Shown here piece after piece: positions 1 through 34,745 of a stretch of 34,745 bases of DNA (its first letter is position 1; each line of letters begins with the position of its first letter). Where the stretch lies: NCBI GenBank assembly GCA_945907065.1, contig CAMDSC010000024.1, forward strand, positions 1 to 34,745, in the 5' to 3' direction. Position numbers and translations under genes: made by a program. A model generated the notes under the pieces. The model worked only from the letters and a program-made list of their open reading frames with translations. It searched no databases and was not told the origin of the DNA. This DNA comes from Chitinophaga pinensis (GTDB lineage Bacteria; Bacteroidota; Bacteroidia; NS11-12g; UBA9320).

Positions 1-1
1 T

Positions 2-949
2 CTTTTCATTGGAACAATTGTCGTTTTTGCAGGTTGTGTTTGTGAAAATGATAATAAATCAATGACGAAAAATGAATCGGTTTTGCTTCCAGATACCTCA
101 AAAATACCACATACTAAATTGGGGGATGAAATTCGTTACGGTTACCAATTGTTTACACGAACCGCCTATTACTTGGGGCCCGAAGGAAAGGTAATGCAAC
201 TTACAGGTAACAAAATGAATTGTAAGAATTGCCATCTCGATGCGGGAATACGGCCCATGAGTAATAGTTTGAGCGAATCCTATCTGAAATATCCGCAATA
301 CCGCGGCAGAGATGGAAAAGTTCTTACTGTGGAAGATAGAATTAATAATTGTTTTGAACGACCTATGAATGGAAAAATGTTGCCTTATGAAAGTCGTGAA
401 ATGAGAGCTATGGTGGCTTATATGCGTTGGTTATGTGAGGGAAGAAATGCATCGTTCAATGATGATACGTTGCACTTAGGAAAAATTACACTTATTGATA
501 GAGCTGCAAGTATTGAAAATGGAGCCAAAGTATATAGTAATAAATGTGTTAAGTGCCATGGTGCTGATGGCCAGGGAATATTAACCCCCGATAAAGAAAC
601 CTATATTTATCCGCCACTTTGGGGAATGAATAGCTATGCCCAAGGTAGTAGCATGCATCGAACCATCACTGCCAGTCGGTTTGTGAAATGGAGTATGCCT
701 TTTGCAGATAAAAAAACTTTACCACAATTAACGGATGAAGAAGTCTTTGATGTGGTAGCATTTATGAATTGTGACTCCATACATCCGCGGCCTTACAGAA
801 ATTTGAAGAAGGATTGTCCTGATATAGAATTTAAACCCATCGACTTTCCTGCAGGCCCATATTTAGACCCCTATCCTGAATCGCAACACAAACTGGGGCC
901 ATTTAAGCCCATCAAAGAATTTTATGAAAAACGCAATAGAAAAAACTAA
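2..949 (+). CDS. TsdA-like diheme cytochrome c lipoprotein, 5' end outside window
   Basis: A periplasmic c-type cytochrome with two CxxCH haem sites, at 221-235 (C-K-N-C-H) and 545-559 (C-V-K-C-H). The first half follows the thiosulfate dehydrogenase TsdA pattern: CHLDAG after haem 1, then a conserved cysteine at 350-352 in an N-C-F-x-x-x-M-N-G context, the place where TsdA has its unusual Cys axial ligand. W-S-M-P-F after haem 2 could supply a Met ligand. The first ATG is at 62, but the frame is open to base 2 and encodes a hydrophobic run ending V-F-A-G-C (Cys at 35-37), a lipobox. The true start is therefore upstream of the window and the mature protein is probably a lipoprotein. Tetrathionate formation or reduction is inferred from family; the general label diheme cytochrome c is safe. 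The end overlaps the next gene by 26 bases. Confidence 0.88.
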   Translation, partial: LFIGTIVVFAGCVCENDNKSMTKNESVLLPDTSKIPHTKLGDEIRYGYQLFTRTAYYLGPEGKVMQLTGNKMNCKNCHLDAGIRPMSNSLSESYLKYPQYRGRDGKVLTVEDRINNCFERPMNGKMLPYESREMRAMVAYMRWLCEGRNASFNDDTLHLGKITLIDRAASIENGAKVYSNKCVKCHGADGQGILTPDKETYIYPPLWGMNSYAQGSSMHRTITASRFVKWSMPFADKKTLPQLTDEEVFDVVAFMNCDSIHPRPYRNLKKDCPDIEFKPIDFPAGPYLDPYPESQHKLGPFKPIKEFYEKRNRKN

Positions 950-1895
950 CACATCAACTTTGACATTTTTAAAGCCATTATTTTTATTCATATTTATTGC
1001 CATTGGTTTTCACTCCGTAGCACAATTATCCGAGGCTAATTATAAGATTTATTCTGTAAAGCTTGGGAAGGAAGTAACACTTAGTGAAATAGGAAATGAT
1101 TTTGCCAATTATGATGTTTTGTTTTTTGGCGAAGAACATAACGATTCGGTAACCCATTATTTGGAAAGTAAAATGTTTGAAATACTGTATCAAAAAAATC
1201 CAAACCTAGCCTTGTCTATGGAAATGTTTGACCGTGATGTGCAGTTGGTAATGAATGAATACTTGAATGGAGATATTCGCGAAAAAAACTTTAAAAAAGA
1301 TGCCCGGGTGTGGAGCAATTACCGCGATTACCGGCCTATGGTGGAGTTTGCCAAAAGCAATAAACTGGATGTAATTTGTGCCAATGCCCCAAGCCGCTAC
1401 ACCAACTTGGCCGGCCGCAAAGGACAAAAAGCATTGATGACTTTGGGTAAAGAATCTAAAAAACAGTTTGCCCCTTTGCCCTACGACACCGCCACCGGAA
1501 AATACTATGAAAAACTGATGGATCTTTCAGGCCACTCAGCCGCCCTGGCTGCTACCGATACAGGAGCCAAAAAAGCTGCACCAGCCTTTTCAATGGGTAA
1601 TTTTAATTTGGTAATGGGCCAATCGCTTTGGGATGCCACCATGGCCTATTCTATTTCTCAATACATGAAACACAACAAAGGCAAAAAAGTGATGCAGGTA
1701 AACGGTAGGTTTCATAGCGATGAAGGTTTTGCCGCAGTAACACAGCTTAAAAAATACATGCCAAAACTAAAACCTTTAATAATTTCAACAGGCAGTGATG
1801 ATGCTTATCCAAATATTGACTGGAGCCTACATAAATCATTGGGTGATTATATTATAATTACCGACCCCAGCGTTCCAAGAACTTATAAGGATTAG
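924..1895 (+). CDS. ChaN-family haem-binding protein (DUF399)
   Basis: A 323-residue exported protein of the ChaN/Cofac_haem_bdg family, whose founding members bind haem and are linked to iron handling. An N-terminal hydrophobic segment (about residues 15-34, ending S-V-A-Q) acts as signal peptide; no lipobox cysteine is seen. The family hallmarks are the G-E-E-H-N-D motif near residue 69, S-M-E-M-F-D-R near 98, and N-G-x-F-H near the C-terminus. The start at 924 lies inside the preceding cytochrome gene (26-base overlap), so the two are almost surely co-transcribed and translationally coupled. A haem-binding protein next to a haem protein fits, but a direct partnership is inference. Confidence 0.85.
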   Translation: MKNAIEKTNTSTLTFLKPLFLFIFIAIGFHSVAQLSEANYKIYSVKLGKEVTLSEIGNDFANYDVLFFGEEHNDSVTHYLESKMFEILYQKNPNLALSMEMFDRDVQLVMNEYLNGDIREKNFKKDARVWSNYRDYRPMVEFAKSNKLDVICANAPSRYTNLAGRKGQKALMTLGKESKKQFAPLPYDTATGKYYEKLMDLSGHSAALAATDTGAKKAAPAFSMGNFNLVMGQSLWDATMAYSISQYMKHNKGKKVMQVNGRFHSDEGFAAVTQLKKYMPKLKPLIISTGSDDAYPNIDWSLHKSLGDYIIITDPSVPRTYKD

Positions 1896-1963
1896 AGGCG
1901 TTATTTTTGTTCTAAAGAAATCATATTTAGCATATCTTATTTTTTTTACACCTTTGCACCTGC

Positions 1964-2890
1964 ATGAACAGCCAAAATATATTTAAATTAATATCTCGCT
2001 TATTAATAGCGTTTGGCATATTGTTTATCAATCTATTTTTGTTTACAGCTTTGGCTCAGTTTGTTTGTCAGGCGGTGTATCATATTAATATTAGCAACTA
2101 CATAGGGGCTGGTAATTTTATAGGTGCAAGAACCAACGAAATACATGCTACACGGTTGTTTTTTGCTATTTATTCCATAGGCACTTTTGTTTTTTCTTCT
2201 TTTATTCTTGCCCTTATTTTTAAACAAAAACCTACCGAATATTTAGGACTTAATACTTTCCCTAAAGCAATTTATCTGGCAATTGTTCCTTTGTTATTAT
2301 TGGTATCGCTTCCTTTGCTTTCATGGTTGGTAGAAATGAATAACCAATTGGTTTTCCCCCAATTTCTTTCGGGCTTAGAAAAGCAATTGAAAATAATGGA
2401 AGACCAAAATAATAAGTTGTATAGCCTTATGTTAGGAATGAATGGCTATAGCGATTTGTTTATTAATATTGTTGTAATGGCTTTAATTCCGGCAATAGGC
2501 GAAGAGTTGTTTTGCCGCGGGGTTTTGCTCAATGTGGTGTATGATTATTCCGGTAAATTTTTAAAGTCAGTTGTAGTTGTCGCGGTTATTTTCACCTTGT
2601 TTCACATGCAGTTTTATAAATTTGTGCCAATGATGGTATTGGCTGTTATCCTCGGTTTTTTTATCAATTGGACTCAAAGTATTTGGGCATCTATATTGTT
2701 TCATTTTTTAAACAATACTGCAGCCGTGCTGGGTAATTTTTATTACCAAAAAGGCTTTAAAAATCTATTAACCGATGACAAAGCCCACATGCCAATAATT
2801 TTAACCATTCTTAGTTTTATAATTACCATCGCCCTAATTACTTGGGTCAACAAATTTTCAAAACAATCAACAGGTATTACACATGAATAA
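1964..2890 (+). CDS. CPBP family intramembrane glutamic endopeptidase
   Basis: A polytopic inner-membrane protein of 308 residues related to Rce1/CAAX proteases. The catalytic motif E-E-x-x-x-R is present (E180, E181, R185), followed by F210-x-x-x-H214 and H247-F-L-N250, the other family motifs. At least six membrane segments are visible, with a polar loop at about residues 125-160. Substrates of bacterial CPBP proteins are mostly unknown. A CACCTTTG sequence, one mismatch from the TAnnTTTG box, lies at 1949-1956, only seven bases before the ATG. The end overlaps cdsA by 8 bases, so the two form an operon. Confidence 0.9.
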   Translation: MNSQNIFKLISRLLIAFGILFINLFLFTALAQFVCQAVYHINISNYIGAGNFIGARTNEIHATRLFFAIYSIGTFVFSSFILALIFKQKPTEYLGLNTFPKAIYLAIVPLLLLVSLPLLSWLVEMNNQLVFPQFLSGLEKQLKIMEDQNNKLYSLMLGMNGYSDLFINIVVMALIPAIGEELFCRGVLLNVVYDYSGKFLKSVVVVAVIFTLFHMQFYKFVPMMVLAVILGFFINWTQSIWASILFHFLNNTAAVLGNFYYQKGFKNLLTDDKAHMPIILTILSFIITIALITWVNKFSKQSTGITHE

Positions 2891-3710
2891 TTTAACACAA
2901 AGAGCCATTTCGGGAACCGTATATGTTGCCATTATTTCTGGTAGTTTGCTTATGGGAAGTTGGTCAGCCTTTTCATTATTTTTAGTTCTTACTTTCATTT
3001 GTTTGTGGGAGTATAAAACCCTTTTGCTGGATGAATTGTCAGTTATTCAAAAAACCTTATTTATCTTGTGTGGACTGTATTTGTTCTCCGTATTAAGCCT
3101 TTGGCAGTTTATGTATATACGCCGTATTTATTATGGTATGGGTCTTTTATTTACTGTTTTGCTTTTTATTATTCAATTATTTCATAAGCATAAAACGCCC
3201 TTCGATATGATTGGCCGTCAACTTACAGGATGGATATATATTCCGTTTTCAATAGGATTGCTTTACGGTATTGGTTACCAAAAGTTTTTATACATAAACG
3301 ATGAAATAGCCTACAATGGCAAGTTTGTTTTAGCCATATTTATATTAATTTGGGCCAATGATACCTTTGCATATTTAACAGGAAGATGGCTTGGAAAAAC
3401 GTCTTTATTCAGTCGTATATCTCCCAAAAAAACAATTGAAGGGTCAATTGGTGGAGTGATACTAACCATGGCGGCAGCCGTTGGAATATTTTACTGGCAG
3501 CATCAGTTTACCATGGTTCAATATTGTATTTTGTCTGTAATAATAAGCATTGGAGCCACTCTGGGTGATTTAATAGAATCCATGCTTAAAAGAAGTTTGG
3601 ATATTAAAGATTCGGGTAATTTAATTCCAGGCCACGGCGGAATATTAGACCGAATGGATGCAACTTTGATTACCGCTTGGTTAGTATATTTCTATTGCCA
3701 GCTTATTTAG
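2883..3710 (+). CDS. cdsA: Phosphatidate cytidylyltransferase
   Basis: CDP-diacylglycerol synthase, the inner-membrane enzyme that makes CDP-diacylglycerol from phosphatidic acid and CTP, the branch point of bacterial phospholipid synthesis. The protein has 275 residues with about seven membrane segments. The full family signature is at residues 233-259: S-M-L-K-R, then K-D-S-G, then P-G-H-G-G-I-L-D-R-M-D. The start overlaps the CPBP protease gene by 8 bases. With psd about 1.3 kb downstream it places two steps of phosphatidylethanolamine synthesis together; no phosphatidylserine synthase is seen in the window. Confidence 0.96.
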   Translation: MNNLTQRAISGTVYVAIISGSLLMGSWSAFSLFLVLTFICLWEYKTLLLDELSVIQKTLFILCGLYLFSVLSLWQFMYIRRIYYGMGLLFTVLLFIIQLFHKHKTPFDMIGRQLTGWIYIPFSIGLLYGIGYQKFLYINDEIAYNGKFVLAIFILIWANDTFAYLTGRWLGKTSLFSRISPKKTIEGSIGGVILTMAAAVGIFYWQHQFTMVQYCILSVIISIGATLGDLIESMLKRSLDIKDSGNLIPGHGGILDRMDATLITAWLVYFYCQLI

Positions 3711-3731
3711 TAACATAATCGTTAAATCTTA

Positions 3732-3761
3732 TTGCCTTAACGTAAAATTAATTTAGCTTTG
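3732..3761 (+). promoter_or_regulatory. Bacteroidota-type promoter for the Glu/Leu/Phe/Val dehydrogenase
   Basis: The -7 box TAGCTTTG is at 3754-3761 and a -33 TTG at 3732-3734, separated by 19 bases. The leader to the ATG at 3799 would be about 30 bases. Confidence 0.6.
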
Positions 3762-3798
3762 CGCCTCTTTTTATAAAGCTATTATTTAGTAAATAAAC

Positions 3799-5058
3799 AT
3801 GACTCATAACCAACCAGAACACTTGAATCCATTGGATTCTATGAAAGAACGGTTTTCAAATGCGGCCAATATTCTTGGCCTTGACCAAATGACTTACGAT
3901 ATGCTCATCAACCCTCAAAAAGTGGTTATAGTAAGTCTTCCGGTAATTTTAGATGATGGAAAATTAAAGGTGTTTGAAGGAATACGAGTGGTTCATTCAG
4001 CCAGTATGGGGCCTAGCAAAGGTGGAATTCGTTATTCCATGAATGTTACCCTTGACGAAGTAAAAGCACTTGCCGCATGGATGACTTGGAAATGTGCCGT
4101 AGTTGGAATTCCTTATGGTGGTGCCAAAGGCGGTATAAAATGCGACCCGCGAAATATGAGCCAAGGTGAGTTGGAACGACTTACCCGCTCCTATACAGCA
4201 GCTATGCAAGATGTATTTGGTCCGGATAGAGATATTCCAGCCCCTGATATGGGAACCAATCAACAAACGATGGCTTGGATTATGGATGAATATTCAAAAA
4301 TTAAAGGAATATCAAGTCCAGCGGTAGTAACTGGCAAGCCATTAGTTTTAGGAGGCTCATTAGGCCGAGTAGAGGCTACAGGCCGAGGTGTAATGGTAAC
4401 TGCAAGAGGTGCTATGGCAAAATTAAAAATGGATCCGCAAAGCTGTACTTGTGCCGTTCAAGGATTTGGTAATGTAGGATCTATTTCTGCCAAATTATTA
4501 GCCATGCAAGGTTTAAAAATTGTGGCTATATCTGATGTTACAGGAGGTTATTATAAAAAAGATGGTATCAATATAGAAGAAGCGATAGCTTATGTTGAAA
4601 AAAACAACGGTACCTTAGAAGGATTTAACGCGGATAGAATTACCAACGATGAATTATTAACTCTAGATGTAGACGTATTGGTGCCTGCAGCAATGGAAGA
4701 CCAAATAACGGATGATAATGCACATGCCATCAAAGCTAAATTGGTGGTAGAAGGTGCTAATGGCCCAATAGCCAGTAATGCTGATAAAATATTGCATACG
4801 AATAAAGTTAATATTGTTCCTGATATATTGGCTAATGCTGGTGGGGTTAGCGTTTCATATTTTGAATGGGTGCAAAACCGCTTAGGTTATTATTGGACAG
4901 AAGAACGAGTGAACAGAAGAGCTGACCGAGTAATGAAACAAGCTTTTGATAATGTGTATCAAGCTTCGCAAAAATATGATGTAAGCATGCGAACTGCCGC
5001 ATATATAGTAGCTATTGATAAGGTGGCCAGTACTCAACGTTTAAGAGGGGTATTCTAA
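3799..5058 (+). CDS. Glu/Leu/Phe/Val dehydrogenase, probably glutamate dehydrogenase
   Basis: A cytoplasmic amino-acid dehydrogenase of 419 residues that interconverts glutamate and 2-oxoglutarate plus ammonia, by family. The substrate domain has G-P-S-K-G-G-I-R (Lys binding the substrate carboxylate), then P-Y-G-G-A-K-G-G-I with the catalytic lysine region, and D-I-P-A-P-D-M-G-T. The Rossmann domain carries G-F-G-N-V-G for the dinucleotide. The sequence resembles NAD-dependent GudB/RocG enzymes more than the longer NADP-type, but cofactor choice is not proven. Its own promoter precedes it. The stop codon shares one base with the psd start (TAATG), so psd is translationally coupled to it. Confidence 0.92.
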   Translation: MTHNQPEHLNPLDSMKERFSNAANILGLDQMTYDMLINPQKVVIVSLPVILDDGKLKVFEGIRVVHSASMGPSKGGIRYSMNVTLDEVKALAAWMTWKCAVVGIPYGGAKGGIKCDPRNMSQGELERLTRSYTAAMQDVFGPDRDIPAPDMGTNQQTMAWIMDEYSKIKGISSPAVVTGKPLVLGGSLGRVEATGRGVMVTARGAMAKLKMDPQSCTCAVQGFGNVGSISAKLLAMQGLKIVAISDVTGGYYKKDGINIEEAIAYVEKNNGTLEGFNADRITNDELLTLDVDVLVPAAMEDQITDDNAHAIKAKLVVEGANGPIASNADKILHTNKVNIVPDILANAGGVSVSYFEWVQNRLGYYWTEERVNRRADRVMKQAFDNVYQASQKYDVSMRTAAYIVAIDKVASTQRLRGVF

Positions 5059-5714
5059 TGTATTTGCACCGCGAAGGCTTTGCCACAATTTTAATAGCTT
5101 CTATCGTATTGATAGGAATAAATTACTTAAGTGATAAGTTTATACCTTATGCGTTGATTAAAAGTATTCTAGTTATACTTTCATTAGCTGTATTTGTTAT
5201 CATTCTTCAGTTTTTCAGAAATCCAAGTCGTCAATTAACTCAGGATGCAAGTGCTATAATAGCACCTGCTGATGGTAAAGTTGTGGTTATAGAAAAAGTT
5301 TTTGAGAAGGAATTTTTAAATGCTGAATGCATGCAGATTTCTATTTTTATGTCGCCTTTTAATGTGCATGTAAATCGCAATCCAGTAAGTGGAATAGTAA
5401 AATATTTTAAATACCATAAAGGTAAATATTTAGTAGCTTGGCATCCAAAATCAAGCGAACTTAATGAGAGAACTACTACCGTTATAGAAACCGAAAACGG
5501 TGATAAAATATTGTTTCGTCAAATAGCCGGTGCTTTAGCTCGACGTATTTGTTGGTATGTAAAAGAAGGACAACCTGTAAAGCAAGCTCAAGAGATGGGA
5601 TTTATTAAATTTGGCTCACGGGTTGATGTTTTTGTCCCTTTAAATGCTACGATTAACGTAAAAATTGGTGAAAAGACATCTGGCGGACAAACCATTATTG
5701 CAAAATTGAAATAG
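5058..5714 (+). CDS. psd: Phosphatidylserine decarboxylase family protein
   Basis: A 218-residue pyruvoyl-dependent decarboxylase that converts phosphatidylserine to phosphatidylethanolamine at the inner membrane. This is the short (archaeal/Bacteroidota) type. Two N-terminal membrane segments (about residues 8-55) are followed by A-P-A-D-G-K, and by F-N-V-H-V-N-R with catalytic histidine. Near the C-terminus is F-G-S-R-V-D, where the chain self-cleaves between Gly and Ser to make the pyruvoyl group. The start overlaps the dehydrogenase stop by one base. With the upstream cdsA it belongs to phospholipid synthesis. Confidence 0.94.
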   Translation: MYLHREGFATILIASIVLIGINYLSDKFIPYALIKSILVILSLAVFVIILQFFRNPSRQLTQDASAIIAPADGKVVVIEKVFEKEFLNAECMQISIFMSPFNVHVNRNPVSGIVKYFKYHKGKYLVAWHPKSSELNERTTTVIETENGDKILFRQIAGALARRICWYVKEGQPVKQAQEMGFIKFGSRVDVFVPLNATINVKIGEKTSGGQTIIAKLK

Positions 5715-5729
5715 TTTAAATTATCTTTG
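5698..5729 (+). promoter_or_regulatory. Promoter of the small Cys/Lys-rich secreted protein
   Basis: The -7 box TATCTTTG is at 5722-5729 and a -33 TTG at 5698-5700, inside the end of psd, 21 bases upstream. It gives the small gene its own transcript with a leader of about 20 bases. Confidence 0.6.
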
Positions 5730-5754
5730 AATATTAAATATAAAAAATAATAAA

Positions 5755-6006
5755 ATGAAAAAATTAGTATTAGTATTAGGATTGGTAATGGGTTCAATGC
5801 TTGCATCTGATGCAATAGCTGCTGTAAACATTAATGGAAACACTGTTGAGCATAACGACGGAGCTAAACACAGAAAAAAGAAAAACTGTAAAAAAGCATG
5901 TTGCAATAGTGATGCTGCCGCTACCCCAAAAAAGGGCTGTTCTAAAGAAGGATCATCTTGCTGCAAAAAGAAAACTACTACTGAAGCCCCAGCTCCGAGT
6001 AAGTAA
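5755..6006 (+). CDS. Small secreted Cys/Lys-rich protein of unknown function
   Basis: An 83-residue protein that I do not recognise. A clear signal peptide covers residues 1-23 (K-K, a hydrophobic core, cleavage after A-I-A-A). The mature part of about 60 residues is highly basic and has six cysteines at 45, 49, 50, 62, 69 and 70, two of them in C-C pairs, set in Lys runs, followed by a Thr/Ala/Pro-rich tail. The cysteine spacing suggests metal binding or disulfides, but no named family is evident. It has its own TAnnTTTG promoter and a strong terminator, so it is a monocistronic unit between psd and the cyclophilin gene, which argues that it is a real, possibly well-expressed gene. Confidence 0.75.
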   Translation: MKKLVLVLGLVMGSMLASDAIAAVNINGNTVEHNDGAKHRKKKNCKKACCNSDAAATPKKGCSKEGSSCCKKKTTTEAPAPSK

Positions 6007-6028
6007 TTTTAAAATATCTTAAAAATAG

Positions 6029-6064
6029 AAAGGTCTGTTCATTAGTGAGCAGACCTTTTTTATT
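6029..6064 (+). terminator. Intrinsic terminator after the Cys/Lys-rich gene
   Basis: Stem of 12 pairs (6029-6040 with 6047-6058, one G-T pair) around the six-base loop ATTAGT, followed by a run of T. Confidence 0.88.
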
Positions 6065-6109
6065 TAATGAAAATTCTACTTTCTGATTATATTCGCTGAA
6101 AATAATATC

Positions 6110-7063
6110 ATGAAAAATATATTCTTAGTTTCCTTATTATTATTTACTACAACGTTTTTTAGTTGCAAAAAAGACGGATGTACGGATAAAGATGCCGATA
6201 ATTTTTGTAAAGAATGTAAAAATGGCGGTGTATGTCAATTCACGGATAATATTTTATTTTGGTTTGATAGAACCACTTCACAACAGATAATGACAGCGGG
6301 AAGTACAAACCTTTCATATTATATAGATGGCAATTTGGTAGGTTCATCAGCTGCAGGGGGTAAAGATTCAGGGCTAAGAGTGGCCGTGTCTCTGGGAACC
6401 TCAAAAAGCAAAACGGTGTCATATAGAGTGCTGGATCAGGATAAAGCGGTGATCTGGGAAGGAAAGGCAGATCTGAAAGCTAAACAAGGCACATTGGTGG
6501 ATTTGAGTATAAGAGAACAACGGGAAGAGATTATTGAAATTAAAACCGCATTTGGCACTATGTATATGTGGCTTAATAAAAAAACATTAAAACATCGGGC
6601 TAATTTTTTAAAGTTGGTAAGGCAAAGCTTTTATGACAGCACCACGTTTCACCGTTGTGTAAACAATTTTGTAATACAAGGAGGTGATCCATTATCAAAA
6701 GATGACAATCCTTCAAATGATGGCAGCGGAGGCCCTGGTTATACAATAGATGCCGAGATTGATACTTCACTATATAAACACGACTATGGTGCAGTAGGCA
6801 CAGCCCGAGACAATAATCCACAAAAGAAATCAAATGGTTCGCAATATTATGTTGTTATTCAAACCGGAGGTGCACATTTTCTCGACAATAATTACACCGT
6901 ATTTGCTAAAATTATTAAAGGCATGGATGTAGCCTTAGCCATAAATAGCCAGCCAAAAACGAGTGACCGACCCAAGACTAATATTTATATGGATATCAAC
7001 CTGCTTTATAAAACCCAAAAACAAATTACAGATGAATTTGGGTATAGCAATTTTAGTTGGTAG
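6110..7063 (+). CDS. Cyclophilin-type peptidyl-prolyl isomerase lipoprotein
   Basis: A 317-residue envelope lipoprotein. The signal peptide ends in a lipobox, F-F-S-C, with Cys19 as the lipidated residue. A short cysteine-rich stretch follows (about residues 23-43), resembling the C-T-D-x-x-A-x-N-x motif common in Bacteroidota lipoproteins. Next is a beta-rich region of about 100 residues. The cyclophilin domain lies at about 142-300, with F180-H-R182 (catalytic Arg) and the V-I-Q-G-G-D-P motif just after it. It probably helps fold exported proteins in the periplasm. The 3' end overlaps the convergent membrane-protein gene by 11 bases. Confidence 0.9.
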   Translation: MKNIFLVSLLLFTTTFFSCKKDGCTDKDADNFCKECKNGGVCQFTDNILFWFDRTTSQQIMTAGSTNLSYYIDGNLVGSSAAGGKDSGLRVAVSLGTSKSKTVSYRVLDQDKAVIWEGKADLKAKQGTLVDLSIREQREEIIEIKTAFGTMYMWLNKKTLKHRANFLKLVRQSFYDSTTFHRCVNNFVIQGGDPLSKDDNPSNDGSGGPGYTIDAEIDTSLYKHDYGAVGTARDNNPQKKSNGSQYYVVIQTGGAHFLDNNYTVFAKIIKGMDVALAINSQPKTSDRPKTNIYMDINLLYKTQKQITDEFGYSNFSW

Positions 7064-8402
7064 TTACCTTTTTCCAAAATTTTAAATTTTGAAAAAGCTG
7101 CGCAAAAAATAAAGAAGCAAAACAGATTATTATTAATTCCACCGGCAAGGCAAAGCGGCTAGCTCCTAAAGGCCCTGTTAAAAAAGCAATATAAAATATA
7201 ACTATTGCCCCGGCCCATGCCAATCTGTTTTTTCTTTGAAGCCATAAAAAGCCTAAAAAACCAAAGGTTTTTAAAACATTAATAATGAAAATTAATACTA
7301 AAGAAATTGAAACAATAGGATGTTCATTAAACATACTTTTTAGGCGACTTTCATTGGTTCCCTTATGCAAAAAGCCTGTAGAATTTTTTTCTTCTATTCT
7401 TAAAAAATTATAAATATCAAACCTTCCTGGATCTAAAAAGAAGTAAGCTACACCTTTGCAATGGTATAAAAAATAACCTCTAATATGAGATAGCAAAGCT
7501 TCTTTACAAACTTTATTTACCTGATTATAGTTTTCTTTAAACTCATATTTGGTATGAGGCACAATCATTAAGGGTTCCAATAGTTTTTCAGTTTCGGCTT
7601 TGCCAATAGCTTTATTCAAATACAAATTGGTATTGTAATGCAACAAATTAATATACCCAATGGAACTGTAATGAAATACTTCTGTTAGTTTTTCATTTTG
7701 CTTGCAGATAGCAAACCAACTTAAAAAAGGAATAATAACCAGAATGGTTAATAGCTTGGAGTGGTTTTGTTTTATCACAATGATTAAGCTGTATAAAGAA
7801 ATACCAAAGGAAGCAAGAAGAAAAATGGGTTTAGTAAGGGCTGCCAGAGTTGAAAATAGGATTAACGATATTAACCAAATAGATTTTTTGGATTTTATAT
7901 AAAAAGCAAACGATACAATGCAAATCATAATGAACGATTGCAACCATAAATCGGCCATTATAAATTGGCTATAGATAAACTGTGAAGGGGTGAGAAGTAT
8001 AAAAAAGGCTAAAAAAATATAGGCCAATGAATGCTTTTTGATAAGTTGTTTTAAAAGTATTAACGCTAAATAAATATTAAATAAGCCTAAAAATAGCTGA
8101 AGTAAATAAACAAAATTTAAGTGAAGATTGAGTGAACGGAAGGTATATAAAACAATAGGATAGAAAGGGGTTCGCTTACTGTAAAGTCTATAATCAACCT
8201 CAGCAGATTGCGGCCCGGCATAAAAGGTTTTATTAATTTCAAAGCTTTTACTACTGCTTATATATTCCTCTGAATCGCGCAATAAAACGGGTTGATTGCT
8301 CAAAGAAAAAAATAAAACAAAGTGATAAACTATCAAAAACAGAACTAAGATTATTCTTATCTTCTTTGAATCATTTTCAAAAATGGAGGTCAATCCGTTC
8401 AT
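7053..8402 (-). CDS. GT-C type membrane glycosyltransferase-like protein
   Basis: A polytopic inner-membrane protein of 449 residues with roughly ten or eleven hydrophobic segments. The first extracytoplasmic loop has an acidic motif, R-D-S-E-E-Y (D43, E45, E46), where ArnT/PMT-type (GT39) enzymes have their catalytic acidic residue, and a Y-S-K-R-T-P-F-Y-P context typical of that superfamily. It would use a polyprenyl-phosphate sugar as donor; the acceptor is unknown. The gene converges on the cyclophilin gene with an 11-base overlap and shows no obvious promoter box. Family assignment rests on topology and the acidic loop, so it is moderate. Confidence 0.7.
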   Translation of the reverse strand: MNGLTSIFENDSKKIRIILVLFLIVYHFVLFFSLSNQPVLLRDSEEYISSSKSFEINKTFYAGPQSAEVDYRLYSKRTPFYPIVLYTFRSLNLHLNFVYLLQLFLGLFNIYLALILLKQLIKKHSLAYIFLAFFILLTPSQFIYSQFIMADLWLQSFIMICIVSFAFYIKSKKSIWLISLILFSTLAALTKPIFLLASFGISLYSLIIVIKQNHSKLLTILVIIPFLSWFAICKQNEKLTEVFHYSSIGYINLLHYNTNLYLNKAIGKAETEKLLEPLMIVPHTKYEFKENYNQVNKVCKEALLSHIRGYFLYHCKGVAYFFLDPGRFDIYNFLRIEEKNSTGFLHKGTNESRLKSMFNEHPIVSISLVLIFIINVLKTFGFLGFLWLQRKNRLAWAGAIVIFYIAFLTGPLGASRFALPVELIIICFASLFFAQLFQNLKFWKKVTTN

Positions 8403-8433
8403 AATTATATTTTAGATATTGAAAAATGATTCG

Positions 8434-8466
8434 TTTGTAAAATTAAAGGCAATATACCTATGTTTG
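8434..8466 (+). promoter_or_regulatory. Promoter of the T9SS-secreted protein
   Basis: TTTG at 8434-8437 and the -7 box TATGTTTG at 8459-8466, separated by 21 bases, with a leader of about 17 bases before the ATG at 8490. Confidence 0.6.
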
Positions 8467-8489
8467 TTTAGGTTTTATAAAATATTGAT

Positions 8490-11048
8490 ATGCCTAAGCC
8501 GCACAAAATTATAATTCTATGGGTGATAATGCTAATCACTTTAGTTTCAAAATCCCAAACTTTAATAAATACTATCGGCATTCCAATTACAGAAAACTTC
8601 AATTCATTAACTTCCTCCAATTCTTTATCATCATGGGTTCAAAACGCAACACTTAAAGATTGGTATGCATATGAAATGGACCCTTATAATAAACCGATTG
8701 ATTACAGCGGTGATTCGGGTACAGGAACCAGCGGACGACTTTACAGTTATGGAAGAGCATTGCGCAGTGATCGAGCTTTAGGCTCTTTATGTTCGGGCTC
8801 CAATGACACTATAGTTTTCGGTTGGAGATTGAAAAATAACACTAGTATTAAAACAGATTCTCTTAAAATTTCATATACCGGCGAGCAATGGCGCAGATCA
8901 TCAGGAACAGCCGCCAACAAACTCTTATTTTTTTATAAAGTAGCTTCAAGTATTGTCGGTATTGATTCTGTTACTATCAGAAATTTAACTGGTAAAGGTT
9001 TTACATATTTTTCAGGTTTGGATTTTTCGAGCCCTCAAACAGGAACCACAACATCTTCACTCAACGGAAATGATATAGCCAATTCTAAATTTTTAAGTCA
9101 AACTATTTCTGTTTCAATTACCCCCGGCGAAGAAATAATGCTTTTATGGCTCGACGATGATGAAGCCGGAAACGACCATGGGCTAGCCATTGACAATGTC
9201 TCCGTAACCTTATTAACCAACCCCGATAAGGTGCCATTGGTAACTATTGGCGAAATAAAGCAACTAGATACGAATGGCATAAATCTAAACCTAAATAAAA
9301 AGGTAGAAATAAGAGGAACCGTTTATGGAATTAATTATGAATCTTCAGGTTTAAAATTTGTGATTCGCGATTCTAGTAATGGAATCGTAGCTTATTCTGC
9401 TTTAAAAAATTTTGGCTATAATGTGAACGAAGGAGATAGTATTCATATTATTGGAAAAGTGTCGCAAACAGAAGGGTTGATACTGATTTTAATTGACACT
9501 ATATTTAAAAAGAATAAATCAAAAATTGCTTTAAAAAATCCTTCTTATATAACCTTACCCAACGAAAACTTTGAAGCTGATTTAGTTAAAATAACAAATC
9601 TTCAATTGGCTCAAAACTTAAAATTTTGGCCAAAAGATAATTTTGTAAAATTTTTGCAAGGCTCTGATACTTTATCCGTTTTTATTGATAAAGAAACAGA
9701 CATTGATTCTGGCGAAATACCATTGGCTCTTTCTTTTTCAATCACTGGATTTGTGTTTCAATCTTCCAATTCTCCAAAATTGAACGATGGATATTTTATG
9801 GTTCCGCGAAGTTTAAAGGATATTCAATTTATTTTGCCACCATCGGTTTCTTTTGTAAAAATCAACCTGACCGTTTTAGAAAAAGATACCGCTTTTATTG
9901 AACTTAAAATCAATAATCCAAATGCTAATAAAACCTTAGTTATTATTGATAAAAAAGGAGGAACGGCAAATGTTAATTCAGATTATATTTCCAGCTTACC
10001 TTTAACCATAAGCTTTCCGGCTTGGTCTGACTCAACCCAATGGTTTAAAATTCCGATGGTAAATGACGCATTTGATGAACCAGATAAAACCTTGGAATTA
10101 GTTATAAAAACTATAAACAATGAAGGCAAAATTTTAAAGGATTCCAATATCACAATCACCATTCAAGACAACGATAATCCTTTGTATCCATTAAAATTTG
10201 CTTCCAAAATTAATAGCTTTGGAATACCCGATTCCAATAATGTAAAGATTCAGGTTCAAGGAATTGTTTATGGCTTAAATTATCGCCCGGCGGGTTTGCA
10301 ATTCACAATTAGAGATAGCACAGGAGGTATGGGAGTTTTTCATCCGGTTGGTAATTTTGGTTATGAATTAAAGGAAGGAGATGAAATTCTGGTTTCAGGA
10401 ACTATCAGTCATTTTAGAGGACTAACGCAACTAATTTTGATAGATACTGTATTGAAACTTAACAGCAGTTTGGTTTTAACATCACCAATTGAGGTTATTA
10501 AGCTCAATGAATTTTCAGAATCAAATCTTGTAAAAATTAAGGAATTAAGATGGGCGCAACAAAAACCAACCAAATGGATTGCCAATTCAGCTTATAAATT
10601 TACCAATGGAAAAGATACCTTTCAGGTAAAAATAGATGGCGATATAAATTTGGCTGAAACCGCAACTCCAACTTATGATGTTCTAAATATTACAGGCATT
10701 GGCTCGCAGGTTTCCACCTTTTCAGCCGGTCCTTTTTTAGATGGATATTTGCTGTATCCCCGCTACAATTCTGATATTGAAAAACAGGAAATACAAGCAA
10801 GTTTGCAAAAAATACAAACGAATTTTGTTTCCGTTTTTCCCAACCCAAGCAATGGAAACTTTGAAATAATCAGTTCTAAACCGATTAAAGCATTTAGTAT
10901 AATTTCAGCTACCGGAGAAACTATTTTTAATTCAAAAATTTCAAACTTGATTCAAACATCGTTAAGCCTAAATTTACCCAAAGGTATTTATCTTTTAAAA
11001 ATAGTTTCTGAAAATAACTTTGTTTACAAACGGATAATGATAAAATAA
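8490..11048 (+). CDS. Large T9SS-secreted protein with duplicated OB-like module and Calx-beta-like domain
   Basis: An 852-residue secreted or cell-surface protein. In order it has: a signal peptide (about 1-23); a beta-rich N-terminal domain (about 25-240) ending W-L-D-D-D-E-A-G-N-D-H-G-L-A-I-D; a first module of about 195 residues (254-447) starting with an OB-like or DUF5689-like part; a Calx-beta-like domain (about 450-560, ending I-Q-D-N-D); a second copy of the module (about 567-765); and a C-terminal T9SS type A sorting signal (about 780-852, starting V-F-P-N-P-S-N-G and ending in a short basic stretch). The two modules share V-x-G-x-V-Y-G-x-N-Y and N-F-G-Y-x-x-x-E-G-D. No catalytic residues are evident, so an adhesive or binding role is inference. 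It stands alone with its own promoter. Confidence 0.85.
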   Translation: MPKPHKIIILWVIMLITLVSKSQTLINTIGIPITENFNSLTSSNSLSSWVQNATLKDWYAYEMDPYNKPIDYSGDSGTGTSGRLYSYGRALRSDRALGSLCSGSNDTIVFGWRLKNNTSIKTDSLKISYTGEQWRRSSGTAANKLLFFYKVASSIVGIDSVTIRNLTGKGFTYFSGLDFSSPQTGTTTSSLNGNDIANSKFLSQTISVSITPGEEIMLLWLDDDEAGNDHGLAIDNVSVTLLTNPDKVPLVTIGEIKQLDTNGINLNLNKKVEIRGTVYGINYESSGLKFVIRDSSNGIVAYSALKNFGYNVNEGDSIHIIGKVSQTEGLILILIDTIFKKNKSKIALKNPSYITLPNENFEADLVKITNLQLAQNLKFWPKDNFVKFLQGSDTLSVFIDKETDIDSGEIPLALSFSITGFVFQSSNSPKLNDGYFMVPRSLKDIQFILPPSVSFVKINLTVLEKDTAFIELKINNPNANKTLVIIDKKGGTANVNSDYISSLPLTISFPAWSDSTQWFKIPMVNDAFDEPDKTLELVIKTINNEGKILKDSNITITIQDNDNPLYPLKFASKINSFGIPDSNNVKIQVQGIVYGLNYRPAGLQFTIRDSTGGMGVFHPVGNFGYELKEGDEILVSGTISHFRGLTQLILIDTVLKLNSSLVLTSPIEVIKLNEFSESNLVKIKELRWAQQKPTKWIANSAYKFTNGKDTFQVKIDGDINLAETATPTYDVLNITGIGSQVSTFSAGPFLDGYLLYPRYNSDIEKQEIQASLQKIQTNFVSVFPNPSNGNFEIISSKPIKAFSIISATGETIFNSKISNLIQTSLSLNLPKGIYLLKIVSENNFVYKRIMIK

Positions 11049-11050
11049 AT

Positions 11051-11087
11051 CCTTTTGTGAACCTTTGTGCTTTAGCGCCTTGGTGGC
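11051..11087 (+). repeat. Degenerate CTTTGTG-type interspersed repeat, copy 1
   Basis: Tandem-like units of 8-10 bases (CCTTTTGTGA, ACCTTTGTGC, TTTAGCGCC, TTGGTGGC) just after the T9SS gene. The reverse complement of 22093-22128 contains the same run (CTTTGTGCT, then TTAGYG, then GTGG). Confidence 0.6.
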
Positions 11088-11111
11088 AAAAATAAATAGC
11101 AACTATTACGT

Positions 11112-11492
11112 ATGAAAGATTACAAAAAATACTACCACATTCCTGCCACGCCTGACGAGGTTTATGCAACCCTGACCAATCCCATAAGTTTGCAATTAAT
11201 GACTGGCGAAAAAGCAGAAATGAGCACTGAGCCCGATTCAGAATTTTCATTATGGGATGGAAGCATTGTAGGCAAAAACCTTGAATTTGAAGAAAATAAA
11301 AAGATTGTGCAGCAGTGGTATTTTGGAGATGAATCCTCCGAATCTATAGTTACCATGAAATTTCACCCCGATAAAAGCGGAACTTCACTGGAACTAAAGC
11401 ACACCAATATTCCGGATGATGATTATGATGACATAGTAGAAGGTTGGAATCAATCCTATATGGCTGCGCTTTATGAGTTTTTTGATGAATAA
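11112..11492 (+). CDS. SRPBCC (AHSA1/START-like) domain protein
   Basis: A 126-residue cytoplasmic protein made of one SRPBCC ligand-binding fold. It opens with a Tyr/Lys-rich strand and the helix A-T-P-D-E-V-Y-A-T-L, typical of the AHSA1 subfamily. A central W-D-G-S-I-V-G-K-N-L strand pair follows, then Q-Q-W-Y-F, then T-x-L-E-L-K-H, and a C-terminal helix with W-N-Q-S-Y. The family name says little about function; some members bind Hsp90 or hydrophobic ligands. Its stop codon directly abuts the stop of the convergent truncated haemoglobin gene. No clear promoter box was found, and the degenerate repeat lies just upstream. Confidence 0.85.
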   Translation: MKDYKKYYHIPATPDEVYATLTNPISLQLMTGEKAEMSTEPDSEFSLWDGSIVGKNLEFEENKKIVQQWYFGDESSESIVTMKFHPDKSGTSLELKHTNIPDDDYDDIVEGWNQSYMAALYEFFDE

Positions 11493-11867
11493 TCAAACAA
11501 TCTTCTTCCCATCATTTCCATAAAGTTTAGACTGAAAGGTGTAACTCAAAAGCAAAGCTCGTTGAACAGCCAGTTCAGCTTTAGGGCCTTTAAACAATTC
11601 ATTAACTGTCTTGGTCCAAAATTCAATCCATCGTTCAAAATGGGCTGGTTCAAGGCTTAAGTGCAAATGTTTATCGAATACATTGCCGGTATAGCCTGGT
11701 TTGTCAATCAAAATAAACGCCCAAAAATCTACAATTTTTGGCAAATGCGCTTTAATGTCAAGGTGCTTAAATTTATCTTTTGTAATCGTATCTTCCAGAA
11801 GTTTATCATAAAAATTGGATACCAATAATTCAATGTCTTCATAGTTTTCAATGTCTTTTAAATCCAT
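11493..11867 (-). CDS. Group III truncated haemoglobin
   Basis: A 124-residue globin of the 2/2 (truncated) group III type. The B helix has F19-Y20, the B9-B10 pair with the ligand-stabilising Tyr. The F-helix region, F-D-K-H-L-H-L (H67 or H69 as the proximal haem ligand), is followed by the group III pattern H-F-x-R-W-x-E-F-W. It binds haem and O2 or NO in the cytoplasm; the role is commonly linked to NO or oxygen handling but is not shown here. A TAATTTTG box on the minus strand (11890-11897) probably drives it. Divergent from tsaB across 37 bases, and end-to-end with the SRPBCC gene. Confidence 0.88.
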   Translation of the reverse strand: MDLKDIENYEDIELLVSNFYDKLLEDTITKDKFKHLDIKAHLPKIVDFWAFILIDKPGYTGNVFDKHLHLSLEPAHFERWIEFWTKTVNELFKGPKAELAVQRALLLSYTFQSKLYGNDGKKIV

Positions 11868-11875
11868 ATTTCGAA

Positions 11876-11883
11876 TACCTTTG
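11876..11883 (+). promoter_or_regulatory. -7 box of tsaB
   Basis: TACCTTTG, about 21 bases before the TTG start of tsaB. No clear -33 TTG is seen at the expected spacing. It lies only six bases from the oppositely oriented box of the haemoglobin gene. Confidence 0.45.
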
Positions 11884-11889
11884 CTGCTT

Positions 11890-11897
11890 CAAAATTA
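11890..11897 (-). promoter_or_regulatory. -7 box of the truncated haemoglobin gene
   Basis: On the minus strand this reads TAATTTTG, matching TAnnTTTG, 22 bases upstream of the haemoglobin ATG. The -33 element is not clear. Interlocked with the tsaB box. Confidence 0.4.
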
Positions 11898-11904
11898 ATC
11901 AACA

Positions 11905-12585
11905 TTGGCCATCATTCTTTCTATAGAATCCAGCGGAACTATTTGCTCAGCGGCATTGCACCAAAATGGCGAACTTTTAGCATTGATAGAAAGTGATGAA
12001 CCCAATATTCATGGGCAAAAACTGGCGGTTTTTATCAAAGAAATAACCGAACTACAACAAATACCCATTAATAGTTTGGATGCCATAGCTGTGAGTGAAG
12101 GTCCCGGGAGTTATACTGGTTTGCGTATAGGAGTTTCAATTGCTAAAGGATTGTGTTATGCTTCACAAATTCCATTAATAGCAGTGGATACTTTGCAATC
12201 TATGGCGTATGCCATGCTTCAGCAAAAAGAGTTTTCATTTTCTGATAATGCAGTGTTAATGCCAATGATAGATGCCCGTAGAATGGAGGTTTATTTGGCC
12301 GGATATGATTTGCAGTTGAACAAGATTTTGCCAACCAAACCTGTTATTTTAGAAGATAATTTTTATAATACGTTAAACCAACCCACTTTTGTTTGTGGTA
12401 ATGGTGCTTCAAAAATTGAATCTTTATTTTTTAATAATTCTTTAACTTTTGTTCCTGATATAAATTTTTCAGCCAAGCATTTAGGATACCTCGCTTTTCA
12501 AAAATTTGAAACCAATCAATTTGAAAATGTGGCTTATTTTGAGCCACTGTATTTAAAGGAATTCGCGATGGTTATGAAACCTTAA
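11905..12585 (+). CDS. tsaB: tRNA threonylcarbamoyladenosine biosynthesis protein TsaB
   Basis: A 226-residue ASKHA-fold protein that partners TsaD (with TsaE) in making the essential t6A37 modification of ANN-decoding tRNAs. It has the N-terminal phosphate-1-like loop I-L-S-I-E-S-S-G-T and the TsaB hallmark E-G-P-G-S-Y-T-G-L-R-I-G at residues 65-76. TsaB lacks the metal-binding histidines of TsaD, and none is seen. The start is TTG at 11905; no ATG lies near, and conserved sequence begins immediately (A-I-I-L-S-I-E), so TTG is well supported. A TACCTTTG box precedes it. Confidence 0.95.
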   Translation: MAIILSIESSGTICSAALHQNGELLALIESDEPNIHGQKLAVFIKEITELQQIPINSLDAIAVSEGPGSYTGLRIGVSIAKGLCYASQIPLIAVDTLQSMAYAMLQQKEFSFSDNAVLMPMIDARRMEVYLAGYDLQLNKILPTKPVILEDNFYNTLNQPTFVCGNGASKIESLFFNNSLTFVPDINFSAKHLGYLAFQKFETNQFENVAYFEPLYLKEFAMVMKP

Positions 12586-12629
12586 CTAACATTTTTTTTA
12601 AATCTTCTTTTTATTTTCAACTGATTTAG

Positions 12630-12637
12630 TATCTTTG
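12630..12637 (+). promoter_or_regulatory. -7 box of the DUF6089 gene
   Basis: TATCTTTG, 39 bases before the ATG at 12677. The longer ORF start (TTG at 12635) lies inside this box and is therefore rejected. Confidence 0.55.
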
Positions 12638-12676
12638 ACTCTACTATTTTACTATAAACTATTATTTAAGTATTGC

Positions 12677-13588
12677 ATGAGGTTCAGATATCTAGTTCTA
12701 TGCATTGTTATATTTTCAACTTATGGAAATTCCTATTCTCAGGATAGATATGGATTTCAACATTATCAGGTTATATTATACGCAGGTACGTCTCACTTTT
12801 TTGGTGACCTTGGAGGATCTGATAAAAAAGGAAGTCATTTTTCACCCGCCGATTTAAACCTTGGAACAACCGGATATTCAGTTGGTGCAGGAATTATAAG
12901 AAAATTTAATAACCGTTTTTCGATGCGGGCTAATATTATTGAAGCTACTGTGCGAGGTTCTGACTCATACACAACAGATCCCTTTAGAAAAGATAGAAAT
13001 CTTAGTTTTAGATCTACCATCGAAGAATTGTCAGTTACTACCGATGTTAATATTTTTACTTTTAATAAAAGCCAAAAGAACACTCATAATTTGTTAGTTT
13101 TTGCAGGGTTTGGAGTATTTAGATTTAATCCTCAGGCAAATTACAAGGGCAAATGGTATGATTTACAACCGCTAGGCACTGAAGGACAGGGTTTGGTAGA
13201 TGGTAAATCAAAATATAAAAAGATAAGTTATAATATCCCTTTTGGATTAGGATATAACTTTGATGTTTCCGAAAGGCAGAAAATTGGTCTAATTCTTACC
13301 ATGCGCAAAACCTTTACCGATTACATAGATGATGTGAGTACAAATTATTATGATAATAATAAATTGACGGAGGCTAATGGTGAAATTGCAGGTATTTTGG
13401 CCGACAGGAATCTTGAGCGTGATTCTGGAGGTACTAAAAATTCAGGGGATGGTAGGGGCAATCCCAAAATTAATGACAACTTTGCTTTTCTACAGATTAG
13501 CTATAGTTTTAGATTTTATGCTAAAAAAAGAGAACAGAGTTTTCCGTTTACGTCATTTCATAAAGATAAAAAATGTTTTAAATGGTAG
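12677..13588 (+). CDS. DUF6089-type outer-membrane beta-barrel protein
   Basis: A 303-residue exported protein with a signal peptide (about 1-20, ending S-Y-S-Q). The mature part begins Y-G-F-Q-H-Y-Q-V-I-L-Y-A-G-x-S-x-F-F-G-D-L-G-G and continues in alternating amphipathic beta-strands, ending in aromatic residues (F-K-W), as in outer-membrane barrels. This opening is typical of the DUF6089 family of Bacteroidota; its molecular function is unknown to me. The longer ORF begins at a TTG (12635) inside the TATCTTTG promoter box, so I chose the ATG at 12677, where the signal peptide begins. Monocistronic by position, convergent with the serine hydrolase gene. Confidence 0.85.
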   Translation: MRFRYLVLCIVIFSTYGNSYSQDRYGFQHYQVILYAGTSHFFGDLGGSDKKGSHFSPADLNLGTTGYSVGAGIIRKFNNRFSMRANIIEATVRGSDSYTTDPFRKDRNLSFRSTIEELSVTTDVNIFTFNKSQKNTHNLLVFAGFGVFRFNPQANYKGKWYDLQPLGTEGQGLVDGKSKYKKISYNIPFGLGYNFDVSERQKIGLILTMRKTFTDYIDDVSTNYYDNNKLTEANGEIAGILADRNLERDSGGTKNSGDGRGNPKINDNFAFLQISYSFRFYAKKREQSFPFTSFHKDKKCFKW

Positions 13589-13594
13589 TTTTAA

Positions 13595-13614
13595 TTAAAC
13601 TTCCTTAAGTTTAA
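13595..13614. terminator. Possible AT-rich terminator between convergent genes
   Basis: Perfect 8-base stem (TTAAACTT with AAGTTTAA) around a four-base loop, between the DUF6089 and serine hydrolase stops. It has no GC-rich core and no good T-run on either strand, so it is weak. Confidence 0.35.
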
Positions 13615-13620
13615 AAAATA

Positions 13621-14637
13621 CTAATTTGTACCTTTACTAATAATATCCTGATACACCATTTTAGATATGGTTCCTAGTATTTCGGGAAGATCTTTGGTTG
13701 AATACCCTTTGGTCATAATGGTTAATAAATAAGGATTACCATCAATATAAACTAATCCTGATTCATGCAATTGGCGGGAAGTGGAATCTCCCATTTCTCC
13801 AAATTTATGAGCTACTATTGTATTAACAGGAACTCCTTTAATCATTCCTAATTTAAAATTGCACCCTTGCAACAATTCTAAAGCAAATTCCGAGTTATCC
13901 CTGCTCAAGTAGCTGCCATTATATAAAACTTTTAAAAAAGTAGAGAAATTTTTAGCAGTTATGGTTAAATTATTTTTGGTAAAAGAAGGAATATTTAAAT
14001 CAGAAAATACCTGACGAAAAACACTTAAGTCAACTTGACTATTTAAAAGATAAGTTGCATTATTATCGGAATACGAAACCATATATTTTAGTAATTCACG
14101 TATTGTATATTCCTTGCCTGCAACAATTTGTTTTGATCCAAAAGTTTGATTAGGAATTTCACTGTTTGGGGTATTAAAAGCAATTTTTTTATTTAGTAAT
14201 GATGGGTTTTTTTCCGCCATTTTTAGGTAAGTTATCATACCGGGTACTTTTATTAATGAGCCAGGATAATAATTTTCAGTATCGTTAATACACATCCATT
14301 CACCATGATCAAATTCTCTGATATAAACCGACGCAGATATTAGCTTCTGAGAGTTTTTCAGTTGTTCGATGTAAGTAATTAGTTGTGATTTAATATTGGA
14401 AAAACTGGATGACTCTGTTTCTTCTTCAGAATATATCAAAGGTTTTATAAGGCGATATCCTTTGAGTCGTGCCATTTTATTATGGCCTATCCCTGATTGG
14501 GTGTCAATTTTAGCAATGGTTTGGTCTGTGATTTGATGAATCTTTTGGTGCAGATATTCATTAATAAGATACGTTCCCGCGCTACTTATTATTACTATTA
14601 CAGCAATGACAGGAAAATTAAATCTTTTAACAAGCAT
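13621..14637 (-). CDS. Membrane-anchored serine hydrolase, class A beta-lactamase-like fold
   Basis: A 338-residue protein with one N-terminal membrane anchor (about residues 7-25), a linker, and a beta-lactamase2-type domain from about residue 95. The penicilloyl-serine-transferase motifs are present: S127-L-I-K130 (SxxK), S190-D-N192 (SDN) and K278-F-G280 (KxG). No glutamate is visible where class A enzymes carry the Glu166 that activates the deacylating water; the region about 36 residues after the SDN motif reads T-I-T-A-K-N. A DD-peptidase-like or other acyl-enzyme role in the periplasm is therefore more likely than antibiotic hydrolysis (inference). Upstream is a 117-base gap with no clear promoter box. 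Confidence 0.82.
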   Translation of the reverse strand: MLVKRFNFPVIAVIVIISSAGTYLINEYLHQKIHQITDQTIAKIDTQSGIGHNKMARLKGYRLIKPLIYSEEETESSSFSNIKSQLITYIEQLKNSQKLISASVYIREFDHGEWMCINDTENYYPGSLIKVPGMITYLKMAEKNPSLLNKKIAFNTPNSEIPNQTFGSKQIVAGKEYTIRELLKYMVSYSDNNATYLLNSQVDLSVFRQVFSDLNIPSFTKNNLTITAKNFSTFLKVLYNGSYLSRDNSEFALELLQGCNFKLGMIKGVPVNTIVAHKFGEMGDSTSRQLHESGLVYIDGNPYLLTIMTKGYSTKDLPEILGTISKMVYQDIISKGTN

Positions 14638-14754
14638 TCGGAACTAGATTAATTAAATATAAGACGTGATACTTAAACGAAACGTTGCCCCTTGCAATAA
14701 GATTTTGCACTTTTATAAAAAACTGAATGCAAAAAATATGCATAATTCTTTAAT

Positions 14755-15669
14755 CTAAAAACCCATATCGGCCAAGGTTAAAAATAGTTTTACTCTTGCT
14801 TCTACATCTTCGTCGTTTAATTCCAAAAGTCGTTCAGTTCCAAATTTTTCTACACAAAAAGACGCCATGGCACTTCCATAAACTACTGCTTTTTTCATAT
14901 TTTTAAAAGATATTTCGCCGCTTTGTGCTAGGTAGCCCATAAAGCCTCCGGCAAATGTATCGCCGGCACCAGTAGGGTCAAAAACGTCTTCCAAAGGCAA
15001 AGCCGGACAAAAGAATAAATCATTTTCATGAAATAATAAAGCGCCGTGTTCGCCTTTTTTTATTACCAAATATTTGGGACCCATATTGCGGATAATGCGA
15101 CTTGCTTTTAATAAACTGTATTCGCCGCTTAACTGACGAGCTTCTTCATCATTAATTATTAATAAATCCACCTTGGTCATGGTTTTTCTTAAATCTTGCA
15201 TGGCTATATCCATCCAAAAATTCATAGTATCCATAGCTATAAATTTTGGTCGGGTTGAAAGTCTTTCAATAACAGTGCTTTGTACACTTGGCAATAAGTT
15301 TCCAAGCATCAATATTTCACAATTTTGGTAGCTTTCTGGAATTATAGGGTCAAAGGTACCTAAAACATTTAGTTCGGTTACCAATGTATCGCGGCTGTTC
15401 ATGTCGTTGTGATATTTTCCGCTCCAAAAGAAAGATTTCTCTCCTTCTTTTATTTGTAAACCTTCAGTATCTACTCCTCGTTCATTGAGTTTTAAAATAA
15501 AATATTTTGGAAAATCGTCACCAACTACTGCCACTAAATTTATATTCTTGTAAAAAAATGAAGACGAAATAGAGATATAGGAAGCAGCGCCACCAACTAT
15601 TTTATCTGTTTTTCCAAAAGGGGTTTCGATGGCATCAAAGGCCACACTTCCAATAACTAAAAGACTCAT
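14755..15669 (-). CDS. PfkB family carbohydrate kinase
   Basis: A 304-residue cytoplasmic ribokinase-like enzyme that phosphorylates a sugar or nucleoside with ATP. The N-terminus has G-S-V-A-F-D and G-G-A-A-S-Y (substrate binding); N-D-E-E-A-R-Q-L is at 173-180. The PfkB signature 2, D231-P-T-G-A-G-D237-T-F-A-G-G, holds the anion hole and catalytic Asp237. Length and motifs are intact. The substrate cannot be read from the sequence. It is transcribed divergently from mnmA, with a minus-strand TACTTTTG box at 15695-15702. Confidence 0.9.
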   Translation of the reverse strand: MSLLVIGSVAFDAIETPFGKTDKIVGGAASYISISSSFFYKNINLVAVVGDDFPKYFILKLNERGVDTEGLQIKEGEKSFFWSGKYHNDMNSRDTLVTELNVLGTFDPIIPESYQNCEILMLGNLLPSVQSTVIERLSTRPKFIAMDTMNFWMDIAMQDLRKTMTKVDLLIINDEEARQLSGEYSLLKASRIIRNMGPKYLVIKKGEHGALLFHENDLFFCPALPLEDVFDPTGAGDTFAGGFMGYLAQSGEISFKNMKKAVVYGSAMASFCVEKFGTERLLELNDEDVEARVKLFLTLADMGF

Positions 15670-15694
15670 ATCTATGTATATTTTTTAAAGGTTG

Positions 15695-15702
15695 CAAAAG
15701 TA
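15695..15702 (-). promoter_or_regulatory. -7 box of the PfkB kinase gene
   Basis: Reads TACTTTTG on the minus strand, 25 bases before the kinase ATG. It sits back to back with the mnmA promoter in a 73-base gap. Confidence 0.5.
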
Positions 15703-15718
15703 AGGCTTTAATTTTATC

Positions 15719-15726
15719 TAACTTTG
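15719..15726 (+). promoter_or_regulatory. -7 box of mnmA
   Basis: TAACTTTG, 16 bases before the mnmA ATG. A TTG at 15692-15694 is 24 bases upstream, slightly far for a -33 element. Confidence 0.55.
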
Positions 15727-15742
15727 CGGGCTTTTTAAAAAT

Positions 15743-16981
15743 ATGCCACGAGTAGTTGTCGGTCTTTCCGGCGGAGTTGATTCATCTGTAACAGCCTTGC
15801 TTTTAATAGAACAAGGCTATGATGTTATTGGTATGTTTATGAAAAACTGGCACGATGAAACTGTGGTAATCAATAACGAATGCCCTTGGGAAGAAGACAG
15901 CAAAGATGCCTTGATGGTGGCCGAAAAACTCGGTATTCCATTTCAAACAATTGATTTAAGCAAGGAATACAAGGAACGCATTGTCGATTATATGTTTGCC
16001 GAATATGAATCGGGGCGAACTCCAAATCCTGATGTATTGTGCAATCGCGAAATTAAGTTTGATGTTTTTTTAAAAGCCGCTGAAAAACTGGGAGCTGATT
16101 TTGTAGCTACCGGTCATTATTGTCAAAAAGGAGAAACAGAAACCGCCAGTGGAAAGGCTTACCAATTGCTGGCCGGAGCGGATAAAAACAAAGACCAAAG
16201 TTATTTTTTGTGCCAAATTACCCAAGAACAATTGGCTAAAGCCTTGTTTCCAATTGGTCATTTGCAAAAACATAAAGTACGTGAATTAGCCGCCAAAGCG
16301 GATTTGATAACTGCTGAAAAACGGGATTCACAAGGCTTATGTTTTGTAGGAAAAATTAGTTTACCTGAATTTTTGCAACAACAACTAAAACCCAAACAAG
16401 GTGAAATTATAGAAATTGAAAGAAGTTTTTCGCCAATAAATGAGTTGGAGGTTAGCGAAGCTCACGATTTGGTAAGCGGAATTTTGAATAACCCAGATCC
16501 TCAGTTTTCGGATTCTTTTATTCAAGCTTTGAATATATTGAGCGAACCGGTCCATTACCAAAAAAATGATGGCAGAGTAGTTGGAACACACAGCGGTGCT
16601 CATTATTTTACCATTGGCCAGCGCAAAGGATTGCAAGTGGGTGGCAAGCCCGAACCCTTATTTGTGTTAGAAACTGACACTGCTAATAATCTAATCTACA
16701 CTGGCCAAGGCGATGACCACAAAGGCTTGTACCGAAACTGTTTAAAAATAAACACCTCCGATATTAGCTGGATTGAACCTCATAAAGCCATTTCTGAAAA
16801 CGCACGTTTACCAATTAAAGCTAGGGTGAGATACCGTCAAACTTTGCAGGAGGCTATTTTGATAAATGCAGGAACTGCCCATTATTTATGGTTTGATAAA
16901 CCACAACGCGGCATTACTTCAGGACAATTTGCAGCTTGGTATAAAGATGAGGAATTGCTTGGGAGTGGGGTGATTTGTTAG
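15743..16981 (+). CDS. mnmA: tRNA 2-thiouridine(34) synthase MnmA
   Basis: A cytoplasmic thiouridylase that adenylates and thiolates U34 of Lys, Glu and Gln tRNAs. The PP-loop S-G-G-V-D-S is at residues 9-14. The catalytic cysteines are C100 (N-P-D-V-L-C-N) and C200 (D-S-Q-G-L-C-F-V-G), and I-G-Q-R-K-G-L is near 291. At 412 residues it is longer than the usual 360-380: an extra segment of about 50 residues (roughly 226-275) lies between the central and C-terminal domains, before [10 protein letters not shown] recall such extensions in other Bacteroidota MnmA proteins but cannot check here. It converges with the RsmI-like gene across 9 bases. Confidence 0.96.
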
Positions 16982-16990
16982 GTTTTTAAA

Positions 16991-17698
16991 TTAATTCCCT
17001 ATCAAAAAAATACAAGGCTCCTTGTTTACATTTACATCTTTAATATTCCAATTGGCTACTTCTTTGGTTACTATTTGTTCGTGTTCATTGGTAATATTAA
17101 CGGCCACACACAGTTTGGTTTGGGGTTTTAAAATAGTGAGTAGTTGTTCCAGTAGTTTCGCATTACGGTAGGGTGTTTCCATAAAAATTTGGGTTTGCCC
17201 GGTGCTTAAAAGCAGTTGCTCTATGGCTTTTATCTTTTTTATTCTTAACGGTTGTTCCACAGGCAGGTAGCCATGAAATATAAAGTTTTGACCATTGAAA
17301 CCCGAAGCCATCAATGCTAAATAAATACTAGAAGGGCCGCTTAATGGGACCACTTTAATTTTATTTTTATGAGCAAATGATACGGCTCGGTTGCCGGGAT
17401 CGGCCACACATGGAATGCCTGCATCGCTTAATAAACCTAGGATTTCTCCTTGCAAACAGTTTTTAAAAAAGGGTGTTAAATCTTCCTTATCCCTGCTGTG
17501 TTCATTTAATAAATGAAAAATAAAATCATTTTGTGGTAACGGATGTTCAATGGTTTTTAAAAACGCTCGTGCCGCTTTTTCTGATTCAACGATAAACTCT
17601 TTTATGGAATAAATCTGTTTTAACTGATTTACAGAAATATCATCTTTATTGCCGCTACCAAGAAAGTTTGGGATTAAGTAAAAGTGGCCTTTTAACAT
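16991..17698 (-). CDS. RsmI-like SAM-dependent methyltransferase (tetrapyrrole methylase fold), divergent
   Basis: A 235-residue protein of the tetrapyrrole methylase superfamily, closest in layout to 16S rRNA 2'-O-methyltransferase RsmI. It starts with F-Y-L-I-P and has L-L-S-D-A-G-I-P-C-V-A-D-P-G, then P-L-S-G-P-S-S, F-x-G-Y-L-P, and E-T-P-Y-R-N, the RsmI-type SAM-site motifs. The N-terminal motif differs from classical RsmI (no A-T-P-I-G-N-L-G-D), so it is a divergent paralogue and its target is uncertain. The ORF extends 25 codons upstream to 17773, but family similarity starts at the inner ATG (17698), and a minus-strand TACCTTTG box lies in the extension. Confidence 0.85.
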   Translation of the reverse strand: MLKGHFYLIPNFLGSGNKDDISVNQLKQIYSIKEFIVESEKAARAFLKTIEHPLPQNDFIFHLLNEHSRDKEDLTPFFKNCLQGEILGLLSDAGIPCVADPGNRAVSFAHKNKIKVVPLSGPSSIYLALMASGFNGQNFIFHGYLPVEQPLRIKKIKAIEQLLLSTGQTQIFMETPYRNAKLLEQLLTILKPQTKLCVAVNITNEHEQIVTKEVANWNIKDVNVNKEPCIFLIGN

Positions 17699-17703
17699 GG
17701 GTT

Positions 17704-17711
17704 CAAAGGTA
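17704..17711 (-). promoter_or_regulatory. -7 box close to the RsmI-like start
   Basis: TACCTTTG on the minus strand, ending five bases before the ATG. If it works, the transcript starts at or near the start codon. Confidence 0.4.
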
Positions 17712-17799
17712 CTATGTTGACTAGGATTTTTATAATAATTCAGAATCTCAGAACTTTTAATCCTAAAAATCATAGTTTAGACAATATACCAATAACCTT

Positions 17800-17807
17800 T
17801 ATCTTTG
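17800..17807 (+). promoter_or_regulatory. -7 box of the oligopeptidase B gene
   Basis: TATCTTTG, 12 bases before the ATG at 17820. The longer ORF start (TTG at 17805) lies inside the box. Confidence 0.55.
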
Positions 17808-17819
17808 TCCTTCTTAATT

Positions 17820-19934
17820 ATGAAACCTCCCGAAAGTATATCCGACACTAATACCCAAAGTGCTTCTCAGCATGATATTCAGTTGCCAAATGATTTTAAA
17901 AATCCGCCGGTAGCTAAAAAAATAGAAACTCTTTTAGAAAAACACGGCGATAAGCGAATAGATAATTACTATTGGTTGAACGATAGGGAAAATCAGGAAG
18001 TTATTGGTTACTTGGCGGCCGAAAATAAATATACTAAGGAGGCTCTTAAGCACACCGAAGATTTTCAAAAAAGGCTGTATGATGAAATGATAGGCCGGAT
18101 AAAACAAACCGATGAATCAGTGCCTTATAAATCCAACGGTTATTGGTATTATACCCGATTTGAAGAAAAAAAGGAATATCCTATTTATTGCCGCAAAAAG
18201 GATTCGTTGGATAATGCCGAAGAACTGCTTTTGGATGTTAATGTATTGGCTGAAGGTCATGCCTATATGGATGTGGCAGGAATGAGCATTAGTCCTGATA
18301 ACAAAATTTTAGCTTACGGAACAGATACTTTGAGCCGAAGGATTTATACTATTTATTTCAAAAATTTAGAAACAAGCGAACTGCTAACTGATACCATTGA
18401 AAATACAACTGGTGGATGCAGTTGGGCAGCCGATAATGAACATGTTTTTTATTCTGTAAAAGATGAACAAACCTTGCGTTCATTTCAGATTTATAGAAGA
18501 AAATTAGGTGTAAAAGATTCAGATTTAGTATTTGAAGAAAAGGATGAAACATTTAATGCTTTTGTTTATAAAAGCAAATCTAAAAAATATCTGATAATAG
18601 GAAGTGATAGCACACTTACCAGCGAATACCGAATATTAGAAGCCGAAAATCCTAATGGTGAGTTTAGGATTTTTGAACCCCGCAAGCGTGGCCACGAATA
18701 TGGAATAGCCCATTTTGAAGATAAATTTTATGTAACTACTAATAATAAAGCTCAAAATTTTAAACTTATGGTAACCCCTGAAAACAAAACAGGGATAAAA
18801 AACTGGAAGGAAGTGATACCTCATCGCACCGAAACATTATTGGAGGGGATTGATTTGTTTAGAAATTATATGGTAGTGGAAGAACGGACCAATGGATTAA
18901 TTCAGATGCGGGTTATAAACCAAACCGACCAATCGGAACATTATCTTGATTTTGGCGAAGAAGCTTATAGTGCAGGTGCATCTGTTAATCCGGATTTTGA
19001 TACCCAGTGGATGCGATTTAGCTACACTTCTTTAACTACCCCAAGCAGCGTTTATGATTATAACTTAATAACCCGTGAAAAAAAGTTGCTAAAACAACAA
19101 GAGGTTTTGGGTGGTTATAATCATGAAGAATATAAGACTGAGCGGCACTATGCTTTAGCTGCAGATGGAACAAAAGTTCCTGTTTCTTTGGTATACAAAA
19201 AAAGTTTTCCTATACGGTCCAAAAATCCGTTGTTGCTTTATGGCTATGGATCCTATGGTGCTAATATGGATGTGTATTTCAGTTCAGTGAGGTTAAGTTT
19301 ACTCGACAGGGGATTTACGTTTGCTATAGCGCATATTCGTGGCGGGCAAGAAATGGGTAGACAATGGTATGAAGATGGCAAACTACTAAATAAGAAAAAT
19401 ACGTTTACTGATTTTATAGATTGTGCTAATTATTTAATAAATGAAAATTATACCAGCCCTAATCATTTGTATGCCATGGGTGGCAGTGCCGGAGGATTAT
19501 TAATGGGTGCTGTAGTAAATTTAAATCCGCAACTTTGGCATGGAATTGTGGCTCAGGTTCCGTTTGTTGATGTGGTCACCACCATGTTAGATGATACCAT
19601 TCCATTAACAACCGGCGAGTATGATGAATGGGGAAATCCCCATGAAAAAAAGTTTTATGAATATATAAAAACTTATAGTCCTTATGATAATATTGAAGCT
19701 AAGGATTATCCAACCATGCTTGTAACTACGGGGCTTCACGATAGTCAGGTGCAATATTGGGAGCCTGCTAAATGGGTTGCCAAACTGCGTGAACTTAAGA
19801 CAGATAAAAATAAAATTTTACTTTTTACCAATATGGAGGCTGGTCATGGCGGAGCTTCGGGGCGTTTTGAACGGTTTAAAGAAGTTGCGTTAGAGTATGC
19901 ATTTTTATTGGATTTGGAAGGCATAAAAGTATAA
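17820..19934 (+). CDS. ptrB: Oligopeptidase B (S9 family serine peptidase)
   Basis: A 704-residue prolyl-oligopeptidase-family enzyme that cleaves short peptides after basic residues, by family. An N-terminal beta-propeller (about 75-420) covers a C-terminal alpha/beta-hydrolase domain. The catalytic triad is visible: S556 in G-G-S-A-G-G, D641 in G-L-H-D-S-Q-V, and H676 in E-A-G-H-G-G. The stretch from V-P-F-V-D-V-V to Y-D-E-W-G-N-P after the nucleophile is diagnostic for oligopeptidase B. No signal peptide or lipobox is seen, so it is probably cytoplasmic. The start was set at ATG 17820 because the upstream TTG lies in the TATCTTTG promoter box. The MFS gene follows after 9 bases. Confidence 0.95.
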   Translation: MKPPESISDTNTQSASQHDIQLPNDFKNPPVAKKIETLLEKHGDKRIDNYYWLNDRENQEVIGYLAAENKYTKEALKHTEDFQKRLYDEMIGRIKQTDESVPYKSNGYWYYTRFEEKKEYPIYCRKKDSLDNAEELLLDVNVLAEGHAYMDVAGMSISPDNKILAYGTDTLSRRIYTIYFKNLETSELLTDTIENTTGGCSWAADNEHVFYSVKDEQTLRSFQIYRRKLGVKDSDLVFEEKDETFNAFVYKSKSKKYLIIGSDSTLTSEYRILEAENPNGEFRIFEPRKRGHEYGIAHFEDKFYVTTNNKAQNFKLMVTPENKTGIKNWKEVIPHRTETLLEGIDLFRNYMVVEERTNGLIQMRVINQTDQSEHYLDFGEEAYSAGASVNPDFDTQWMRFSYTSLTTPSSVYDYNLITREKKLLKQQEVLGGYNHEEYKTERHYALAADGTKVPVSLVYKKSFPIRSKNPLLLYGYGSYGANMDVYFSSVRLSLLDRGFTFAIAHIRGGQEMGRQWYEDGKLLNKKNTFTDFIDCANYLINENYTSPNHLYAMGGSAGGLLMGAVVNLNPQLWHGIVAQVPFVDVVTTMLDDTIPLTTGEYDEWGNPHEKKFYEYIKTYSPYDNIEAKDYPTMLVTTGLHDSQVQYWEPAKWVAKLRELKTDKNKILLFTNMEAGHGGASGRFERFKEVALEYAFLLDLEGIKV

Positions 19935-19943
19935 ATTTTATAA

Positions 19944-21122
19944 ATGAGAAAGTCAGCCCTAAGTATCATATTTCTTACCATTTTTATTGATTTACTTGGC
20001 TTTGGGTTGGTTATTCCTATTTTGCCTGCATTGGTAACCAAAACCTTTGGTTATCCTGAAATAATTGGAGGTGCTGTAATGGCTTTGTTTAGTTTAATGC
20101 AATTTATTTTTAGTTCATTTTGGGGAAATTTAAGCGATAAATTTGGGAGGAAACCAATCCTCATGAGTAGCTCAGCTTTTACCGCCTTAGCTTATATAAT
20201 TTTTGCTTTTACCACAAATATTTGGTTATTGATTTTTTCAAGGGCATTGGCAGGTTTCGGTTCAGCTAATATTTCGGCTGCTACGGCCTATATTGCTGAT
20301 ATTACTACCAAAGAAAACCGGACAAAATCCATGGGGATTATAGGTGCCGCTTTTGGGTTAGGTTTTATTTTTGGCCCACCTATTGGTGGCCTCCTAATGA
20401 ATAAATATATTAGCCTGATGCCAGTTGGGTTATTAGCTGCAGGTTTATGTTTAACTAATCTTTTTCTAATTTATTTTATACTTCCCGAAAGTTTGAAAGA
20501 AAAAGGAAAAGGCACACGACTCGGCTTTATTCAAAGTAATATTATAGCTTTTAAGGAATTACAAACTCCTTTTATAGGAAGAATATTATGGCTAAATTTT
20601 TTGTTTGTTGCAGCCTTTAGTATGATGCAGGTATCAAGTACTTTGCTTTGGGATGATGTATATGGGATTTCAAAAAAAGGAATTGGATATATTTTTGCCT
20701 TCTTAGGTTTTATCGCTGTTATCGTTCAAGGAGGATTACTAGGAAAGTTAACCCGCACTTTTCAAGAAAAAACTTTGGTGTATGCCGGTTGGATATTAAT
20801 GGCTATCGGACTTGGCTTTCTTCCTTTTTTACCCAAAGATAATTTTTGGTATCCTACATTGCTATTAATGGCAATGATAGCTTTTGCTAATGCTTGCATT
20901 ACGCCGGTATTTACTTCAATGATTAGTAAAAAAACAGATTCTGAACATCAGGGGCGAATAATGGGAACGGTTCAAAGTTTCAGTGCTTTGGGACGCATTA
21001 TTGGGCCAATAATAGGTGGTGGATTATATCAAATTATGAATCAACTTCCATTTGCTATAAGCGGAAGTATAATGATGGTGAGCATGCTTTGGCTTACTGG
21101 TTTATTTAAAAAAGAATATTAG
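19944..21122 (+). CDS. MFS transporter, TetA/TCR-like
   Basis: A 392-residue inner-membrane transporter with 12 predicted membrane segments. The N-terminal F-I-D-L-L-G-F-G-L-V-I-P-I-L-P is typical of the TetA/TCR group (DHA1). Motif A, G61-N-L-S-D-K-F-G-R-K-P71, lies in the loop between helices 2 and 3, and the antiporter motif C (G-L-G-F-I-F-G-P-P-I-G-G) is in helix 5. It probably exports a small molecule in exchange for protons. The substrate is unknown, and calling it tetracycline resistance would overreach. It follows the oligopeptidase gene by 9 bases and is probably co-transcribed. Confidence 0.92.
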   Translation: MRKSALSIIFLTIFIDLLGFGLVIPILPALVTKTFGYPEIIGGAVMALFSLMQFIFSSFWGNLSDKFGRKPILMSSSAFTALAYIIFAFTTNIWLLIFSRALAGFGSANISAATAYIADITTKENRTKSMGIIGAAFGLGFIFGPPIGGLLMNKYISLMPVGLLAAGLCLTNLFLIYFILPESLKEKGKGTRLGFIQSNIIAFKELQTPFIGRILWLNFLFVAAFSMMQVSSTLLWDDVYGISKKGIGYIFAFLGFIAVIVQGGLLGKLTRTFQEKTLVYAGWILMAIGLGFLPFLPKDNFWYPTLLLMAMIAFANACITPVFTSMISKKTDSEHQGRIMGTVQSFSALGRIIGPIIGGGLYQIMNQLPFAISGSIMMVSMLWLTGLFKKEY

Positions 21123-21134
21123 CCTAAAACTAAT

Positions 21135-21494
21135 TTACTCTGCTCTTTTTACTACCAAATAATAATCGCCATCCAATTTTCGATAGCCAAATTCATAACA
21201 AAAATAATAGGTATTGCCGGTTTTGGTATTCAGTATATGAGTGAAGTATTCAAAACTAAAACCTTGGGAGGTTAGTTTTTTTGTTGGCACTGTTGCTTTG
21301 CCATCATCGGTTGTTATTAGCTCCTGAAGTATTCGACGGTTTTTGCGAAGTGTGTTATTAATATTTCGCATCAAGGCAGTGGTGTCACTGTTTAACTTAT
21401 TGTTGTAGTTATTTCGACAGGCATCACTACAAAATTTTTTATCGGCTCTGCCTAAAATTTTAGTTTCACAATCAAGACAATATTTAACTTCCAT
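21135..21494 (-). CDS. Zinc-ribbon-containing hypothetical protein
   Basis: A 119-residue protein with an N-terminal zinc ribbon: C6-L-D-C9 and F-C22-S-D-A-C26-R, like the short DUF2116-type ribbons with the K-F-C-S-D-x-C-R signature. A helical stretch with many Asn, Arg and Leu follows (about 28-62). The C-terminal part has alternating aromatic residues (about 75-117). The function is unknown. It looks like a conserved Bacteroidota protein, and the ribbon suggests nucleic acid or protein binding. It converges with the MFS gene across 12 bases. Confidence 0.8.
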   Translation of the reverse strand: MEVKYCLDCETKILGRADKKFCSDACRNNYNNKLNSDTTALMRNINNTLRKNRRILQELITTDDGKATVPTKKLTSQGFSFEYFTHILNTKTGNTYYFCYEFGYRKLDGDYYLVVKRAE

Positions 21495-21698
21495 AGAATT
21501 TGTTTAATGCCTCACTGGCAAAGCACTTAAACAAATATAACCATAAAATCTGTTCCGACAACAAACGGTTACAAATAGTTGTAAAAGACTGTAAATAATT
21601 CTTAACCGAATCGGGTAAAACTACCACCACATCTTTGTACTGCCTTTCGAGATAGAAGGGATTAACAAAAACAGTTTAACAATTTAATTAAAAAAAAC

Positions 21699-22082
21699 AT
21701 GAACACATTAAGAAATTCTGTACGCCTTTATGGCAACGTAGGAAAAGAACCAGAAGTAAAAACTTTTGACAATGGAAACAAAGTAGCCACTTTTTCATTA
21801 GCTACATCTGAAAAACGCAAAAATCAAAAAGGCGAGTATTTAGAAGAAACTACTTGGCACAATTTGGTGGTGTGGGGCAAGCAGGTTGACACTATTGAAA
21901 AATACGTGAACAAAGGAGACCGGTTATCCATTGAAGGCCGCATTACCAATCGAAGTTATGAAGCCAAGGATGGCACTGCAAAATACATTACCGAAATAGT
22001 GGTTAATGATTTTTTACTGACTGGCTTACCTAAAAATAAGACTACTGAGGTGGGAATTGGTGAGGAGAATTTGCCTTTCTAA
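21699..22082 (+). CDS. ssb: Single-stranded DNA-binding protein
   Basis: A 127-residue SSB that coats single-stranded DNA in replication and repair. One OB-fold occupies residues 1-105: L-R-N-S-V-R-L-Y-G-N-V-G-K-E-P at the start, then T-W-H-N-L-V-V-W-G-K and G-D-R-L-S-I-E-G. The flexible linker is very short, and the acidic tip that docks partner proteins is E-E-N-L-P-F rather than the usual D-D-D-L-P-F. It may be a second SSB of the genome. The 204-base upstream region has a CATCTTTG sequence (21630-21637), one mismatch from the promoter box, giving a leader of about 55 bases. Confidence 0.95.
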   Translation: MNTLRNSVRLYGNVGKEPEVKTFDNGNKVATFSLATSEKRKNQKGEYLEETTWHNLVVWGKQVDTIEKYVNKGDRLSIEGRITNRSYEAKDGTAKYITEIVVNDFLLTGLPKNKTTEVGIGEENLPF

Positions 22083-22092
22083 TTTAACAATT

Positions 22093-22128
22093 ACCACGGA
22101 TACACTAAGAGCACAAAGTTGCACGGAG
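22093..22128 (-). repeat. Degenerate CTTTGTG-type interspersed repeat, copy 2
   Basis: Read on the minus strand this shows CTCCGTG, CTTTGTGCT, CTTAGTGT and CCGTGG units, matching copy 1 at 11051-11087. Its inner part forms one arm of the terminator downstream of ssb. Confidence 0.6.
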
Positions 22129-22158
22129 TTTTATTTATTACTCCGTGCAACTTTTTTT
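22115..22158. terminator. Strong terminator after ssb
   Basis: Perfect 15-base stem (22115-22129 with 22140-22154) with a 10-base AT loop, followed by T's on the plus strand. A run of A before it gives T's on the minus strand, so it may serve the convergent gene as well. Confidence 0.85.
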
Positions 22159-22163
22159 ATGTG

Positions 22164-22195
22164 TTTCTCAGAGGTCTCTGTGCCTCCGTGTTGAA
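22164..22195 (+). repeat. Degenerate CTTTGTG-type interspersed repeat, copy 3
   Basis: Units TCTCTGTGC and CTCCGTGTT in the orientation opposite to copy 2, so the two flank the terminator as an imperfect inverted pair. Confidence 0.5.
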
Positions 22196-22211
22196 ATTTA
22201 AATATTCAAAT

Positions 22212-22560
22212 TTACTCCTCAATCCAATTATCATCGCTTCTATCCACTTTGGAGGTCAGCAAAACTTCCTCATTTGCTATTAATTTGATAGTGCAATATT
22301 CATCCGTAAAAACGGTGTAGTCAAATTCAAAATCAATTTTATGAACGCCCGGTTTTTCAGAAGGATTATAATATAACTCTCTTACCAAAATTCCCATAGC
22401 ATCAAACATAGCGATGTGAACTTTGGTTGTTTCAGAAAATTTAAACTCAAACATTCCTCCAATAGTTTCTGTCTTTTTGGGTTGCACATAGTCTGCATAT
22501 CCTTGTCTTAATAGTTTTGCATCAGGAACCGGTTTGCCAATTGTACGTCGTCAAGTTCAT
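22212..22560 (-). pseudogene. Hypothetical protein, probably frameshifted near its start
   Basis: An open frame on the minus strand encodes about 112 residues (22550 to 22212) of protein-like sequence. It starts T-I-G-K-P-V-P-D-A-K-L-L-R-Q-G and then has a beta-sandwich-like part with V-H-I-A-M-F-D-A-M-G-I-L-V and P-G-V-H-K-I-D-F-E, reminiscent of FlgD/T9SS-type Ig-like folds. The only in-frame start is GTG at 22487, which would discard the first part. A good promoter (TTG at 22605-22607, 20 bases, TAGTTTTG at 22577-22584) leads to an ATG at 22560, which is one base out of frame: M-N-L is followed by one surplus base, and then the coding frame. A recent frameshift or a sequence error explains this. 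If GTG is the start instead, the product has 91 residues. Confidence 0.5.
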
Positions 22561-22938
22561 TAGGACAAGTGTTAAACAAAACTAAGTGATTGATTGTGAT
22601 TTTGCAATAGGTGATTTATCCGCCTTTGCAAATTGGTTATTTACATCAATTCGACTACAAAATAAATGATGAAACAGGTCGTGACTTTTTTCAAATAGGT
22701 TATTTTATAGAATTGTTTCGAAAGACAGCACCAAACACATCTATTGACACAGACATCAAAGACAATTAAAATACGGTTAATAATATTTAACAAGTGGTTT
22801 TGCAACGCCAACTATTAAAAAGGTTGAAATTTGTGTTATAAATCAAGGCATCGGGCTCTGGAATTTATTGAATATAAAACCCCTCCTGCTCCCGATTTAT
22901 TCTCTTATTGATAGGGTCTGCTTTAAGAAAACTTTTAA
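22561..22938. other. 378-base stretch without a convincing gene
   Basis: Apart from the minus-strand promoter, the only open stretch is a 52-codon plus-strand frame with a GTG start (22611-22769) that begins inside that promoter. It reads like the tail of a protein (E-T-G-R-D-F-F-Q-I-G-Y-F-I-E-L) but has no start signal. The rest, to the ATG at 22939, has no promoter box or strong hairpin. It may hold remnants of decayed genes. Confidence 0.5.
22577..22607 (-). promoter_or_regulatory. Promoter of the frameshifted minus-strand gene
   Basis: On the minus strand: TTG (-33), a 20-base spacer, and TAGTTTTG (-7), followed by an ATG 16 bases on. One of the best matches to the Bacteroidota promoter pattern in the window. 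Confidence 0.6.
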
Positions 22939-23424
22939 ATGTCGGTTAAATTTATCCCCACAAAGCATAAATTTGACGATTCTAATTTGAGTCGGTTAAC
23001 AAAGATAAAATATAAAAACCCCTTAGGAAACAGTCCAATTTTTGATGCAAAAATGGGTGGAATCGGTTTCATATTTATGGGGTCGGCCGTATTTCTAATC
23101 AATTTTAAATATGGGATCAATGTGGCGCTAATAGCCGCTTTAAAACAGGGATTATATACTTTTTTTGTTGGGGGAATAACTATCAGGTTGTGTGAAAATA
23201 TTTCAACTTACTATAAGAATAAAGTTTTCTCAGTGTCGGTGTCAATAGCAGTTTCTTCAATACTTGCCATTGCTTCAACATACTTTGTTCATTCTTTAAA
23301 AGGAACTCCCGCCCCTTTTGAGTCAACCATTCCAACTATTATTGGAGCGCCACTCACCTATGCTTATTGGGCCATAAGGAAGCGCAGACAGTTGGAGGTC
23401 ATTAGAGGTAAATTAGAGGCCTAA
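22939..23424 (+). CDS. Small integral membrane protein of unknown function
   Basis: A 161-residue protein that I do not recognise. A basic cytoplasmic N-terminus of about 40 residues is followed by hydrophobic segments at about 41-58, 62-80, 97-117 and 127-145, and a charged C-terminus (R-K-R-R-Q). It looks like a four-helix inner-membrane protein. No catalytic motif is visible. No TAnnTTTG box lies near the start. It converges with the alpha/beta hydrolase gene across 26 bases, with a small hairpin in between. The setting next to a gene-poor stretch and a frameshifted gene suggests a variable locus. Confidence 0.65.
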   Translation: MSVKFIPTKHKFDDSNLSRLTKIKYKNPLGNSPIFDAKMGGIGFIFMGSAVFLINFKYGINVALIAALKQGLYTFFVGGITIRLCENISTYYKNKVFSVSVSIAVSSILAIASTYFVHSLKGTPAPFESTIPTIIGAPLTYAYWAIRKRRQLEVIRGKLEA

Positions 23425-23450
23425 ACCCTTATAAAATAACAGGGTTTTAA
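23423..23450. terminator. Possible terminator between convergent genes
   Basis: A 7-base stem (AAACCCT with AGGGTTT) and 11-base loop overlapping the stop codon of the membrane protein gene. The T-run is short on both strands, so it is moderate at best. Confidence 0.4.
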
Positions 23451-24140
23451 TTATAAAAAAAATCCTTTTAAATCAGCCGCTAGTTTTTTAATATCTGATT
23501 TTTCAAAAGGATGTGGCGTATTGAGATAAACCTGAAACTGAGCATTTGGTAAAGTTTTATAAATATTAGCTGTTTCATCCAATGTTACCATTGCATCCCT
23601 GTCGCCTAGGGCAATTCTTATGAGGTGATTTATTTCCAAAACATATTCAGGCTTCAGATATTGATTCAGTCCCAAATCGCTCATTAAAAAAGCGATGGAT
23701 TTTACAAGGTTTTTCCAGTCTTGCTTATGTATGGATTTTAAATGCTCTACATATTTAGGGATTTTTTGTTCCATTTTTTCAGGATCAAGCATGGCGGTTT
23801 CCTTGTCGGCAATTTCAGCCATCCAGTGCCATTTGGTTCCCAATGTATATAGGCTATTAACCCGTTTAGGGAAATGCATGCATAAATATAAACCAATATA
23901 ACCACCTAAACTGTGGCCAAAAATATTTACAGGTTCAGTAATTTTTAACTCATTCAACTGAAAAAGCAATGCCTCAGCCATTAATGGAACGGTGATGGCA
24001 TCTGTTGAATATGGCTTTAATCCTTGCCCGGCCAAATCCATAGCTTTTGCCTGAATATTACAGGTTTTTAATTCAGCTATTAAATTATCAAACTGTGTAG
24101 CATGGCCCAAAGCACCGGGAAGTAATATTAATGGGCTCAT
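23451..24140 (-). CDS. Alpha/beta hydrolase
   Basis: A 229-residue cytoplasmic hydrolase of the alpha/beta fold. The oxyanion region L-L-P-G-A-L-G-H is near residue 6. The nucleophile elbow is G75-H-S77-L-G-G, the acid is probably D182 (or D180) in L-G-D-R-D-A-M, and the histidine is H210 in N-T-P-H-P-F. The motif after the last strand (P-H-P-F-E) is typical of MhpC/BioH-like esterases. The substrate is unknown. It follows the glycosyltransferase gene by 8 bases on the same strand, so it is probably the second gene of that operon. Confidence 0.87.
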   Translation of the reverse strand: MSPLILLPGALGHATQFDNLIAELKTCNIQAKAMDLAGQGLKPYSTDAITVPLMAEALLFQLNELKITEPVNIFGHSLGGYIGLYLCMHFPKRVNSLYTLGTKWHWMAEIADKETAMLDPEKMEQKIPKYVEHLKSIHKQDWKNLVKSIAFLMSDLGLNQYLKPEYVLEINHLIRIALGDRDAMVTLDETANIYKTLPNAQFQVYLNTPHPFEKSDIKKLAADLKGFFL

Positions 24141-24148
24141 TTATATTA

Positions 24149-26092
24149 TTAACTAAAAAAATTAAACCAAAGTATTTCCAAATCCTTACCAATTGAATAA
24201 TAACGGGCATATTGGTAGTTTAGGTTATTTACGATTTCGGGGTCTTTAATTATAACTTTCATAATTTGAGTTGGATGATAAATGGCATCGTTAATGGAAG
24301 GAAGCAATGCATTTTCGGGTGATGGAGCATAACCAACCCACGATTTTTTTCCTGTAAATACTTCAATAGCTGAATACCATTTGTTGGGTCTGTTTTTAAC
24401 AAATACAAACCAAACAGGGCATAGTAAAATAAGGATTAACGATGAAGCGATATCAAATAATCGCTTTTTTTTAAGGGTTGAAGAATCTGCTAATCTCAGA
24501 GTTATTTCTTCAGTAAAAAATTCCCCAGAACTGTTTTTGGAATGGCTGCCGATTATAAACGAACTGGCTTCGGGAGCTATTTTGTAATGAACTTTTTTAG
24601 GTCCCAGTTTAACCATCCAATTTAAAATGGACTTTGCTGAAATATCTTTACTGCAAAAAACAATTTCTTCAGCTTTAAACACGTTTACAATCTCTTCCAA
24701 TTTTTCACTAGTACCTAGGATATTTATACCCCCTTCGCTTTTTTCGGTAAGTACAAATCCAATAAAGTCTAAACCTTTAGTTGATTTGTTGAGCATTTCA
24801 TAAATACGGTTCGATTCTTCAAATCCACCTACAATTATCAATTTATTGGAGGCTGAATTGGTAAGGCTAAATTTACCTAAACTCAAATAATTGGAAAGTA
24901 AGCGGGTAAATGTCATTTCAATAATGGCCCATAATGAACCTAATATTATCAGTCCTCTCGAAAACCTCAAATTTTCGGGAAACAAACCGTATACAGCAAG
25001 TATTGCAATGGTAGCAATCGCTATTCCCCGAACAATATTTTTTAATAAAAACGGCCTTTCATATCCTTGACTAAAAAAAGTAATGGCCACCCAAAAAGCA
25101 ATGTAATAAGGCACATGAATGGTCATCAACTCTTTGGGGTAATGTTTTATGAATTTTATATGCTCTTCCCAATACGATTTTAGAAAATACATTCCTGCAA
25201 AAAGCAAAACCATATCCAGAAGTGGAAGCCACCAACGGCTAAAAAATCGATAAACCAAAGCCGCAAAAGCTCTTAGATAAATAAAAGTATTTATTAAAAA
25301 AATGAGTAGACTCGATTTACTTCCCTTGTAGTGTTTGCGGGCAAAGATAACCATAGCCTGATAAAATATTTTTACATAATTGGCACTTCCTTTTTTGGTG
25401 CTTTCGCCCTTATAATGGATAATAGAAGTTTCGGGGAAATAGTAATTTTTATATCCACCCTTTATAATCCGGTAGGATAGGTCAATGTCTTCACCATACA
25501 TAAAAAAGGCCTCATCCAACAAACCTACTTTTTCTAAAGCTTCGCGCCTCATAAACATATATGCACCAGCCAAAACCTCAACTTCATTCGTTTCATTTTC
25601 AGGCAAAAATCCCAAATGATAGCGTCCAAACTTTTTGGATTTTGGAAACACTTTATTTAACCCGAACATTTTATAAAGGGCAACTTCAGGTGTTGGCAAT
25701 CCACGTTTAGACTCAGGTAAAAAATGGCCACTGCCATCTACCATTCTCACACCCAAAGCTCCTGCATCGGAATGGTTATCCATAAAAGCGATGCACTTTA
25801 AAAAACTGTCTTCTTCAACTACTGTATCTGGATTTAACAGAAGAATATATTCGCCTTTGGATACCTTAATGGCTTGATTATTAGCTACCGAAAAACCGGT
25901 ATTTAGAGAATTGGCAATCAGATTTACCCAATCAAATTTTTGGTTGACCATTTCCACACTACCATCTACCGAGTTATTATCAACCACCCAAACTTCACCA
26001 TCAATCCCTATCATTGCCTTTTGAACCGCCTTAAGGCATTGCTCCAAAAAGTATTTTACATTGTAGTTAACAATAATGACCGATAGTTTCAC
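24149..26092 (-). CDS. GT2 glycosyltransferase fused to a degenerate sugar-transferase-like region
   Basis: A 647-residue membrane enzyme. The N-terminal GT2 domain (about 1-230) has S-V-I-I-V-N-Y-N, D-N-N-S at 38-41, N-P-D-T at 87-90 and the acidic G-E-D-I-D near 200; it is a rhamnosyltransferase-like GT-A fold. Four or five membrane segments follow (about 250-400). Next is a Rossmann-like part (about 415-545, I-I-V-G-G-F-E) resembling the CoA_binding_3 region of WcaJ-type enzymes. Last is a K-R-L-F-D-I-A-S-S-L-I hydrophobic helix like that of polyprenyl-phosphate sugar transferases, but without their catalytic core. The start is GTG 26092: the longer ORF (to 26224) contains a TAGTTTTG box and overlaps the rimP promoter. 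It probably acts in surface polysaccharide synthesis. Confidence 0.85.
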   Translation of the reverse strand: MKLSVIIVNYNVKYFLEQCLKAVQKAMIGIDGEVWVVDNNSVDGSVEMVNQKFDWVNLIANSLNTGFSVANNQAIKVSKGEYILLLNPDTVVEEDSFLKCIAFMDNHSDAGALGVRMVDGSGHFLPESKRGLPTPEVALYKMFGLNKVFPKSKKFGRYHLGFLPENETNEVEVLAGAYMFMRREALEKVGLLDEAFFMYGEDIDLSYRIIKGGYKNYYFPETSIIHYKGESTKKGSANYVKIFYQAMVIFARKHYKGSKSSLLIFLINTFIYLRAFAALVYRFFSRWWLPLLDMVLLFAGMYFLKSYWEEHIKFIKHYPKELMTIHVPYYIAFWVAITFFSQGYERPFLLKNIVRGIAIATIAILAVYGLFPENLRFSRGLIILGSLWAIIEMTFTRLLSNYLSLGKFSLTNSASNKLIIVGGFEESNRIYEMLNKSTKGLDFIGFVLTEKSEGGINILGTSEKLEEIVNVFKAEEIVFCSKDISAKSILNWMVKLGPKKVHYKIAPEASSFIIGSHSKNSSGEFFTEEITLRLADSSTLKKKRLFDIASSLILILLCPVWFVFVKNRPNKWYSAIEVFTGKKSWVGYAPSPENALLPSINDAIYHPTQIMKVIIKDPEIVNNLNYQYARYYSIGKDLEILWFNFFS

Positions 26093-26116
26093 AAAAAGAA
26101 TATAGTGGTTGGCTTG

Positions 26117-26124
26117 CAAAACTA
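26117..26124 (-). promoter_or_regulatory. -7 box of the GT2 fusion gene
   Basis: Reads TAGTTTTG on the minus strand, 24 bases before the GTG start. It lies inside the longest possible ORF, which supports the shorter start. Confidence 0.5.
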
Positions 26125-26217
26125 TAAAATAGTATGGATTAGAAAGTATATTTAATTGAAATCCTTTGATTCTATTGCTTTTGTTATATGAAATATTCAA
26201 TAAATTGTAGTACTCCT

Positions 26218-26248
26218 TTTGCATAAATTAAATAAAAGGCTATATTTG
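26218..26248 (+). promoter_or_regulatory. Promoter of rimP-nusA-infB
   Basis: TTTG at 26218-26221, a 19-base spacer and TATATTTG at 26241-26248: a full match to the Bacteroidota pattern. The expected transcript start is near 26255, giving a leader of about 47 bases. Confidence 0.7.
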
Positions 26249-26267
26249 CAGCGAAATAGAGGATGTT

Positions 26268-26293
26268 AAAGAGGGGATAGATTCCCCTTTTTT
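26268..26293 (+). terminator. Terminator-like hairpin in the rimP leader (possible attenuator)
   Basis: Stem GGGGA (26273-26277) with TCCCC (26283-26287), extended by A-T and G-T pairs, around the loop TAGAT, and followed at once by six T's. It lies downstream of the promoter and nine bases before the rimP ATG. The upstream gene is on the other strand, so it does not end any plus-strand gene. Confidence 0.6.
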
Positions 26294-26301
26294 GTTGAAA
26301 T

Positions 26302-26763
26302 ATGGTTAATCTAGTATCAAAATTAAAAGACTGGTCAACTGATTACCTGCAAGGGTCGGATGAGTTTTTGGTAGATATTGAAAATAAGCCGGGTTCCAGC
26401 AAATACAGAGTGGTAGTAGATGGAATTGAAAGTATTACGATAAAGCGATGTGCAATGTTAAGCCGTTATTTATCAAAGCAAATGGATGAGGATGAAAGTA
26501 TAGATGAGGATGATTATTTTACGTTTGAAGTATCATCACCGGGAGCTGACAGGCCTTTGAAACTGCAAAAGCAATATTACAAACACATTGGAAGACAACT
26601 GGAAGTTGAAACTTTGGATGGAGAAAAAAGTACAGGGAGTTTGATAAGTGTAGACGAAGATAAAATTATTATAGAAGTAGAGGTTTCTAAAAAAGAGACA
26701 GCTGCTAAAGATATTGAATTTAAAAATATTAAAGAAGCAAACGTTATTATTTCATTTAAATAA
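26302..26763 (+). CDS. rimP: Ribosome maturation factor RimP
   Basis: A 153-residue cytoplasmic protein needed for maturation of the 30S subunit. The N-terminal domain (about 1-85) has the L-V-D-I-E and I-T-I-K-R-C-A-M-L-S-R-Y-L pattern. The family hallmark, F-E-V-S-S-P-G-A-D-R-P-L, is near residue 73, and a C-terminal SH3-like domain starts near 90. Length is normal. It is the first gene of the conserved rimP-nusA-infB order, with its own well-formed promoter and a terminator-like hairpin in the leader; nusA follows after 11 bases. Confidence 0.95.
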   Translation: MVNLVSKLKDWSTDYLQGSDEFLVDIENKPGSSKYRVVVDGIESITIKRCAMLSRYLSKQMDEDESIDEDDYFTFEVSSPGADRPLKLQKQYYKHIGRQLEVETLDGEKSTGSLISVDEDKIIIEVEVSKKETAAKDIEFKNIKEANVIISFK

Positions 26764-26774
26764 AGAATAAAAAG

Positions 26775-28013
26775 ATGAGTTTAGGAATTGGATTAGTTGA
26801 ATCGTTTTCGGAGTTCAAGGAATTTAAAAACATTGACCGTGCCACCATGATTCGCGTTATGGAAGACGTGTTTCGCAGCATGCTAAAAAGACGCTATGGT
26901 GACGATAGCAATTTTGATGTAATTGTGAATGACAAAACGGGGGATGTGGAAATTTACCAACGCCGCCTTATTGTGGACGAGGGAGAAGTAGAAAACGATA
27001 TTTCAGAAATTGCATTATCGGATGCCCAAAAGATGGAGCCCGATTTTGAACTGAATGAAGAAACTTATGAAGAAGTAACTATGGAAGCTTTTGGTCGTCG
27101 GTCTATCCTAGCAGCTCGTCAAACCTTAATTTCAAGAATACTTGAACTTGAGAAAGACGAAGTTTACAAGAAATATAAAGACCGAGTTGGTGAAATTATT
27201 ACCGGTGAAGTTTACCAAATATGGAAAAAGGAATTGATGGTATTGGACGATGAAGGAAATGAGTTGATATTGCCTAAAGGCGAAATGATACCTCGTGACT
27301 TTTATAAAAAAGGCGATACTTTAAAAGCCATCGTTTTGCGTGTGGAAATGAATAATGCTTTACCAAAAATAGTTTTATCACGTACTGCTCCAATGTTTCT
27401 TGAACGATTATTTGAACTGGAAGTGCCAGAAATATTGGATGGATTAATAACCATTAAAAAAGTAGTGCGTGAACCTGGAGAAAGAGCCAAAGTAGCTGTA
27501 GAAAGTTACGATGATAGAATTGATCCTGTTGGTGCATGTGTGGGTATGAAAGGTTCAAGAATTCATGGTATAGTAAGGGAATTGCGCAATGAAAATATTG
27601 ATGTGATAAACTATACAACCAACACTCAATTGTTTATTACTAGAGCTTTAAACCCTGCTAAAGTATCATCTATCAATATTGATGAAAACTCTAAACGTGT
27701 TGCGGTTTATTTACCATCTGATCAGGTTTCGTTAGCCATTGGAAAAGGTGGATTTAATATAAAACTTGCAGGTAAACTTGCAGGTTATGAAATAGATGTT
27801 TACCGTGAAGATTCAGAAGATGAATACGATGTAGATCTTGAAGAATTTAACGATGAAATAGATGAATGGATTATTGAGGAGCTAAAAACTATTGGGTTGG
27901 ATACGGCCAAGAGTGTTTTAGCCACGTCAAATGAAGATTTGGTTCGTCGGACTGAATTGGAAGAAGAAACAATTGTTGAGATTAAAAAAATATTGGAAGC
28001 TGAGTTTAGCTAA
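26775..28013 (+). CDS. nusA: Transcription termination/antitermination protein NusA
   Basis: A 412-residue RNA polymerase-binding factor that governs pausing, termination and antitermination. The N-terminal RNAP-binding domain (about 1-135) is followed by an S1 domain (about 138-200, G-E-I-I-T-G-E-V). KH1 and KH2 follow (about 205-350), with V-G-M-K-G-S-R and I-G-K-G-G-F-N as RNA-binding loops. An acidic C-terminal segment (about 350-412) ends in a helix-hairpin-helix-like stretch (L-K-T-I-G-L-D-T-A). It lacks the two long acidic repeats of the E. coli protein, as in most bacteria. It lies in an operon between rimP and infB. Confidence 0.96.
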   Translation: MSLGIGLVESFSEFKEFKNIDRATMIRVMEDVFRSMLKRRYGDDSNFDVIVNDKTGDVEIYQRRLIVDEGEVENDISEIALSDAQKMEPDFELNEETYEEVTMEAFGRRSILAARQTLISRILELEKDEVYKKYKDRVGEIITGEVYQIWKKELMVLDDEGNELILPKGEMIPRDFYKKGDTLKAIVLRVEMNNALPKIVLSRTAPMFLERLFELEVPEILDGLITIKKVVREPGERAKVAVESYDDRIDPVGACVGMKGSRIHGIVRELRNENIDVINYTTNTQLFITRALNPAKVSSINIDENSKRVAVYLPSDQVSLAIGKGGFNIKLAGKLAGYEIDVYREDSEDEYDVDLEEFNDEIDEWIIEELKTIGLDTAKSVLATSNEDLVRRTELEEETIVEIKKILEAEFS

Positions 28014-28021
28014 AATATTAA

Positions 28022-28076
28022 GTTATTAAGTTATTTTGAAATTAGCTTTAATGTAATTAACCAATAACTAAATAAC
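28022..28076. repeat. AT-rich inverted repeat after nusA
   Basis: Arms of 14 bases (28022-28035 and 28063-28076) pair with one mismatch; the left arm is itself a near-tandem of AAGTTATT. The loop is 27 bases. Confidence 0.6.
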
Positions 28077-28107
28077 CAGATTAGGATTATGAACACGAAT
28101 AAATTAA

Positions 28108-28148
28108 ACTGAAGGACTATGGCCATATAGGGAAATGCGTCCTTCTGT
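28108..28148 (+). other. Hairpin upstream of infB
   Basis: GAAGGAC (28111-28117) pairs with GTCCTTC (28139-28145), with two more pairs outside a T-T mismatch. The 21-base loop contains the palindrome TATGGCCATA. No strong T-run follows, so it looks more like a leader structure or processing site than a terminator. Confidence 0.45.
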
Positions 28149-28191
28149 AAGTTTTTAAATTTAGACTATTAAAAAAGGGACAGAACAGAAG

Positions 28192-31059
28192 ATGCCAGAA
28201 GAAAAATCATACAGGTTAGCCAAAGTAGCTGGAGAGCTTGGGGTAGGTGTACATACAATAGTAGAACACTTGCAAAAGAAAGGTGTGAAATTGGAAGACA
28301 CCAAACCCAATGCAAAAATTGACCAGGCTGCATACCAAATCCTTCTGCAGGATTTTCAGTCTGATAAAAAAACAAAAGATCAGTCGAAAACCATCGAGGT
28401 TCAGATGAAACGTGATAGGGAACAACATCTTGAAAATGTTTCTTCAAAACCAAAACCCGCTGCTGATGAAGTGGAAGAAGATACTTTTTTTGTAAAAGAT
28501 CTGGGTTCTACCAAAAAACCAATTTCGAGTAAGGACGAAAAACCGCAGGAAATAATAGAAGAAAAACCTGTAGAACCCGCAACAGAAAGACCCAAAGTAG
28601 AAGGTCTTAAAATTTTGGGTAAAATTGATTTATCTAAAAAACCTGCAAAACCTGCAGAACCGATTGTAGTAAACGAAGAAAAACAGGAAATTGTAATTGA
28701 AGAAAAACCCATCATAAAGGTTGAAGAAAAACCAGAAATAATTACCAAGGTTATAGTTGAGGACATACCCGAAATAGCTGAGCAGGCAATAATTATAGAA
28801 GCCAAGCCGAAGGTTGAAGAAGTTGTGATAGTTGAGGAGGAAGTTGCAATAGAAAAAGTTGAATTAAAAGTTGAAACAATTGAAGATACGGAAGATGAGG
28901 ATAAAGTAATAAAAGCCAATGCCCCTAAGTTAAAAGGCTTATCTGTAATGGGCAAAATTGTGATACCAGATCCTATTGTAAGGAAAAAGGTAGTAAACGA
29001 GGATGCTCAAAAGAAAAAACGCAAACGAAAATTAACTGCAGAAAAGATTGACACCAAAGCTGTAGGAAATCAATTTGTAAAAAAACCTGAACTTAAACCT
29101 GACCATAAACCAGCCCCTGGAACCCGCCCTAAAAAGGATGAAGTAAGTGGCAAACAGGTTCAAGAGCAAATGAAGCAAACCTTTGCTAAAATTGGTACTC
29201 AAAAAAATAATGCTCAAGGTGGAAGAATAAGACAACAAGCAAGAAAAGATCGAAAATCAAAATTCCTTGCACACCAGGAAGAGCAAGTAGTTAGGCGTGA
29301 AATTCAGAGCAAAATAATACAAGTAACAGAATATGTTACAGCCAATGAATTAGCTTCATTAATGAATGTGAAGGTGAATGATATTATCACTACCTGTTTT
29401 TCATTAGGCATGATGATTTCTATAAATCAACGATTGGATGGTGAAGTCATTAACTTATTGGCCGAGAATTTTGGTTATGAAGTTGAATTTGTTTCAGCGG
29501 ATGTGCAAGAAGATATTATTGAAGAAATAGACGACCCTAAAGATCTTTTAGAACGACCTCCAATTGTAACAATTATGGGTCACGTGGATCATGGAAAAAC
29601 ATCGTTACTTGATTATATACGCAGCACCAATGTGATAGCAGGTGAAGCAGGTGGAATAACACAGCACGTTGCTGCTTATGAGGTAACAATGGCCGATGGA
29701 AAAAACATCACATTTGTTGATACTCCGGGTCACGAAGCTTTTACAGCGATGCGTGCAAGGGGAGCCAAAACTACAGATATTGTAATTGTTGTAATAGCTG
29801 CTGATGATAGTGTAATGCCACAAACAAAGGAGGCTATTGCACATGCTCAGGCAGCACAAGTGCCAATAATTTTTGCTTATAATAAAATTGATAAAGATGG
29901 GGCAAATGCTGATAAAATAAGAGAGCAATTATCTGCCATGAGCATATTGGTTGAAGAGTGGGGTGGTAAATATCAAAGTCAGGAAATTTCAGCCAAAAAA
30001 GGACTCAATATTGATAAACTTCTCGAAAAAGTAATACTTGAATCTGAATTACTTGAACTCAAGGCTAATCCTAATAAGCGAGCCAAAGGAACTGTAATGG
30101 AAACGCATCTTGATAAAGGAAAAGGAGTAGTAGCTACACTTTTGGTTCAAGAAGGCACTCTTAAAGTTGGTGATTTTGTACTTGGAGGAAGCCATTATGG
30201 TAGAGTAAGAGCTTTATTAAACGAAAGAGGACAACGAATAACTAAGGCTGGTCCATCTACACCAGTAAGTGTTCTTGGTTTTCAAGGAGCACCGCAAGCT
30301 GGAGATATTTTTAATGTATTTGAAGATGAATCCAGTGCCAAGGACATTGCCAACAAACGGACTCAACTGCAGCGGGAACAAGGAATCAGAGCTTCTAAGC
30401 ATATAACCTTAGAAGAAATTGGACGCCGATTGGCTGTAGGTTCGTTCAAAGAATTGAAGCTTATTGTAAAAGGAGATGTGGATGGCTCGGTAGAGGCATT
30501 GAGCGATTCGTTATTAAAATTATCGAAAGAAGAAGTTCAGGTAAGTGTAATTCATAAAGGGGTTGGACAAATTACCGAATCCGATGTATTGTTGGCCTCC
30601 GCTTCGGATGCAATAATAATAGGGTTCCAGGTAAGGCCTGCTCAAAGTGCTAAAAAATTAGCGGAAGATGAGGAAATAGAAATCAAAACATACTCAGTAA
30701 TTTATCATGCTATTGAGGAAATAAAAGCTGCCATTGAAGGTATGCTTGACCCTGAATATGTGGAAGAAATTACTGCTAATATTGAAGTTCGTGATGTGTT
30801 TAAAATTACCAAAGTTGGTACTGTGGCAGGAGCTTATGTGTTGGATGGAAAAGTAGAGCGAAGCAATAAAGTACGTATTATACGCGATGGTGTGGTGGTT
30901 CACGAAGGTGAAATTGACACTTTAAAACGTTTTAAAGACGATATGAAAGAAGTTTCTAAAGGGTATGAATGTGGTGTTCAGATTAAAAATTATAACGACC
31001 TTAGAATTGGTGATATTTTAGAAACCTTTAAGCAAGTAGAGGTGAAACGAAAAGGGTAG
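28192..31059 (+). CDS. infB: Translation initiation factor IF-2
   Basis: A 955-residue GTPase that brings initiator tRNA to the 30S subunit and promotes subunit joining. The first 50 residues form the IF2_N-type helical domain ([12 protein letters not shown]). A low-complexity Lys/Glu/Val/Pro linker follows (about 70-370), then a second N-terminal module near 385. The G domain begins at residue 463 with G-H-V-D-H-G-K-T (G1), followed by G-G-I-T-Q-H (G2), D-T-P-G-H-E (G3), N-K-I-D (G4) and S-A-K-K-G (G5). Domains II to IV complete the protein. A 178-base spacer with two hairpins separates it from nusA. Confidence 0.97.
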
Positions 31060-31171
31060 GTAAGTTAATGGGTTATTTTATTATTCTTTTTTTAACTGCG
31101 ATATATATATCCAATCTCTAATAAATTTATTTCTCTCCATTACTCAATTTACTTAGTAGCCAATTATCATC

Positions 31172-32215
31172 GTGTCTAAAACTGATATACGAACCCTCTC
31201 CTTAGAGCAACTCCAAAAGGAAATAAGTTCTTTGGGAGAACCTGCTTTTAAAGCTAAACAAATATTTGAATGGCTTTGGAAAAAGAGTGCCTTTAGTTTT
31301 GAGGAGATGACCAATCTTTCAAAACTATTGCGCGAAAAGCTTATTGAAAAATTTGAAATAAAGGCTGTAAAAATATTAACCCAGCAAAAAAGTAAAGATG
31401 GTACTATAAAATTAGCCTTCAAACTGTGGGATGATAATATTATTGAAGGGGTATTAATACCAACAGCTAGCCGCATGACAGCTTGCGTGAGCAGTCAGGT
31501 AGGTTGCAGCTTGAGTTGCAGTTTTTGTGCTACCGGTTTTTTAGAAAGACAACGAAATTTAGATGCCGCAGAAATTTATGATCAAGTGGTTTTAATAGGT
31601 CAGCTGGCTATAAAACATTACAATATTCCATTGAGCAATATTGTGTTTATGGGCATGGGCGAACCATTGCTTAATTATGCCAATGTGATGAAAGGCATTG
31701 AACATATTACCAAACCAGAAGGGTTGGGAATGAGTCCGCAGCGCATTACAGTGAGCACAGCCGGAGTTACCAAAATGATAAAACGATTGGGCGATGAAAA
31801 TGTAAAATTTAATTTAGCACTATCACTGCATGCTGCCAATAACGAACGACGCAGTTCTATAATGCCTATAAATGATACCAATAATTTAGAAATGCTGGTA
31901 GAAGCTTTGAATTATTTTCATGATAAAACAGGTACCCGGGTAACGCTTGAATATTGCGTAATAAATGATACCAACGACCACGAACAGGAAGCGATGGAAC
32001 TGGCTCAATTTGCCAAAAAGGTAAAATGCAAAATCAATCTTATTGAATACAATCCTATACAAATGGCAGATTTTAAAGCATCCTCTGCCGAAAAGATTGA
32101 AAAATTCGCCAAAATACTGGAGCAACAAAAGTTGATTGTAAATATTCGAAGAAGCCGCGGCAAGGATATAGATGCAGCTTGCGGGCAATTGGCTAATAAG
32201 ACAGAAAAAGTATAA
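31172..32215 (+). CDS. rlmN: 23S rRNA (adenine(2503)-C(2))-methyltransferase RlmN
   Basis: A 347-residue radical SAM enzyme that methylates C2 of A2503 in 23S rRNA and A37 in some tRNAs. The cluster motif C112-S-L-S-C116-S-F-C119 (CxxxCxxC) binds the 4Fe-4S centre. M-G-M-G-E-P-L-L-N-Y and a C-terminal A-A-C337-G-Q-L (methyl-carrying cysteine region) are present. The start is GTG at 31172; the next residues (S-K-T-D-I-R-T-L-S-L-E-Q-L) match a usual RlmN N-terminus and no ATG lies closer. No promoter box was seen in the 112-base gap after infB, so read-through is possible. The acyltransferase gene follows after 9 bases. Confidence 0.96.
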   Translation: MSKTDIRTLSLEQLQKEISSLGEPAFKAKQIFEWLWKKSAFSFEEMTNLSKLLREKLIEKFEIKAVKILTQQKSKDGTIKLAFKLWDDNIIEGVLIPTASRMTACVSSQVGCSLSCSFCATGFLERQRNLDAAEIYDQVVLIGQLAIKHYNIPLSNIVFMGMGEPLLNYANVMKGIEHITKPEGLGMSPQRITVSTAGVTKMIKRLGDENVKFNLALSLHAANNERRSSIMPINDTNNLEMLVEALNYFHDKTGTRVTLEYCVINDTNDHEQEAMELAQFAKKVKCKINLIEYNPIQMADFKASSAEKIEKFAKILEQQKLIVNIRRSRGKDIDAACGQLANKTEKV

Positions 32216-32224
32216 TTCATACAG

Positions 32225-33112
32225 ATGACAAGCCGACTTTTATATTACCTTGTTTTAAAACCCTTTTCTTATCTGCCACTAAGTATTCTTTATGGAATTT
32301 CAGACTTTTTGTATTTAGTACTTTATATAGGAATAAAATATCGCCAAAAGGTAGTAAGAACCAATTTGGTGAATTCATTTCCTGAAAAATCAATTGCAGA
32401 AATTGTTAAAATTGAGCAAGGGTTTTACAGTCATTTTTTTGACCTGATTGTTGAAAGTGTTCGATTATTTAGCAGCTCGGAAGCCGAACTGAAAAAGCGA
32501 AACAAAGTGCTGAACCCAGAGGTAATGGATGCATTGTATGATGAAGGAAAAAGTATAATACTTGTTGGTGGACATTATAATAATTGGGAAACCGGAGCTG
32601 CAATATTAAGTACACAGGTTAAGCATCATATTGTTGGTATTTATGCTCCATTAAGCAATCAATTTTTTAATACTGAAATTTTGAAAAGCCGTGAACGGTT
32701 TGGTATGGAAATGCTATCCAAAAAAATAGTGAAAGCTGGTTTTGAGCAAAATAAAGAAAAACTCACTGCTACTATTTTTGCCACCGATCAATCGCCAACC
32801 TACAGTAAAAGTGTACATTGGACTAAGTTTTTGAATCAGCCAACTGCCGTACTTTTAGGTTCAGAAGTTTTTGCAAAGGACTATGATTATCCTGTAGTTT
32901 ATATTTATGTATCAAAAGTTAAGCGCGGCTATTATGAAATGGAAGCAAAGCTGTTGGAGAAAAATCCTACCCAAACCCATGTTGGTGAAATTACAGAAAA
33001 ACACACCCGATGGCTTGAAAATCAAATAAACGAAACTCCTCAATACTGGCTTTGGACTCACAAACGCTGGAAACGAAAAATGAAAGAAGAAGATACATTT
33101 TACAAGCCATAA
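32225..33112 (+). CDS. LpxL/HtrB-type lysophospholipid (lipid A) acyltransferase
   Basis: A 295-residue membrane-bound acyltransferase of the LpxL/HtrB family that adds a secondary acyl chain to lipid A, or to a related lipid in Bacteroidota. An N-terminal hydrophobic segment (about residues 4-40) anchors it. The catalytic H-x4-D/E motif is H117-Y-N-N-W-E122, preceded by V-G-G. A-T-D-Q-S-P is at about 181-186, and W-L-W-T-H-K-R-W-K is near the end, as usual for the family. It lies 9 bases after rlmN and is probably co-transcribed. The exact acceptor is not readable from the sequence. Confidence 0.9.
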   Translation: MTSRLLYYLVLKPFSYLPLSILYGISDFLYLVLYIGIKYRQKVVRTNLVNSFPEKSIAEIVKIEQGFYSHFFDLIVESVRLFSSSEAELKKRNKVLNPEVMDALYDEGKSIILVGGHYNNWETGAAILSTQVKHHIVGIYAPLSNQFFNTEILKSRERFGMEMLSKKIVKAGFEQNKEKLTATIFATDQSPTYSKSVHWTKFLNQPTAVLLGSEVFAKDYDYPVVYIYVSKVKRGYYEMEAKLLEKNPTQTHVGEITEKHTRWLENQINETPQYWLWTHKRWKRKMKEEDTFYKP

Positions 33113-33233
33113 AAAAATATTTCTTTTAACATTTAGTAAAGTAACCCTGTTTTAGAACAAGGCATGTAAAAATTAAAAGAAAATAATTCCACATCTGCCA
33201 TTCACCTATTACTAGTTATTAGGATTAATTTGT

Positions 33234-33241
33234 TACGTTTG
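33234..33241 (+). promoter_or_regulatory. -7 box of the secreted TPR-like gene
   Basis: TACGTTTG, 22 bases before the ATG at 33264, in a 151-base intergenic gap. No clear -33 TTG. Confidence 0.45.
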
Positions 33242-33263
33242 AAACTCAATTAAACTTGACCTT

Positions 33264-34148
33264 ATGAAATATTTTTCCAAATGTTGCTTGATAGCGCACT
33301 TTTGGGCAATATGGCCTAGCCATGCCCAAGCTCAAAATTATAAACCCGCCAACCTAAAATTAATAGCTGAGGCCGATAGTTTGGCAGCTGTTTATGAACT
33401 AACTGCAGATACCGCCAGCCGTGATGCAGCTTTAAATATCTATTTAGATATAGTAAAGGATGAAAAAAAAGATGAGCATCCTGATACGGCAGCTATAATT
33501 CATTGCAATTTTCAGGTAGGTTATATTGATATGAAATGGGGCGAATATAAATGGGGTATGGAGGCTTTTGAACGAATGCTAAACTATGTGAAACGGCCCG
33601 CCGACCAAGATATTATAAGTAAAGCTATGCCCTATCTGGGCTATTGCTATCGAGAAACACGATTAGAAAATTTCACTTTTGATCTACCCGTATTTGACAA
33701 AACAGAACGGCTTGAATTTTATTTTCCAATCAGCAATGTTTTTACTTATAATGACGATACAATTAAATTTAAAATAAATTTTGGTACTTATGATGGTATA
33801 GGTTTAGGAACATTAGGGAGAGCAAGGGGGGTAAAAGCGGAATTGATAAGCGGACATAATAATCTGAGTCTTGGCAATTGTGAGGTTACAGATATTGCCG
33901 AAAGTCAGGCCATATTGAAAATATTTGATTATGAGGGCAAAGATTCACTTCACCTGATATTCAAAAATGATATGGTAAAACTGCCAATTCAGTTTCCAAA
34001 GCGGTTTCATGATTTGATTACAAATTGCCTTGTTTATGGTATTGATTTTTACAATATTGACGGGTATGATTTTTACGATTATCGCCAATGGTATATGCAT
34101 GGCAGCGATTCCATTTTCGATGATATTGTATGTAGATCGTCAGCATAA
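33264..34148 (+). CDS. Secreted hypothetical protein, 3' end cut by an IS3 element
   Basis: A protein of 294 residues as it stands, which I do not recognise. The signal peptide is about 1-23 (ending A-Q-A-Q). Helical repeats at about 28-115 look TPR-like (alternating A, Y and L with G-Y-C-Y). The second half is beta-rich (about 125-290, with F-T-F-D-L-P-V-F and I-K-F-K-I-N-F). The last five residues (C-R-S-S-A) and the stop codon are encoded by the inferred left end of the mobile element starting at about 34131. The original C-terminus is therefore probably missing, and any sorting signal it carried is lost. A TACGTTTG box precedes it. Confidence 0.65.
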   Translation: MKYFSKCCLIAHFWAIWPSHAQAQNYKPANLKLIAEADSLAAVYELTADTASRDAALNIYLDIVKDEKKDEHPDTAAIIHCNFQVGYIDMKWGEYKWGMEAFERMLNYVKRPADQDIISKAMPYLGYCYRETRLENFTFDLPVFDKTERLEFYFPISNVFTYNDDTIKFKINFGTYDGIGLGTLGRARGVKAELISGHNNLSLGNCEVTDIAESQAILKIFDYEGKDSLHLIFKNDMVKLPIQFPKRFHDLITNCLVYGIDFYNIDGYDFYDYRQWYMHGSDSIFDDIVCRSSA

Positions 34149-34204
34149 AGTGGACATAAGTGTGACTAAACAAAGTTATACTTAAAAACCATAAATTGCT
34201 TACA

Positions 34205-34576
34205 ATGAAAGAAAAAGAACCAAAAAATGCGGAGGCGGTTATCAAGGATATTCGCCGACGAACCAAACGTAAATTTAGCTCTGAGGAAAAAATCAGAATT
34301 GTTATTTCAGGATTGCGTGGTGATGAATCCATTAACACCATTTGCAGAAAGGAAGGCATCGCACCAGCGTTGTATTATCGATGGAGCAAAGACTTCATTG
34401 AGGCCGGCAAACGGAGGTTGAACGGAGATACCTTACGGGAGGCGAACACAGATGAAGTACTTCAGATTAAAAATGAGAATGTAGAGCTTAAAAACCTGGT
34501 GGCCGAGTTAATGCTCGATAATCGGACGTTAAAAAAAAGCATGAATGGTCTCGAATCAAATTCCACAGGTATATGA
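34205..34576 (+). CDS. IS3-family transposase OrfA
   Basis: A 123-residue DNA-binding protein. A helix-turn-helix of the HTH_Tnp_1 type (about 20-70: F-S-S-E-E-K-I-R-I-V, then I-N-T-I-C-R-K-E-G-I, then Y-Y-R-W-S-K-D-F) is followed by a leucine-zipper stretch (about 83-112: L-Q-I-K-N-E-N-V-E-L-K). The layout is that of IS3 OrfA, which binds the element ends. The start is ATG 34205; the ORF can extend three codons to a TTG at 34196, which is less likely. It overlaps orfB by ATGA (34573-34576). An A8 run near its end would allow a -1 shift into orfB. Confidence 0.9.
   Translation: MKEKEPKNAEAVIKDIRRRTKRKFSSEEKIRIVISGLRGDESINTICRKEGIAPALYYRWSKDFIEAGKRRLNGDTLREANTDEVLQIKNENVELKNLVAELMLDNRTLKKSMNGLESNSTGI
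34531..34539 (+). promoter_or_regulatory. Probable -1 programmed frameshift site (A8G)
   Basis: AAAAAAAAG. In the OrfA frame it reads A-AAA-AAA, a slippery heptamer. A -1 slip enters the OrfB frame, which is open from here through the OrfB ATG. This matches how IS3 elements make the OrfAB transposase. Confidence 0.7.
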
Positions 34577-34745
34577 GAATGACAGCGGCAGAAAAAATGG
34601 AGATCATCAAGATGGTAGAACAATCGCCCATTGGCGTTAAGGCTACCTTGGAACAAATTGGTATTCATAGAAGTACGTTTTATGCGTGGTATGATCGGTA
34701 TGTCAAATTTGGCGAGACTGGATTGGAAATTACTACATCAAAACA
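34573..34745 (+). CDS. IS3-family transposase OrfB, 5' part
   Basis: The frame is open to the window end (57 codons seen) and starts with ATG 34573 overlapping the OrfA stop by four bases. The visible part is the N-terminal helix-turn-helix region: E-K-M-E-I-I-K-M-V-E, then G-V-K-A-T-L-E-Q-I-G-I-H-R-S-T-F-Y-A-W-Y. The catalytic DDE (rve) domain would lie outside the window. In vivo it is probably made as a fusion with OrfA by frameshift at 34531-34539. Confidence 0.82.
   Translation, partial: MRMTAAEKMEIIKMVEQSPIGVKATLEQIGIHRSTFYAWYDRYVKFGETGLEITTSK

Follow-up and report, generated by a model that had tools for sequence, protein, structure and literature searches.

Why should a structure resembling an intrinsic terminator stand at the head of the rimP-nusA-infB operon, between the promoter and the first start codon? 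In the window, by which we mean the whole 34,745-nucleotide stretch of Chitinophaga pinensis DNA that was analyzed, the three genes follow one another on the plus strand: rimP at 26302..26763, with its ATG at 26302 (Pfam RimP_N, 3.1e-11; RimP C-terminal SH3 domain, 2.4e-12), nusA at 26775..28013 (NusA_N, 2.6e-30; KH_5, 9.6e-29), and infB at 28192..31059 (IF-2, 7.7e-41). Upstream, on the minus strand, an open reading frame with domain matches to family 2-like glycosyltransferases occupies 24149..26224 in its longest form; its true start is probably nearer 26092, since the domain match begins only at residue 48. The upstream neighbor is divergent, and, as the earlier note had observed, no plus-strand gene ends directly 5′ of the leader.

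A Bacteroidota-type promoter is recognizable on the plus strand as TTTG at 26218-26221, a spacer of 19 bases, and TATATTTG at 26241-26248, placing the probable start of rimP transcription at about 26252-26255. Between this promoter and the ATG, the earlier note had described a GGGGA/TCCCC hairpin followed by six T's, and the sequence carries these elements on the plus strand: GGGGA at 26273-26277, the loop TAGAT at 26278-26282, TCCCC at 26283-26287, and the T's, the U-tract of an intrinsic terminator, at 26288-26293, ending just 8 nt before the start codon. The extent of the stem needs correction. The terminator-like hairpin, as assigned from its fold and its conservation, spans 26268-26292 and has 10 pairs (26268-26277 with 26283-26292) rather than the core alone, because A-rich bases 5′ of the G's pair with the T-run. 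Folded by itself, the 35-nt hairpin segment has an energy of -13.6 kcal/mol and a z score of -4.14, with 0 of 200 shuffles equally good; in a 72-nt context the z score of the same hairpin is -1.32, and 19 of 200 shuffles fold equally well. Terminator-like matches are common in this AT-rich sequence (a scan of 14.7 kb gave 17 sites, against 10.1 with a standard deviation of 3.2 in shuffles), so that a single hairpin by itself proves nothing, and what raises this site above chance is its position and its conservation. The sigma-70-style match at 26218-26246 scores 9 of 12 and is one of 48 such sites where 53.5 are expected, the Bacteroidota promoter lying outside the model used for that scan.

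Conservation was assessed on leaders drawn from relatives, from 80 named nusA loci, and from a phylum sample whose upstream regions, part of those available, comprised 30 loci plus 75 spread over genera. rimP was detected in the genomes of 91 of 97 relatives, and 197 of the 198 genomes in the phylum sample have nusA. With a RimP profile, rimP was recognized at 269 of 275 loci; the six with no RimP open reading frame (L106, L154, L253, L260, L266, and L269) were left out, and removal of 12 duplicates, one leader with N's, and one that was too short gave 255 distinct Bacteroidota leaders. When the 110 nt immediately before rimP were examined by script, 250 of these 255 had a terminator-like hairpin, a count that, since the leaders are related by descent, does not amount to 250 independent events. 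In 20 rounds of dinucleotide shuffling the same rule found 18 to 35 hairpins per 255, and at control places it found 9 in 196 stretches before nusA and 16 in 253 stretches further upstream. Under a strict rule of at least four G-C pairs in the hairpin, the figures are 238 of 255 rimP leaders, 0 of 196, and 4 of 253. All five leaders missed by the script show a hairpin by eye: in L085 the start codon is misassigned in a broken frame, L193 has a plain hairpin outside the stem rule of the script, and in L208, L224, and L226 the hairpin lies partly or wholly beyond the 110 nt examined. The check on relatives that the earlier note had called for thus finds the hairpin kept.

The arrangement around the stem is that of a terminator in a leader. 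At least six of the eight bases after the stem core are T in 230 of 250 leaders; in the genus of the window itself, 7 of 7 leaders place the last G-C base 13 to 15 nt from the start codon and have T at seven of the next eight positions. The spacing between the last G-C base of the stem and the start codon varies, over the groups taken together, between 10 and 81 nt or more, a spread that suits a terminator and not a clamp on a ribosome site at a fixed position. A TAnnTTT box precedes the stem by no more than 60 nt in 227 of 250 leaders, compared with 23 of 253 control stretches, which places the hairpin in the leader, after the promoter. By a permissive test, 115 of 192 testable leaders have the end of a same-strand open frame of at least 90 codons no more than 250 nt upstream; an end-of-gene role is possible in the genomes of those 115, although 98 of the 115 have a promoter-like box just 5′ of the stem. 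Termination in the rimP leader, put forward in the earlier note as a candidate for attenuation, is well supported by this comparison of leaders. That the hairpin terminates transcription in this organism, and with what efficiency, is inferred.

We consider it likely that the leader is a minimal attenuator through which NusA, by aiding termination, limits expression of its own operon. RNA polymerase would leave the promoter, make a leader of about 50 nt, and reach, at the T-run, an intrinsic terminator that has no competing fold. Some of the complexes would stop there, releasing a short RNA of about 40 nt, while the remainder would transcribe on through rimP-nusA-infB. NusA binds RNA polymerase and promotes termination at hairpins, so a higher NusA level would increase the share of complexes that stop and lower the amount of operon mRNA; this negative feedback would keep NusA, together with RimP and IF2, near a set point. 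The choice of NusA as the presumptive effector is based on the retention of the element with nusA in a family described below (f33) and on precedent from Bacillus subtilis.

A search for a competing fold agrees with the earlier note, in which no antiterminator pairing had been obvious. Just 1 of 207 leaders can form at least four Watson-Crick pairs with the 5′ arm, versus 81 of 4,140 shuffles. With G-U pairs allowed, at least five pairs can form in 54 of 207 leaders, versus 586 of 4,140 shuffles; this is above expectation and speaks against a leader with no rival fold, although the 54 cases are short stretches, nearly all resting on G-U pairs, that are common to related genomes. The median distance from the probable transcription start to the stem is about 16 nt. 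An antiterminator or riboswitch was rejected, as there are neither Watson-Crick partners nor room for one.

In Escherichia coli, NusA represses its own rimP-nusA operon, and a leader attenuator before rimP-nusA-infB is a kind of element already known from other bacteria. The rimP-leader of Naville and Gautheret (2010, PMC2965389) was the most frequent attenuator of their study; as the paper presents it, it has no antiterminator, and NusA was proposed as the best candidate for the effector. It resembles the present element in being a short terminator with a T-run right before rimP-nusA-infB, as found here and in relatives, in its G-rich 5′ arm and C-rich 3′ arm, and in having no visible antiterminator. 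The motif given there, GGGc(...)gCCC, shares GGG and CCC with GGGGA/TCCCC but not the c and g, and Bacteroidota stems also depart from it in varying phylum-wide, down to C-rich 5′ arms (28 of 250); “Bacteroid” does not occur in the main text of that paper (PMC2965389). At gathering scores Rfam has no family in the window, so the rimP family RF01770 falls below its threshold there. Between 26000 and 26500 there are four weak, unrelated Rfam matches, RF01770 not among them, and a search of the whole genome with RF01770 at an E value of 10 or better gave 33 matches, none at the rimP leader.

In Bacillus subtilis, NusA regulates itself: it stimulates an intrinsic terminator in the leader and so reduces transcription of the gene that follows (PMC12288461). 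The likeness lies in a leader terminator in front of a nusA-carrying transcript, here and in 7 of 7 genomes of the rimP-less family f33; the differences are that the feedback is experimental in B. subtilis (PMC12288461) and inferred here, and that the B. subtilis leader is 180 nt long (PMC2965389), compared with about 50 nt. Several Gammaproteobacteria are reported to have a second, tandem terminator with an antiterminator (PMC2965389), an arrangement not seen here. Within the Bacteroidota, a structured 5′ element upstream of rimP in Flavobacterium psychrophilum, kept in other genera of the Flavobacteriaceae, is described as probably cis-regulatory and as having no Rfam hit (PMC9723704); we liken it to the present element by its description rather than its sequence. 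The same paper gives TAnnTTTG as the promoter consensus (PMC9723704). PMC8060035 makes no mention of the nusA operon, autoregulation, ylxS, rimP, or feedback, and “nusA” is absent from the main text of PMC7366714. In the part of the literature covered, we found no description of a NusA-responsive rimP leader in Bacteroidota; NusA control seems little studied in this phylum, which dominates the human gut and many waters.

These precedents bear on the possibility that the leader terminator is a constant brake, cutting transcription of the operon by a fixed share with no feedback from NusA. Such a brake would be in keeping with the strength of the hairpin here (10 pairs, six T's, and -13.6 kcal/mol), as strong terminators may not need NusA, and with the fact that neither a sensor nor an antiterminator was seen. 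The known cases involve feedback, however, as established in B. subtilis (PMC12288461) and, by report, in E. coli (PMC2965389); moreover, the element follows nusA, the gene for a termination factor, and the long upkeep of a mere brake would be odd where a weaker promoter would do. We regard a constant brake as unlikely.

That the element accompanies nusA is suggested by the family f33, which separates the candidates by removing RimP as a necessary partner. Three f33 loci have a hairpin and T-run before nusA and no rimP there. In the order that contains this family, a RimP_N match is found in 33 of 41 genomes, and the eight genomes with no match are all seven of f33 plus G294; a search for RimP in three of the seven f33 genomes at E values up to 10 returned only sub-cut-off matches. 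A hairpin with a T-run nevertheless lies 21 to 95 nt 5′ of the nusA start in 7 of 7 f33 genomes, and in all seven an open reading frame carrying the Pfam domains IF-2 and IF2_N comes after nusA. The pattern probably reflects a single loss of rimP and so counts as one strong case, not seven. Since the hairpin is kept in f33 where RimP_N is not matched, RimP is not a needed partner there, and NusA or IF2 could be; to judge from these gene arrangements, the element follows nusA and not rimP. RimP as the effector was rejected on the same ground, that the element remains where no RimP_N match exists. This lineage, which lacks a recognizable RimP in an order where the protein is otherwise almost universal, is represented by L260, L266, L269, L304, L305, L308, L313, L316, L321, and L343, and the f33 genome at L343 has an additional, separate gene-end terminator upstream.

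A sensed product other than NusA, namely IF2 or RimP, or translation of the leader junction, might instead set the level of termination. IF2 draws some support from infB, which stays with nusA in 7 of 7 f33 genomes, but we know of no role for IF2 in termination, and RimP is excluded in f33 by the element's presence with no RimP_N match. Control by translation would fit the placing of the T-run just 8 nt before the ATG, within possible reach of an early ribosome or of S1, although the distance to the start codon varies widely among leaders. Taken together, these alternatives to NusA seem improbable to us. In genome G260 of family f37 (L299:1450-2022 and L253), rimP and nusA lie apart, and the hairpins near them come after the stop codons of other genes or are imperfect. 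The nusA gene of G260 comes after a gene whose product resembles, by eye, a DinB-type polymerase.

Over the widest range, the structure of the element is kept rather than its letters. Arms of the GGGGA or GGGGAC type prevail in much of the window's own class; other families have GAGGGGAC, AGGGAAC types, GTGAGCG-type stems, and C-rich 5′ arms. The 5′ arm is G-rich in 219 of 250 leaders, C-rich in 28, and equal in 3. The script lists 69 arm pairs, which were chosen because they pair, and for some of them (e.g., L121 and L152) a weaker stem seems to have been picked instead of the main one. For a covariation test independent of arm picking, 146 leaders were anchored by the letters GGGG and CCCC only; this anchoring replaced a MAFFT alignment of 32 family hairpins, in which the arms fell out of register because of loop length. 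Both next inner pairs are possible in 125 of the 146 anchored leaders, whereas 1,000 shuffles gave 94.8 on average and never more than 103. Counting only the 100 distinct inner sequences, both pair in 83 (shuffled mean, 59.2; highest, 69), with the qualification that kinship among the sequences weakens this shuffle control.

Two clades have distinctive forms of the element. In the genus g14, the hairpin is kept and the T-run is broken to TCA[AC]TTGTT or TTAATTGTT in 15 of 15 genomes, with a tail ending in TTGTT in every one (L052, L063, L064, L074-L077, L080, L081, L090-L092, and L094-L096). This break weakens the reading of the g14 element as a plain intrinsic terminator. In B. subtilis, a broken T-run makes terminators NusA-dependent, and the g14 hairpin could be a NusA-dependent terminator or could equally have another job. 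The same-strand reading upstream in g14 (L052, L063, L064, L074, L077, and others) ends in low-complexity sequence rich in Gly, Ser, and Thr codons. A two-storey hairpin with a conserved internal loop is seen in 34 of the 255 leaders, every one of them from the sample of the sister family f2; the internal loop is possibly a protein-binding feature. The f2 form, GGGGAC-AA-GC-loop-GC-A-GTCCCC (e.g., L025, L042, and L086), is more elaborate than a plain terminator.

The element might alternatively act after transcription, as a 5′ hairpin followed by U-rich sequence that stabilizes the mRNA or tunes access of the ribosome. The g14 form, with its hairpin retained over a broken T-run and TTGTT in 15 of 15 genomes, and the f2 form (34 of 255 leaders), which exceeds what a terminator needs, would both suit such a role. 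It is, however, difficult to square with the keeping of the T-run in 230 of 250 leaders, with distances to the start codon of 10 to 81 nt or more, and with stem letters that turn over so far that 28 of 250 leaders have a C-rich 5′ arm. We think a post-transcriptional role improbable.

Returning to attenuation by NusA, we offer a bolder version of it tentatively, and with some doubt: the bare hairpin may be the whole sensor of NusA in the elongation complex, kept before nusA across the Bacteroidota for that purpose and retuned in individual clades through its stem letters and T-run. Were this so, g14 would be a naturally NusA-dependent version, and the rimP-less f33 would show that the element belongs to nusA. 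With promoter, hairpin, and start codon within about 85 bases, the element would be among the smallest possible attenuators, and the small size of the leader makes NusA feedback directly testable. New to the record of such leaders are their wide distribution in Bacteroidota, the change of stem letters from clade to clade, the persistence of the element beside nusA once rimP was lost, and a genus (g14) that keeps the hairpin with a broken T-run.

Within its own genome the element is unusual for its place. Of 326 open reading frame starts in the window together with 400 kb of its genome, 22 have a terminator-like hairpin within 110 nt upstream; among the 110 genes with a divergent upstream neighbor, two have one by the loose rule and a single one, the rimP leader, by the strict rule. 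Chance as the origin of the hairpin was rejected on the shuffles and the control places. Neither a chance origin nor a stray bidirectional terminator that protects the divergent glycosyltransferase gene is at all likely: terminator-like matches are indeed common in this sequence (17 found, 10.1 expected), but conservation far above shuffles, with differing upstream neighbors, and the standing of this leader as the sole strong case among 110 comparable genes of its genome argue against both.

The letters of the hairpin recur elsewhere in the genome. AGGGG followed after 3 to 14 bases by CCCCTTTTT (AGGGGN3-14CCCCTTTTT) gives eight matches at six places in the whole genome; at four of the five places other than the rimP site a stop codon is no more than about 100 nt away, and at the fifth it is some 190 nt away, so that the rimP site has the form of a gene-end terminator placed at a gene start. 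A G-rich 5′ arm was rejected as a feature special to the rimP site, since the C-rich form CCCCN3-14GGGGTTTTT is also present in the genome, with six matches at four places.
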